This document shows, piece by piece, positions 1 to 47,065 of a stretch of 47,065 bases of DNA. The translations under genes were made by a program, and so were the position numbers. The notes beneath the pieces were generated by a model that worked only from the letters and a program-made list of their open reading frames with translations, was not told the origin of the DNA and ran no database searches. Every line of letters begins with the position of its first letter. Within the stretch, counting starts at the first letter, position 1. This DNA is from an uncultured Anaerobiospirillum sp. (GTDB lineage Bacteria; Pseudomonadota; Gammaproteobacteria; Enterobacterales; Succinivibrionaceae): NCBI GenBank assembly GCA_944390115.1, contig CALXOW010000022.1, forward strand, positions 1-47,065. Direction: 5' to 3'.

Positions 1-75
1 CATAGCAATTAATGATTTTTGCTTATTTTATCCGATATATATCAGCTTTTGTTGATATTAAAGTCCGAAAGTTAG

Positions 76-681
76 GTGATTAAGCTTTCCTTTGCCGGGC
101 TGGCCGGTCAAGATGAGGTTGCTCTGAGAAATTCGCTTAAGGGCCTGCTGGTTGAGGCCTATGTTAACGCTGGCTTTGCTCAAGTGAAAAAGATGGAGTT
201 TGCGGCGACCACCCTCAATCGCTTGCTTGGCCACCTCTCCAGCATCTCCTTGAAAAATCGCTTGGTGTTCTTAATCGACGATTGGGATTATCCGCTGACC
301 GCAAGCTACGGCTACCCAGTTAGATACCAGGCCGTACTGGACGTGCTCAGCGAGTTCTACACTTGGCTTAATAAGTTGAATCATGTCCGCTTCATCTTGG
401 TCACGGGCCAAACTCATGAGCTCTCCTCGCAGCTGGTGACCTGCGGGGATATCCGCGATATCAGTGCTGACCCAGAATACGTAAGCTTGCTGGGCTTTAC
501 TCCGGAGGAGCTTGAGTCCAATTACGCGCCTTTTATTGAGGCGGCGGCACAGCGCAGAGGTGAGAGCGTCGAGGCAGTGCGCGCTACGCTGGAAGAGTGC
601 GCGAGCGAAATCAGCTTAGAAGGTGGCACCAAGGTTAAGCTCTACAACCCGCGCGCCGTTAATCGCCTTTTGGCCCCTTAA
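76..681 (+). pseudogene. AAA-ATPase-like (PF09820 type) gene fragment
   Basis: A 201-codon open frame begins at a GTG directly after an in-frame TAG (73-75). It matches the middle of the AAA-ATPase-like family that is usually fused to a PD-(D/E)XK nuclease domain. Visible hallmarks are a Walker-B-like strand FLIDDWDYPLT (about residue 65), the sensor-like strand FILVTGQTHELS (about 107), DISADPEYVSLLGFTPEELE (about 130) and the YNPRAV motif near the end. The N-terminal P-loop and the C-terminal nuclease domain are both missing, and there is no convincing ribosome binding site. I read it as a remnant rather than a working gene. A second remnant of the same family lies at 41620-42308. Confidence 0.65.
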
Positions 682-816
682 AATCGCCTGAGCGCTAAAG
701 GCTTCCTCGTAGTGCGGCAGAATAACGCTTAAGTTGAATGTTAACTTGGGCTCACGAGAGAGGGACTGGGGGCGTTTCGGTGAGCGCGATAACGGGAGTG
801 CGGAAGATTGGATGGC

Positions 817-837
817 AGGGCGCGCGCGGCGCGCCCT
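817..837. repeat. GC-rich hairpin after MFS gene
   Basis: Perfect 9-bp inverted repeat AGGGCGCGC / GCGCGCCCT with a 3-nt loop, about 80 bp past the stop of the MFS gene at 916-2175. No T-run follows on the minus strand, so it is at best an atypical terminator or 3'-end stabiliser. A near-identical hairpin lies after the other MFS gene (2194-2215). Otherwise 682-915 holds nothing I recognise. Confidence 0.5.
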
Positions 838-915
838 GAGTTCCGCGCGGTGGGATGGCGCGGTCGCTACTGCGCAGTTAGGGAGTGTTGCTGCGCGGCA
901 GTTGTAGGTTGTGAG

Positions 916-2175
916 CTATTGCTGCTCGGCGGGTTGGGCGTGGTGCGCGGAGATTTGGCTGCCTAACTTCTTGATGAGGAAGAGACTCATTAAGAAGACT
1001 AAGAAGACGCCGCCTGCTTGGCACAGATAGGTGTTGCTCAAGGTAATGGCGTGGGCCAGGAAGCCAATCAAGGCTGGGCCCACTAAGACGCCACTAAAGC
1101 CAATTGCGTTCACAATGGCCACCGAGATGTGCGGTGGTACTTCCTTGATGCGAGCGGTCACCGAGACTAATTGTGGCACTACGTTGCTGGCGCCTACACC
1201 AATCAGGGCAAAGCCGATAAAGGCGGCGATGTAGTGCGGCACAATGACCGCAATGATATAGCCTGCGATGATGAAGAGGGTCGAGAACATCAAGACGCGG
1301 CGCCGACCAAACTTGGTGACCACCTTGTCGCCGGTTAAGCGGCAGATCGTCATCATGATGGCAAAGGCGGCGTAGCCGAAACCAGCGTGCTCTAAGGAGA
1401 AGCCGCGCTCGGTGTTTAAGAAGACGCCCGACCAGTCGAGCATCGAGCCCTCGGTCATGAACATGATAAAGCACATGACACCAATTAATAATACGATTGG
1501 GTGCAAGTAGTATTGTAAGTTGCTGGTCTTTTGGTTATTGGCCGCTTTTTCTTGCTTCTTTTGCGCTTCTTTCTCCAGGTATTGCTCACGGGTAAGGGGC
1601 TGGTTGTGCTCGTCATAATAGACTGTGGTGAGCAAATGGCGACTGCCTAAGAGCGCGACGATTAATAAGATCGCGGCAGCGTAGACTCCAGCTAAATGGA
1701 ACGGCAGGCCTGCGCTTAATAAAAAGGTGACGCTGAGGGCACCGCAGAAACCGCCGACGCTGTAGAGACCGTGCAGACCCGACATAATATTGCGGGCGGT
1801 CACCTGCTCCACTAAGGCTCCCGCGATATTGGAAATCACATCCAAAGCCACGGCATTGATGCCCATGATAAAGAGCACCAGGCCTAGGAGGTAGATATTG
1901 GTGATAAAGGGGATGGAGACCAGGCAGAGCATGACAATCAGGGCCGAAACGACAATCGGGGTACGGCAGCCCAAGCGTGAGCTCAGCCAGCTCGAGGTCG
2001 GCATCGAGACAAAGGAGCCGATACCGACGCACAATAAGAGCAAGCCTAAATTGTGCTCGTCTAAGCCAAAGCGCGCTTTGACAAAGGGAATCATTGGCGC
2101 CCATGCGGCAATGCAAAAACCGGCCATGAAAAAGGAGGCGCGGTTGGCGAAAATCATCTGCTTAGCAGTGCTCAT
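916..2175 (-). CDS. MFS transporter, YbjJ-like (copy 1)
   Basis: A 419-residue integral membrane protein with about 12 hydrophobic segments arranged in two halves around a charged central loop (about residues 190-215, rich in K, E and Q). It resembles the E. coli YbjJ group of the major facilitator superfamily: the start NRASFFMAGFCIAAWAPMIPF, the segment GLHGLYSVGGFCGA, and TEGSMLDWSGVFL, which opens the second half. The substrate cannot be told from the sequence. The ATG follows GAGG at good spacing. It lies 70 bp downstream of a paralogue on the same strand (2246-3460), so the two are probably cotranscribed and arose by tandem duplication. Confidence 0.85.
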   Translation of the reverse strand: MSTAKQMIFANRASFFMAGFCIAAWAPMIPFVKARFGLDEHNLGLLLLCVGIGSFVSMPTSSWLSSRLGCRTPIVVSALIVMLCLVSIPFITNIYLLGLVLFIMGINAVALDVISNIAGALVEQVTARNIMSGLHGLYSVGGFCGALSVTFLLSAGLPFHLAGVYAAAILLIVALLGSRHLLTTVYYDEHNQPLTREQYLEKEAQKKQEKAANNQKTSNLQYYLHPIVLLIGVMCFIMFMTEGSMLDWSGVFLNTERGFSLEHAGFGYAAFAIMMTICRLTGDKVVTKFGRRRVLMFSTLFIIAGYIIAVIVPHYIAAFIGFALIGVGASNVVPQLVSVTARIKEVPPHISVAIVNAIGFSGVLVGPALIGFLAHAITLSNTYLCQAGGVFLVFLMSLFLIKKLGSQISAHHAQPAEQQ

Positions 2176-2193
2176 AAATCCTCATAATGCTAA

Positions 2194-2215
2194 AGGGCGT
2201 GCTGCTGCGCGCCCT
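2194..2215 (-). terminator. hairpin between the two MFS genes
   Basis: A 9-bp stem with one G-U pair (AGGGCGTGC / GCGCGCCCT) and a 4-nt loop, just past the stop of the upstream MFS gene. On the minus strand it is followed by TTTAGC. It is nearly the same as the hairpin at 817-837, so the duplicated unit appears to have carried its 3' end along. It could attenuate transcription into the second transporter. Confidence 0.4.
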
Positions 2216-2245
2216 GACTGTAGAGAGGTTAATCTGTTGTTGCTC

Positions 2246-3460
2246 TTAGGCTTGCTGGGCGGTGAGCTCAGAGATCGAGCCGCTTCTGATGAAGAAGTAG
2301 GAGATCACGGCGACGATTAAGACCATGCAAGCTAAGATTAAGAAGGTTTGCTCCAGGCCAATGCGGTGGGCGACAAAGCCGATTAAGGCTGGGCCTAACA
2401 GACCGCCGATATAGCCAATGGCATTAACGATCAGGATGCTGCGGGCAATTGGGACGCGGCGCTCAGTGGCAGCGTACGACATCGCCTGCGGTACTAAGTT
2501 GGCGGCACCAACACCGACCATGCCAAAGCCGACTAAGGAAACCATTGGGTGTGGCACCATGACCGCCAGAGTGATACCGGAGGCGGCGAAAATCGCACCC
2601 ATGACTAAGACGCGGCGACGGCCTAAGGTGGCGACAATTTTGTCACCGGTTAAGCGGCACACCGTCATCATGCAGGCAAAGGCGGCAAAGCCATAACCAG
2701 CTTCGCTCATTGGCACACCCTTAACCTGGTTTAAGAGCACGCCGGTCCAGTCCATCATCGAGCCCTCGACCATAAACATGATGAAACATATCAGACCAAG
2801 CATGAATAATAATTGGGTGATAAAGACCTTATGCTGGGGGGCACCATCGCTGCTTTGCTCTTTGTCGTTGAACTCACTTAAGTCGGTGAGTAAATAACGG
2901 CTGCCAATCAGGCCGCAATAGAGAATGACCGCGAGCGAGAAGAGGCACGAGGTTAAGAGCAAGTTGCCCATCATAAAGGTCAGGCCCGAGCTCAAGAAGG
3001 TCGCCACAATGAAGACACCAGCGGTGTTGCCTAAGGAGTACACGCCATGCAGGCCCGACATGATGTTGCGCTGCAACATACGCTCTAAGGCACCGGCATT
3101 GATGTTGGCGGCAAGCGACAAGAACTCACAGCTTAAGCCCATGCAAAAGAGCACGGCGGCTAAGACGTAAAAGTTTGGAATGACCGTGACTGAGCCTAAG
3201 CACAAGGTCAATACCAGCGATGCGGCGCGCACCGTAGCGCGGCAGCCAAACTTGTTGATGAAGTAGCTGGCAATGGCCATGGCGCAAGCGGCACCAACGG
3301 CGATGCACATGAGGAGCAGGCCTAAGTGATCCTCAGTGAGCGCAAAGCACTCCTTGATGTATGGGATGAATGGGCCCCAGGAGGCCATGGCAAAGCCTGG
3401 AATCCAGAACGCAGCGCGATTGGAGTTTATTAAACTTGATGGCTTAACACTCTCGGTCAT
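2246..3460 (-). CDS. MFS transporter, YbjJ-like (copy 2)
   Basis: A 404-residue paralogue of the 916-2175 transporter with the same layout: NSNRAAFWIPGFAMASWGPFIP at the N-terminus, GLHGVYSLGNTAGV near residue 140, and VEGSMMDWTGVLLN opening the second six-helix half. I place the start at the ATG at 3460 because its N-terminus then aligns with copy 1. An upstream in-frame TTG (3484) would add eight residues. The ribosome binding site is weak (GGTGGT). It is the first gene of the pair on the minus strand. The substrate is unknown; the family includes sugar and drug carriers. Confidence 0.85.
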   Translation of the reverse strand: MTESVKPSSLINSNRAAFWIPGFAMASWGPFIPYIKECFALTEDHLGLLLMCIAVGAACAMAIASYFINKFGCRATVRAASLVLTLCLGSVTVIPNFYVLAAVLFCMGLSCEFLSLAANINAGALERMLQRNIMSGLHGVYSLGNTAGVFIVATFLSSGLTFMMGNLLLTSCLFSLAVILYCGLIGSRYLLTDLSEFNDKEQSSDGAPQHKVFITQLLFMLGLICFIMFMVEGSMMDWTGVLLNQVKGVPMSEAGYGFAAFACMMTVCRLTGDKIVATLGRRRVLVMGAIFAASGITLAVMVPHPMVSLVGFGMVGVGAANLVPQAMSYAATERRVPIARSILIVNAIGYIGGLLGPALIGFVAHRIGLEQTFLILACMVLIVAVISYFFIRSGSISELTAQQA

Positions 3461-4153
3461 AGCAACCACCACAATCAGAACCAAGAATAGGAAACAATGA
3501 GTCGGGCTCAGGGCCCTTGCTGCGGGCTAGTTTGGCAAATCACTTTAACTTGGTCTAGCCCCCATTAGGGCCTTAGCTAAAAGGTGATAGTCGAAAGTCA
3601 TTTGAGTGCAGTCGAGCGTGAACGCGCACGGTACCATCACGGTTCAAAGTGTGATCGTATCGACAAAATTGGCGCGGGCAAGTTAACTCAGTGCACTAAG
3701 CGTCGGCTGCAATATACGCTTAAGCGGCCTCACTGGACTGCTCCCAGCGTCCTCAGGCGCTAGGCCTATTTGCTTCGCTGTGCCGGGCGCTGCGCACTCC
3801 GCTCCAGTGATGCCATAAGTTCCGCGATTGACGGGGCGCAAGCGCTCATGAGAGCAGAGTCAGCCAGCGCTTAGGGGCGCCGAGCGCGGGCTCGCCAGTG
3901 ATCTTGCGTCGTCTAGTTATGGAAAGGCCCGAGCCCCGCTAGGACTACGTCCTGAGCTCAGCGTGCGTTAAGCGCGGGGATCAGTGCCGCCCGGTGCCGT
4001 CCTGGATGTTGGTTGGTACCGGGATGACACGAAAGAGACGTCGGTTAGTGACGTGCTCGGGCTGGCCCAGCGCAAGGCGGCCCTGTGCGTGCTGCTCGGC
4101 GCGGGCGCCGGGCGGGTGCGGGGCCAGCTGGTGCTGGTTCAGCTTGGGCTGGG
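3461..4153. other. intergenic, no gene seen
   Basis: Nearly 700 bp between the start of an MFS gene and the stop of mrcA. Short open frames here are GC-rich shadows without ribosome binding sites or family resemblance. No tRNA arm pattern was seen. The minus-strand promoter for the MFS pair should lie near 3470-3600, but I could not assign it. Confidence 0.5.
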
Positions 4154-7078
4154 TTAGAAGATGTCGCCGTCTTCGACGGTGCTGCTGTCGATGCCGGTGT
4201 TCTTGACGCTCTGGGCAGCGGCGGCCTCATCGACCACGAACATGCCAGGGAGCGCAGGCTCGACAATGCCGCGATTCTTGGTGATGACCAGGCCCGCAGG
4301 TCTAGGGATTTCGGTCTCCTCCACATCCTTTTGGGCATCACGGAAGAAGTAGGCAAAGACTGGCTGGGCGGTGGCACTACCACTTTCTGAGCCCATGCCA
4401 CGGGCATAGCCTAAGTCACGGTCGTTATCAAAGCCCACCCAGGTAGTGACCACGAGATTGTTGTTAAAGCCTGAGAACCAGGCGTCGTGGACGTTGTTGG
4501 TGGTGCCGGTCTTACCGTGTAAGTCCTTGCGGCCGGTGATAGTGCTCGAGCGATAGCCCGTACCCCAATAGCGCTCGCCCTCTAAGTTGTAGCCGCCGTA
4601 GATGGTGCTGGTCATAAGCGAGGACATGAGGTAGGCATGGCCGTGACTTAAGATCTGCGGAGCCGGGTGCGTTGGCTGGGCTAAGCTATCTAAGTCCGCG
4701 AGCATCGCCTGCGATAGCTGTGGTCCGGTGACGTAGAAGCCTTGCTGATCGATGTTAGCTGGGACCTCGACGTCAGGGGTCACCAGCTCGCCTTCCTCGT
4801 TGTAGGTCTTGGCGCTATAGCCGGGAATACCATATGGGAAGATCTCGGTCATCAGCGGGTGCTCGACCTTGGACTCATTGACGTGGGCCTGGCGTGCGAC
4901 ATCCAGCTCACTTGGAGTGAAGCTCGACAAATAGGTCAGCTGAATATCGTTTTGGACGGTATCGGGCGCACTTGGGTCGGCAATACGCGGATGCGCCTGA
5001 TAGAGTAAGGTGCCATCTTCGAGCTCAATGCGGTCGATGAGGTATGGGGTGAGCTTGTAGCCGCCGTTAGCAAAGCTTGAGTAGGCGGTGGCCACCTGCA
5101 ATGGGGTGAGCTCGACCGAGCCTAAGGCCATCGACTCGCTTTGCTGGAACTTCGGAATGTAGATGTCAAACTTGCGCAAGTGCTCGACTGCATTCTCAAC
5201 ACCGACGTGGCGAATGGTGCGAATCGAGATCGAGTTCTTAGAGCGCGCTAAGCCCTCGCGTAAGGTCATCGGACCATCAAAGCGATTTGGCGAATTGGTT
5301 GGTTCCCACCAGGTCTGCGAGCCCACGTCCCAGGTCTTGATCGGGACATCCGGAATGACCGAGTTTAAGGCCATACCGTAGGCGATGGCCGAGGAGTAGA
5401 TAAATGGCTTGAAGTTGGAGCCCGTCTGACGCAGCAATTGGGTGGCGCGGTTAAACTTGCTCTTTTCAAAGTCATAGCCGCCACACATGGCGCGCACGGC
5501 ACCGGTGTGCGGATCTAAGGCGATCAGGGCACCTTCGACATCCGGTAGCTGGGTTAAGGTGGTGACGGTGTAGGTCTCAGCTAAGTCCCCAGTCTGCTGC
5601 TTTTGCTTATTCGTGACCTCTTGGTCGTAGGTGAAGATGAGGTCGCCCTTGAGTAAGAACTCACTTGGGGTGGTTGGCATCTCGCCTTGGTTGCGATCGC
5701 TCTTAAAGGCACGGGCCCAGGACATACCCTCCCAGGTGAGCTGTTTTTGCTCGCCTTGGGCGGTCAAAATCGTGGCTTCCTTATTGGCGTCATCGACTGT
5801 AAGCACTAAGGCTGGGTCAATCTGGTCGTACTTATCTTCCTTGCGGATTAAGTCCAAGATGGCATCGTAATTTAAGTGCAATGCCTCTTGCGCCTTTTGG
5901 TCGTGAGCAAAGAGATCCATGGCCTCGACTTGCGCGACCACGGCTGGGTAATCGACCTTTTGCTTATTAGCAGTCAGCGTGTCGATCACTTGCTGGCGCG
6001 CCGTCATGATGATGCCGTTATTGGCATTGGCGCCGACACCGTTTTTCTCGGTTGGGACCTTAGCACTGCCGCGAATACCGCGCGTGCCATCGTAGAGATT
6101 AAAGAGCGGACCACGATAGCCGTGACGCACGTCGTAAGCGGTCAGCGCGGCAAAGAGGGAATCGTGGGCAAAGTTCTGGTAGTTGGAGTCGACCGTGGTG
6201 TAAATCTTAAAGCCACGGGTGTAGGCATTCGGGCCATACTTGCTTAACACAGCCTGACGGACTTCTTCGGCCACATAAGGGGCATAGGCCTCAAGCGGGG
6301 TCGAGTGGAAGTAGGCCTTAGATGGGGCTTCGTCGGCGGCCTTAAACTCTTCAGGGGTGATGTAGCCCAAGGTCAGCATACGCGAGAGCACCAAGTGACG
6401 ACGCTCCTTGGCGCGCTGCGGATTGGTAATTGGGTTTAAGGTCGAAGGGGCCTTCGGCAGACCGGCGATAGTGGCGATCTCCGCTAAGGTCAGCTCATCT
6501 AAGCTCTTGCCATAATAGGTTTGCGCAGCCGCGACCACACCGTAGGAGCGGTGACCTAAGGCAATCTTATTGAGGTAGAGCTCTAAGATCTCGTCCTTGG
6601 TTAAGACCTGCTCCATGCGCCAGGCAATGAAGACTTCCTTGATCTTACGTTCGATGGTCTTATCGCGGGTTAAGAAGAAGTTACGGGCGACCTGTTGGGT
6701 AATGGTCGAGGCACCTTGGGCGGCACGGCCTGAGGTGGCAGCGACTACCGCCGCACGCAAAATACCGATCGGGTCGACGCCGGTGTGCTCGTAGAAGCGG
6801 GTATCTTCGATCGCTAGGAAGGCCTGCTGCATCTTGAGCGGGATTTGCTCAAGCGATACCGGGATGCGCTTGTGCTCGCCGAACTCACCGATGAGCTTGC
6901 CATCTTGGGTGTAGATCTTCATTGGCGTCTCAAAGCTGACATGCTTGAGCTCTGCGACATCTGGCAGCTCTTCTAAGGTTGAGTAGTAGGCTGCTGCTAC
7001 TACGCCGCCTGAGGTGGCACAGCAAAAAAGACCGGCCCAAAATGCTATCTTGGCATAGCGCAGTGCTTGCAACAACAC
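4154..7078 (-). CDS. mrcA: penicillin-binding protein 1A (class A)
   Basis: Bifunctional peptidoglycan synthase anchored in the inner membrane; it polymerises glycan strands and cross-links peptides. The N-terminal membrane helix is at residues 10-30. The glycosyltransferase GT51 domain (about 55-230) has catalytic Glu in EDTRFYEH (91). The transpeptidase domain has SNFK (nucleophile Ser554), SKN (613-615) and KTG (856-858). The GTG start is supported by AAGGAG eight or so bases upstream. At 974 residues it is longer than E. coli PBP1A (850). The extra length includes the linker around 330-500 and an insertion between the SxN and KTG motifs (about 690-810). It is divergent from aroK; the hof genes that separate them in E. 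coli are absent. Confidence 0.95.
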   Translation of the reverse strand: MLLQALRYAKIAFWAGLFCCATSGGVVAAAYYSTLEELPDVAELKHVSFETPMKIYTQDGKLIGEFGEHKRIPVSLEQIPLKMQQAFLAIEDTRFYEHTGVDPIGILRAAVVAATSGRAAQGASTITQQVARNFFLTRDKTIERKIKEVFIAWRMEQVLTKDEILELYLNKIALGHRSYGVVAAAQTYYGKSLDELTLAEIATIAGLPKAPSTLNPITNPQRAKERRHLVLSRMLTLGYITPEEFKAADEAPSKAYFHSTPLEAYAPYVAEEVRQAVLSKYGPNAYTRGFKIYTTVDSNYQNFAHDSLFAALTAYDVRHGYRGPLFNLYDGTRGIRGSAKVPTEKNGVGANANNGIIMTARQQVIDTLTANKQKVDYPAVVAQVEAMDLFAHDQKAQEALHLNYDAILDLIRKEDKYDQIDPALVLTVDDANKEATILTAQGEQKQLTWEGMSWARAFKSDRNQGEMPTTPSEFLLKGDLIFTYDQEVTNKQKQQTGDLAETYTVTTLTQLPDVEGALIALDPHTGAVRAMCGGYDFEKSKFNRATQLLRQTGSNFKPFIYSSAIAYGMALNSVIPDVPIKTWDVGSQTWWEPTNSPNRFDGPMTLREGLARSKNSISIRTIRHVGVENAVEHLRKFDIYIPKFQQSESMALGSVELTPLQVATAYSSFANGGYKLTPYLIDRIELEDGTLLYQAHPRIADPSAPDTVQNDIQLTYLSSFTPSELDVARQAHVNESKVEHPLMTEIFPYGIPGYSAKTYNEEGELVTPDVEVPANIDQQGFYVTGPQLSQAMLADLDSLAQPTHPAPQILSHGHAYLMSSLMTSTIYGGYNLEGERYWGTGYRSSTITGRKDLHGKTGTTNNVHDAWFSGFNNNLVVTTWVGFDNDRDLGYARGMGSESGSATAQPVFAYFFRDAQKDVEETEIPRPAGLVITKNRGIVEPALPGMFVVDEAAAAQSVKNTGIDSSTVEDGDIF

Positions 7079-7244
7079 CTTCTACTCCTTGGCGAACCCA
7101 CAGAAAAAAGAAAAAACAAACGAATAATTTTAGCAAAAAGCGGCCCAAGGCGGCAGGCCGAAAAAAGCGCAATCATGGTGCAAGGTGCCGCGCCGGGCCC
7201 AAGTCAGGCACAATGAGGCGATTAGAACCTTTTGGGAGATTACC
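7079..7244. promoter_or_regulatory. divergent mrcA / aroK intergenic region
   Basis: 166 bp shared by two divergent genes, with an A-rich stretch (about 7105-7145) that contrasts with the GC-rich surroundings. Promoters for both directions should be here. I see no box close enough to consensus to name. GGGAGA at about 7234-7239 is the likely ribosome binding site for aroK. Confidence 0.45.
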
Positions 7245-7784
7245 GTGCCACTTGATAAGCCGATTTTGCTCGTAGGCCCGATGGGCGCGGGCAAGACCAC
7301 CATTGGTCAGGCCTTAGCGCAAACGCTGAAGGTGAGCTACATCGACAATGATGATCTCATCATTACCACGATGCGTCAGAGCTATCCTGACATCACTATC
7401 CCCGAGATCTTTGCGCGCTGGGGTGAGGACTTCTTCCGCGAGCAAGAGCGCAATTGCTTAAAGAGCATCATCACCGTCAGTCCCTTCCCGTACCAAGTGA
7501 TCGCAGGCGGCGGCGGCATTGTTGGCCCTGAGCCCAACCGCGCGCTCATCAAGCAGTACACCTATTGCCTCTACCTGGATTTACCGGTTGAGGAGCAGTA
7601 CGCGCGGGTCAAGGGCGACACCAATCGCCCGATGTTAAAGGCTCCTGACGTGATGGCGCGCATCAAGGAGTTAGCCCTCAAGCGCGATCCCCTCTATCGC
7701 GAGGTCGCCTGCGCTATTATCGATGCTAACGCCCCGATTGCCACGGTAGTGGAGCGCTGCCTGAGCGCCTTGCCGCGCTCATAA
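7245..7784 (+). CDS. aroK: shikimate kinase
   Basis: Phosphorylates shikimate at the 3-hydroxyl with ATP, the fifth step of the shikimate pathway, in the cytoplasm. The 179-residue product has the P-loop GPMGAGKTT (11-19), the shikimate-binding DNDD near residue 40, the glycine-rich GGGG motif near 90, and the lid arginine region TNRPML. I chose GTG at 7245 over the upstream ATG at 7185 because GGGAGA precedes it at proper spacing and the length then matches AroK (173 in E. coli). It is the first gene of the aroK-aroB-damX cluster. Confidence 0.93.
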   Translation: MPLDKPILLVGPMGAGKTTIGQALAQTLKVSYIDNDDLIITTMRQSYPDITIPEIFARWGEDFFREQERNCLKSIITVSPFPYQVIAGGGGIVGPEPNRALIKQYTYCLYLDLPVEEQYARVKGDTNRPMLKAPDVMARIKELALKRDPLYREVACAIIDANAPIATVVERCLSALPRS

Positions 7785-7904
7785 GCCCCGCGCTCAATGC
7801 GGCCCAGCTGAGCTCAAGCTGGCTTGAAAGCTGGTCGGGCGCTGGGTGAGCTGGTACTGGGCTAAAATTGACTGGGCCTTACCCAAAGATTGCCGGAGAA
7901 AGAT

Positions 7905-9008
7905 ATGACCGAACAATTGGTACACGTCGCCTTAGGTGCGGACTCGTACGATATTCACATTGGCGCGCACTTAAACCACGGTGAGCTCATCGCTCAGTGC
8001 ATGCAGGGCAAGACCCAAAAGGTCTTAATTGTCACCAACGAGACCATTGCCCCGCTTTATCTTGAGAAGTTTCAAGCTGACCTTGAGGCGCACGGCTTAA
8101 CCTGCGCTAGCTGCATCTTGCCTGATGGCGAGGAATTTAAGAACGCTGAGTCCTACCTCAAGATTATGACCGCCGCCATTGAGCATCAGCTCGATCGCGG
8201 CTGTGCCTTAGTGGCCTTAGGTGGCGGCGTCATTGGCGATTTGACCGGCTTTGCGGCCGCGACCTACCAGCGTGGCATTGCCTTTTTCCAGGTGCCAACC
8301 ACCCTCCTTGCGATGGTTGACTCATCGGTCGGTGGTAAGACTGCGATCAACCACCCGCAAGGCAAGAATATGATTGGCGCCTTCTACCAGCCGTTAGCTG
8401 TCCTCATCGATCTTGAGTTCTTAAAGACCTTACCGGAGCGCCAGATTGCCGCCGGTATGGCTGAGGTCATCAAGTATGGCGCGATTTTAGACCGTAATTT
8501 CTTTGACTATCTGCAAAGCAAGGGCGGCTACAGTGAGCTTGACCTGGCCTACGTCATCAAGCGCTGCTGTGAGATCAAGGCAGACGTGGTAGCGCAAGAC
8601 GAAAAGGAGCACGGCTTACGCGCGCTGCTCAACTTCGGTCACACCTTTGGTCACGCCATTGAAGTGGGCTTAGGCTTTGGTAATTTCCTACACGGTGAAG
8701 CCGTCGCTATCGGCATGGCGGTCGCCGCTTGGATTGCCCAAGAGAGCAAGTTTGGCCTCAGCGCGCACGAGTGCGAGCAATTAGTTGAAGTCCTCAAACG
8801 CTACGACCTGCCGTACGCCATTCCAGACCAGCTCTCAGGCCAAGACTTCTTAGGGCACATGCTCCACGACAAGAAGGTCAAGGATGGCCACATCCGCTAC
8901 GTCATGCTCAAGGCCTTAGGCCAAGCCCAAGTCACTCGTGACTACGACAATGAGACCATTGTCGCGTACCTCGACGCTTGCCCATATCGCAAGCACTACG
9001 CCCACTAG
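7905..9008 (+). CDS. aroB: 3-dehydroquinate synthase
   Basis: Converts DAHP to 3-dehydroquinate using NAD and a divalent metal, the second shikimate step. The 367-residue product shows GGGVIGDLTGFAAATYQRG, PTTLLAMVDSSVGGKT, and the metal ligands in AEVIKYG (Glu), NFGHTFGHAIE (His) and HGEAVAIGM (His). The ATG at 7905 is preceded by GGAGAA at four bases; an upstream TTG (7890) is in frame but lacks a site. It lies 120 bp after aroK on the same strand, as in E. coli. Confidence 0.95.
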   Translation: MTEQLVHVALGADSYDIHIGAHLNHGELIAQCMQGKTQKVLIVTNETIAPLYLEKFQADLEAHGLTCASCILPDGEEFKNAESYLKIMTAAIEHQLDRGCALVALGGGVIGDLTGFAAATYQRGIAFFQVPTTLLAMVDSSVGGKTAINHPQGKNMIGAFYQPLAVLIDLEFLKTLPERQIAAGMAEVIKYGAILDRNFFDYLQSKGGYSELDLAYVIKRCCEIKADVVAQDEKEHGLRALLNFGHTFGHAIEVGLGFGNFLHGEAVAIGMAVAAWIAQESKFGLSAHECEQLVEVLKRYDLPYAIPDQLSGQDFLGHMLHDKKVKDGHIRYVMLKALGQAQVTRDYDNETIVAYLDACPYRKHYAH

Positions 9009-9302
9009 CGCATTTGCTAAAATGGAGGCAAGGCCCCAAGCGGCCGTTAACCGTGTCAGAGCGTACCTCCGCGCATAAGTAGTGGCTCCAAGCGTGCCCG
9101 CAGGCTCAAGGGGCGGTCGTGGGGGCTGGACGGTCGCGGTGCGCGCGGGCGTCGGCTCAAGGTGGGCTGAGCGCGGGCGGGAGTAGGGTGGCCCTTAGTT
9201 GGTGCTAAGAGCAGTGGGGCGTGAGCTCAAGCTGGGGTTAAGCTCAAGCGGGCTCTAACCTTGCTTGGGGTGGGGCAAGTATTGTGGTTATGAGGGAGTG
9301 CG

Positions 9303-11279
9303 ATGGACGTTGAAGCGCTAGCCTCCTTGGCCAGTCAAAAACGCTGTTGCGACGAGCTGTTGCAGCAAGTTTTTGCCAAGGAAGCTTTTATCCTGTTATC
9401 AGGTGAGCGGGGCTCGGGCCGTACGGCGGTGTGCGAACAAGTGGTCAATGCTGCTGATAACAAGCTCCCGGCGGTCTTTATTCCGTGCCAAAAGGACATG
9501 CAGTTAAAGCGCTTGCGCGAGCTCTTTTTGCAACAGCTGCTGCCTAATACCAAATTTGACCCGAACCTCAATTTGGCTGATGCCATTGCTCAGGCCTCAA
9601 GTGACGCCCCGGCTAAGAAGACCTTAGTGGTGGTCGACGATGCTGACAGCGTGCTCTCTTCCTTTTACAATGAGCTCTTGGCGCTGCATGAAGAGTTTCT
9701 AGGGAAGGGGCGCTTTGCCTTTATCCTAGTGTGCCAGCCGCTGTGGGCCGCCGAGAAGATTACGCGCAATATCTCCAAGGTCGACCTCGAGCAGGTACAG
9801 ATGCCTCAGCTCACCACTAACGAGGCGATGGTGTTATCGCGCCACATCTTTGCGGTGCACAACACCATGCGCATTTACAATTCCTTGGTTAATAAGTTGC
9901 CGCAAGCTTTAGCTCCGGCCCACGGTAACTTGTCCCAGATTATCACTATCACGGAGAAGCTTATGAAGGATCCTACTTCGGCGCAAGCAAATGCCGAACA
10001 GGCAGGCAAGGCCGGTAAGTTAGGTGCAGGCAAGAAGAAAAGCAGCTCGGTGGGCATCTTTGTCACGGTAGTGTGCATCATTATCGTCTTAGCTTGCTTG
10101 ATCCCGATTTTCATTGAGTCCAAGGACCAGCCAAGTGAGAGCACCACCGCCGAGGTGCCTAATGAGGAGGCTTTAGTCTTTGCCGACGACACCAAGAGCT
10201 TTGCTGAGACCACGCTCCAAGACGAGGGCGCGCTGCCGCAGAGCGTACCTGGCGGCATTGACGCCAAGACCCCCGAGGCCAGCACCGACCACTCGGTGAC
10301 CTTATCAGGCGAGGAGTTAGACAAGATTGAGGGCGGAGCTCATGGCTCTGACTATCCCAGGGGAGTGGACCGACCTGTAGCCCCGCAAGGAAGCCAGCCA
10401 AATAATCAGCAAGTCATGGTGCCACCTCAGCCGGTGCAACAGCCAGTGGCTGAGTTGCGTCGCGGCGACAACCCGAACCATGTTAGCGCCGGTCAAACCC
10501 AGCACACTGAGTTTGATATGCCTAAGCCACAGCCACAGCAGCCAGCAGCCAATAACAACGGCCCACAAATGGATCCGAACGCTGCGAACTTAGCGGCGCA
10601 GCTGGAGCAGGATCGTGCCAAGCTTGAGCAAGCGGCACGCGAGAAGCTAGCCGCTGATCGCGCTAAGGCCGAAGCCGAGCAAAAGGCCGCTGAGGCAAAG
10701 GCTAAGGCCGAGCAAGCTGCTAAGGAAGCTGCTGCTAAGGCAGCCGCCGACAAGGCCAAGGCCGAGCAACAAGCTCAGCAAGCCCAGCAGGCGCAGCGTC
10801 CGGCTCAGCGTCCTGCGGCCCAGCAGCACACGACCTTAAAGGCAGGTCAGGTCATTAACTTAGGCGACGAGCTGCGCGCTCAGCAAGCGGCCCAGCGTGC
10901 CGAGCAACAGGCACAGCGCCAGCCGCAGCGCCAGCCACAGCCTGTAGCCGACCGCCAGCCTCGTCCAGTCGCGGCCGGTAACGCAATTGAGGGCAGCTTA
11001 GATGAGCTGGCGCGAGCCAACGGTGCGCACTACACGGTGCAGGTAGTTTCGGCCTCGAACCGTGCCAATATCGCCGCTGCCGCTCAGGGCTTATCCGGGC
11101 GCTATTGGATTGTGCCAAGTACCCGCAACGGCCGTCCATGGTACGTGCTGGTCTTTGGGGACTTCCCAAGCCGTCAGGCAGCAATGAATGCGGCCGCGCA
11201 AGTGCCGACTTCGGTCTCGCAAGGCGCTAGCCCATTTGCCCGTCGCATCAGCGAAGTTCAAGCTGAGATGCGCCGCTAA
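9303..11279 (+). CDS. damX: DamX-like cell division protein (ATPase-like + SPOR)
   Basis: Inner-membrane protein that binds septal peptidoglycan. Order of parts: a cytoplasmic AAA/GspA-like domain (about 1-230) with a P-loop-like GERGSGRT (34-41) in which the invariant Lys is Arg, and a Walker-B-like TLVVVDD (107-113); a membrane helix (about 250-271); an acidic then Q/P-rich periplasmic linker; an Ala/Lys/Glu/Gln-rich coiled segment (about 425-560); and a C-terminal SPOR domain (about 575-655, HYTVQVVSASN). GGGAG precedes the ATG. At 658 residues it exceeds E. coli DamX (428). The Arg in the P-loop makes ATP hydrolysis doubtful. In E. coli dam follows; here it does not. Confidence 0.9.
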   Translation: MDVEALASLASQKRCCDELLQQVFAKEAFILLSGERGSGRTAVCEQVVNAADNKLPAVFIPCQKDMQLKRLRELFLQQLLPNTKFDPNLNLADAIAQASSDAPAKKTLVVVDDADSVLSSFYNELLALHEEFLGKGRFAFILVCQPLWAAEKITRNISKVDLEQVQMPQLTTNEAMVLSRHIFAVHNTMRIYNSLVNKLPQALAPAHGNLSQIITITEKLMKDPTSAQANAEQAGKAGKLGAGKKKSSSVGIFVTVVCIIIVLACLIPIFIESKDQPSESTTAEVPNEEALVFADDTKSFAETTLQDEGALPQSVPGGIDAKTPEASTDHSVTLSGEELDKIEGGAHGSDYPRGVDRPVAPQGSQPNNQQVMVPPQPVQQPVAELRRGDNPNHVSAGQTQHTEFDMPKPQPQQPAANNNGPQMDPNAANLAAQLEQDRAKLEQAAREKLAADRAKAEAEQKAAEAKAKAEQAAKEAAAKAAADKAKAEQQAQQAQQAQRPAQRPAAQQHTTLKAGQVINLGDELRAQQAAQRAEQQAQRQPQRQPQPVADRQPRPVAAGNAIEGSLDELARANGAHYTVQVVSASNRANIAAAAQGLSGRYWIVPSTRNGRPWYVLVFGDFPSRQAAMNAAAQVPTSVSQGASPFARRISEVQAEMRR

Positions 11280-11302
11280 TCAAAACCCAATTTAGAAAAA
11301 AG

Positions 11303-11351
11303 AAATGCCTCGCCTCCAGGGAAGCTTGGGGTCGGGGCATTTTTTTTTTTC
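11303..11351 (+). terminator. rho-independent terminator after damX
   Basis: Imperfect stem starting AAATGCCTCG and closing CGGGGCATTT, followed by an unbroken run of more than ten T. It ends the aroK-aroB-damX transcription unit and isolates it from the AT-rich island that follows. Confidence 0.8.
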
Positions 11352-11393
11352 GCAGCATCCGCTCTCAGTAAAGTAGACTGACGCTGTTGGGAT

Positions 11394-11399
11394 TATAAT
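11394..11399 (+). promoter_or_regulatory. possible -10 box of the small-protein island
   Basis: A perfect TATAAT lies 41 bp before the first small gene of the island and just after the damX terminator. No good -35 box is seen at 16-18 bp upstream. The placement suggests the island has its own promoter. Confidence 0.4.
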
Positions 11400-11439
11400 A
11401 CCAGTATGTGCAACTTAGGCTGAGAGGAGGCGTGTGAGC

Positions 11440-11847
11440 ATGGAAGCTGCGATTTTACTGTTTCTGTTTGCCAGCTTTTTGCTTTTGCTGGGCTGCTTCG
11501 TCTTTGTTGGTTGGTATTTGGTGATGAGACGGCTCAGAAAAAAGCATGTTTTATTGCAAAGTAAGCTTGAATCTTTGTAGAAACAACTAAAACAGCGCAA
11601 CAATATTAAGTCAGATAATAGCAAAGGCAATAGCACAGCCAATGGCACAGAAACGGTCGAGTGGCGCGTGCGCGTGCCTAAAGAGCTGGACGATGATGTC
11701 CAAACCTTCATGAATACTTTTCGCTTTGGCGAGCAGATGGATATGGCTCAGTTATTAGATAATGCCTTATCTAGCTATATGATGGTTGAGGTATCACGCA
11801 AGATGCGTGAGGCATCGCGCGGCTTAGATATGTCTGAAAGCGAGTGA
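11440..11847 (+). pseudogene. TM-coil-RHH-like protein interrupted by in-frame TAG
   Basis: ATG with GAGAGGAGG nine bases upstream opens a 46-residue product with a strong membrane helix (residues 4-29, rich in F and L) and a basic coil, ending at TAG (11578-11580). The same frame then stays open for 88 codons to TGA (11845-11847). It encodes a Ser/Asn linker and a ribbon-helix-helix-like domain: VEWRVRVPKEL, then helices around DDDVQTF and MAQLLDNALSSYMM. That half aligns with the C-terminus of the intact paralogue at 12182-12586 (SLIISVPKEY ... LPKLINKALNCYALL). So it is either a nonsense-mutated copy, or a gene read through at UAG. No start codon suitable for the second half alone was found. 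Confidence 0.7.
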
Positions 11848-11893
11848 TTAGCAAAAGCTATGATGTTCGCTAGAGTTAAACTAAATAAATAAG

Positions 11894-12118
11894 ATGTTTG
11901 AATTTTTTGCTAAGAACTTTGTTGATATCTGTCTGCTGGCCTTTTTCTTGATTGCTATGGGGTTAATGATACGTTCTTTTTTAAGAACTAACAGAATCAT
12001 GAACGAAAATGCTAAATTAAGGAAAAAGATCCAAGACATTAGGAGTCAGATAAATGAAATTCATACTAAACAGCAAAACGAAAAGATCCAAACTTTTCGG
12101 ACTAATATGAAAATGTAA
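11894..12118 (+). CDS. small membrane-anchored coiled-coil protein
   Basis: A 74-residue product: a membrane helix at about 9-28 (VDICLLAFFLIAMGLMI) followed by a basic coiled coil (about 33-65, LRKKIQDIRSQINEI). It matches the anchor-plus-coil half of the neighbours at 11440 and 12182 but lacks the RHH-like domain, ending naturally at TAA. It may be a shortened paralogue able to pair with the full-length form through the coil. No recognised family. The start is an ATG after an AT-rich stretch, with only AATAAG as a poor ribosome binding site. Base composition is AT-rich compared with damX and rpe. Confidence 0.6.
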   Translation: MFEFFAKNFVDICLLAFFLIAMGLMIRSFLRTNRIMNENAKLRKKIQDIRSQINEIHTKQQNEKIQTFRTNMKM

Positions 12119-12143
12119 AACTTAAGCCACGAACCTTAAGTTT
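12118..12143 (+). terminator. hairpin after the anchor-coil gene
   Basis: Perfect 9-bp inverted repeat AAACTTAAG / CTTAAGTTT with an 8-nt loop overlapping the TAA stop of the preceding gene. It is followed by a G-rich then T-rich stretch (GTTTTGGTTTT). A weak terminator or transcript-end structure. Confidence 0.5.
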
Positions 12144-12181
12144 GCGGGGTGTTTTGGTTTTAGCATAATGCTAGGTGTAGC

Positions 12182-12586
12182 ATGCAGGTTGTTACGACTT
12201 TAATCATGGTTGCATATTTATCTGTTATAACTGGTCTGGTAGCTTTGGTTTATTTTCGTCGGATGCTAGCGATCGTTACTGCTGAAAATATCGAATTGAA
12301 GACTGAGTTAGCGTCTCTTGAGAAAGAGTTAGAGTATTTGCAAAACAAGCAAAAGCAGAGCAAAGCAGGGTGGATGGATGAGGGTGGGATTATGGGGGCG
12401 TCTGATGGCAGAAAATATGTTTCACTGATAATCTCTGTCCCTAAGGAGTATGACCAAAGTACGCGTGAGTATCTCGCGCATGCTGATGACCAAGCCGTAA
12501 ATGATTTGCCGAAATTAATTAATAAGGCGCTGAACTGCTATGCCTTGCTTTCATTAACTAGTACTATCAGGGAAGATTTTCGCTAG
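12182..12586 (+). CDS. membrane-anchored coiled-coil RHH-like protein
   Basis: A 134-residue product and the only complete member of the local family. Membrane helix about 3-25, heptad-like coiled coil about 33-60 (ELKTELASLEKELEYLQNK), flexible Gly-rich linker about 65-78, then a domain with the ribbon-helix-helix pattern: strand VSLIISVPKEY, helix STREYLAHA, helix LPKLINKALNCYALL. RHH folds usually bind DNA as dimers; a membrane-tethered one would be unusual. That function is inferred, not shown. The stop is TAG, and the frame continues open for 27 more codons (see 12593-12670). The start is an ATG at 12182 with a poor ribosome binding site. Confidence 0.65.
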   Translation: MQVVTTLIMVAYLSVITGLVALVYFRRMLAIVTAENIELKTELASLEKELEYLQNKQKQSKAGWMDEGGIMGASDGRKYVSLIISVPKEYDQSTREYLAHADDQAVNDLPKLINKALNCYALLSLTSTIREDFR

Positions 12587-12592
12587 GCCGGA

Positions 12593-12670
12593 ATGTCTCA
12601 AACAAAGGTTAATGAGATCATTGATGGCTGCCTTAAAAGAGTGCAGGAACCTGATTTTCGCTGGCGATAA
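12593..12670 (+). pseudogene. 25-codon remnant of an RHH-like C-terminus
   Basis: ATG to TAA in the same frame as the upstream gene, two codons after its TAG. The product MSQTKVNEIIDGCLKR... ending PDFRWR resembles the last helix and tail of the upstream protein (KLINKALNCY ... EDFR), and both copies share the bases GATTTTCGCT. This looks like a partial tandem duplication of the 3' end. It could be reached only by readthrough or by its own weak start. Confidence 0.4.
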
Positions 12671-12702
12671 ACATATTACTTGAGACCTCATAGGTGGTAG
12701 TT

Positions 12703-13014
12703 ATGATTAAATCAAACGACGATCAGGAATTGGTTCAGTGGGAGTTTACGATTCCTAAAGACCTGTATGACAAATTGCAAACTATTTGGCAAAGCAATCA
12801 TCCCAATGAAGATTTTGCTTGGTCGCGTTTGGTCATGGAAGCTGTCAGCCGTTATATTTTGATCAAAACCGCGCAGAAAAACAGAGTTCGCAGCTCCAGT
12901 TCCGGCGCCAAGAAGGGTGGGGCCCAAGCTGAACCAGCTATGACTACAGAGGATTTAAATGAAATTCTAGAAATTTCATTAAGACTCGCACAGTTGAAGG
13001 AAAAATTGTCTTGA
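12703..13014 (+). CDS. stand-alone RHH-like protein
   Basis: A 103-residue soluble protein: strand VQWEFTIPKDLYDKL (about 11-25), helices around 35-53 (WSRLVMEAVSRYILI), then a basic Ser/Gly/Lys linker and an amphipathic C-terminal helix (about 80-103). The first half aligns with the RHH-like domain of 11440-11847 and 12182-12586, but the membrane anchor and coil are missing. I start at the ATG at 12703, preceded by GGTGGT; a GTG at 12694 is in frame. It may be a freely diffusing partner of the anchored forms. Function unknown. Confidence 0.65.
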   Translation: MIKSNDDQELVQWEFTIPKDLYDKLQTIWQSNHPNEDFAWSRLVMEAVSRYILIKTAQKNRVRSSSSGAKKGGAQAEPAMTTEDLNEILEISLRLAQLKEKLS

Positions 13015-13208
13015 TAATTATGCTTTTTGCTTAATTAGAGCATTGCACCTTCTGCCCTCGATTGGGCCACTGCTGGGCCGCTGTGTGAGTAGGGGCTTTG
13101 GCGCTGGGAGCGGGCTGGGAACGCCTAAGCTTGGCACTTGGTTGTGCGCCCTTTTTTAGCGATAATGGGCGCAATCGTGGGCTTTTCACATCTTTTGAGG
13201 GGGTGCTT

Positions 13209-13886
13209 ATGGCCAAGCGTTTTTACTATGCCGGCTCGATCTTGTCGGCCGACCTCATGGACTTGGGGCGTGATATCGATGCGGCCTTGCAGGCCAAGAT
13301 GGACATCATCCACTTTGATGTCATGGACTACCACTTTGTCCAAAATCTCACCTTCGGTCCGGGCCTATTAAAGGCAGTGCGTTCCCGCTTCCCTGATGCC
13401 ATTATCGACGTGCACTTAATGGTCGACCCGATTAACGAGAAGATCATCACCGATTACGCTCAGGCTGGTGCCTCCATGATCTCCTTCCACCCTGAGGCCA
13501 CCCCGCATGTGGACCGCTATCTGTCCTTAATCCGCGAATTAGGCTGCAAGGCAGGCCTGGCATTAAACCCAGGTACCCCACCACAGCTTTTAAGATACCT
13601 GTGGGATCGCTTGGACTTCGTCCTGGTCATGACGGTCAACCCTGGCTTTGGCGGGCAAAAGATGATTCCAGCTACTTTAACTAAGGTCGCTGACGTTCAG
13701 GCCCTGGCTCGTGAGAGCAATGTCATCATCGATATCGAAGTCGATGGCGGTGTCGCTCCTAGCACCATCGCCGCCTGTGCTCAGGCCGGTGCCAATATCT
13801 TTGTGGTGGGCTCGGCGCTCTTTGGGCAAAAGGACTACGAAGTGGCGTTAGCCGAGCTCAACTACGCGCTCAAGGAAAAAGCTTAA
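13209..13886 (+). CDS. rpe: ribulose-phosphate 3-epimerase
   Basis: Interconverts ribulose 5-phosphate and xylulose 5-phosphate in the pentose phosphate pathway. It is a 225-residue TIM barrel, the same length as E. coli Rpe. Hallmarks are SILSADL (5' catalytic region), HFDVMDYHFV, DVHLMVDP, VNPGFGGQK and EVDGGV. The ATG at 13209 follows GAGGGGG. Its stop is one base before the ATG of gph, so translation is probably coupled. In E. coli it follows dam; here it follows the small-protein island. Confidence 0.95.
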   Translation: MAKRFYYAGSILSADLMDLGRDIDAALQAKMDIIHFDVMDYHFVQNLTFGPGLLKAVRSRFPDAIIDVHLMVDPINEKIITDYAQAGASMISFHPEATPHVDRYLSLIRELGCKAGLALNPGTPPQLLRYLWDRLDFVLVMTVNPGFGGQKMIPATLTKVADVQALARESNVIIDIEVDGGVAPSTIAACAQAGANIFVVGSALFGQKDYEVALAELNYALKEKA

Positions 13887-13887
13887 G

Positions 13888-15507
13888 ATGCCAGGCAATA
13901 AGAAGAATAAGCGCAAGTCTAAGAACCAGCGCGCCCGTCGTCCTAACACCTCGAGCAATCGTAACTTTGGGCGTAGCTCGGACTTTGGCTCGAGCTCGAC
14001 CATCGACGCTTTTGGCGGTCCTGAGAGCTTTAACTCATTTATTGGCTCAATCTTGGGCACCTACAATAAGGCCCGCTCAGGCCCAGACGTCGTAGCGAAT
14101 GGGGGCACGGCCACTGAGGAAGAGATCGACGACGCTCAAAGCAAAGCTTTTTCGATGCATATGCTGGTTGATACCTTTGACCGGCATTTCTCGGTGAGCG
14201 ATATTGCTGCGGACGATCCTGAGATCCGCGATGATTTGATCAAGGGCGCGGCCGTTGATCCTTCGTTGCGCTACATGTTGCCCGATGATCTCACGGGACA
14301 TGAGCTGGAGGTAATCGCTAAGTTCGACCCTGCTTTTGCCGCGCAAAAGCGTGAGGAGCTGGGCTTGTCGCCTGATGAGCCTGATGAGCCTGACTTCAGT
14401 TTTGGTGGGGGCACGGCCTCGAATTATGAGATCTTTGAGGCACGACGCAAAGCTCGAGCCTTGCATCAGTACTTTTCGCTGTTTGATAGTGACTCCAAGT
14501 CCATTATTGCGGCGCAGGCTTCGCCCGACATCCGTCATGAATTGATCTTGGGGGCCGCAGTTGATCCTTCGTTGCGTCACTATTTGCCTGATGATCTCAC
14601 GGCACAGGAGCTGGAGATCATCGCCAAGTTCGACCCTGCTTTTGCCGCTAAAAAGCGTCAGGAGCTGGGATTAGCGCCAGCTGGACTTTCTAGGCACGCA
14701 GGTCCGGTGATCGACGCTCAGGTCGAGGAGATGGAATCGGAGCTGGAATCGGCTCCAGAATCGGAATCAGCTGCGGCATCGGCCCAAACCATAGCCCTGT
14801 GTCCTAAGCTCATCATGTTTGACCTTGATGGCACCCTGGCCCACACCTTACCGCAGCTGACGCAAGCGGTGTGCGCGGTGGCTCAGGACTTAGGCTTTAA
14901 GGTACCAAGTGCCGAGGAAGTAAGCTGCTACGTCGGCAATGGCATGGATCTGCTCTTGGCACGCGCCATCTTGGGCCGTAAGGACATCACCTTAGCTGAG
15001 GTACCAGCAGAGCAGCTTGCTAAGGCCCGTGAGTCCTTTAGCCGCCATTACATGGCCGGGCTCAAAGAAAACTTTGAGGTCTATCCCGGCGTCTTAGAGG
15101 GGCTGGAGAAGTTCAAGCGTATGGGCATTAAGCTCGCGGTAGTCTCCAATAAGCCTAATAAGTTCGTACGGCCGTTGATGGAGTACATGGGCTTTTGGCC
15201 TTATCTGGATCTTGCCATGGGCGGTGAGGTCTTGCCTAAGAAAAAGCCTGACCCAATGCCGCTTAACTACGTCTTAAAGCGCTATGGGATTGAGCCGCAT
15301 GAGGCCATGATGGTGGGCGACTCCAATAACGACATCCGCGCGGGCAAGAATGCCGGAGTTGTGACTGTGGCCTTAACCTACGGCTACAACGGCGGCCAGG
15401 ATCTGCACGAAGAAAATCCTGACTACCTCTACGATGACTTCGTCTCCTTTGCTGCGCAAGTCGAGGCCGCTTACAAGAAGTCATTAATACCTGACTATGC
15501 CCGCTAA
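13888..15507 (+). CDS. gph: phosphoglycolate phosphatase with long repeat-containing N-terminal extension
   Basis: The C-terminal part (about 303-539) is a HAD phosphatase matching Gph, which removes phosphate from 2-phosphoglycolate: nucleophile DLDGT (312-316), VSNKPNKF (motif II), KKKPDP (motif III Lys) and GDSNNDI (motif IV). It sits correctly between rpe and trpS. Unlike typical Gph (about 250 residues), it carries some 300 extra N-terminal residues: a basic start (KNKRKSKNQRARR), a low-complexity Ser/Gly region, two tandem 89-residue repeats (72-160 and 174-262), and an acidic Glu/Ser linker. The frame is open throughout, and its ATG is one base from the rpe stop, so this is the natural start and not a misread. 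Confidence 0.88.
   Translation: MPGNKKNKRKSKNQRARRPNTSSNRNFGRSSDFGSSSTIDAFGGPESFNSFIGSILGTYNKARSGPDVVANGGTATEEEIDDAQSKAFSMHMLVDTFDRHFSVSDIAADDPEIRDDLIKGAAVDPSLRYMLPDDLTGHELEVIAKFDPAFAAQKREELGLSPDEPDEPDFSFGGGTASNYEIFEARRKARALHQYFSLFDSDSKSIIAAQASPDIRHELILGAAVDPSLRHYLPDDLTAQELEIIAKFDPAFAAKKRQELGLAPAGLSRHAGPVIDAQVEEMESELESAPESESAAASAQTIALCPKLIMFDLDGTLAHTLPQLTQAVCAVAQDLGFKVPSAEEVSCYVGNGMDLLLARAILGRKDITLAEVPAEQLAKARESFSRHYMAGLKENFEVYPGVLEGLEKFKRMGIKLAVVSNKPNKFVRPLMEYMGFWPYLDLAMGGEVLPKKKPDPMPLNYVLKRYGIEPHEAMMVGDSNNDIRAGKNAGVVTVALTYGYNGGQDLHEENPDYLYDDFVSFAAQVEAAYKKSLIPDYAR
14101..14673 (+). repeat. tandem 89-residue repeat inside gph
   Basis: Two in-frame copies, about 14101-14367 and 14407-14673. 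Shared features are GGTA at the start, AAVDPSLR, LPDDLT, ELE-IAKFDPAFAA and KR-ELGL at the end. The second half of each copy is nearly identical while the first half has diverged. No known domain is recognised; the spacing of L, A and P suggests short helices. Confidence 0.85.
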
Positions 15508-15841
15508 CCAGCCTGACGCCAGCGCCGGTCGGCGCTCCGCTCCCTGAATGCCGCCGCGCACACCGGCGCGCGCGCGGTTTGCGTCCCGCGCCGGTGCCTA
15601 GGCGCGTGCGTTTAAGGCGTGCCTGAGTTGGCCCGCCCGAACTCGGTTAGCCTGCGCTGGCGGCGTGCTTTGGCGTGTGCGGGCGCTGAGGGCGGATGCC
15701 GGGGCGTTAGCTACGTGATAGGGCATTACGCGGTATGAGCGGGCGCTCAAGCCTCAGGGCGGCGCACCAGGCGGCGCCGTCGCGCGCAAAGTGGTAAACT
15801 CTGGCGCAAATCTAATTTTGGTTTAGTTCAAGTCACTCAAT
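15508..15841. other. gph-trpS intergenic region with GC hairpins
   Basis: No gene is seen. Two hairpins stand out: AGCGCCG / CGGCGCT at 15521-15536 (7-bp stem, 2-nt loop) and CACCGGCGCG / CGCGCCGGTG at 15561-15596 (10-bp stem). Neither has a T-run, so termination is uncertain. The trpS ATG has no strong purine-rich site. Confidence 0.5.
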
Positions 15842-16843
15842 ATGGCAAAAGACATCATCTTCTCGGGCATCCAGCCTTCAGGCGAACTTTCGGTCGGTAA
15901 CTACATCGGTTCGCTGCGCAACTGGGTCCCAATGCAGGACGAAGCCGACTGCATCTACTGCGTGGTCAATCAGCACGCTATTACCGTGCGCCAAGACCCT
16001 AAGCTCTTACTCGAGCGCAGCTTTGATACCTTAGCGATCTTCATGGCCGCTGGTATCGACCCACAAAAGAGCATTATCTTCTTACAGTCGCATGTGCCGG
16101 ATCACTGCGAGTTAGGCTGGGTCTTAAACTGCTACACCCAAATGGGTGAGTTAAACCGCATGACCCAGTACAAGGATAAGGCCAAGCGCTATGCCAATAA
16201 CTTAACCGCAGGCCTGTTTAACTACCCAACCCTGATGGCCGCTGACATTCTGCTCTATCAGGCTAACAAGGTACCAGTCGGTGACGACCAACGCCAGCAC
16301 GTTGAGCTGACCCGTGATATCGCTGAGCGCTTCAATAGCCTCTACGGTGAGACCTTTGTCCTGCCTGAGGCCTTCTTCCCTAAGACTGGCGCGCGCGTCA
16401 TGTCGCTGCAAGAGCCAACCAAGAAGATGTCTAAGTCCGATGACAATCCAAAGAACGTCATCCGCATCTTAGAAGAGCCAAAGTCGATCTTAAAGAAGAT
16501 CAAGAGTGCGGTCACCGACTCGGACGACCCACCAGTAGTCGCTTACGACTGGGATAAGAAGCCAGGCGTCTCGAACCTGCTGGAGATTATGTCGGCTGCG
16601 ACTAATCGTTCGATCCCAGAGTTAGTCGAGCACTTCAAGGGCTCGATGTACGGCACCTTCAAGAGCGAGGTCGGCGAGGCGGTAGTGGCAATGTTAGAGC
16701 CAATTCAAAACCGCTATCGTGAGCTGCGCTCGAATGAAGATTACTTAAAGCAGGTATATCGCGAGGGCGCTGCTAAGGCCCATGAGCGGGCGCAAAAGAC
16801 CTTAAATGAGGTTTACCGTAAGATAGGTTTTGCCTTATACTAA
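15842..16843 (+). CDS. trpS: tryptophanyl-tRNA synthetase
   Basis: Class I aminoacyl-tRNA synthetase charging tRNA-Trp. The 333-residue product (334 in E. coli) shows the HIGH-like region in [16 protein letters not shown] and the KMSKS loop [12 protein letters not shown] near residue 196, plus [15 protein letters not shown]. It closes the conserved rpe-gph-trpS run and is followed by a clear terminator. Confidence 0.97.
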
Positions 16844-16919
16844 CGCCCATACCTGAGCTGTCTAGAGGGGCAGTTCAGCCTAGCAGCGGCTCTTCTCGCA
16901 TGTACCGTTGAGTCGCCCC

Positions 16920-16952
16920 AGAAGGCCCGTAAATCCAGACGGGCCTTCTTTA
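16920..16952 (+). terminator. rho-independent terminator after trpS
   Basis: Perfect 11-bp stem AGAAGGCCCGT / ACGGGCCTTCT with an 8-nt loop, followed by TT. The stem also reads as a terminator in the other direction because of its flanking A and T bases. Confidence 0.8.
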
Positions 16953-17233
16953 GAGACGGGGCCACGAAGGTATTGCGTTAAGAACGGCGCGCGCGGGCTG
17001 GGGAGCTGAGCTTATGAGGCCAGCATGCCCAGAACCGCCCATTTACCAAAGGATTTCCATTATCCTAGCGCACACCATAAAACCGTGGTCGTGACGCTCA
17101 GTCAGCACTGCTTGGCGCCATAAGCCTGGGCGCATGTTCCGCTGACTTTCTTCACGGCGCACCCTAGGGTGCACCGCTCATTAGCTGCCAGCTTTCGGGC
17201 AGCCCTTTCTGCCTTTTCCCGCCTTTTCTTCTC
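16953..17233. other. intergenic, convergent trpS / dihydroorotase
   Basis: The 3' ends of two convergent units meet here. Apart from the terminator just upstream I see only pyrimidine-rich sequence near the dihydroorotase stop (17200-17233) and no gene. Confidence 0.4.
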
Positions 17234-18589
17234 TTAGCGTGCGTTATTGAAGCGCAAGGCCTGAGCTTGACCTGGCTCGCCTACTAACTTGCCGTCGGCG
17301 ACCACTAAGTGGCCTGAGGCAATGGTGTGCGTGACGTGGCTTGAGAACGATTGGCCGACCATTGGGCTCCAACCACACAGTGAAGCGACGTCCTCTGGCG
17401 TTACGGTGTAACGGCTTGAGGTATCGAGCACGGCGATATCGGCAAAGAAGCCTTCCTTGAGGGTACCGCGCCTGTCTACGCCAAAGCGTTCTGCGACATT
17501 GCAGGTGGCGGCCTTGAGGCCCTCCTCTAAGCTCAGCTCATGGCGGCGCGCCAGCTCAAAGATGACATTGAGGCTAAATTGCACTGATGGCAGGCCCGAG
17601 GCGACCTTGAGGTAATCTGAGCTGTTCTTAACCGCAAGCTCATGTGGGGCATGGTCGGTGCCGATCGTGGTGATAATACCGGCGCGTAAGGAGCGGATCA
17701 GGCTTAAGCGGTCAAACTCGTACTTCACCGCTGGATTGCACTTTAAGAAACCCTGTAAGCGGCTGTAGTCGCTCTCGTTAAAGAACAGGTGTGGAATGCA
17801 CACTTCACACGAGATTTGGCGCGTGGCAAGTGGGCCTGAGGCAAATTGCTTTAAGTAGTCAACCTCATCGCGGGTCGAGACGTGCGCGACATGGAGGCGG
17901 GCGCCGGTAGCCAAGGCCAATTCGACTGCGAGCTGAGTTGACTTCAAGCAGCAGTCGCGATTGCGGATAATCGGGTGCAGGTCAAATGGAATGGCGTTGC
18001 CGTATTGCTCCTTGGCGCGCTGGGTATTGGCATTGACGATGGCGTTGTCCTCGCAGTGCGTCATCACCAGGGTTGGGGCGTGCTTGAAGACCTGATGGAG
18101 TTCATGGTTGTCATCGACCAAGAGATTACCGGTGGTCGAGCCCATATAGACCTTAATACTGGCAATTTCATGTGGATCGACGCGCTTGATTTCCTCGAGA
18201 TTGTCGTGGCTCGCGCCCAAATGAAAGCCGTAATTGATTACGCTATCGCGTGCGGCCAGCGCCATCTTGTCATGCAAGGCCGCAATCGTGGTGGTCGCCG
18301 GGAAGGTGTTCGGCATATCCATAAACGAGGTGACACCACCTAAGGCGGCAGCACGCGACTCCGAGGCAATAGTGGCCTTTTGCTCCATACCCGGCTGTCT
18401 AAAGTGGACGTGGGCGTCGATAAGGCCTGGGATGACGAGCTTGCCGGAGCAATCGATGACGGTGGCACCTGCGGGCACGGCAATCTCAGGGGCAATCTGA
18501 GCGATATAAGGGCCATCAATGAGCAGGTCTACGTGGCGAAAACCGTTTTCGAGCAGCGCCGTGGCTTGCTTGAGCACAATCTGGGTCAT
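17234..18589 (-). CDS. pyrC: dihydroorotase (class I type)
   Basis: Amidohydrolase closing carbamoyl-aspartate to dihydroorotate, the third pyrimidine step. The 451-residue product shows the metal-binding DAHVHFRQPG, the substrate/metal region IKVYMGSTTGN, MTHCEDN, LHVAHVST, and the catalytic GTDHAPH. It ends with the usual small beta-domain that starts RGTLKEGFFADIAVLD. I start at the ATG at 18589, where the protein begins MTQIVLKQA, in line with the family; an upstream in-frame start would add 21 unrelated residues. The ribosome binding site is poor. Hydantoinase or allantoinase are less likely given the HFRQPG and MGST motifs. Confidence 0.85.
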   Translation of the reverse strand: MTQIVLKQATALLENGFRHVDLLIDGPYIAQIAPEIAVPAGATVIDCSGKLVIPGLIDAHVHFRQPGMEQKATIASESRAAALGGVTSFMDMPNTFPATTTIAALHDKMALAARDSVINYGFHLGASHDNLEEIKRVDPHEIASIKVYMGSTTGNLLVDDNHELHQVFKHAPTLVMTHCEDNAIVNANTQRAKEQYGNAIPFDLHPIIRNRDCCLKSTQLAVELALATGARLHVAHVSTRDEVDYLKQFASGPLATRQISCEVCIPHLFFNESDYSRLQGFLKCNPAVKYEFDRLSLIRSLRAGIITTIGTDHAPHELAVKNSSDYLKVASGLPSVQFSLNVIFELARRHELSLEEGLKAATCNVAERFGVDRRGTLKEGFFADIAVLDTSSRYTVTPEDVASLCGWSPMVGQSFSSHVTHTIASGHLVVADGKLVGEPGQAQALRFNNAR

Positions 18590-18892
18590 AGCACAAAAAA
18601 TCCAATCAAGAGCCAAACCAAAAAGCGCGGCCTGAGCAGCGCTCACCAGCACTCAGTTTACCCCATCATAGCTTGTGGGACAGCGTCCTTGCGCAAGAGA
18701 GTCAGTACGTGTAGGAACGACAAGATATGAGCAGATTGGTGATGATATAGCGTACGAATAAGTTGATCAATGTCACATTTTTCGCTGGCAACTCTTCCCA
18801 GGCAAACTATCTTTGGAACTCAGGAGGCCCTTATATTAAGTCATGAGCCTGCATTCATATATAATTTATACGCTGATTAGTCCCTACAAATT

Positions 18893-18908
18893 TGTGATAT
18901 TGATCACG
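18893..18908 (+). promoter_or_regulatory. CRP-like operator
   Basis: TGTGA-N6-TCACG, one base off the CRP consensus TGTGA-N6-TCACA, about 80 bp upstream of a TATAAT box (18972-18977). This suggests catabolite-type control of the small membrane genes at 19031-19821. The inner bases TTGATCA also make an FNR-like reading possible. Confidence 0.45.
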
Positions 18909-18971
18909 GTTATTGGTCCGCCATATTATGGCGCTATATGGAGATGGCTATGAGCAAATGTGAATTCAGGG

Positions 18972-18977
18972 TATAAT
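18972..18977 (+). promoter_or_regulatory. -10 box upstream of 19031 gene
   Basis: Exact TATAAT, 54 bp before the ATG at 19031. The -35 region is weak, which would fit an activator-dependent promoter together with the upstream CRP-like box. Confidence 0.45.
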
Positions 18978-19030
18978 GACAGTTACAGTCAGCTAAGCGA
19001 TTTCGTATCACTGGTTTGAGGAGCTAAAAA

Positions 19031-19570
19031 ATGAGCAAAGAGGGTATTTTTTATACTTTCTTGGCAACAGGCGCATTTGCCACAACGGGTGGTTTAGTTA
19101 GTTTATTTGTTAAATTAGTGACATTTTTAGTTAATGCATCACATGATACCACCGAGTTTAAAGGCGGCGCTGTTTTAGCTATCATTTGTCTGGTTGCTGC
19201 ACTTTTTTCCTTATGTGTTCTTTTTTTTGCTATGTGGAAAGTAAAGAACATTGACGATAAGGCGCAAAAAAATCAAGACGAAAGTGATAAAAGATTGCAA
19301 GAGTTGCAGGAGTTGCAGATCGCTCTATTACGATCAAAGGTTGCATCCATTACAGCACAAGGAGATGTTGTAATAAATGATGGAAAGATTATTGTAGACC
19401 TTTCTAATAAAAATGTTGTGATGGAGTTTGATTCTACATCACAACAATATGGGCCTCAAATCAAGATGAATATTAAGTCAGATAAAGCTGAGCATCATGA
19501 CAATACTAGTACAAGTTCTAATTGTTCAGCAAATGCGTCTGATGAAAAAGATAATGAGGCCAGGCTGTAG
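19031..19570 (+). CDS. two-helix membrane protein with coiled coil
   Basis: A 179-residue product of unknown family. Membrane segments are at about 8-35 and 44-68, followed by a charged coiled coil (about 73-103, LQELQELQIALLRSK). Next comes a short beta-rich piece (VASITAQGDVVINDGKIIVD) that resembles a small polymer-like or bactofilin-like strand repeat, then a hydrophilic Ser/Asn/Asp tail. GAGGAG precedes the ATG. It is AT-rich compared with flanking genes and followed 14 bp later by another small membrane gene, so the two probably form an operon ended by the terminator at 19845-19901. Confidence 0.65.
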   Translation: MSKEGIFYTFLATGAFATTGGLVSLFVKLVTFLVNASHDTTEFKGGAVLAIICLVAALFSLCVLFFAMWKVKNIDDKAQKNQDESDKRLQELQELQIALLRSKVASITAQGDVVINDGKIIVDLSNKNVVMEFDSTSQQYGPQIKMNIKSDKAEHHDNTSTSSNCSANASDEKDNEARL

Positions 19571-19584
19571 GAGATTAAGGTATT

Positions 19585-19821
19585 ATGGACGCGTTCATTT
19601 TTGGTTTAATGATCGCTGGTGGTGTTGTATTTATTGGCGGCATCACCGTGGTCTTGCTACTGTTGGCTTTCTACGTTCCTAATGCCTCCAAGAGAGAAAT
19701 TGAAAAAGAGGCAAAGGCAAGTCGACAATCTGGTAAAGTCTTTGGCCCTCAACCAAGCTCTGTCTTCAACTATCAACAGAAACCTGATCTTAATTCTATG
19801 ACAGGAGCTCATACTATATAG
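19585..19821 (+). CDS. single-helix small membrane protein
   Basis: A 78-residue product. The membrane helix at about 5-30 (GLMIAGGVVFIGGITVVLLLLAF by segments) is followed by a basic cytoplasmic stretch (NASKREIEKEAKAS) and a polar tail. AGGAGATTAAGG lies just before the ATG. Cotranscribed with 19031-19570. No family recognised; it may be the partner of the larger membrane protein. Confidence 0.6.
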   Translation: MDAFIFGLMIAGGVVFIGGITVVLLLLAFYVPNASKREIEKEAKASRQSGKVFGPQPSSVFNYQQKPDLNSMTGAHTI

Positions 19822-19844
19822 CACGAGTAAAATTTATTCGTAAA

Positions 19845-19901
19845 TAAAAAAACGAGGCTGTGCAGAAAAGAATACTCCTGCCGCTTCGTTTTTTTTTTTT
19901 G
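19845..19901 (+). terminator. rho-independent terminator
   Basis: An A-run and AACGAGGC pair across about 25 nt with GCTTCGTT, followed by a run of about twelve T. It ends the 19031-19821 operon. Confidence 0.75.
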
Positions 19902-20169
19902 AGGGTGGAGGGGGTGTAATGTTACAAACATTAGAATGGTCGCAAAAATATATATATAGTTATATTATAAAACTAATAAAATATTAACTTACTAAAGAAT
20001 ATAATGTTTATTATCTATTTATGATATATTCTCGGGAGACGTGCTGAGCTGTGTTTCAGCTTTTGCCCAAGATCACGTTGTCAGGCTTGGGGACAGAGTA
20101 AAATAAACGCCGTTTCGCGCTCGGCCTTGGGGTGGGCGCAGGTCTTGATTTTTGGGTGGATTTCCAGCT
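19902..20169. other. AT-rich leader region before nudF
   Basis: A very AT-rich stretch (about 19940-20035, many TATA steps) followed by a short stem GCTGA / TTCAGC (about 20044-20060). No gene. It probably holds the nudF promoter; several TATATT or TATAAT-like hexamers prevent a single choice. Confidence 0.45.
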
Positions 20170-20838
20170 ATGGATAGATATGATGAGCTGACGGCTCCGC
20201 GCTTTTCCCTTAAGGACGTTGAAGTCCATGAAAAGTCGCGCTTGTTTCAACGACACTTCGCTTTAGACTTGTACCGCGTCTCCTATAAGAAGTTCAACGG
20301 TTCCACCACCCGCATCTTAGACCGCATTATCTTCGAGCGAGATGCCGATGCTGTCGCCATCTTGCCTTTTGATCCGGTCAGCGAGGAAGTGGTCTTAATT
20401 GAGCAGTTCCGTCCTGGTGCCTTAAAAGACCCAGTCTCGCCTTGGCTCATTGAAATCGTAGCGGGCATGATCGATGAGGGTGAGACCGAAATTCAAGCGG
20501 CGGTGCGCGAGCTGCAAGAAGAGTCGGGCCTGTCAGTAACGGCCGATGATCTCCACTACATCAACGCGGTCTACCCAAGCCCAGGTGGTGCCTCCGAGCG
20601 CGTAACCTTGTTCGTCGGTAAGATTCGCGCCGACCACCTGTTAGATCACGGCGGCCTCGCGGTCGAGGAAGAAGACATCCGCGTCTTCAAGCTCCCAGTC
20701 AAAAAGGCCTTTGAGCTGTGCCAAAACGGCCGCATCAACAACGCCGCCGCCTTACTGGCGCTCCAGCACCTGCAAATTAACTACGAGGCGATCCGCGCTA
20801 AGTTCTTAGCTTCAGGTCAGCAAGCCCCTCAGGCCTAA
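20170..20838 (+). CDS. nudF: ADP-ribose pyrophosphatase (Nudix)
   Basis: Hydrolyses ADP-ribose and related nucleotides to AMP and a sugar phosphate. The 222-residue product carries the Nudix box GMIDEGETEIQAAVRELQEE, with downstream PSPGGASER typical of NudF. Overall it tracks E. coli NudF closely (LPFDPVSEEVVLIEQFRPGA, EIVAGMI). The ATG at 20170 follows GGTGGA at about ten bases. In E. coli the next gene is yqiB, then cpdA; here cpdA follows after a 1.4-kb non-coding stretch. Confidence 0.92.
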   Translation: MDRYDELTAPRFSLKDVEVHEKSRLFQRHFALDLYRVSYKKFNGSTTRILDRIIFERDADAVAILPFDPVSEEVVLIEQFRPGALKDPVSPWLIEIVAGMIDEGETEIQAAVRELQEESGLSVTADDLHYINAVYPSPGGASERVTLFVGKIRADHLLDHGGLAVEEEDIRVFKLPVKKAFELCQNGRINNAAALLALQHLQINYEAIRAKFLASGQQAPQA

Positions 20839-22248
20839 TAGGCCTAGGTGACCACCCGGTACCCAGCGCCAAAAAGTCCCAATTGTTAAGGCAGCGCGCC
20901 CCGCAGGAGCGGGCGTGAGCCCCAGCAGTTTGCGCCTTAAGCTGCAAATGGTTTGGGTTTAGTCCCCGCAGATTCGGGCGCCGTCTGCTTCCTTGGCGGT
21001 GGGCCGCTTAAGCTCTAAATGGAGGGTAGACCTGGGCCCCACAGGAAACGAGTCCTAAGGCCCTGATGGGCTGAGCTTAGTCCCAGCAGTCTAATGGGCC
21101 TCGCCCAGGTGGTGGGCCGCTTAAGCTTTGTTAAGGCGCATCCTTAGGTCTCCACCATGGCACAGGCTTAAAGCCCTGATAGGCAGAGCTTAGTGCCAGC
21201 AGGATTGGGGCTGAGTCCCGTCCTTTGCTGGGCGTGAGTCCCTTATGGGGCGGGCTGTGTTTCCGTCCGGTACTGGGCTTGAGCTCAGAGCGGGATGGGC
21301 TGAGTTCCAGCCGCTTGGTGGGCCTAACTTACTGGAGCCTCTTGGTGCGCCTCACTACCGAGAGCGCAGTTGGCTAAGTCCAATGTAGGTGGTGAGCTTC
21401 AATCCCACTGGGTTTACATCCCTGTAAGGATGTAGACTTCAGGCGCATTCTGGGCTGTAGACTTCAGGAGCTGCTGGGGACGGGGCTTTGATGCGCTGCT
21501 GAGAGCGGGAATTTGGGGCGTAGTCGGCTGTGATAAGGCGTCCCCTTGGGGCGGGCGCTGCGGGCTGATGCTGCGCACCTCGGCCTTTTTCAGTTTTCTT
21601 TGTGCGGGGCGACAGCTCAAGAGGGGTAAACCTTCTTGGGCTGTTGGCGTTTTGGGGGCACGGGCCTTTATTTGGGGGGTTAGGTACACCGCCTCATAAG
21701 AGGGCACGAGGGTGCAGCTTGGTGTACTTTGTGCTTGCTTGGGGTGATGAGTGGGGATTTTGACGGGCTATTTTACGGGCTTTATTCGGCGCGATATACC
21801 TATTTAGCGGCCGTTGGGTATATACTCTGGGCCGAGGCAACTGGTATGTAAGTGCGCGGCTTGGTGCCCCAAAAACGGCTTTTTTTCATGGCGCAGTCGC
21901 CATAATGTGACCGACGCCGAAAAGTTGTGAAAAAGGTGTACCTAAAAGCGGGGTGAACGCACAATCTGGCGCAATAGTCCCTGTTTTTGGCTGCAATCTT
22001 CGTTAAGATGCCCCCACAGTCAGTATGGGATGATGTGCCCGTACCATTTGTGACTGAGCCTGCTCGCAGGTGAGGTTGCAAATGCCTGCTCAAACGCGTT
22101 GCTGCTTCAAGCTTAGCTTCGGATGAGATCACTTGGCTACGTAACTTTTTTTCTTGATTTTCTTTTTTCTAGCCCCAGCGGGCAGTTGGGGGCAACCTAG
22201 CGCAGTTGCTACTTGGTGTACTGAGCTAGGCCTGCCACAGGACATACG
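20839..22248. other. 1.4-kb non-coding gap where yqiB would lie
   Basis: No open frame here has a ribosome binding site or family resemblance. The left half is made of GC-rich degenerate repeats (see 20998-21223) with recurring GGGCTGAG and CCCAGCAG words; the right half (about 21780-22240) is more mixed. yqiB, expected from the E. coli order, is absent and no decayed copy is recognisable. Confidence 0.55.
20998..21223. repeat. 113-bp degenerate direct repeat
   Basis: Two diverged copies with a period of 113 bp. GGTGGGCCGCTTAAGCT occurs at 20998-21014 and 21111-21127. CCCTGATGGGCTGAGCTTAG at 21061 matches CCCTGATAGGCAGAGCTTAG at 21174. Further weaker copies of the inner words occur on either side. 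Confidence 0.65.
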
Positions 22249-23073
22249 ATGAGAACGATTACCCTCCAGCTTAATAACCAGTCCCAGCACTTGAGAGTGT
22301 TGCAACTTACGGACTGCCACTTGTTTGCAGAAGAATCAGGCAAACTTCTGGGGGTACGCACAGCTGATTCCTTTAAGGCGGTCTTGCAGGCCATCATTAA
22401 CCAGCAGGCGGTCTTTGATCTCATCATTGTCAGTGGTGACATCAGCCAAGACTACTCGGTGGCCTCCTACCAGCGCTTTGCTCACGCCATTGCCGTGCTT
22501 AAGACCCCGGTCTTCTTTGTCCCCGGCAACCACGATGATGGTCCTTTGATGTACCGCATCTTCGACCAGTACGGAGTACACACCGAGCGCTCCTTAATCT
22601 GTGGCAACTGGCACTTTGTGTTCTTAAATTCTGAGGTCTACAGCGTCCCGCACGGCTGGATTGAGCGCTCGGAGCTCAACTTCTTAAAGGAGTGTTACGA
22701 CGCCTATCCTGAGCTCAACACGGTGGTGGTAGTACACCATTTACCGCGCTTAGTGCACAGCCGCTGGCTTGATACCCAGACTATGCACAACCAAGATGAG
22801 TTCAATAACTTCATCGCCACCTTGCCTAATATCAAGTTGGTCTTGTGCGGTCACGTGCACCAGGAAATCGACGAAATGGTAGGGCGTACCCGCTATATCG
22901 CCTCGCCTTCGACCTCAATTCAATTCGAGCCGCTCTCGCACGACTTTGCCTTAGATTCGCAGGCCCCTGGCTGGCGCTATCTGCAATTTGCCCCCGACGG
23001 CCAAATCGACACCCAGGTCTATCGTCTGCCGCAGGGCAGCTTTACGCCGGATGTCGGCGTCAGCGGCTATTAG
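22249..23073 (+). CDS. cpdA: 3',5'-cyclic-AMP phosphodiesterase
   Basis: Class III metallophosphodiesterase that hydrolyses cAMP and so can lower CRP activity. It is 274 residues, E. coli CpdA 275. The metal-binding motifs run in order: LTDCHL (D-x-H), VSGDISQD (GD), PGNHDD (GNHD), VVHHLP (H) and LCGHVHQE (GHxH). It also keeps PSTSIQFEP and the C-terminal PGWRYL region. AGGA lies seven bases before the ATG. Flanked by nudF and yqiA as in enterobacteria. Confidence 0.94.
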   Translation: MRTITLQLNNQSQHLRVLQLTDCHLFAEESGKLLGVRTADSFKAVLQAIINQQAVFDLIIVSGDISQDYSVASYQRFAHAIAVLKTPVFFVPGNHDDGPLMYRIFDQYGVHTERSLICGNWHFVFLNSEVYSVPHGWIERSELNFLKECYDAYPELNTVVVVHHLPRLVHSRWLDTQTMHNQDEFNNFIATLPNIKLVLCGHVHQEIDEMVGRTRYIASPSTSIQFEPLSHDFALDSQAPGWRYLQFAPDGQIDTQVYRLPQGSFTPDVGVSGY

Positions 23074-23075
23074 CC

Positions 23076-23099
23076 GCGCGCCCGGCGCGCCGGGCGCGC
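23076..23099. repeat. perfect 24-bp GC palindrome
   Basis: A 24-bp perfect palindrome (12-bp half GCGCGCCCGGCG) directly after the cpdA stop. There is no T-run, so it is not a classic terminator, but it would form a very stable 3' structure. The rest of 23100-23484 holds no gene I can support. Confidence 0.6.
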
Positions 23100-23484
23100 T
23101 GCGGCCAACGCACCCCGCTTTGGCGTGATGCTGTGGTGCTGCCTAGTGCCGCCGTAGCGTGGCGTCTGGTGCCGGGATTTGCCGCGCCGCACCGCAGGTG
23201 AGAGTGCGGGCGCAAGCGAGTGTGCCTTGCGATGCAGCGTCGCGCCTTTTGAGTAGAGACTGGGTTTGACCATGTACCGCACCATGTGTCCTGCGCATTA
23301 GGGCGTAGCGTGTGCTGGTTCGTCACTTACACCACGCTCTGTGGTGGCGCACGGGGGCGTCGTGCGGCGCGCAGTGGGGTGGAGGTCGGGGCGCGCGGTG
23401 CGTTAGGTGCTGCCTGCTGCTCGGCGCTGCGCTTGAGGTAGGGCGCCTGACCTGTTAGCGCACTATTTCATAAGGAGTTTTGTC

Positions 23485-24120
23485 ATGTCGCAATTAGAGA
23501 TGGGGGTTCGTACGCCCCGTCCGGTCACTCTGTGCTACATCCACGGCTTTTTGTCCGGCTCAACCGCCGCTAAGGCTAAGACCTTAGCCGCCTATATCCA
23601 GGAGCACGGGGACAGCTTAGGCGATTTTAAGTTTGCCGCCCCTGATTTCCCTGACACCCCGCAAGAAGCTTACGCCGCGCTGCGTGCCTTTTGCCGTGAG
23701 CTGCAAGCGGCAGAGCCCGAGCGCCTCATTGTGCTCGTGGGCAGCTCAATGGGTGGCTTCTTTAGCTCCTTATTGGGGGCGGAGTTTAACTGCAAGATGG
23801 TGCTGTTAAACCCATGCACCCATCCTCAGGACTACTTCCACTACTTGGTGGGTCCGCAGTTTAACGAAATGACTGGGACGCATTTTGAGCTTAAGTCCGA
23901 GATGATTACCTTCCTGCGTGAGCTTGATACGGCTATCGTGGTGCGCCCGGAGCTGACCCGCGTTTACTTAGGCAGCTGTGATCAGACTCTTGATTGGCGC
24001 AAGAGCATGCTGCGCTATAACGCCTGTGACATCCAATTTGTGCCTGGTGAGGACCACGCCTTTACCCACAACTTTGCCGCACTCATCCCGTCCATTATGG
24101 ACTTTGCCTTAGCCCGCTAA
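23485..24120 (+). CDS. yqiA: YqiA-like esterase
   Basis: An alpha/beta-hydrolase of 211 residues (193 in E. coli). It shows the N-terminal oxyanion strand CYIHGFLSG, the nucleophile elbow VGSSMGGFF (Ser in GSSMG), acid region LGSCDQTLDW and the catalytic His in PGEDHAF. E. coli YqiA has esterase activity on acyl-CoA and p-nitrophenyl esters; the natural substrate is unsettled. AAGGAG precedes the ATG. Placement after cpdA matches the nudF-yqiB-cpdA-yqiA-parE cluster, but parE does not follow. Confidence 0.88.
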   Translation: MSQLEMGVRTPRPVTLCYIHGFLSGSTAAKAKTLAAYIQEHGDSLGDFKFAAPDFPDTPQEAYAALRAFCRELQAAEPERLIVLVGSSMGGFFSSLLGAEFNCKMVLLNPCTHPQDYFHYLVGPQFNEMTGTHFELKSEMITFLRELDTAIVVRPELTRVYLGSCDQTLDWRKSMLRYNACDIQFVPGEDHAFTHNFAALIPSIMDFALAR

Positions 24121-25398
24121 TAGGGCCTGCTCCGGCGCGCTAACAAAAAACATAGCGCGTCACCAAAAAGCGCGCGTCAGACCGCGCTCAGCTCCATCCT
24201 GTGCTCAGCACGTACTGCCGGGAGTAGACGAATGTTAGCGCAAGCTCCCAGCTTGCTTGAGTTGAGGGCGCGTGGGCGGACGGGCTGGGGGCGCGGTGAG
24301 AAGGGCTTTGAGCCAAAGGTTAGGCATCGTGCTGGGGCGCTGCTATCATGACGACGTTGAAGTTTTGTCTGGCCTCTAAGCCAGGGATACGGCCTTGGCT
24401 TGGAGGCTCTTAGTTTACCTCTTTGCTCACGCCAGCCCTTGATATGATAAGCCTCAGTGCCTCTTAGCTTAAGAGCAAGGCTTCAACGAGGCCTTAGGAA
24501 TTGCGGCGCTCTTACCACTCATTGCCGCTTAAGGCGGCTGTAGCAGGGACGTAGCAGCTGGTGCGCAGATGCGCATCCGGCGCTGTCCGTAGAAACTGAT
24601 CCCTAGGCCGTACTGGTTGGTTTGGGGCGGTGCTTAGCTCTGAGCTTTGAGTCTTAGCCGCTACCAGAGCGCTCTCCTTCAGGAAACTTTATCCCAGCGC
24701 TCAGAAACTTACTGCCGCGTTGCGCCTCGCAATGGGCGGCCGGTCAGGGCCTGCTTGGCTTAATGGGTACGGGCGGCCTGCTGCCTTAAGAACAGCGCTG
24801 GTCGGAGCGGGCGGCGTGGGCTGAGCGGCGGCGCGACCGCATCATGCGCCGGGTGCTAACCCACCGTATCGGGGCGCCCATCCAGCACCCCTCGTTCTTT
24901 ACCTCTTTTTCTGTTGTTAGGGGGTAAACGCGCGGCGGCACCAGTCTGCTGGGCATGCCTGCGGGCGCCTTAAGCCCTAACAGCCAACGACCCTTTAATC
25001 TCCCGTGCCTTAAGCATTGAGCCTCGACTTTGTTTGGGGCAGGGCGGTAAGTCAGTGCGGGGCAGTGCGCGCCGGGTTTGCGCTTTTAAGGGGACATCTG
25101 GCAGGGCATGGTGAGATCTGAGCTTCCGTAAGCTGGTAGGTGGGCCCTCAGTGGGCGCCGCGCTGAGGGCGCTGAGCTGAAGTGTTGCTGGAGCCTACGC
25201 TGAGCCGCCGGGAGTGCTGGGCGCTGAGAAGCGGCGGCGCCGTGTGAGGGGGTGGCGCCTGGTGGGGTTGAGAGGCGTTGCTTAGTGGGGCTAAGGAAGT
25301 GCTAAGCATTATGGCCTTAGAATGGCTGACGGACACATGGGCCGCTTTTGTCTTTTGGGGGCTCAGGTGAGAGCATGGGTTAGCAAGAGGTTGAAGTT
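24121..25398. other. 1.3-kb non-coding region where parE might be expected
   Basis: No open frame with coding character, no ParE motif and no tRNA pattern were found on either strand. Short open frames (for example near 25150-25340) are GC-rich shadows. Weak words such as CTTAGCTTAAG recur, but no clear repeat unit could be fixed by eye. Confidence 0.5.
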
Positions 25399-26112
25399 AT
25401 GCGCGTTCTGCTCATTGAAGATGATGAAATGATTGGCTCGTCGGTGGCTGAAAACCTAGCCGAGGCTGCCTATGCCGTGGACTGGTTTAAAAACGGGCGT
25501 GATGCCTTAGAGGCCCCGTTTGCTACCGACTATGATGTCTGCCTGTTAGATCTGGGCTTACCTTTAGTCGATGGCATCAAGGTGCTCGAGTACTGGCGCA
25601 AGAACAAGCTCAAGGCTCCGGTCATCATCATGACCGCACGCGACGAGTTACAAGATCGCGTCACCGGCCTTGATACCGGCGCTGACGACTACGTGGTCAA
25701 GCCTTTTGCTATGGCCGAGCTCTTAGCGCGCATTCGTGCGGTCACGCGCCGCCGTGCCGGTGCGGACCCCGATGGCACCATCACCTACGGTGATTTGACC
25801 TTAATCCCTAATAACCATGAGGTACGGGTGCGTGAGGTCGGGGGCGAGCGCTCCTTAATTCTCACTAGCCGTGAGTTCGCACTCTTTGAGGCGCTGATGT
25901 CGCGCCCTGGTGCCGTGCTCTCGCGTGAGGCCTTAGAGGGCCGCATCTACGGCTGGGATGAGGAAGTGGACTCCAACGCCATTGAGTACTTGCTCTATGC
26001 CCTGCGCCGTAAGATTGGCTCGGAGTTCATCAAGAACATTCGCGGCGTGGGCTGGAAGATCAACAAGATTACCAAGAGTGAGGAAGGTGCCGCCGAAGCT
26101 GAGGCCAAGTAA
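25399..26112 (+). CDS. qseB: OmpR-family response regulator, QseB/PmrA-like
   Basis: A 237-residue two-component regulator. The receiver domain has the acidic pocket EDD (7-9), phospho-acceptor Asp51 in LLDLGLP, TA at 79-80 and Lys101 in VVKPFA. The winged-helix DNA-binding domain (about 125-225) ends in NAIEYLLYALRRKIG and IRGVGWKI. Closest by eye to QseB (VDWF, YGWDEEVDSN). An AGAGG site precedes the ATG. The cognate kinase is 737 bp downstream behind a minisatellite, an unusual distance. The exact regulon cannot be read from the sequence. Confidence 0.85.
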   Translation: MRVLLIEDDEMIGSSVAENLAEAAYAVDWFKNGRDALEAPFATDYDVCLLDLGLPLVDGIKVLEYWRKNKLKAPVIIMTARDELQDRVTGLDTGADDYVVKPFAMAELLARIRAVTRRRAGADPDGTITYGDLTLIPNNHEVRVREVGGERSLILTSREFALFEALMSRPGAVLSREALEGRIYGWDEEVDSNAIEYLLYALRRKIGSEFIKNIRGVGWKINKITKSEEGAAEAEAK

Positions 26113-26849
26113 GCCCAACCAAGCGGGCATCCTGCACCAGCGCGCTGACCTATCAGCGCCGCGCTCCGGGGCTTAGCTTCAGCGCTTGGGTCAATAACTT
26201 CCGCATTCCGGGTGGTCTTATTAAGTTCACGTGGCGGCAAGTTCTGTAGCGTGTGCGCCGCCCATCAGAGCGGTAAGTTCTGAGAACGGCCAACTGCTGT
26301 GAGGGCGGAAAAAGAGCTCTGAGAACGGTGGAGCGGCTTCGAGGACAGGGGCTGAGCTCTGAAGACAGTGGAGCTGCTTTGAGGACTGGAGCAGGGCTCT
26401 AAGGACAGTGGGACGGTTCTGAGGAAAGGGGCTTTGCTCTGTGAACTGTGAAGCTGTTTTGAGGGCTGGAAAAGAGCTCTCAGGACAATGGGGCGGCTTC
26501 GAGGAAAAGGGGCTTAGCTTTAAGAACGGTGAGCTGCTTTGAGGGCGGGAGCCGAGCGCTCAGGACAATAGGGCGGGTTTAAAGGTTAGAGTTTCGCTCT
26601 GAGGACAGCGCAACGCTCTGAGGGCGGGCGAGGATTTCTGAGCAAAGGAGCGGCGCGGTGAGGGTAGGAAGGCTGAGGCGTTAAGTCTTGGCTCCTGCGC
26701 TCAGGGCGTGCGCTCATCGGGCTTTGGTGGAGCTGGGCTTAACCAAAGCATGTAGGTAATAGCGGCTTCGGCCGCTTTTGTTAGTTTGGTTTTGTGGTTT
26801 GCTGTGGCTCTTGTCCTGAGGGTGAGAGTCATTGGGCTTGTGGGTTGCT
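26113..26849. repeat. 40-bp minisatellite between regulator and kinase
   Basis: At least eight head-to-tail degenerate units of about 40 bp from 26290 to 26609. Unit boundaries are at 26290, 26330, 26370, 26410, 26450, 26490, about 26530 and 26570. Each unit has an alternating pattern of G-rich words: GGAGCGGCTTCGAGGACAGG then GGCTGAGCTCTGAAGACAGT. The two halves resemble each other, so the basic period may be 20 bp. A weaker unit follows to about 26640. The flanks (26113-26289 and 26641-26849) contain no gene. Confidence 0.8.
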
Positions 26850-28658
26850 ATGACTGAGATTAATGTGAATCAGCTAGCTGAAAATAATGAGCGCACGGCG
26901 CCGCCCCTCGGGGCTGGTGCGTCTGCGGCCCCGCAAGCTCAGTCAGCACCAGATAAGACCACGGCACCAGATAAAACCTCGGCGTCAGATAAGAGCAGCA
27001 CGGCTCCATCCAAAGGAAAAAATGAAGCTGAGGGCGCGCCGGAATCAGGTGAGTCCCGCTTGGGGCGCGGGCGCTTTGCCTTTATGCGCTCGCTGCAATT
27101 TCGCCTGATGGTGATCTTCGTGGTGGTCGGCATGATCTTAACGGCCATCATGAGCGTCATGTCCTATAACCGCATGGTGCGCAGTGCCCAGCAATTCGTG
27201 GACGAAGAGCTCTCGCAGATTTCCTCGGTTGCCATCAACTACAACATGATTATCCCACGGCGCTGGGAAGCGCCTCGGCGCAATCACGAGCGCGTCTTGC
27301 GCTTACGCCAGCGCAATGGCTCGATTGTGCTTGAGTACTCCACCGTGCCCACCCCTGAGGGGCGGCCGGGCATGGGACCGGGACGCGGTATGGGCCGAGG
27401 CCAGCAGGCGCAAGAGAGCCTGACCCCATCGATTGTCGACCTCTACAAATTTAAGTACGACATCATCATTGCCCCGCTCTATGGGCGGCCTGGTGATGCG
27501 CTTTACATTCCACCTGGAGTGCCCGATGGCTTCTACACGGTAATCGTCGCCGATGAGCGCGTGCGCGCCTTCGTCGCGACCAATACCTTAGGCCAGCGCT
27601 TTGTGGTGGCCCGTCCGCTCGAGTCAATTGAGGGTATTACCCATCAGGCTTTATTAAGCTCGATTTGGCAGTTCTTAGGCGTCAATCTCATTATCATCCC
27701 GATTTTGATCTTGTCGGTGCGCCTGATGTTTGTCACCTTAAATCGCATTGCCAAGTCGCTCTACAAGCGCCGCGATGACGATTTAAGTCCGGTTATCTCC
27801 GACGAGCATATGGGCTTTGTCCCCTCGGAGCTTGATAGCTTTATCCTGGCCTTAAATCGCCTCTTCGTTAAAATCGACGAAGGTATCCAGTCCAAGCGCC
27901 GCTTTATTGCTGATGCCGCCCACGAGATGCGCACCCCGCTCACCGCGCTCTCGCTGCAAGCGGAGTCCCTCGCGCGCGAAGACTTACCTGAGAGTGCCCG
28001 CATTAAGGTTGAGAAGCTGCACCGCGCCATCTCGCGCGAGCGCGATTTGATGACCGCGCTCTTAACCCTGGCGCGTGAGCAGAATAAGGTCGAGATGACC
28101 TTAGAGACGATTGATATCTTCGATCTCTTTATCAAGCTCATCGAGGACCAAGGCTTATTAGCTGACGAAAAGGATATCGACTTAGGCGTCGAGGGCAAGG
28201 CCAACTACCAGATCGTGACCGACCGGATGCGTCTGATGCGCGTGATGTCGAACTTAGTCTCCAATGCCATCAAGTACACTCCACGCGGCGGCCGCATCAA
28301 TCTGATGGCCGAGCCGTTAAGCGACGGGCGCTTACGCCTGACAGTGCAAGATGATGGTCCAGGTATCCCTGAAGAGCAAATTGGCCACATCTTAGAGCCA
28401 TTCTACCGCGTGCACGGCGACCGCTCCGAGATTCAAGGCACGGGCCTGGGCCTGGCTATTGTCAAAGCCAGCTGTGACTCGATCAAGGCCGACTTAAAAT
28501 TTGCCAATGTCGCCCCGCATGGCCTGAGCGTCACGGTCGACCTGCCTAACTTAGACCCTAAGACTAAGGACGTAGCCGCGCCAACGGCCGGAACCAAGAA
28601 TGCTAAGACTACCGGAGCTAAGGTCACCGTCGAGCCTAAAGGTACGGCCAAGGCTTAA
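26850..28658 (+). CDS. qseC: sensor histidine kinase, QseC-like
   Basis: A 602-residue inner-membrane sensor. The N-terminal cytoplasmic part is unusually long (about 75 residues) and low in complexity (repeats of PDKT/SDKS). Membrane helices at about 84-103 and 272-295 enclose a periplasmic sensor with an odd Gly/Met/Arg-rich loop (GMGPGRGMGRG). Then comes the dimerisation box FIADAAHEMRTPL with phospho-acceptor His358, followed by N box NLVSNAIKYTP, G1 DDGPGIP, F box FYRV and G2 GTGLGLAI. The C-terminus carries an Ala/Thr/Lys tail. I use ATG 26850 over an upstream TTG. Partner of the regulator at 25399-26112. Confidence 0.86.
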   Translation: MTEINVNQLAENNERTAPPLGAGASAAPQAQSAPDKTTAPDKTSASDKSSTAPSKGKNEAEGAPESGESRLGRGRFAFMRSLQFRLMVIFVVVGMILTAIMSVMSYNRMVRSAQQFVDEELSQISSVAINYNMIIPRRWEAPRRNHERVLRLRQRNGSIVLEYSTVPTPEGRPGMGPGRGMGRGQQAQESLTPSIVDLYKFKYDIIIAPLYGRPGDALYIPPGVPDGFYTVIVADERVRAFVATNTLGQRFVVARPLESIEGITHQALLSSIWQFLGVNLIIIPILILSVRLMFVTLNRIAKSLYKRRDDDLSPVISDEHMGFVPSELDSFILALNRLFVKIDEGIQSKRRFIADAAHEMRTPLTALSLQAESLAREDLPESARIKVEKLHRAISRERDLMTALLTLAREQNKVEMTLETIDIFDLFIKLIEDQGLLADEKDIDLGVEGKANYQIVTDRMRLMRVMSNLVSNAIKYTPRGGRINLMAEPLSDGRLRLTVQDDGPGIPEEQIGHILEPFYRVHGDRSEIQGTGLGLAIVKASCDSIKADLKFANVAPHGLSVTVDLPNLDPKTKDVAAPTAGTKNAKTTGAKVTVEPKGTAKA

Positions 28659-28815
28659 GGCTTTCGCCCAGGACCCAGCCCAGGAAGCCGTCCAGGAACC
28701 GGCCCAGGTTTAAGCTGGCTCAGGCTTTCGCCCAGGAACCGACCTCGGCGGTCGCTCAGGGCACAATTAATGCTCGAAGTGCACGCACTAACTAACACAA
28801 ATTAGGAGAGCAGGG

Positions 28816-29019
28816 ATGAGTCTAGAAAAGCAATTTGCTGAAGAGCTCTTCGGCTGTAGTCCGATCAATCCGGTCTCATGCAAGAATTGCCGGTATGTGA
28901 TTGGTCCCTATCGCTCGGCACGCTGTCAAGTCTATCCTCGGAATAAGCCCGATGATATCTACTGCGAAGGTAAGCCCTGTCCTTTTCAGAAGCCGTTAGA
29001 AGGCCCGCAAGAGGACTAA
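28816..29019 (+). CDS. small Cys-rich protein (copy 1)
   Basis: A 67-residue protein with five Cys in the pattern FGC-x-PINP-x2-C-x-NC, then C in ARCQVYP, and PCP near the end (six counting the C in YCEG). The spacing suggests a metal (probably zinc) or disulfide knot. It resembles small conserved proteins of gut bacteria with a CKNC ... C-x2-YP ... KPDD ... CP pattern, of unknown function. TTAGGAGAG precedes the ATG. It is paralogous to 29453-29665; the two are separated by 433 bp containing a 66-bp repeat. Confidence 0.7.
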   Translation: MSLEKQFAEELFGCSPINPVSCKNCRYVIGPYRSARCQVYPRNKPDDIYCEGKPCPFQKPLEGPQED

Positions 29020-29452
29020 GCGCTCAGCTTGCGGCAGCTGGCCCCTAGGGCCGCAGTCTCAGAAGGTGCGGTCTCGCAGGAGCGGCTTAGAGTGCCCTGC
29101 CCCTAACGTGCCGCCCAGAGTGTGCGGTCTATCAGTAGATGCTTAGAGAGCGCGCTAGAAGTTGCGGCTCATAACTCAAAGGCTGCGGCTTAGGGCGCCG
29201 GAGCTCAGGTCATAGTCGCGTCTAAAGGCGCGGCTCATAACTCAAAGGCTGCGGCTCAGAGCACCAGAGCTCAGGTCACAGTTGCGTCTAAAGGCGCGGC
29301 CCAGAGCAGCAAGGCTTAAAGCCCAATGGCTCTAAGGTTGCGGACCCAGCCATGGCCCGGCCCAGGCTTTGGCTTGAGGCCCGGCTCAGGCTTAACTAGG
29401 CTTAAGGAATCTCAGGCGCAGGCACTAAGCAACACAAAAGAGGAGAGAGGGG
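29020..29452. repeat. 66-bp direct repeat between Cys-rich genes
   Basis: Two copies of a 66-bp unit, 29164-29229 and 29230-29295, roughly 85-90% alike by eye, each beginning GCGGCTCATAACTCAAAGGC and ending GCGTCTAAAGGC. Diverged fragments (GGTGCGGTCT, GTGTGCGGTCT) extend upstream to about 29060. No gene is seen in the gap. Confidence 0.8.
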
Positions 29453-29665
29453 ATGCGTGAGAATAGGTGGGCCCAAGAGCGCTTTGGTTGTAATCCGATT
29501 AACCCGGCTGCGTGCCAGAATTGTAAGCTCGTGATTGGGTACTATCGATCGGCGCACTGTCAGGTCTATCCAGAACAGGGCAGCCGCCTCAAACCTGATG
29601 ATGTCTATTACTGGGGCCAGCCCTGCCCGTATCAGCAGCCCTTAGATGAGCCCGAGACGCCTTAA
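29453..29665 (+). CDS. small Cys-rich protein (copy 2)
   Basis: A 70-residue paralogue of 28816-29019 sharing FGC-PINP-C-NC, IG-YRSA-CQVYP, KPDD-Y and G-PCP-Q-PL. Compared with copy 1 it lost one Cys (YYWG for YCEG) and gained four residues before KPDD. A GAGGAGAGAGG site precedes the ATG. The core four Cys plus the CP Cys are retained, which argues for selection on the fold. Function unknown. Confidence 0.7.
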   Translation: MRENRWAQERFGCNPINPAACQNCKLVIGYYRSAHCQVYPEQGSRLKPDDVYYWGQPCPYQQPLDEPETP

Positions 29666-30084
29666 GCGCGGCGCCTCGGGCCCCCAGCTCTTGGATAAAC
29701 TGTTAGTTAATCAGGCACGCGGTACGGGGTGGCGCTTGAGCCTTGGCGTCTTTAATGGGGCGCTCGGCAGTAGCCCAACGCATTGGGCTGCGCGCAAGTG
29801 GTGTAGGAGACACGGGCGCGGTAGAGCTTGATGCGGCCGGGCGCGCATTGATGGGCCGAGCGCGCATTGATGCGGCGAGGCGCGCCCCAACCAGAAAAAT
29901 AAAAACAGCGTGGCGGCGCGGGGACGCGGTGCGCAGGCTGGTGGTTTTGCTTGGTGGTGAGCGCTTATTTGGTGATATATCTAAGAAAATCTAGTGGCGG
30001 CACGTTGGAGCGCGTGCTGCTCGGAGGAGCGCTCAGCATCAGGCGGGGATGAGTCAGGCTAGTTTTTGGGGCTGGACTTGATGC
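29666..30084. other. intergenic, no gene seen
   Basis: GC-rich sequence with several overlapping open frames in all registers but no ribosome binding sites or recognisable products. A repeated GGGC/CGCGCATTGATG word occurs at about 29838-29880. Confidence 0.45.
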
Positions 30085-30391
30085 GTTTTTTGTTGAGCGA
30101 AAGGTGGGCGCCAAAGGGCTGGTGGTGCGGGCGCGGATGTAATTACGGTAACTCAACAAAAAGTGTGATGAGTTAAATGGGGTGGCTGGCACTAAAAGCG
30201 GCATTTTTACTGGGTTGGGCGGTGTTGAGTGAGCTTGCTTTTTGTTGAGCTTGTCAAAAGTTTGATTTAGCTCAACAAAATCTTGACTAACTCACTTTAC
30301 AATCGCTTTAGTCAAATGAGTGAGCGCCCTACTTTTTGTTTATTTTCAGGCATGCTCATCCTCTCATTTCAGTCGTGCTTTTGTTGAGGAA
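30085..30391 (+). promoter_or_regulatory. cluster of TTTTGTTGAG boxes before ridA-dsdXA
   Basis: The decamer TTTTGTTGAG or its complement occurs five times in 300 bp: 30085-30098 (+), 30152-30162 (complement), 30237-30251 (+), 30269-30280 (complement) and about 30379-30389 (+, overlapping the ridA ribosome binding site). The third and fourth form a perfect 12-bp inverted repeat TTTTGTTGAGCT / AGCTCAACAAAA. This is a strong candidate operator set, perhaps for the regulator at 34729-35424. A TACAAT at 30298-30303 could be a -10. Confidence 0.6.
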
Positions 30392-30397
30392 GTCTTT

Positions 30398-30985
30398 ATG
30401 AAAGAGCCAATCACTTCGCCTCAGGCCCCTGCTGCGATCGGTCCGTACAGTGCCGCTATCACCACTGGTTCCCTGATTTTCGTTTCCGGCCAGCTTCCTA
30501 TTAACCCAGCTACCGGTGAGATGCCTCCTAAAAGTAACAAAAAAGGTGATAAGCTAAGCAGACAATATCAGTAGATTGGCTTATATAAGCCTCAAACAAG
30601 GTGTAATTATATAAAATCAACCAATCATCCTAGTAATTTGGGTGGAAGTTGCCATATAGCCAAAGTTTCGCTTACATATGAGCTTTTGGTTCAATGAACA
30701 CTAGACCATATCACCTTTTTAGTTACTTTTAGGATGCCTGAGGGGATCGCCGCTCAGACTGAGCAGTCGCTGTGCAATTTAAAGGCTCTGTTAGAGGCCG
30801 CTGGTTCGTCCGTCGATAAAGTCGTTAAGACCACGGTGTTCTTAGCTGATATCAATGACTTTGCTGCCATGAACGAGGTTTATGGCAAGGTCTTCACCGC
30901 ACCATTCCCAACCCGCAGTGCTTTTGCGGTAGCCGCTCTGCCTAAGGGTGCTCTGGTTGAGATTGAGTGTATCGCGCTGGCTTAA
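30398..30985 (+). pseudogene. ridA: ridA split by a MITE-like insertion
   Basis: Reactive-intermediate deaminase: hydrolyses 2-aminoacrylate and related enamines released by PLP enzymes. Codons 1-43 (30398-30526, [27 protein letters not shown]) and the remaining 81 codons (30740-30985, TVFLADINDF, TRSAFAVAALP, EIECIALA) join in frame to a normal 124-residue RidA once the 207-bp insert and one target-site copy are removed. As it stands, the 5' part reads 17 codons into the insert to TAG. The 3' part could only start at the duplicated ATG of the target site (30734). It sits 135 bp before dsdX. GAGGAAG precedes the original ATG. The conserved Arg and Glu of the active site are intact in the 3' part, so the loss is recent. 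Confidence 0.9.
30527..30733 (+). mobile_element. 207-bp MITE-like element, copy A
   Basis: AT-rich element with terminal inverted repeats of 25 bp (24 matching) that begin CCTAAAAGTAAC and end GGTGATA on each inward side. It is flanked by a 6-bp target duplication ATGCCT (30521-30526 and 30734-30739). It carries no coding sequence and has an internal palindrome GGCTTATATAAGCC. It is identical over all 207 bases to the inverted copy at 42371-42577. The transposase must be supplied elsewhere; 6-bp duplications with C-ending termini occur in the IS1634 group, but that link is only a guess. Confidence 0.9.
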
Positions 30986-31120
30986 GACCCTGGTTTAAAG
31001 CGCGGGCTTAGGCTTAAGCCGCGCGGCGGCAGCAAGGCATAGCGTTGCGCCTATGGCGCTGAGCTGCCGCCATACTCGGGCTTACTTCTCTTTTCCTATC
31101 CCCTTAATCGGAGGCACTCT

Positions 31121-32458
31121 ATGGCTCCTGATGTCTTTATTATCGGCACATTGGTGACCAGCATCTTGCTCATCATCGTGTCGATCGTCAAATTCAAGCT
31201 GCACCCGTTCTTGGCCCTGATGCTCGCCAGCTTCTATGTGGGCCTGTTGATGCAGATGAAGCCGAATGATTTGCTGAGCGCGATCGAAAACGGTATCGGT
31301 GGCACCTTGGGCTTCTTAGCTGCCATCATTGGTCTGGGCACAATCTTAGGCAAGATGCTTGAGGTTTCGGGCGCGGCGGAAAAAATCGGTATTACCCTGT
31401 TGCGCAGCCGCTTCTTAAAGCCTGATGTCATCATGGTCATTGTGGGCTTGATCTGCGGTATCACCCTCTTCGTTGAGGTCGGTGTGGTGCTGCTCATTCC
31501 GCTCGCGTTCTCAATTGCCAAGAAGACCAATACCTCGCTCTTAAAGCTTGCCATTCCACTGTGCACGGCCTTAATGGCAGTACACTGCATCGTACCGCCA
31601 CATCCAGCCGCCTTATTCGTCACCAATCAATTAAAGGCCGATATTGGCACCGTGATTGTCGCGGGCTTAGCTGTAGGCTTAGTTGCTTCCTTAGTGGGCG
31701 GTCCATTATTCCTGCGCTTGCTCAAGGACAAGGTGCCATTCAAGAAGGTGCCTGATGAGTTTGCCGATCTGAAGGTCCGTGAGGAAAGCGAGCTGCCAGG
31801 CTTAGGCGTCACCTTGTTCTGCATTTTCTTGCCAATCGCCTTAATGCTGATCAAGACCGTGGCCCAGTTTAACGTCGATAACAACTCGAGCTTCTATCTC
31901 TTCTTAGAGTTCGTGGGCAATCCAATCACGGCCTTATTCTTGGCGGCCTTCTGTGCCTACTATCTGCTCGGCCTCAAGCGCAAGATGACGATGAGCGAGT
32001 TGCTAACTCACACTGAGGGCTGCTTCTCCTCGATTGCCAATATTCTCTTGATCATCGGTGCCGGTGGTGCTTTCAATGGCATCTTAAGCGCCAGCGGTAT
32101 CAGCGATGGCTTAGCTCAGATCTTAGCTAACCTCGACATGCATCCAATCTTGCTTGCTTGGTTAGTGGCGATCATCCTCCACGCCGCTGTCGGCTCGGCC
32201 ACGGTAGCGATGATGGGTGCAACTGCCATTGTCCAACCAATGCTCGCGCTGTATCCGCAAATTAGCCCTGAGATTATCACCTTGGCCATCGGTTCGGGCG
32301 CTATTGGCTGCACCATTGTCACCGACTCGCTGTTCTGGTTAGTAAAGCAATACTGCGGTGCTACCATGAACGAGATCTTGAAGTACTACACCACTGCCAC
32401 CTTAATCGCCTCAGTGGTCGCCTTAGGCGGTACCTTTGCCTTGTCTACCGTGATTTAA
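31121..32458 (+). CDS. dsdX: GntP-family permease, D-serine transporter DsdX-like
   Basis: A 445-residue inner-membrane carrier (the same length as E. coli DsdX) with about 12 hydrophobic spans. GntP-family signs are KFKLHPFLALMLAS near the N-terminus, the conserved LFVEVGVVLLIPLAF and the HCIVPPHPAAL segment, and GSATVAMMGATAI with TDSLFWLVKQY near the C-terminus. Gluconate permeases are close relatives; the D-serine role rests on dsdA lying 17 bp downstream. GGAGG precedes the ATG. Confidence 0.88.
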   Translation: MAPDVFIIGTLVTSILLIIVSIVKFKLHPFLALMLASFYVGLLMQMKPNDLLSAIENGIGGTLGFLAAIIGLGTILGKMLEVSGAAEKIGITLLRSRFLKPDVIMVIVGLICGITLFVEVGVVLLIPLAFSIAKKTNTSLLKLAIPLCTALMAVHCIVPPHPAALFVTNQLKADIGTVIVAGLAVGLVASLVGGPLFLRLLKDKVPFKKVPDEFADLKVREESELPGLGVTLFCIFLPIALMLIKTVAQFNVDNNSSFYLFLEFVGNPITALFLAAFCAYYLLGLKRKMTMSELLTHTEGCFSSIANILLIIGAGGAFNGILSASGISDGLAQILANLDMHPILLAWLVAIILHAAVGSATVAMMGATAIVQPMLALYPQISPEIITLAIGSGAIGCTIVTDSLFWLVKQYCGATMNEILKYYTTATLIASVVALGGTFALSTVI

Positions 32459-32475
32459 TGTAAGGAGTTAACACT

Positions 32476-33825
32476 ATGAGTCTGACCCAAGATAAGATCG
32501 ACGCACTCATTGCCTCCCATCCTTTGATCCAAAGCTTGGTCAAGCTGGAGGAAGTCAGCTGGTTTAACCCAGCTATCACGTCGAGCAGCACCGCCGCCGG
32601 TATGACCAAGGTCGGCTTAGGCCCTGATGACATCCAAGACGCCTCCGAGCGCTTAACTCGCTTTGCTGCCTATCTGCGCAAGGCCTTCCCTGAGACTGAG
32701 GCCTCCGGCGGCATCATTGAGTCGGTGGTTCGTCCGATCCCTAAGATGCAGCAGGCCTTAAACGAGCGCTATGGCTTGAACCTCAAGGGCAAGCTGTGGT
32801 TAAAGCAGGATAGCCATCTGCCGATTTCCGGCTCGATCAAGGCCCGTGGCGGTATCTACGAGGTGCTCAAGCACGCTGAAGATTTAGCCATCAAGGCCGG
32901 TCTGCTCAAGTACGACGACGATTATGCCAAGCTCTTCTCCGACGAGTTCCGCAAGTTCTTTAGCCAGTACAGCATTGCGGTGGGCTCAACCGGTAACCTC
33001 GGTCTGTCGATTGGCATTATGAGCGCCAAGCTGGGCTTTAAGGTTAGCGTCCACATGTCCGCTGATGCCCGCGAGTGGAAGAAGAATAAGCTGCGTCAGT
33101 GCGGCGTTAACGTAGTGGAGTATCAAACCGACTACAGTGTGGCCGTAGCTAACGGCCGTGAGCAGGCTAAGAGCGATCCAACTTGCTTCTTCATTGACGA
33201 TGAGAACTCGCGCACCTTGTTCTTAGGTTACTCGGTCGCCGGTGGTCGTCTTAAGGCGCAATTTGAGGAGTTAGGGGTCAAGGTTGATGAGCAGCACCCT
33301 CTATTTGTCTACCTGCCATGCGGCGTCGGTGGTGGTCCTGGTGGCGTCGCCTTTGGCTTAAAGAACGCCTATGGCGATAACGTGCACTGCTTCTTTGCCG
33401 AGCCAACCCATTCTCCATGCATGATCTTAGGTGTCTACACCGGCTTGCATGAGGGCATCAGCGTCCAAGATATCGGCATCGATAACTTAACCGCTGCTGA
33501 CGGTCTGGCAGTCGGCCGCCCATCGGGCTTTGTCGGCCACGCCATGGAGGGCCTGATCGACGGCTATTACACCTTGACCGACGAAGAGATGTACAAGCTC
33601 CTGTCCCTGTTAGATCAAACCGAGGGCATTCGCTTAGAGCCATCAGCTTTAGCCGGTATGCCAGGCATTGCCCGCGTCCTGCAAAACGAGGAGTACTTAA
33701 AGCGCATGGGCTTTACCCCAGAGCAGCTTGAGAACGCCACTCACTTAGTTTGGGCTACCGGCGGCGGCATGGTACCTCCAGAGGAGATGGAGAAGTACTT
33801 AGCCAAGGGCGCCGAGCAAGCCTAA
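32476..33825 (+). CDS. dsdA: D-serine dehydratase
   Basis: PLP enzyme converting D-serine to pyruvate and ammonia through 2-aminoacrylate. The 449-residue product (442 in E. coli) keeps SGSIKARGG with the PLP lysine at 122, the phosphate-binding loop [20 protein letters not shown] and the C-terminal [15 protein letters not shown] precedes the ATG, and it is coupled to dsdX by a 17-bp gap. It protects against D-serine toxicity and allows its use as a carbon and nitrogen source. With ridA broken upstream, the enamine by-product would lack its usual scavenger unless another copy exists. Confidence 0.95.
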
Positions 33826-33876
33826 GCTGCACTCGACCTAACGTTGCACCAACATTCCTAGCTTAATTACACTCAC

Positions 33877-33953
33877 GCGCCTTGGTTGCAAGGCGCCCAA
33901 GCCCAGTTTCGCCGGAGAGCCAGCACACCACCCCAGCGCAACTGGGCTTTTTA
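33877..33953 (+). terminator. double hairpin terminator after dsdA
   Basis: The first stem is GCGCCTTG / CAAGGCGC (33877-33896, 4-nt loop). The second is AAGCCCAGTT / AACTGGGCTT (33899-33949) with a loop of about 31 nt and TTT after it. The second is the likely intrinsic terminator of the dsd operon. Confidence 0.7.
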
Positions 33954-34728
33954 GTTAGCTGCGCCTGAACGCAGCGCACCGCTCCCGCCTCGGGCTTGAG
34001 TCAGCGCGCACGCTGAGCGCAGAGCGAACCAAGAGCAAGGTTGGAAAAGAGGCCGGGCAAACCGAGCACGGGGTTGGAGCTGAGTGCCGGGTTGAGGATA
34101 GAGAGCTGCGTTTGAGCTGTGCGCGCAATTTGAGCCGAACGCAGGGCTTAAGGGCAGAGCGTGGCGTTTAAGCTGAGCGAGGAGTTGGAACCGAGCGCGG
34201 GATTGAGGGTAGAGAGCTGCGTCTGAGCCGAGCGCGGAGTTGGAGCCGAGCGCGGATTTGAGGGTAGATAAGAGGCGTTTAAGCTGAGCGTGAAGTTGGA
34301 GCCGAGTGCGGGCTTGAGGGCAAAGATGGGCGTTTAAGCTGAGCGTAGAGTTGGAGCCGAGCGCGGGCTTAAGGGCTGAGAGTGGCGTTTAAGCTGAGCG
34401 TAGAGTTGGAGCCCAGTGCGGAATTGAGGATAGAGAGCTGCGTTTGAGCTGAACGCGGAGTTGGAGCCAAGCGCGGTAAGGGCACTGAGTGGGCTGAGCA
34501 TGGAGTTTGAGCGCGCATGGAGCTGAGCGCGGTGTTGGGCTGGGTGGTGGCGCTTGGAGGAGAGCGCGGGTTATAAGTTCATCTTGAGAGAAAAGCTAAA
34601 ACAGGCCATACTTGCTATTTTGGTGCAGATATTTTCATCAGCCGGGGCAGCAAGCAGCTGAGCGTTCTGGGTGTTTGGATCTTGGGGCGCGACGGCGGGA
34701 TGGGAATTGAATTGCAGGAGGGAGAGGA
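33954..34728. repeat. 55-bp minisatellite before the regulator
   Basis: About eight degenerate units of 55 bp from 34073 to roughly 34500. Units start GTTGGAGC(C/T)GAG, pass through TTGAGG(A/G)TAGAGAGCTGCGTTTGAGC or GGCGTTTAAGC, and end near GAGCG-GGA. Several neighbours match at most positions; outer units are more diverged. A partial unit lies at 34039. The remaining flank (34510-34728) holds the regulator's promoter but no identifiable box. Confidence 0.8.
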
Positions 34729-35424
34729 TTGAACACGAATGTGCTCAAGGAAGGCTCGGTGAGTTTGAGCCCGCAAGATCGTTTAATTTTAGAGGGCTAT
34801 AAGCCCTTAGTGGATGCCATCGGGCAGCTCTTTGGGGATTGCTGTGAGGTGGTGCTGCACTCCTTAGAAGATCTCTCTCACTCGGTGATTTGGATTCACA
34901 ATGGGGCTAAGACCGGGCGCAAAATTGGCTCGCCGGTGACCGACAAGGCGCTCAGCGTCCTGCGCCAGTGCGAGCAGACCGGGAGTAGCTTTAGCAAGCT
35001 CTACCTGACCCAAACGGTCAATGGCGCCACGATGCGCTCGACCACGACCGTAATTAAAGGCATTGCTGGTAACCCTATTGGCTTATTCTGCATCAATTTC
35101 GATATCTCGATGCCGTTTAACCAGCTGGCGCAAATTCTGGTTGAGCCTAAGACCGAGGGCGAGGCCGGAGGCGAGCATTTTGCGATCGACCTGGACGACC
35201 TCTTTCTCACCAAGGTGCGCCAAGTGGAGCAAGAGGTCAAAAACGACCCCAATATTCCAGTACGGCGTAAGACCTACGAAATTATCGTGCGCTTAAGCGA
35301 CGAGGGAGTCTTCAAAATTCGTAAGGCCGTCCCGCGTATCGCCAAGGTGCTCAATATCTCGCGCGACGTCATCTACATGCACTTACGCAAGCACGAGGAA
35401 GCCCTCAAAAGCGCACCACACTAA
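34729..35424 (+). CDS. YheO/DauR-type transcriptional regulator
   Basis: A 231-residue protein: an N-terminal YheO-like PAS domain (about 20-130: CCEVVLHSLEDLSHSVIWIHNG, GLFCINFDIS) and a C-terminal helix-turn-helix of the DauR/HTH_22 kind (about 185-225: GVFKIRKAVPRIAKVLNISRDVIY by segments). A TTG start is supported by AGGAGG seven bases upstream; a GTG four codons in is the alternative. DauR controls D-arginine use in Pseudomonas, so a family member 0.9 kb from a D-serine operon is a plausible controller of dsdXA, whose usual LysR regulator DsdC is not seen here. Confidence 0.82.
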   Translation: MNTNVLKEGSVSLSPQDRLILEGYKPLVDAIGQLFGDCCEVVLHSLEDLSHSVIWIHNGAKTGRKIGSPVTDKALSVLRQCEQTGSSFSKLYLTQTVNGATMRSTTTVIKGIAGNPIGLFCINFDISMPFNQLAQILVEPKTEGEAGGEHFAIDLDDLFLTKVRQVEQEVKNDPNIPVRRKTYEIIVRLSDEGVFKIRKAVPRIAKVLNISRDVIYMHLRKHEEALKSAPH

Positions 35425-36104
35425 CCGCGCCGTGGGTCTCAACATGCGAGCCCGCGACAATAAGGCCGCAACCTCAGCTCCGCACCATGCGGTAAGCGAG
35501 GTGCGGCCCCCGATTGAGGGCGCACCAAGCAACTGCTGCCCTCAGGCTTAACCCAGAGGATCAGGCCGACACCAGGCGCGCTGACGTCCATACCGGGGCA
35601 AGAGCCGTGCTGAGCGACCAGCGTCCCAATAACGCTCGTGCGTGGCACTGGCTGAACAAATGGGCTTGCTGTGCCGCAGCGCTTTAAAGCGATACCTGAT
35701 CTATCGCAGCGGCCCGAACAGTGCTGGCTGGGCGGCATGTGCTGAAATTAAGCGCCGAGCTTAGCAGCATGAGCCTGAACCAAAGCGCCAGGCTGGACCG
35801 TAGGGCCGAAACCAAGTGATAGGCGAAACCACATGGGCCGGAATCAAAGCGCTGGGCTGAACCGCGAGGGCCGAAAGCAAAGCGCTGCGCTGGATCGTAG
35901 GGGCGAAATCAAGCGCTCAGCTGAGCTGCATGGGACTGACCTAAGGGCCCGGCAGAGCGGCAAGGGCCCGACTCAAATAGCAGGACTAGGCAGCCCGTGC
36001 CTGAAATGATTGTTTCGAGGTGGCAAGGGCGCGCCAGTAGGTGCGGGCGCTCAGAGGCCATTACTTCTCGCCGGGAGGAGCGCTTATGGTTTTATGGGCT
36101 GCTA
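35425..36104. repeat. intergenic with ~33-bp degenerate repeat
   Basis: From about 35765 to 35940, four or five degenerate units of 30-34 bp: each has GGGCCG(A)AA-CAAAGCGCTG-GCTG followed by a variable AACCGC/GGATCGTA. The rest of the region shows no gene, only the convergent 3' ends of the regulator and the rhodanese gene. Confidence 0.6.
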
Positions 36105-36704
36105 TTACTTTGCGGCCTTTACTTCAGCGGCGGCCTCGGCAAAAGGCTTTGCGGTTGGTTCGGTGGTTAAGCCATAAGGCCAAGTTAAGACACCGCCGAT
36201 GTTCATGACGTAGCTAAAACCGTCCTCAGCTAAGGCGTCTAAGACATCACCGGCACGGCCACCGGAGCGGCAATAGACCATAATTGGGATTTGCTGGTCC
36301 TTTAAGGCGGTAAGGTCGGCATTGGAGAGCACTGTGTCCTTAGGAATATTGTAGGCCCCTGGGATATGGCCTGCGGCGTACTCGTGTGGCTCACGCACAT
36401 CCACTACCACCGCGCCCTTTTGCTGCATTAGGGCAAAGGCCACGTCTTGGGCGACTACCTCAGGTTCCTGGCTGTACTTGAAGGAAGCGGCGAGCTGTTG
36501 GGCGGTAGCAGCGTCCATGGTGGCTAAAGGCAGGGCCTCGTGGCCTTCTTCCACGTAATTGAAGAGAGCGCTGCTTGCTGCCGGAGCGCTGTTTGCTGCC
36601 TTCGCCGCAGTAGCGGTATCAGCGCTATAAGCGGTAGTGCTCAGAGCCATCAGGCTCAAGGCTAAGGCGCTTAAGGTCGAGCCTAAGAGAGTGCGTCGCT
36701 TCAT
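36105..36704 (-). CDS. exported rhodanese-domain protein
   Basis: A 199-residue protein with a classic signal peptide (MKRRTLLGSTLSALALSLMA ... AYSA, cleavage about residue 27) and an Ala-rich linker. The single rhodanese domain (about 65-190) has VVVDVREPHEYAAGHIPGAYNIP and the catalytic loop VYCRSGGRAG with its Cys. Likely periplasmic and involved in sulfane-sulfur handling, though the substrate is unknown. GGAGG precedes the ATG. It lies 47 bp downstream of a second rhodanese lacking a signal peptide (36752-37186). The C-terminal segments match closely (MN-GGVLTW-YGLTT-PT-PFAEA), so they are duplicates. Confidence 0.85.
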   Translation of the reverse strand: MKRRTLLGSTLSALALSLMALSTTAYSADTATAAKAANSAPAASSALFNYVEEGHEALPLATMDAATAQQLAASFKYSQEPEVVAQDVAFALMQQKGAVVVDVREPHEYAAGHIPGAYNIPKDTVLSNADLTALKDQQIPIMVYCRSGGRAGDVLDALAEDGFSYVMNIGGVLTWPYGLTTEPTAKPFAEAAAEVKAAK

Positions 36705-36751
36705 AAGAAAACCTCCAATATAGCCTTACCGGGCGGGGCCCGGTTTTGTAC

Positions 36752-37186
36752 TTAGAACTTATCGGCCAAAGGCGTGACGCGGGCCACGGCCTCGGCAAAA
36801 GGTAAGGTGGGCTCAGCGGTGGTCAGGCCATACTCCCAGGTCAGCACGCCGCCCATATTCATGAGGTACTTATAGCCCAAGCGCGCTAAGTCATGCATCA
36901 CTAAGCCCGAACGCCGTCCGGAGCGGCAGTAGAGCAAGACCGGAGTATTGCGGGCCTTGAGCAAGTTCAGCTCTTGGTGGTGATAGACCTCATCTAAGGG
37001 CACCAAATAAGCCCCGGCGATATGGCCCTCGTCATATTCCTCACGGGTTCGTACATCGATGACGATTGCGCCGTTTTGCTCCATCAGGGCATGAGCTTGA
37101 TGCTGATTTAGGTTCATCGGCGCCATCTGATAGTGGAAATTGGCGAGCAAATCAGTGCTCTCAATAGCGGTAAACGACGGAAACAC
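36752..37186 (-). CDS. cytoplasmic rhodanese-domain protein
   Basis: A 144-residue single-domain rhodanese: VIDVRTREEYDEGHIAGAYLVP and active-site loop LYCRSGRRSG. No signal peptide is visible. The GTG start has GAGG just upstream; an ATG 20 or 23 codons in would still give the full domain. It is the first gene of a two-gene minus-strand unit with the exported paralogue 36105-36704. The paralogues share a C-terminal signature (MNMGGVLTWEYGLTT), so one of a duplicated pair gained or lost an export signal. Confidence 0.82.
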   Translation of the reverse strand: MFPSFTAIESTDLLANFHYQMAPMNLNQHQAHALMEQNGAIVIDVRTREEYDEGHIAGAYLVPLDEVYHHQELNLLKARNTPVLLYCRSGRRSGLVMHDLARLGYKYLMNMGGVLTWEYGLTTAEPTLPFAEAVARVTPLADKF

Positions 37187-38175
37187 AATAGGACCTCAAG
37201 TAAAGCCAGACCAAGTTAAGCCCCTAAGGCTGGAGCATCAGGATATCACCAAAAGTTAACTCAAGTAAGCTGTTGCTAACTAATCGCAACAACGGCTCCA
37301 GCTAAGTGCGCCTACGAGCTGTCAGCCTGCACTCAGTTGGTCTTAAAGCAAGAAAATAAAGCGCGCAAGTAGCAGGCAAGATACCCGTGAGCGCAAGTAA
37401 GCCCAATGGGGTCAGATGGCTCATGGACGGCAGGCGACCCAAAGGGAACAAGTAGCTAACGTGCCGATAATCCCCATGTCAGGGCGCCACCTGTGGGCAG
37501 AAAGTCAGAAGTCCTAGAGTCCTGCGAGCGGTAGATAAGTGAGCGATGAGAGCCTGATTCTTAGGCAATCCGTATAGGGAGGCCTGATGGAGGCTGGAGA
37601 CTAGTGTTGGGCGGGCACAAGGTCAAAGGAAACTCGCGTTGAGCGGGAGTAAAGCTGTGCTGAGGTGGGATGCTTTAAGACAAAAGATCAGCGCTGAGTA
37701 GGGGCGATTGCTGCTATGAAGTCCGGTACCGAGCGAGAGTGCTGGATGCAATGGGCCTATGGTGGCGGGTGCTTCTGTTGTCATGGAAATATACCGGGTA
37801 AGAGTGCCGGATCGCAATGAGTCCTGCGGTGGCGAGTGAGTCTAATGGCAAGGGGCCTATAGTGGTGGGTTAATTGGGGAGTATGGAGGTCAATGCTGAC
37901 AGTGGTCTCAAGGCAATGAGGCTTAGGCGACTGGTCTCCTGAGGTGCAGGCGGGCTGTGAGTTAGCTTGATAGCAAGGCGATCAGAGCGCGGGCGGGGCT
38001 AAGGCTCAGAGATTTAGGCTTGAGAGGCGGGATGGAATAAAGGCAGGCTTGGTGAGTGAACCTGCTGGCGTGAAGCGCGTGGCAGATTGAACCATGGCCC
38101 AGCAAGTCCGCGTCAGTAGGCGTGCCAGCTGGTAGTCAGTACCGTCGGGCTCTTAGCAGGGCCTTAAAAGACAGC
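37187..38175. repeat. 1-kb non-coding region with ~65-bp repeat
   Basis: Two adjacent diverged units near 37732-37862, each with ACCG(A/G)G-(G/A)AGAGTGC(T/C)GGAT-GCAATG(G/A)G and a GGTGGCG(G/A)GTG segment, period about 65-67 bp; further GGCCTATAGTGGTGGGT-like pieces follow. No coding sequence is seen in the 1 kb. The upstream part (37187-37330) carries the rhodanese promoter. Confidence 0.5.
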
Positions 38176-38206
38176 GGCCCAGAGCTCTCGGTGAGAGCTC
38201 TGGGCC
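38176..38206 (-). terminator. perfect hairpin ending the HTH operon
   Basis: 14-bp perfect stem GGCCCAGAGCTCTC / GAGAGCTCTGGGCC with a 3-nt loop, 23 bp past the stop at 38230. On the minus strand it is followed after a few bases by TCTTTT. Intrinsic terminator of 38230-41067 genes. Confidence 0.75.
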
Positions 38207-38229
38207 GGTCAAAGGAGCAAGCTTGGGCT

Positions 38230-38703
38230 TTAGTCTTGCTGCTCGGTCTCAGTCTCTGGAGTCTCAACTTCAGGAGCTTGAACCTCAGGAGCTACCGTCT
38301 CTTCGTCAACAGGGGCGACTGGGGCACCACCGGCGGCAATACGAACCTTAGCCTGGCGCTCCAGGACGCTGACGTAAGCTTGCTTGATTTGCAAGATTTC
38401 AGCAACTTCCTTTTGGGTCTTGCCTTCGGCGCGCAGAGCCATAATCTTAGGCTCTAAAATTGCGGCACGGGAACCAGGGCGGTGTGGACGTGGTGGACGG
38501 CTGCCCTTCTTAGGGCCACGAGCCTTAGTCTCAGTACCCTTAGCAGCGGCCTTAGCGCCACGGCCTTTAAGCTGAATCGAGATAACACCCTCAGGGGTGG
38601 AAAAGGTTAAGACCGAGCCTTGCTTATGGAACTCTAAGCTTGTATCTGCCAGCAAGTCACGGATGGTCAGATTTAAGATTTCTTTTGGGGACAGCATTGC
38701 CAT
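38230..38703 (-). CDS. HTH protein with H-NS/MvaT-like layout (copy A)
   Basis: A 157-residue protein. The N-terminal module (about 1-45: SPKEILNLTIRDLLADTSLEFHKQG then VLTFSTPEGVISIQL) is followed by a basic Gly/Lys/Arg linker, a helix-turn-helix (about 85-120: ILEPKIMALRAEGKTQKEVAEI then LQIKQAYVSVLER) and an acidic Val/Pro/Glu/Thr tail. I start at the ATG at 38703, which has GGAGAG upstream, rather than at 38724. The function is probably DNA binding. It is a paralogue of 38823-39194 with the same N-module and HTH. The N-module matches nothing I can name. Confidence 0.65.
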   Translation of the reverse strand: MAMLSPKEILNLTIRDLLADTSLEFHKQGSVLTFSTPEGVISIQLKGRGAKAAAKGTETKARGPKKGSRPPRPHRPGSRAAILEPKIMALRAEGKTQKEVAEILQIKQAYVSVLERQAKVRIAAGGAPVAPVDEETVAPEVQAPEVETPETETEQQD

Positions 38704-38822
38704 ATTTACACTCTCCAAGAACACAAAAAAAAACAGTTAGGGGCAATTTTGCAAAATACCAAAATGAGCGACCGTATCAGGGGCAATCCTAATACGGTTC
38801 AGCGCATTAAGATAGCTGAGAC

Positions 38823-39194
38823 TTATTCCTGCTGGGCAGCCTCAGTAATCTCACGGTACCTATTTTCCAAGTTGCTGACGTAAGGGGTCGAGATGCCTAA
38901 GATTTGACCAATTTCGCGTTGGGTCTTGCCTTGATCACGCAGCTCGATAATCTTTGGGCCTAACGTCATAATGCGCGAGTTAGCGCGTGGGCCCTTTGGA
39001 CCGCGCTTGCAACCAGTGACGATATCAGTCTGGGCGGCCTTAGCCTTACCGCCCTTTGGTGGCTGAATGGTGATGACCCCATCTGGGGTGGAGAAGATTA
39101 AGACCGAGCCCTTCTTATGGAACTCTAAGTTTGGATCGTCCAGCAGCTGACGGACGGTCATTTTCATAATGTCTTTTGGCGATGGAATAGCCAT
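38823..39194 (-). CDS. HTH protein, paralogue of copy A (copy B)
   Basis: A 123-residue protein. The N-module SPKDIMKMTVRQLLDDPNLE ... FSTPDGVITIQP lines up with copy A, followed by a basic linker (KGGKAKAAQ, KRGPKGPRAN) and the HTH (about 78-115: LGPKIIELRDQGKTQREIGQI then LGISTPYVSNLE). It lacks the acidic tail of copy A. TAGGAG precedes the ATG. The two lie 119 bp apart on the same strand, downstream of the KAP NTPase gene, and are much less AT-rich than that gene. A repeated pair of small DNA-binding proteins suggests duplication within a regulatory module. Confidence 0.65.
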   Translation of the reverse strand: MAIPSPKDIMKMTVRQLLDDPNLEFHKKGSVLIFSTPDGVITIQPPKGGKAKAAQTDIVTGCKRGPKGPRANSRIMTLGPKIIELRDQGKTQREIGQILGISTPYVSNLENRYREITEAAQQE

Positions 39195-39213
39195 AGTGCA
39201 ACTCCTAATTAAA

Positions 39214-39219
39214 ATTATA
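39214..39219 (-). promoter_or_regulatory. possible -10 box for the HTH pair
   Basis: TATAAT on the minus strand, about 20 bp before the ATG of copy B, in an AT-rich stretch between the KAP gene and copy B. The -35 is not convincing. It would let the HTH genes be expressed apart from the NTPase. Confidence 0.35.
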
Positions 39220-39288
39220 GAACTAATAATTGTTTATAACTGCACTGCTATGATGTTAAATATTGGTTTATGAGGGATGATGAAATAT

Positions 39289-41067
39289 TTACGATATTGT
39301 ATTCTTGGTGTTGTTGCGCTGCTCATCAAATATAGGTTTATTAAAACAATATATTGCTAGTTTCATGGCCTCAATAAATTTCTTTTCAAAAAAGTCTGGG
39401 TTGCCAGTTTTATTTTTATCTTGAATGGTTTTTAATATTTCACGCATAAGCCTTGCTTGGTGACCAAGACCTTTATAATTCATTTTTTCTAAAGTATTTA
39501 GGGTTGCAGACCAATTTTCCAATATTTGCTCTTCTTGATATGACTTCTTGGCACGGTTTGGTGAGGAGCAAGCATTCCAAGGTGTAAAAATTCTATCTTT
39601 TACGAGCTTTTGATAAATATATGGATATGAGATTTGAGTACATACTATTACAAATAAAAGTGCTTTAAATGTAGTATCAGCAGGCATAACATTAGAAGGA
39701 TCTGTTTTATAAAGATTTTTATCTTGAGCTTTTTTGATATGTAAAAACAATGATAGTGTGTTGACTAATCTCTTGATAAAACGAGGATTGCAGTTTACTA
39801 AACGTGCAGCAAATAAAATTAAATCATATTTGAGATCAAAGTCGTCATGTTGCTCCTCAGTAGTAAAATATTTTATATCTTCTAGTGATTTAATCATTAA
39901 GTTAGGTATAGCAGTTGCTTGAGTTGGAAGAGTTATAGTTTGTTGAACAAATTTGTCAAAGTATGCACGAAATGTAGGTTCATTTTCAGGTGTAAGCTCT
40001 CCTAATTTTGCTCGAAGTCCTCTAAGAGCAATATTGTTGTCAAGTGCGACAATAAAGATACTGCTGCTGAAATCAAAGATATTTTTTGTAACCTCAAGAA
40101 TTTCAACTGCAAGTGTTGGATCGATACGATCGAGATTGTCAATAAAAAATACGATTCCTCGCTTTTCTTGAATATTATTATTGATAATCTTAGCAGAATT
40201 ATGATGGTCTTGTATAGTTTCTTTTGATGCTTGATTGTTATAGGTATTACTGATTTTTGGAGATTTAAACCAATTACATAGACCGCATCTGTTGTTAGTT
40301 TGAATGGCGGCTTGTTGTGTATTATCTTGTTGTAATAAAATGTAGTTTTCATCATTGTTTGGGTCTAGAATTTCCTTGATTAGACCGGTAATATCATCAT
40401 GTAGTTGTTTGATAACTGAAAGATTGCCATCTTGATTATTGGCTTGTTTGTCGTTGGCAGACCAAGAATTGGTAATAACATCTGCAACTTCATCAATCAT
40501 CTCAGCACTAACGATGCCTGCTGTAGCCACTTTAGCTCCAGACGTTATAAGTTTCTTGGCTGCAAACTTTCCAAGATTTTTCATAATTAATGCAGCTTTT
40601 TCGATATATTCTTTTCCTTGTTGTTCTGTGGCAACCACAGGCTTTAAATGACCTATTTGATATACCATAGACTGCAACATATTGATAACAGCAGGAATTG
40701 GTGATTGAAGTAATGCGAAATCACAAGCATCAATCCAAATAGGGTAATATAAAGACTCTTTGTTTTTACAAAGTTTAATTTTAAGAAGGTTTAAAAAAGA
40801 TGTTTTACCAATACCCCATTCACCTTGTACTGCCATGGTGAAAGGCATTTTTGCGGTGTTTAGGAATTCTGTCATGCCGTCCAGAATTTCGCCTAGGCCG
40901 ATTAGATCTTCTTTTTCTGATTCGATTGAACGATCTAAGACATTTGAAGGAGTAGATCCTCCCATCTCTTGACTTGAGCTAGAGGTTGCTTCTTTTTCCT
41001 GTAAGGCGGAAGTATTATTGGCTTCATTTTGAGTATCAATCTGAGCGTTGGTTTCATTAGGAGTCAT
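39289..41067 (-). CDS. KAP-family P-loop NTPase
   Basis: A 592-residue KAP-type STAND/AAA-like ATPase. The N-terminus is polar and Ser/Asn/Gln-rich (1-55). The P-loop is GEWGIGKTS (82-90), a large variable insert (about 150-300, with a short hydrophobic stretch near 172-190) follows, and the Walker B is IVFFIDNLDR (Asp310, Asp313). Then come the KAP-typical GLRAKLGEL ... FDKFVQQTITLP region and ARLVNCNPRFIKRLVN. KAP proteins are often membrane-linked and appear in phage-defence and mobile contexts. It is strikingly AT-rich and Asn/Lys/Ile-rich compared with neighbours, a sign of transfer. AAGGA precedes the ATG. No partner effector is seen. Confidence 0.82.
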   Translation of the reverse strand: MTPNETNAQIDTQNEANNTSALQEKEATSSSSQEMGGSTPSNVLDRSIESEKEDLIGLGEILDGMTEFLNTAKMPFTMAVQGEWGIGKTSFLNLLKIKLCKNKESLYYPIWIDACDFALLQSPIPAVINMLQSMVYQIGHLKPVVATEQQGKEYIEKAALIMKNLGKFAAKKLITSGAKVATAGIVSAEMIDEVADVITNSWSANDKQANNQDGNLSVIKQLHDDITGLIKEILDPNNDENYILLQQDNTQQAAIQTNNRCGLCNWFKSPKISNTYNNQASKETIQDHHNSAKIINNNIQEKRGIVFFIDNLDRIDPTLAVEILEVTKNIFDFSSSIFIVALDNNIALRGLRAKLGELTPENEPTFRAYFDKFVQQTITLPTQATAIPNLMIKSLEDIKYFTTEEQHDDFDLKYDLILFAARLVNCNPRFIKRLVNTLSLFLHIKKAQDKNLYKTDPSNVMPADTTFKALLFVIVCTQISYPYIYQKLVKDRIFTPWNACSSPNRAKKSYQEEQILENWSATLNTLEKMNYKGLGHQARLMREILKTIQDKNKTGNPDFFEKKFIEAMKLAIYCFNKPIFDEQRNNTKNTIS

Positions 41068-41619
41068 GGTAGTTCCTTATTTTGCTAAACCGAAAAGTCA
41101 CTATGACTTACTTTTCGATTGTACCGTAAAAATTACAGCTTATTTGCAATGGTGGTCAAAAATTTTGCAAAAGCTTGATAGTTTGCGTACACTGGGTCGG
41201 TCAATGCAAATGCCTTTATTGTGTTGCAAGAATGGCTTAAATATCGCGTTTGGTGAGGTTTTTAAGGTTTGGTGAGTGATGGCAGGCATATGATTGACTT
41301 CATCACGAGGGCAGGTGATGATTCTGTTTTTCCTTAATGCTGCTCTTCGCCGTGCGCACGCTTTCCCATTATGCCTACATAATTAGCAGGTCACACTAGA
41401 TGCAATATTGCTAAGATTAAAGCACGTCAGTGGGGGATAAGATCAGGCGTAATTAGATGGCTTTGATTAGTCCTATCCTCGACGTGCCGGTCCACTACAA
41501 GGAAGCAAGGTGAATGTAGAAAGCAAGCTGCTGGGTATTAAGTCTTTTTCTGAGCCACGGCACAGGGGCGCTGCCTAGGTTGATAAGAGATCTTGTGCTT
41601 ACGTGCTTGCTTCCCGTAG
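41068..41619. other. intergenic, AT-rich then mixed
   Basis: Holds the KAP promoter region (41068-41150, AT-rich) and then about 450 bp without a supportable gene. A faintly coding-like stretch at 41455-41515 (ALISPILDVPVHYKEA in one frame) may be the eroded 5' part of the AAA-ATPase-like remnant that follows, but the resemblance is too weak to assign. Confidence 0.4.
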
Positions 41620-42308
41620 TTGGCTTCAAATCCTGACTCAGGCCTGTGGCATGATGAGGACTCATATCTGGTGCTGCACCTTGATTTACGTGAGCTTAAT
41701 AGCGGCTGTGACACGATAGCGCAGTTTGAACAGCGTCTGGTGACTGTTCTCGCTTGTTTCTGCCAAGGTAATGGGGGCACGGTGCCGGATGATCGGCCGA
41801 CCTTTAGGATGCAGCTGCGTGCGTTGCTTATCAGGTTCCAAGCCGTTCTCAGATACTGCTGATCGATTAGGTCGATATGCCTCGAATTTACCATGATGCT
41901 GATGAGCAGGTGCTCAAGGCAGGCACGATGCTCTTACGTAGCTTGTTTGCCACAGTCAAACACCATTAGAGCAAATTCCACTCGGTCTTTTTAAGCGGCA
42001 CTATGCGCTTGTCTGATCTGAATTTGGATGCGGCAGGCAATAGCTTCATTGACGTGTCCGATGACATGGTGCTTGCGGCTGGTTGTGGCTTCACGCGTGT
42101 GGAGCTTAAGCACTATTTTGCTGAGCATTTACGCTCTGCAAGGGCAGGCTGCGCCAAGGAAGTGGTGAGTGATGCTCAAGTCGAAGCACTGTTAAACGTC
42201 TTGAAGACACGCTGTGGGCTCTATGCCTTTGATAGGAAGCAGCACATTAAGGTTTTTGCTCCCGACGCTGTTCTGCGCTTTTGGGCAGATGAGGTGGCTC
42301 GCTCTTAG
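41620..42308 (+). pseudogene. decayed AAA-ATPase-like (PF09820 type) gene
   Basis: Pieces of one protein are spread over two frames. 41620-41862 encodes SYLVLHLDLREL and FEQRLVTVLACF, the part after the missing P-loop. The frame then shifts to LLID-stop-VDMPRIYHDADEQVLKAG (TAG at 41868) and, after another TAG (41967), to FLSGTMRLSDLNLDAAGN ... GCGFTRVELKHYF and DRKQHIKVFAPDAVLRF up to 42308. The last two match GFTPEELE and KVKLYNPRAV of the fragment at 76-681. With two stops, a frameshift, and no nuclease domain, it cannot be functional. Confidence 0.75.
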
Positions 42309-42370
42309 CTCGATGAGAACACTGCCCGCTGAAGATGCTGTCCGCTTAGAGTTTTGAAAAGGGCTTGATT

Positions 42371-42577
42371 CCTAAAAGTAACTAAAAAGGTGATATGGTC
42401 TAGTGTTCATTGAACCAAAAGCTCATATGTAAGCGAAACTTTGGCTATATGGCAACTTCCACCCAAATTACTAGGATGATTGGTTGATTTTATATAATTA
42501 CACCTTGTTTGAGGCTTATATAAGCCAATCTACTGATATTGTCTGCTTAGCTTATCACCTTTTTTGTTACTTTTAGG
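42371..42577 (-). mobile_element. 207-bp MITE-like element, copy B
   Basis: Exact reverse complement of the element at 30527-30733 over its full length, with 25-bp inverted ends. It is flanked by a 6-bp target duplication TTGATT (42365-42370 and 42578-42583). It is inserted 62 bp after the decayed AAA-ATPase-like gene. The perfect identity of the two copies means recent movement or gene conversion. Confidence 0.92.
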
Positions 42578-42685
42578 TTGATTGCTGTGACTGACCGTAT
42601 GGGCTAAGACGCACGTAGAGATCAATTGTGCTCGTGCACGCCGCATTTAGTGGAGCTGGGTAATGGTTGTGTCTTTGAGAATGAC

Positions 42686-42723
42686 AAAGGCGCCAGCGCG
42701 CGTTAGAGCGCACGGGCGCCTTT
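42686..42723 (-). terminator. hairpin downstream of autotransporter remnant
   Basis: AAAGGCGCC and GGCGCCTTT pair across about 20 nt, including further GCGC pairing inside. On the minus strand CCTTTGTC follows. Probably the old terminator of the remnant at 42877-42963. Confidence 0.55.
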
Positions 42724-42876
42724 AAAGTCTCAGCGGCGCAGGTGCGGGCGCTGAGTGAAGGGGTAAGCCCCAAGTTGAGCTTTAGGCGTGGCCTTGCGGC
42801 TCAACTGGGACTTACCTTATTGCAGGCCTGATTTAGCAGGCTTGCTGCTTCTAAGCTCTGCGCTTACGCGCGGCTC

Positions 42877-42963
42877 TTAGAAGGTGTAGCGAACCTTAGC
42901 CTGAGCTGAGAACTCATTGGTCTCAGAGCTGCCGTGGTAGCCTACACTTACTGATGGGGTAGC
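42877..42963 (-). pseudogene. 3' remnant of an autotransporter barrel
   Basis: On the minus strand the last 26 or so codons read VSVGYHGSSETNEF then SAQAKVRYTF and TAA (42877-42879). The intact gene at 43780 ends GVGLGYTGSSNTDEF then SAQANARFTF. The downstream sequence is also copied: the stem CCCCAAGTTGAGC ... GCTCAACTGGGAC near 42768-42811 resembles that at 43686-43733. Nothing of the rest of the gene is left upstream, so this is a fragment left by deletion or recombination. Confidence 0.75.
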
Positions 42964-43011
42964 TCGTGTTGGGCGGGTCAAAGTATTGGTGATCATGACT
43001 TATAACGTAAA

Positions 43012-43041
43012 AGCGCCGACCTCTATTTGGAGGTAGGCGCT
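43012..43041 (-). terminator. terminator after 43084 gene
   Basis: 12-bp stem AGCGCC-ACCTC / GAGGT-GGCGCT (one mismatch) with a 6-nt loop, followed on the minus strand by TTTT. Ends the gene at 43084-43581. Confidence 0.75.
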
Positions 43042-43083
43042 GATTAGATGGGTATAAGCAGCTCAGTGTCTTAACTTATATCA

Positions 43084-43581
43084 TTAGGCAACAACAATAA
43101 GACGCGACAGATAGTTCTTGACTGCCATGAGTAAATGAACGGCATGCTCAAAGTCTTGGGAATAGTCCCAAAATTGAGGATCGCTGGCATTACCTTGGTC
43201 ATCAACCAACTGCTTTTGCACGTTGTCATAGATAGTGCTTAACGCCTCTTCGGTCAGAGGGATAATCTCAATAGAGGCACACAGAACGTTAGGGTCACCT
43301 GCGATCAGCTTTGCCATTAACTCATCGACAGCGCTTAAGGCTGGGTAGATTGCTGTGGCCCAAGGATCTGGATTGGTTGGTGTGCTGGAGTCTTGTTGCC
43401 GGAACCAACCTAAAACTTCCCGTAAGCTGTTAGGAACTGGGGCAAAGAGAGCGCTTCTCTGTTGCGAGTTGAGCTGATATAGGTTGATTGTACCTTGGTT
43501 CAGAGCAGTGAGCGCATTGGTTGCGCGCGCCAAGACCGCACCATTTGGGGTTGGGGTGTCATCCCAAGCGAATGATTGCAT
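43084..43581 (-). CDS. hypothetical soluble protein
   Basis: A 165-residue protein without a signal peptide or membrane helix and with no family I recognise. It is mostly helical by pattern, rich in Ala, Leu, Asn and Gln (ARATNALTALNQGTINLYQL; FEHAVHLLMAVKNYLSRLIVVA by segments), with Trp and Pro in the first half. A TAAGG site lies seven bases before the ATG and its own terminator follows. It is located between a fragment and a full copy of related autotransporter genes, so it may have been brought in or left by that rearrangement. Confidence 0.6.
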   Translation of the reverse strand: MQSFAWDDTPTPNGAVLARATNALTALNQGTINLYQLNSQQRSALFAPVPNSLREVLGWFRQQDSSTPTNPDPWATAIYPALSAVDELMAKLIAGDPNVLCASIEIIPLTEEALSTIYDNVQKQLVDDQGNASDPQFWDYSQDFEHAVHLLMAVKNYLSRLIVVA

Positions 43582-43649
43582 GTTTATACCTTAAATGAGA
43601 TGAGAAAGCGTCAGCGTCCATAGTGGGAGCTGACACCAGTAAGGCTAAA

Positions 43650-43673
43650 ACGGCGCCTTGGAACAGGCGCCGT
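43650..43673 (-). terminator. terminator after the autotransporter
   Basis: 8-bp perfect stem ACGGCGCC / GGCGCCGT with an 8-nt loop, followed on the minus strand by TTTTAGCC. It lies about 105 bp past the autotransporter stop, with a second, weaker stem (43686-43733) in between. Confidence 0.7.
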
Positions 43674-43779
43674 GGAATAGGGGTAGGTCCCAAGCTGAGC
43701 TTTGAGGCTGGGCCTTTAGGCTAAGCTGGGGCTTACCCTGCCTTTGTTATAAGGCTTACGCTTTAGGCGCTGAGTTCTC

Positions 43780-46700
43780 TTAGAAGGTGAAGCGAGCGTT
43801 AGCTTGAGCGCTGAACTCGTCAGTGTTGCTCGAGCCGGTGTAGCCTAAGCCAACACCGAAGCTGAAGCTGTTGCTCTCAGCCTGGACGCCGACCGTTGCA
43901 CCATAGGTGAAGCTGTCGAAGATCTCAGAGCTTACGTTGGTCGACAGGTTAGTGCCGCTCCAAGCAACCGTGCCCTCGGCCTCGTCATCACCAAACTGGC
44001 CGGTGACGTGGAGGTCTAAGGCTGGGGTTACGTTCCAGCTCTCGCCTTCGATGGTCTTAGCGAAGGTTACGCCTACTGGGATGGAGAAGACCGATAAGGT
44101 ATCACCATCGTAGTTAGCGACATTGCCGTAACCAGCAGCCTCTAAGCTGTAGTCGTCGAGGTCAAGCGAGGTGAAACGCAGACCAGCGTGTGGCGTTACG
44201 TCAACAGCAGCAAAGCTGAACTTGTACTGGCCGGTAACACCTAAGCTCCAAGCCGAGGTATCGCTCGAGGCGGTCAGCTTACCAACCTCGTTGCTGCCCT
44301 CGAGGTCGTTGTCGACCTGGGTGTAGCTTAAGTCGCCGGTGACAGTCAGAGCACCTGCTTGGTAAGCACCGTACAGAGCAAAGCCGAAGTAATCAAAGTC
44401 GTTGGAGGTACCAGCGGCAGCGGCATTGCCTTGGCCGTCTAAGGAACCAGAACCGACGTTGAACATCGCACCTACGGTGATCTCATTCGTGACCTTGTAG
44501 TCACCGCCTAAGGCGACGCCATAAAGGTCAAAATCAACACCGTAGTTGAGGCCTTGAGCACCGAAGTCATCGGAATCCGAGCTCTTGTAGATAGGGGCTA
44601 CCCATAAGGTGCCACCCATGCCGTTCGAGGCCAGATTCAGGCTCTGAGCGTTAGCGCCAATACCAAAGCGGCTCTCTAAGACATCAGAGTTACTGCCAGC
44701 TGCGGCTAAGCCAACATGAGCAGCACCACCGTAAACACCTAAGCGGGCAGCTTGCTCAGCTGGAGCACCGTGGGTGTTGACAATGACGCGCTCTAAGAAG
44801 GAGCTCTTAGCTGCGGTCTGAGCAGGCTCTTGTGGCTCAACCTCGGTTAAAGGTTGAGTCTCGGTCGTAGCACGAGCTGCGACTTGAGCGTTCTTAGCCT
44901 GAGTGTCGGCCTTTGGAGTCTCAATATCGTTTGCTGGGATCGACTCACCGGAGCCCTCAGTACCATTGTCAGTGGTAGTGTCACTACCGGTGACACCAAC
45001 ACCGTAGGCAATTAAGGTCTCAACAACTGGGTCAGAAGCCTCGGACATAATGCCGTAAGCCTCTGGCTTGTTGACCTCGAGGTTGACTTGATAGCCTTGG
45101 TTATCACCCTTTAAGGTGGTGTAGAGGAAGCCGTTTAAGGTCTTGACCTTAATCTCACCCTTAACATCGACACCCTCTTGGCCAGCAGCGTCCTTATCTT
45201 GGAAGATATTGAGCTTATCGGACAGGTCAAAGTCACCGGCTAAGACAATCTCACCACCTAAGCCATTGACTACAGCATTGGTGCGATTGAAGTAGATAGC
45301 AGTGCCAGTCTTCTCACCCTTGTCATCCTCAAAGGCCTGGTTGGTCATGATGATGGCGGTGTTAGCACCTAAGCCTAAAGCGGCATAGCGGTCGATCGTG
45401 ATCGAGCCGGTTTCTGCGTCCTCTTGGGCTACGTTGTAGATGTTAACGTCCTTGATTTCCGCTTCGCTGGCTACCTTGTCTGAAGAGTTCAGAGCGATAT
45501 GTGAGCCAGCCTCAACGTCCATTTGGCCGTTTAAGTACAGGATCGAGCCATACTTTTCTGGGTTTAAGGCATTGCCGACCTGGAACTCAGCAATAGCTGC
45601 TTGAGTCTCCTCAACCGTAGCACCTAAGCCAAAGGCAGCGTTCTTGCCGATGAGCAGATCACCGTCTAACTGACCCTTGTAATTGTCGTACTTGATGCTG
45701 GTACGTTGAGCTTGATCGTGGAACTTACCTACAGCTGCAATCGAGGTTGCCTCAGTGTACTCTGGGTCCACGATTAAGGTACCCTTATTGAGCTCTAAGG
45801 TACCAACCTCAAAGTAGCCGGTGCCACCTGCGACAGTGCCGTCCTCTAAGGTCAGATCTTCCTCAGACCACCAAGAGGTATCAATACCTACCTGGATGGA
45901 AGCGCCAGCGTGAGCCGTTAAGGTGTCGTTGACCTTAAACCAGCCGTTGTGAGCGACGATGATTTCGTCACCATCCGAGCTTTGGTCAAGGTCATTACGC
46001 ATATCGGCATCTTGAGCGGTGATGCTGCCACCTAATACGTAGGAGCTACCAAACTGAGCGGTCTCGGTAACCGTAATCGAGCCATTCTCAGTCGAGAGCT
46101 CGCCTACTGCAGTGGTGTTCTTGACCTTGACATCAGCGCCGGTGAAGGCATTGACCTCATCAATACCAGTGATGGAGTTGGTGACCTCAGCATCAGCGCG
46201 GAAGTTAGCGATCGTGCTGCTATAGACACCGTGATCAGGAGTAGAACCATAGCCCTCAATCGAGTCGATCGTGGTCAGAGCTGGATTGGTATTGTCAGCC
46301 GAGGTGGTGATCTCTAAGACGGTATCTTGCTCATAGTGGCCTTCAGCACCGTGTAAGGAGATCTTACCAATCTTACCGCCGTCAACTAAGGACAGGGTAC
46401 GGTGGCCTTCTACCTTGGCACCTAAAGCAGCTTGGTTATCAGCGGTGCTGATAAAGAAGCCATTATTGCCTGCGGCATAGTTCAGAGTGGTGTGACCATC
46501 TAAGGTTACTTGTTCTTTGCTGGAAACGCCATCGGCCATGGAGAGCGAACCCCAAGTACCCTTAACCTTATCATCAACCTTGATACCCGAGACATTGGTC
46601 TGGAGGGTCTGATAGTTGGCAACATCAGAGTTGATATCAGAGAACTCCTTTAAGTCAGACCAAGCACCAGTCCAGCCCGATAAGCCCTCACCGGTTTGCT

Positions 46701-47013
46701 CCTTGAGCTTGCCTTCTAAGTAAGTGAAGGAACCAGAGCCGATGTGGAGGATACCACCGTCCTTTAAGACGCCATTCTCAAAGCTGCCCGAGGTAAATAA
46801 GGCATTCTTTAAGGCCTTGACCGACTCGTTATCAAAAGCTATACCCGAAGCAAAGTCGAGCTTTAAGATACCGCCCTGATTGGTGATCTGGCTGTAGTCC
46901 TCTTGCAAGGTAATCGAGTTAGCACCAGTAAAGCGAGTAGCTGTAGTGGTGTCTAAGATGGCACCGTCAACTGCGGCCTTACCGAACTCCCGACTTTGAC
47001 GGTAAGATGTAAG
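43780..47013 (-). CDS. type V autotransporter, 5'-truncated
   Basis: An open frame of 1077 codons from just after a TAG (47014-47016) to TAA. The passenger (about 1-760) is a repetitive beta-helix-like stretch rich in G, T, S, N and D (NQGGILKLDF, GGILHIGSGSFTYLEG, GLGANTAII). A Pro/Thr/Glu linker with PLTEVEPQEP follows. The C-terminal 290 residues form an autotransporter barrel (SSFLERVIVN ... GVYGGAAHVGLA) ending in the aromatic ARFTF signal for outer-membrane insertion. It is probably an adhesin or surface protein. No ATG or GTG, no ribosome binding site and no signal peptide are found within the first 35 codons, so the 5' end is lost, rearranged or frameshifted. Confidence 0.85.
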   Translation of the reverse strand, partial: LTSYRQSREFGKAAVDGAILDTTTATRFTGANSITLQEDYSQITNQGGILKLDFASGIAFDNESVKALKNALFTSGSFENGVLKDGGILHIGSGSFTYLEGKLKEQTGEGLSGWTGAWSDLKEFSDINSDVANYQTLQTNVSGIKVDDKVKGTWGSLSMADGVSSKEQVTLDGHTTLNYAAGNNGFFISTADNQAALGAKVEGHRTLSLVDGGKIGKISLHGAEGHYEQDTVLEITTSADNTNPALTTIDSIEGYGSTPDHGVYSSTIANFRADAEVTNSITGIDEVNAFTGADVKVKNTTAVGELSTENGSITVTETAQFGSSYVLGGSITAQDADMRNDLDQSSDGDEIIVAHNGWFKVNDTLTAHAGASIQVGIDTSWWSEEDLTLEDGTVAGGTGYFEVGTLELNKGTLIVDPEYTEATSIAAVGKFHDQAQRTSIKYDNYKGQLDGDLLIGKNAAFGLGATVEETQAAIAEFQVGNALNPEKYGSILYLNGQMDVEAGSHIALNSSDKVASEAEIKDVNIYNVAQEDAETGSITIDRYAALGLGANTAIIMTNQAFEDDKGEKTGTAIYFNRTNAVVNGLGGEIVLAGDFDLSDKLNIFQDKDAAGQEGVDVKGEIKVKTLNGFLYTTLKGDNQGYQVNLEVNKPEAYGIMSEASDPVVETLIAYGVGVTGSDTTTDNGTEGSGESIPANDIETPKADTQAKNAQVAARATTETQPLTEVEPQEPAQTAAKSSFLERVIVNTHGAPAEQAARLGVYGGAAHVGLAAAGSNSDVLESRFGIGANAQSLNLASNGMGGTLWVAPIYKSSDSDDFGAQGLNYGVDFDLYGVALGGDYKVTNEITVGAMFNVGSGSLDGQGNAAAAGTSNDFDYFGFALYGAYQAGALTVTGDLSYTQVDNDLEGSNEVGKLTASSDTSAWSLGVTGQYKFSFAAVDVTPHAGLRFTSLDLDDYSLEAAGYGNVANYDGDTLSVFSIPVGVTFAKTIEGESWNVTPALDLHVTGQFGDDEAEGTVAWSGTNLSTNVSSEIFDSFTYGATVGVQAESNSFSFGVGLGYTGSSNTDEFSAQANARFTF

Positions 47014-47044
47014 CTAAATGCGATAAATATCGGGCGGAACACAT
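46979..47044 (-). other. 21-residue open frame at the right edge
   Basis: ATG (47044) with GGAG at seven bases upstream opens MCSARYLSHLAYILPSKSGVR and stops at TAA, overlapping the autotransporter in another frame. Its translation has no recognisable role, but the good ribosome binding site at the place where the autotransporter's start should be is notable. Confidence 0.25.
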
Positions 47045-47065
47045 AATTTGCTCCGTCTGATATGG

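Follow-up and report, generated by a model that had tools for sequence, protein, structure and literature searches.

The antitoxins of PIN toxins are, to our knowledge, small soluble proteins. One toxin-antitoxin pair is known by name as PIN_3-RHH_6 and is found, for instance, in Tn3 transposons, among them an element whose toxin is truncated but whose antitoxin is intact (PMC7157771). A membrane-bound regulator beside toxin-antitoxin genes has likewise been described, namely HigX, a membrane-associated LytTR regulator encoded beside higBA in Caulobacter (PMC13384398). The island of small genes discussed here comes from an uncultured Anaerobiospirillum species and lies in a window of 47,065 nucleotides (the whole stretch of DNA that was analysed), which forms contig C22 of a draft genome (G000; 3.64 Mb, 92.85% complete). 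We consider it likely that the island consists of three antitoxin-like genes and one truncated copy, that these are relatives of the RHH_6 antitoxins of the VapBC-like PIN_3-RHH_6 family, with no toxin partner found in the genome, and that they were gained in a lineage of two species and are now decaying. The products of O1 and O4, and of the truncated O3, would carry an N-terminal membrane helix and a coiled coil, with the ribbon-helix-helix (RHH) domain on the cytoplasmic side according to the charge pattern.

Along the window, the genes follow the order aroK-aroB-damX-island-rpe-gph-trpS. Open reading frames and Pfam matches confirm what the preliminary description had said of this order, including that no dam gene lies between damX and rpe. 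The interval had also been described as a 1.6-kb AT-rich stretch with its own TATAAT and a terminator upstream, and these elements are indeed present (Table 1). The G+C content of positions 11394-13014 is 40.7%, as compared to 53.2% for the whole window, and none of 200 shuffled sequences folded as well as the hairpin downstream of damX. A simple promoter and terminator scan did not list this hairpin, nor did it report a consensus pair of -35 and -10 boxes for the TATAAT. The G+C minimum of the window is not at the island, but near 39.2 kb, where it drops to about 32%; this stretch (38230-41067) holds, on the minus strand, a gene for a KAP-family P-loop NTPase and two small HTH-type open reading frames downstream of it. 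A separate observation concerns gph (13888-15507), whose product is extended N-terminally of the HAD domain by some 300 residues; two stretches within this extension look similar by eye.

Table 1. Features of the damX-rpe region, in coordinates of the window.
Feature	Position	Strand	Basis or remark
damX (AAA domain, SPOR domain)	9303..11279	+	Pfam AAA_22 5.7e-13, SPOR 2.4e-11
Terminator hairpin 3′ of damX	11295..11350	+	fold -33.4 kcal/mol, z -4.76
TATAAT, possible -10 box without consensus -35	11394..11399	+	sequence
AGAGGAGG, Shine-Dalgarno-like, 9 bases 5′ of ATG 11440	11423..11430	+	sequence
O1, first part: membrane helix and start of coiled coil	11434..11580	+	ends with TAG 11578-11580; GTG at 11434, likely start ATG 11440
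O1, second part: frame past the TAG, RHH domain	11581..11847	+	dN/dS 0.20 versus G003
O3: membrane helix and coiled coil, no RHH domain	11894..12118	+	ORF, hydropathy, heptads
Inverted repeat downstream of O3, perfect 9-base arms, 8-base loop	12118..12143	.	sequence
O4: membrane helix, coiled coil and RHH domain	12182..12586	+	ends with TAG 12584-12586; dN/dS 0.25, residues 34-134
Open frame past the TAG of O4, 27 codons and TAA	12587..12670	+	resembles C-terminal part of RHH_6 antitoxins; dN/dS 0.08
O5: soluble RHH protein	12694..13014	+	GTG 12694 or ATG 12703; dN/dS 0.74
rpe	13209..13886	+	Pfam 1.4e-70; ORF listed from TTG 13098

The island comprises four frames on the plus strand, O1, O3, O4 and O5. 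They had been said to share a membrane helix, a coiled coil and an RHH-like domain, which applies to O4, the only one that has all three in a single open frame, and to O1 only if its frame (ATG 11440 to 11847) is followed across the in-frame TAG. It does not apply to O3, which lacks the RHH domain, nor to O5, which has no membrane helix: the best hydropathy over 19 residues is 2.98, 2.37 and 2.36 for O1, O3 and O4, but 0.65 for O5. The helix and the coiled coil as such are supported by computed hydropathy and heptads, in that O1, O3 and O4 each have one hydrophobic N-terminal helix, three to six lysines or arginines in the next 15 residues, and then a heptad-rich stretch. Since membrane proteins tend to keep such basic residues on the inner side (the positive-inside rule), the C-terminal parts, and with them the RHH domains of O1 and O4, would face the cytoplasm. 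O1 and O4 are paralogous over residues 7-132 of O4 (E=0.0015 in a search of their own genome, 22% identity). For O3, weak matches to FtsL_2 (0.008) and phrog_1955 (3.8e-4) were set aside as coiled-coil likeness.

The kinship of the C-terminal domain was evaluated with a profile of five rows, which came from the window and from a sister species (G003, a near relative of the same genus) and excluded outside antitoxins. Among PDB sequences, the best match of this profile was the solved protein 2k6l (E=5.2e-5, 44 profile positions aligned), and the same entry was found at E=1.4e-8 when relatives were added to the profile. The depositors named it 'Putative uncharacterized protein'; we take it to be XACb0070 of Xanthomonas, with an RHH fold. 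The island-only profile also aligned over 76 columns with three antitoxins encoded next to PIN toxins, two of them from plasmids and one from a third species, G031 (hhalign 97.9%, E=3.5e-13), and O5 matched the G031 antitoxin in a pairwise BLASTP comparison (E=7e-10). None of the island proteins reached the curated cut-off of 27 bits for RHH_6 (PF16762), with 14.6 bits for O4 read through its stop and no match for O1 and O5, and a search of the draft genome with this model gave no match at E<=0.01. O5 as a single query retrieved no PDB entry at E-values up to 5. Because the Pfam cut-off is missed and O5 lacks a PDB match, we term the domain a relative of RHH_6 rather than a certified member. 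With this proviso, the RHH-like domain that had been proposed is supported, and at the level of sequence its reading as a strand-helix-helix RHH core holds.

Relatives of the island are scarce. Among 147 genomes, the RHH profile found matches in three: the genome of the window (three island genes), the sister species (six places) and G031 (one). The island itself was found in the first two species only, and the third has a single soluble relative. With O4 as a single query, 4 of 98 genomes gave matches, of which the one in G093 was set aside as covering only the helix and coiled coil, within a 514-residue frame. Several of the relatives adjoin toxin genes. On contig C63 of G031, an RHH_6 antitoxin gene (3.9e-17) lies just before a PIN_3 gene (3.6e-16). 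On contig C8 of the sister species, an RHH gene whose product is 55% identical to the RHH domain of O1 over 58 residues lies directly 5′ of a PIN_3 gene. A search for PIN_3 across 59 genomes located three such genes in the sister species (C8, C34 and C46), the last of them without a SPOR domain and, by eye, after an AbrB-like frame. The genome of the window gave no PIN_3 match, neither in the island nor elsewhere in the draft; with 92.85% completeness, a PIN_3 gene could sit in an assembly gap. In terms of DNA, the best likeness between the island and the toxin-antitoxin loci of the sister species and G031 extends over 38 bases (C8 of the sister species, at the RHH part of O1, E=0.011). Palindromes upstream of the RHH genes that might serve as a shared operator are weak or not common to the genes; one palindrome of 16 bases spans the TATAAT.

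The PIN proteins of the sister species lead back to damX. The protein encoded on C8 has 272 residues, and its C-terminal part is SPOR-like (L091 1785-2603); on C34, a second such PIN-SPOR gene, interrupted by an in-frame TGA (L079 6679-7350), is flanked by an RHH gene on either side. The SPOR parts align with the DamX protein of the window (pairwise E=6e-13 for C8 and 1e-16 for C34), and for C8 the likeness extends into the C-terminal tail of DamX. When the SPOR part was searched in the genomes of the window and the sister species, it matched only DamX and PIN-SPOR genes. With the Pfam SPOR model, the C34 protein scored no better than E=0.11. The C8 protein has a best hydropathy of 1.46 and no membrane helix, which speaks against a role of its SPOR domain at peptidoglycan. 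Among plasmids, 550 records matched the fusion protein, none across more than 80% of the query, and among the matches listed (20 of 550), the alignments reached residue 204 of 272 at most; two plasmid matches that were inspected are PIN genes of 411 bases and hence too short to hold the SPOR domain. There was no match in phages, and no relative was confirmed in viral contigs. The fusions represent a second tie to damX besides the position of the island, and some connection to DamX may exist: chance recombination involving the 3′ end of damX may have produced the double link, or it may be functional. One could go further and propose that in this Anaerobiospirillum lineage the PIN_3-RHH_6 family is tied to DamX from both sides, the toxins having captured its SPOR domain and tail and the membrane-anchored antitoxins being encoded right after damX, such that the meeting of toxin and antitoxin and the release of the toxin would depend on the envelope or division site. 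We regard this as rather improbable.

Computed nonsense codons and selection on the frames suggest that the island is decaying. O1 and O4 are each interrupted by a TAG, and at both places the sister species reads CAG. Its own copy of O1 carries another TAG, nine codons before the next stop of the frame, and two of its contigs stop a short way beyond a break, C23 in O3 and C14 in O4. This break lies between O3 and O4, beside repeated sequence; an 83-base sequence at the break has six further copies in the sister species and two in the genome of the window (at least 95%; C23 side searched; L069-L077). An insertion is the likely cause and an assembly fault a possible one. Compared with the sister species, and with small counts throughout, dN/dS of O3 is 0.24 (28 codons), and O5 has the highest value among the island genes (Table 1); for rpe, gph, trpS, aroB and damX, the range is 0.03-0.10. 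Upstream of its TAG, O1 shows no difference between the two species (48 codons). Given the few amino-acid changes in the frames past the TAGs, the decay looks recent. The TAGs could possibly stem from assembly errors.

The preliminary description had placed the island where dam should be, and had taken dam to be missing and replaced. This is contradicted by a Dam-family gene on another contig of the same genome (C10:2391-3131), which matches TIGR00571 with 297 bits (E=1.5e-88, cut-off 114.85) and PF02086 with E=1.1e-71, and whose neighbours look similar, by eye, in G009, another species of the genus. In the encoded protein of 417 residues (L001 1057-2310), TIGR00571 covers residues 19-287, and a tail of about 130 residues appears rich in alanine, glutamine and proline by eye. 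Nor does the damX-rpe interval itself argue for a replacement. It was compared in 19 relatives, 16 of which have both genes on one piece (the sister species was left out with the genes on two contigs, G010 because of a contig end and G013 with damX undetected), and dam lies between them in none of these 16. The interval measures about 0.5 kb or less in 14 of them and 1.6 kb in G009, and G016 was excluded from measurement. Counted by eye on the same contig within about 6 kb, such that contig ends could hide some cases, dam lies beside rpe in 2 of 35 genomes of the family versus 14 of 24 order-level outgroups. Most likely, therefore, dam disappeared from here early and the island was gained much later. 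That dam does not lie next to damX is a long-standing feature of the family and not a sign that the organism has lost Dam. A Dam-family gene is found elsewhere, and one relative, the sister species, does carry the island. A D12 methylase match was found in 54 of 59 genomes; the five without one include the sister species and two more members of the genus, so that dam either is not shared by the whole genus or is lacking in those draft assemblies.

These data bear on how the island is best explained. That its RHH proteins stand in for Dam here might be suggested by the empty interval, by the lack of a SeqA match in the genome of the window and by the sister species without a D12 methylase, but in view of the Dam gene on C10 and of the family-wide arrangement, we find it hardly credible. 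Nearly as improbable is that the TAGs of O1 and O4 are read through to give full-length proteins. The frames past both stops are open and little changed, and both codons are CAG in the sister species, yet aroB and further ordinary genes of the window have TAG as their stop codon. An ARAGORN-based survey of the genome typed 58 of 59 tRNA matches, in 50 loci, and found no CTA anticodon among them; the remaining match, C53:1-68, is cut by a contig end. Amber recoding was accordingly rejected, with a suppressor tRNA outside the assembly as a possibility. Equally rejected were a phage origin (no match of O4 in phages, and no relative confirmed when viral contigs were scanned with O3, O5 and the pre-TAG part of O1) and a plasmid origin (no match of O5 in plasmids). 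A PADLOC scan gave nothing convincing.

A stronger competitor is that the genes are plain cargo without present function, and that small mobile genes tend to insert between damX and rpe and then degenerate. In G009, the same interval (L040 4747-5875) holds two open reading frames that are unrelated to the island and have transposase-type PHROG matches (6.5e-4 and 3.7e-9), which makes it look like a cargo spot, and the TAGs, the break in the sister species and the dN/dS of 0.74 for O5 point the same way. Where it could be measured in O1, O3 and O4, also past the TAGs, dN/dS is nonetheless 0.08-0.25, again with small counts, and we hold the cargo explanation to be possible but not the favoured one. 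The preliminary description had suggested a possible link between DNA position and the envelope. In this case, RHH regulators tethered to the membrane would couple DNA, or the control of genes, to the envelope or to DamX, with O1 and O4 holding an operator at the membrane. The architecture of O4, and of O1 across its TAG, fits this proposal, as does the position directly 3′ of damX, and HigX is a precedent for membrane-bound regulators beside toxin-antitoxin genes (PMC13384398). Against it stand the occurrence in only two species among 147 genomes, plus the soluble relative in a third, the nonsense codons, the kinship to antitoxins and the absence of a known target. We consider the proposed link unlikely. 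As to the interpretation as decaying orphan antitoxin genes, a point against it is that the moderately low dN/dS is also compatible with genes still in use.

If the island genes are solitary antitoxins, their RHH domains would form dimers, assisted by the coiled coil. Such dimers would bind an operator, probably in their own promoter, and/or neutralise PIN_3 toxins in trans, with the anchored copies acting at the membrane. We put this mode of action forward tentatively, as a possibility less well founded than the orphan-antitoxin origin itself. An antitoxin copy anchored in the membrane would give cells a novel means of localising antidote or repressor activity, and the fusion of a PIN toxin with a DamX-type SPOR domain would represent a novel toxin architecture; neither was among the literature matches listed, which argues weakly for novelty.

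How, then, does the island compare with the described systems? With 2k6l it shares a core that can be aligned over 44 profile positions, but that protein has 51 residues and, unlike O1, O3 and O4, no membrane helix. HigX (PMC13384398) resembles O4 in that a DNA-binding domain is tethered by N-terminal helices and encoded beside toxin-antitoxin genes; it differs from the island proteins in having a LytTR instead of an RHH domain, in its four helices, in being widespread and in showing no kinship to antitoxins. A further likeness is to the VapBC-like PIN_3-RHH_6 modules, whose antitoxin is homologous to the C-terminal domain of the island proteins and whose PIN_3 genes adjoin the relatives of the island on C8 and C34 of the sister species and on C63 of G031. 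The island departs from these modules in that no toxin was found in it or in its genome, in the membrane helix and coiled coil of O1, O3 and O4, in its tandem copies and in its scores below the Pfam cut-off.
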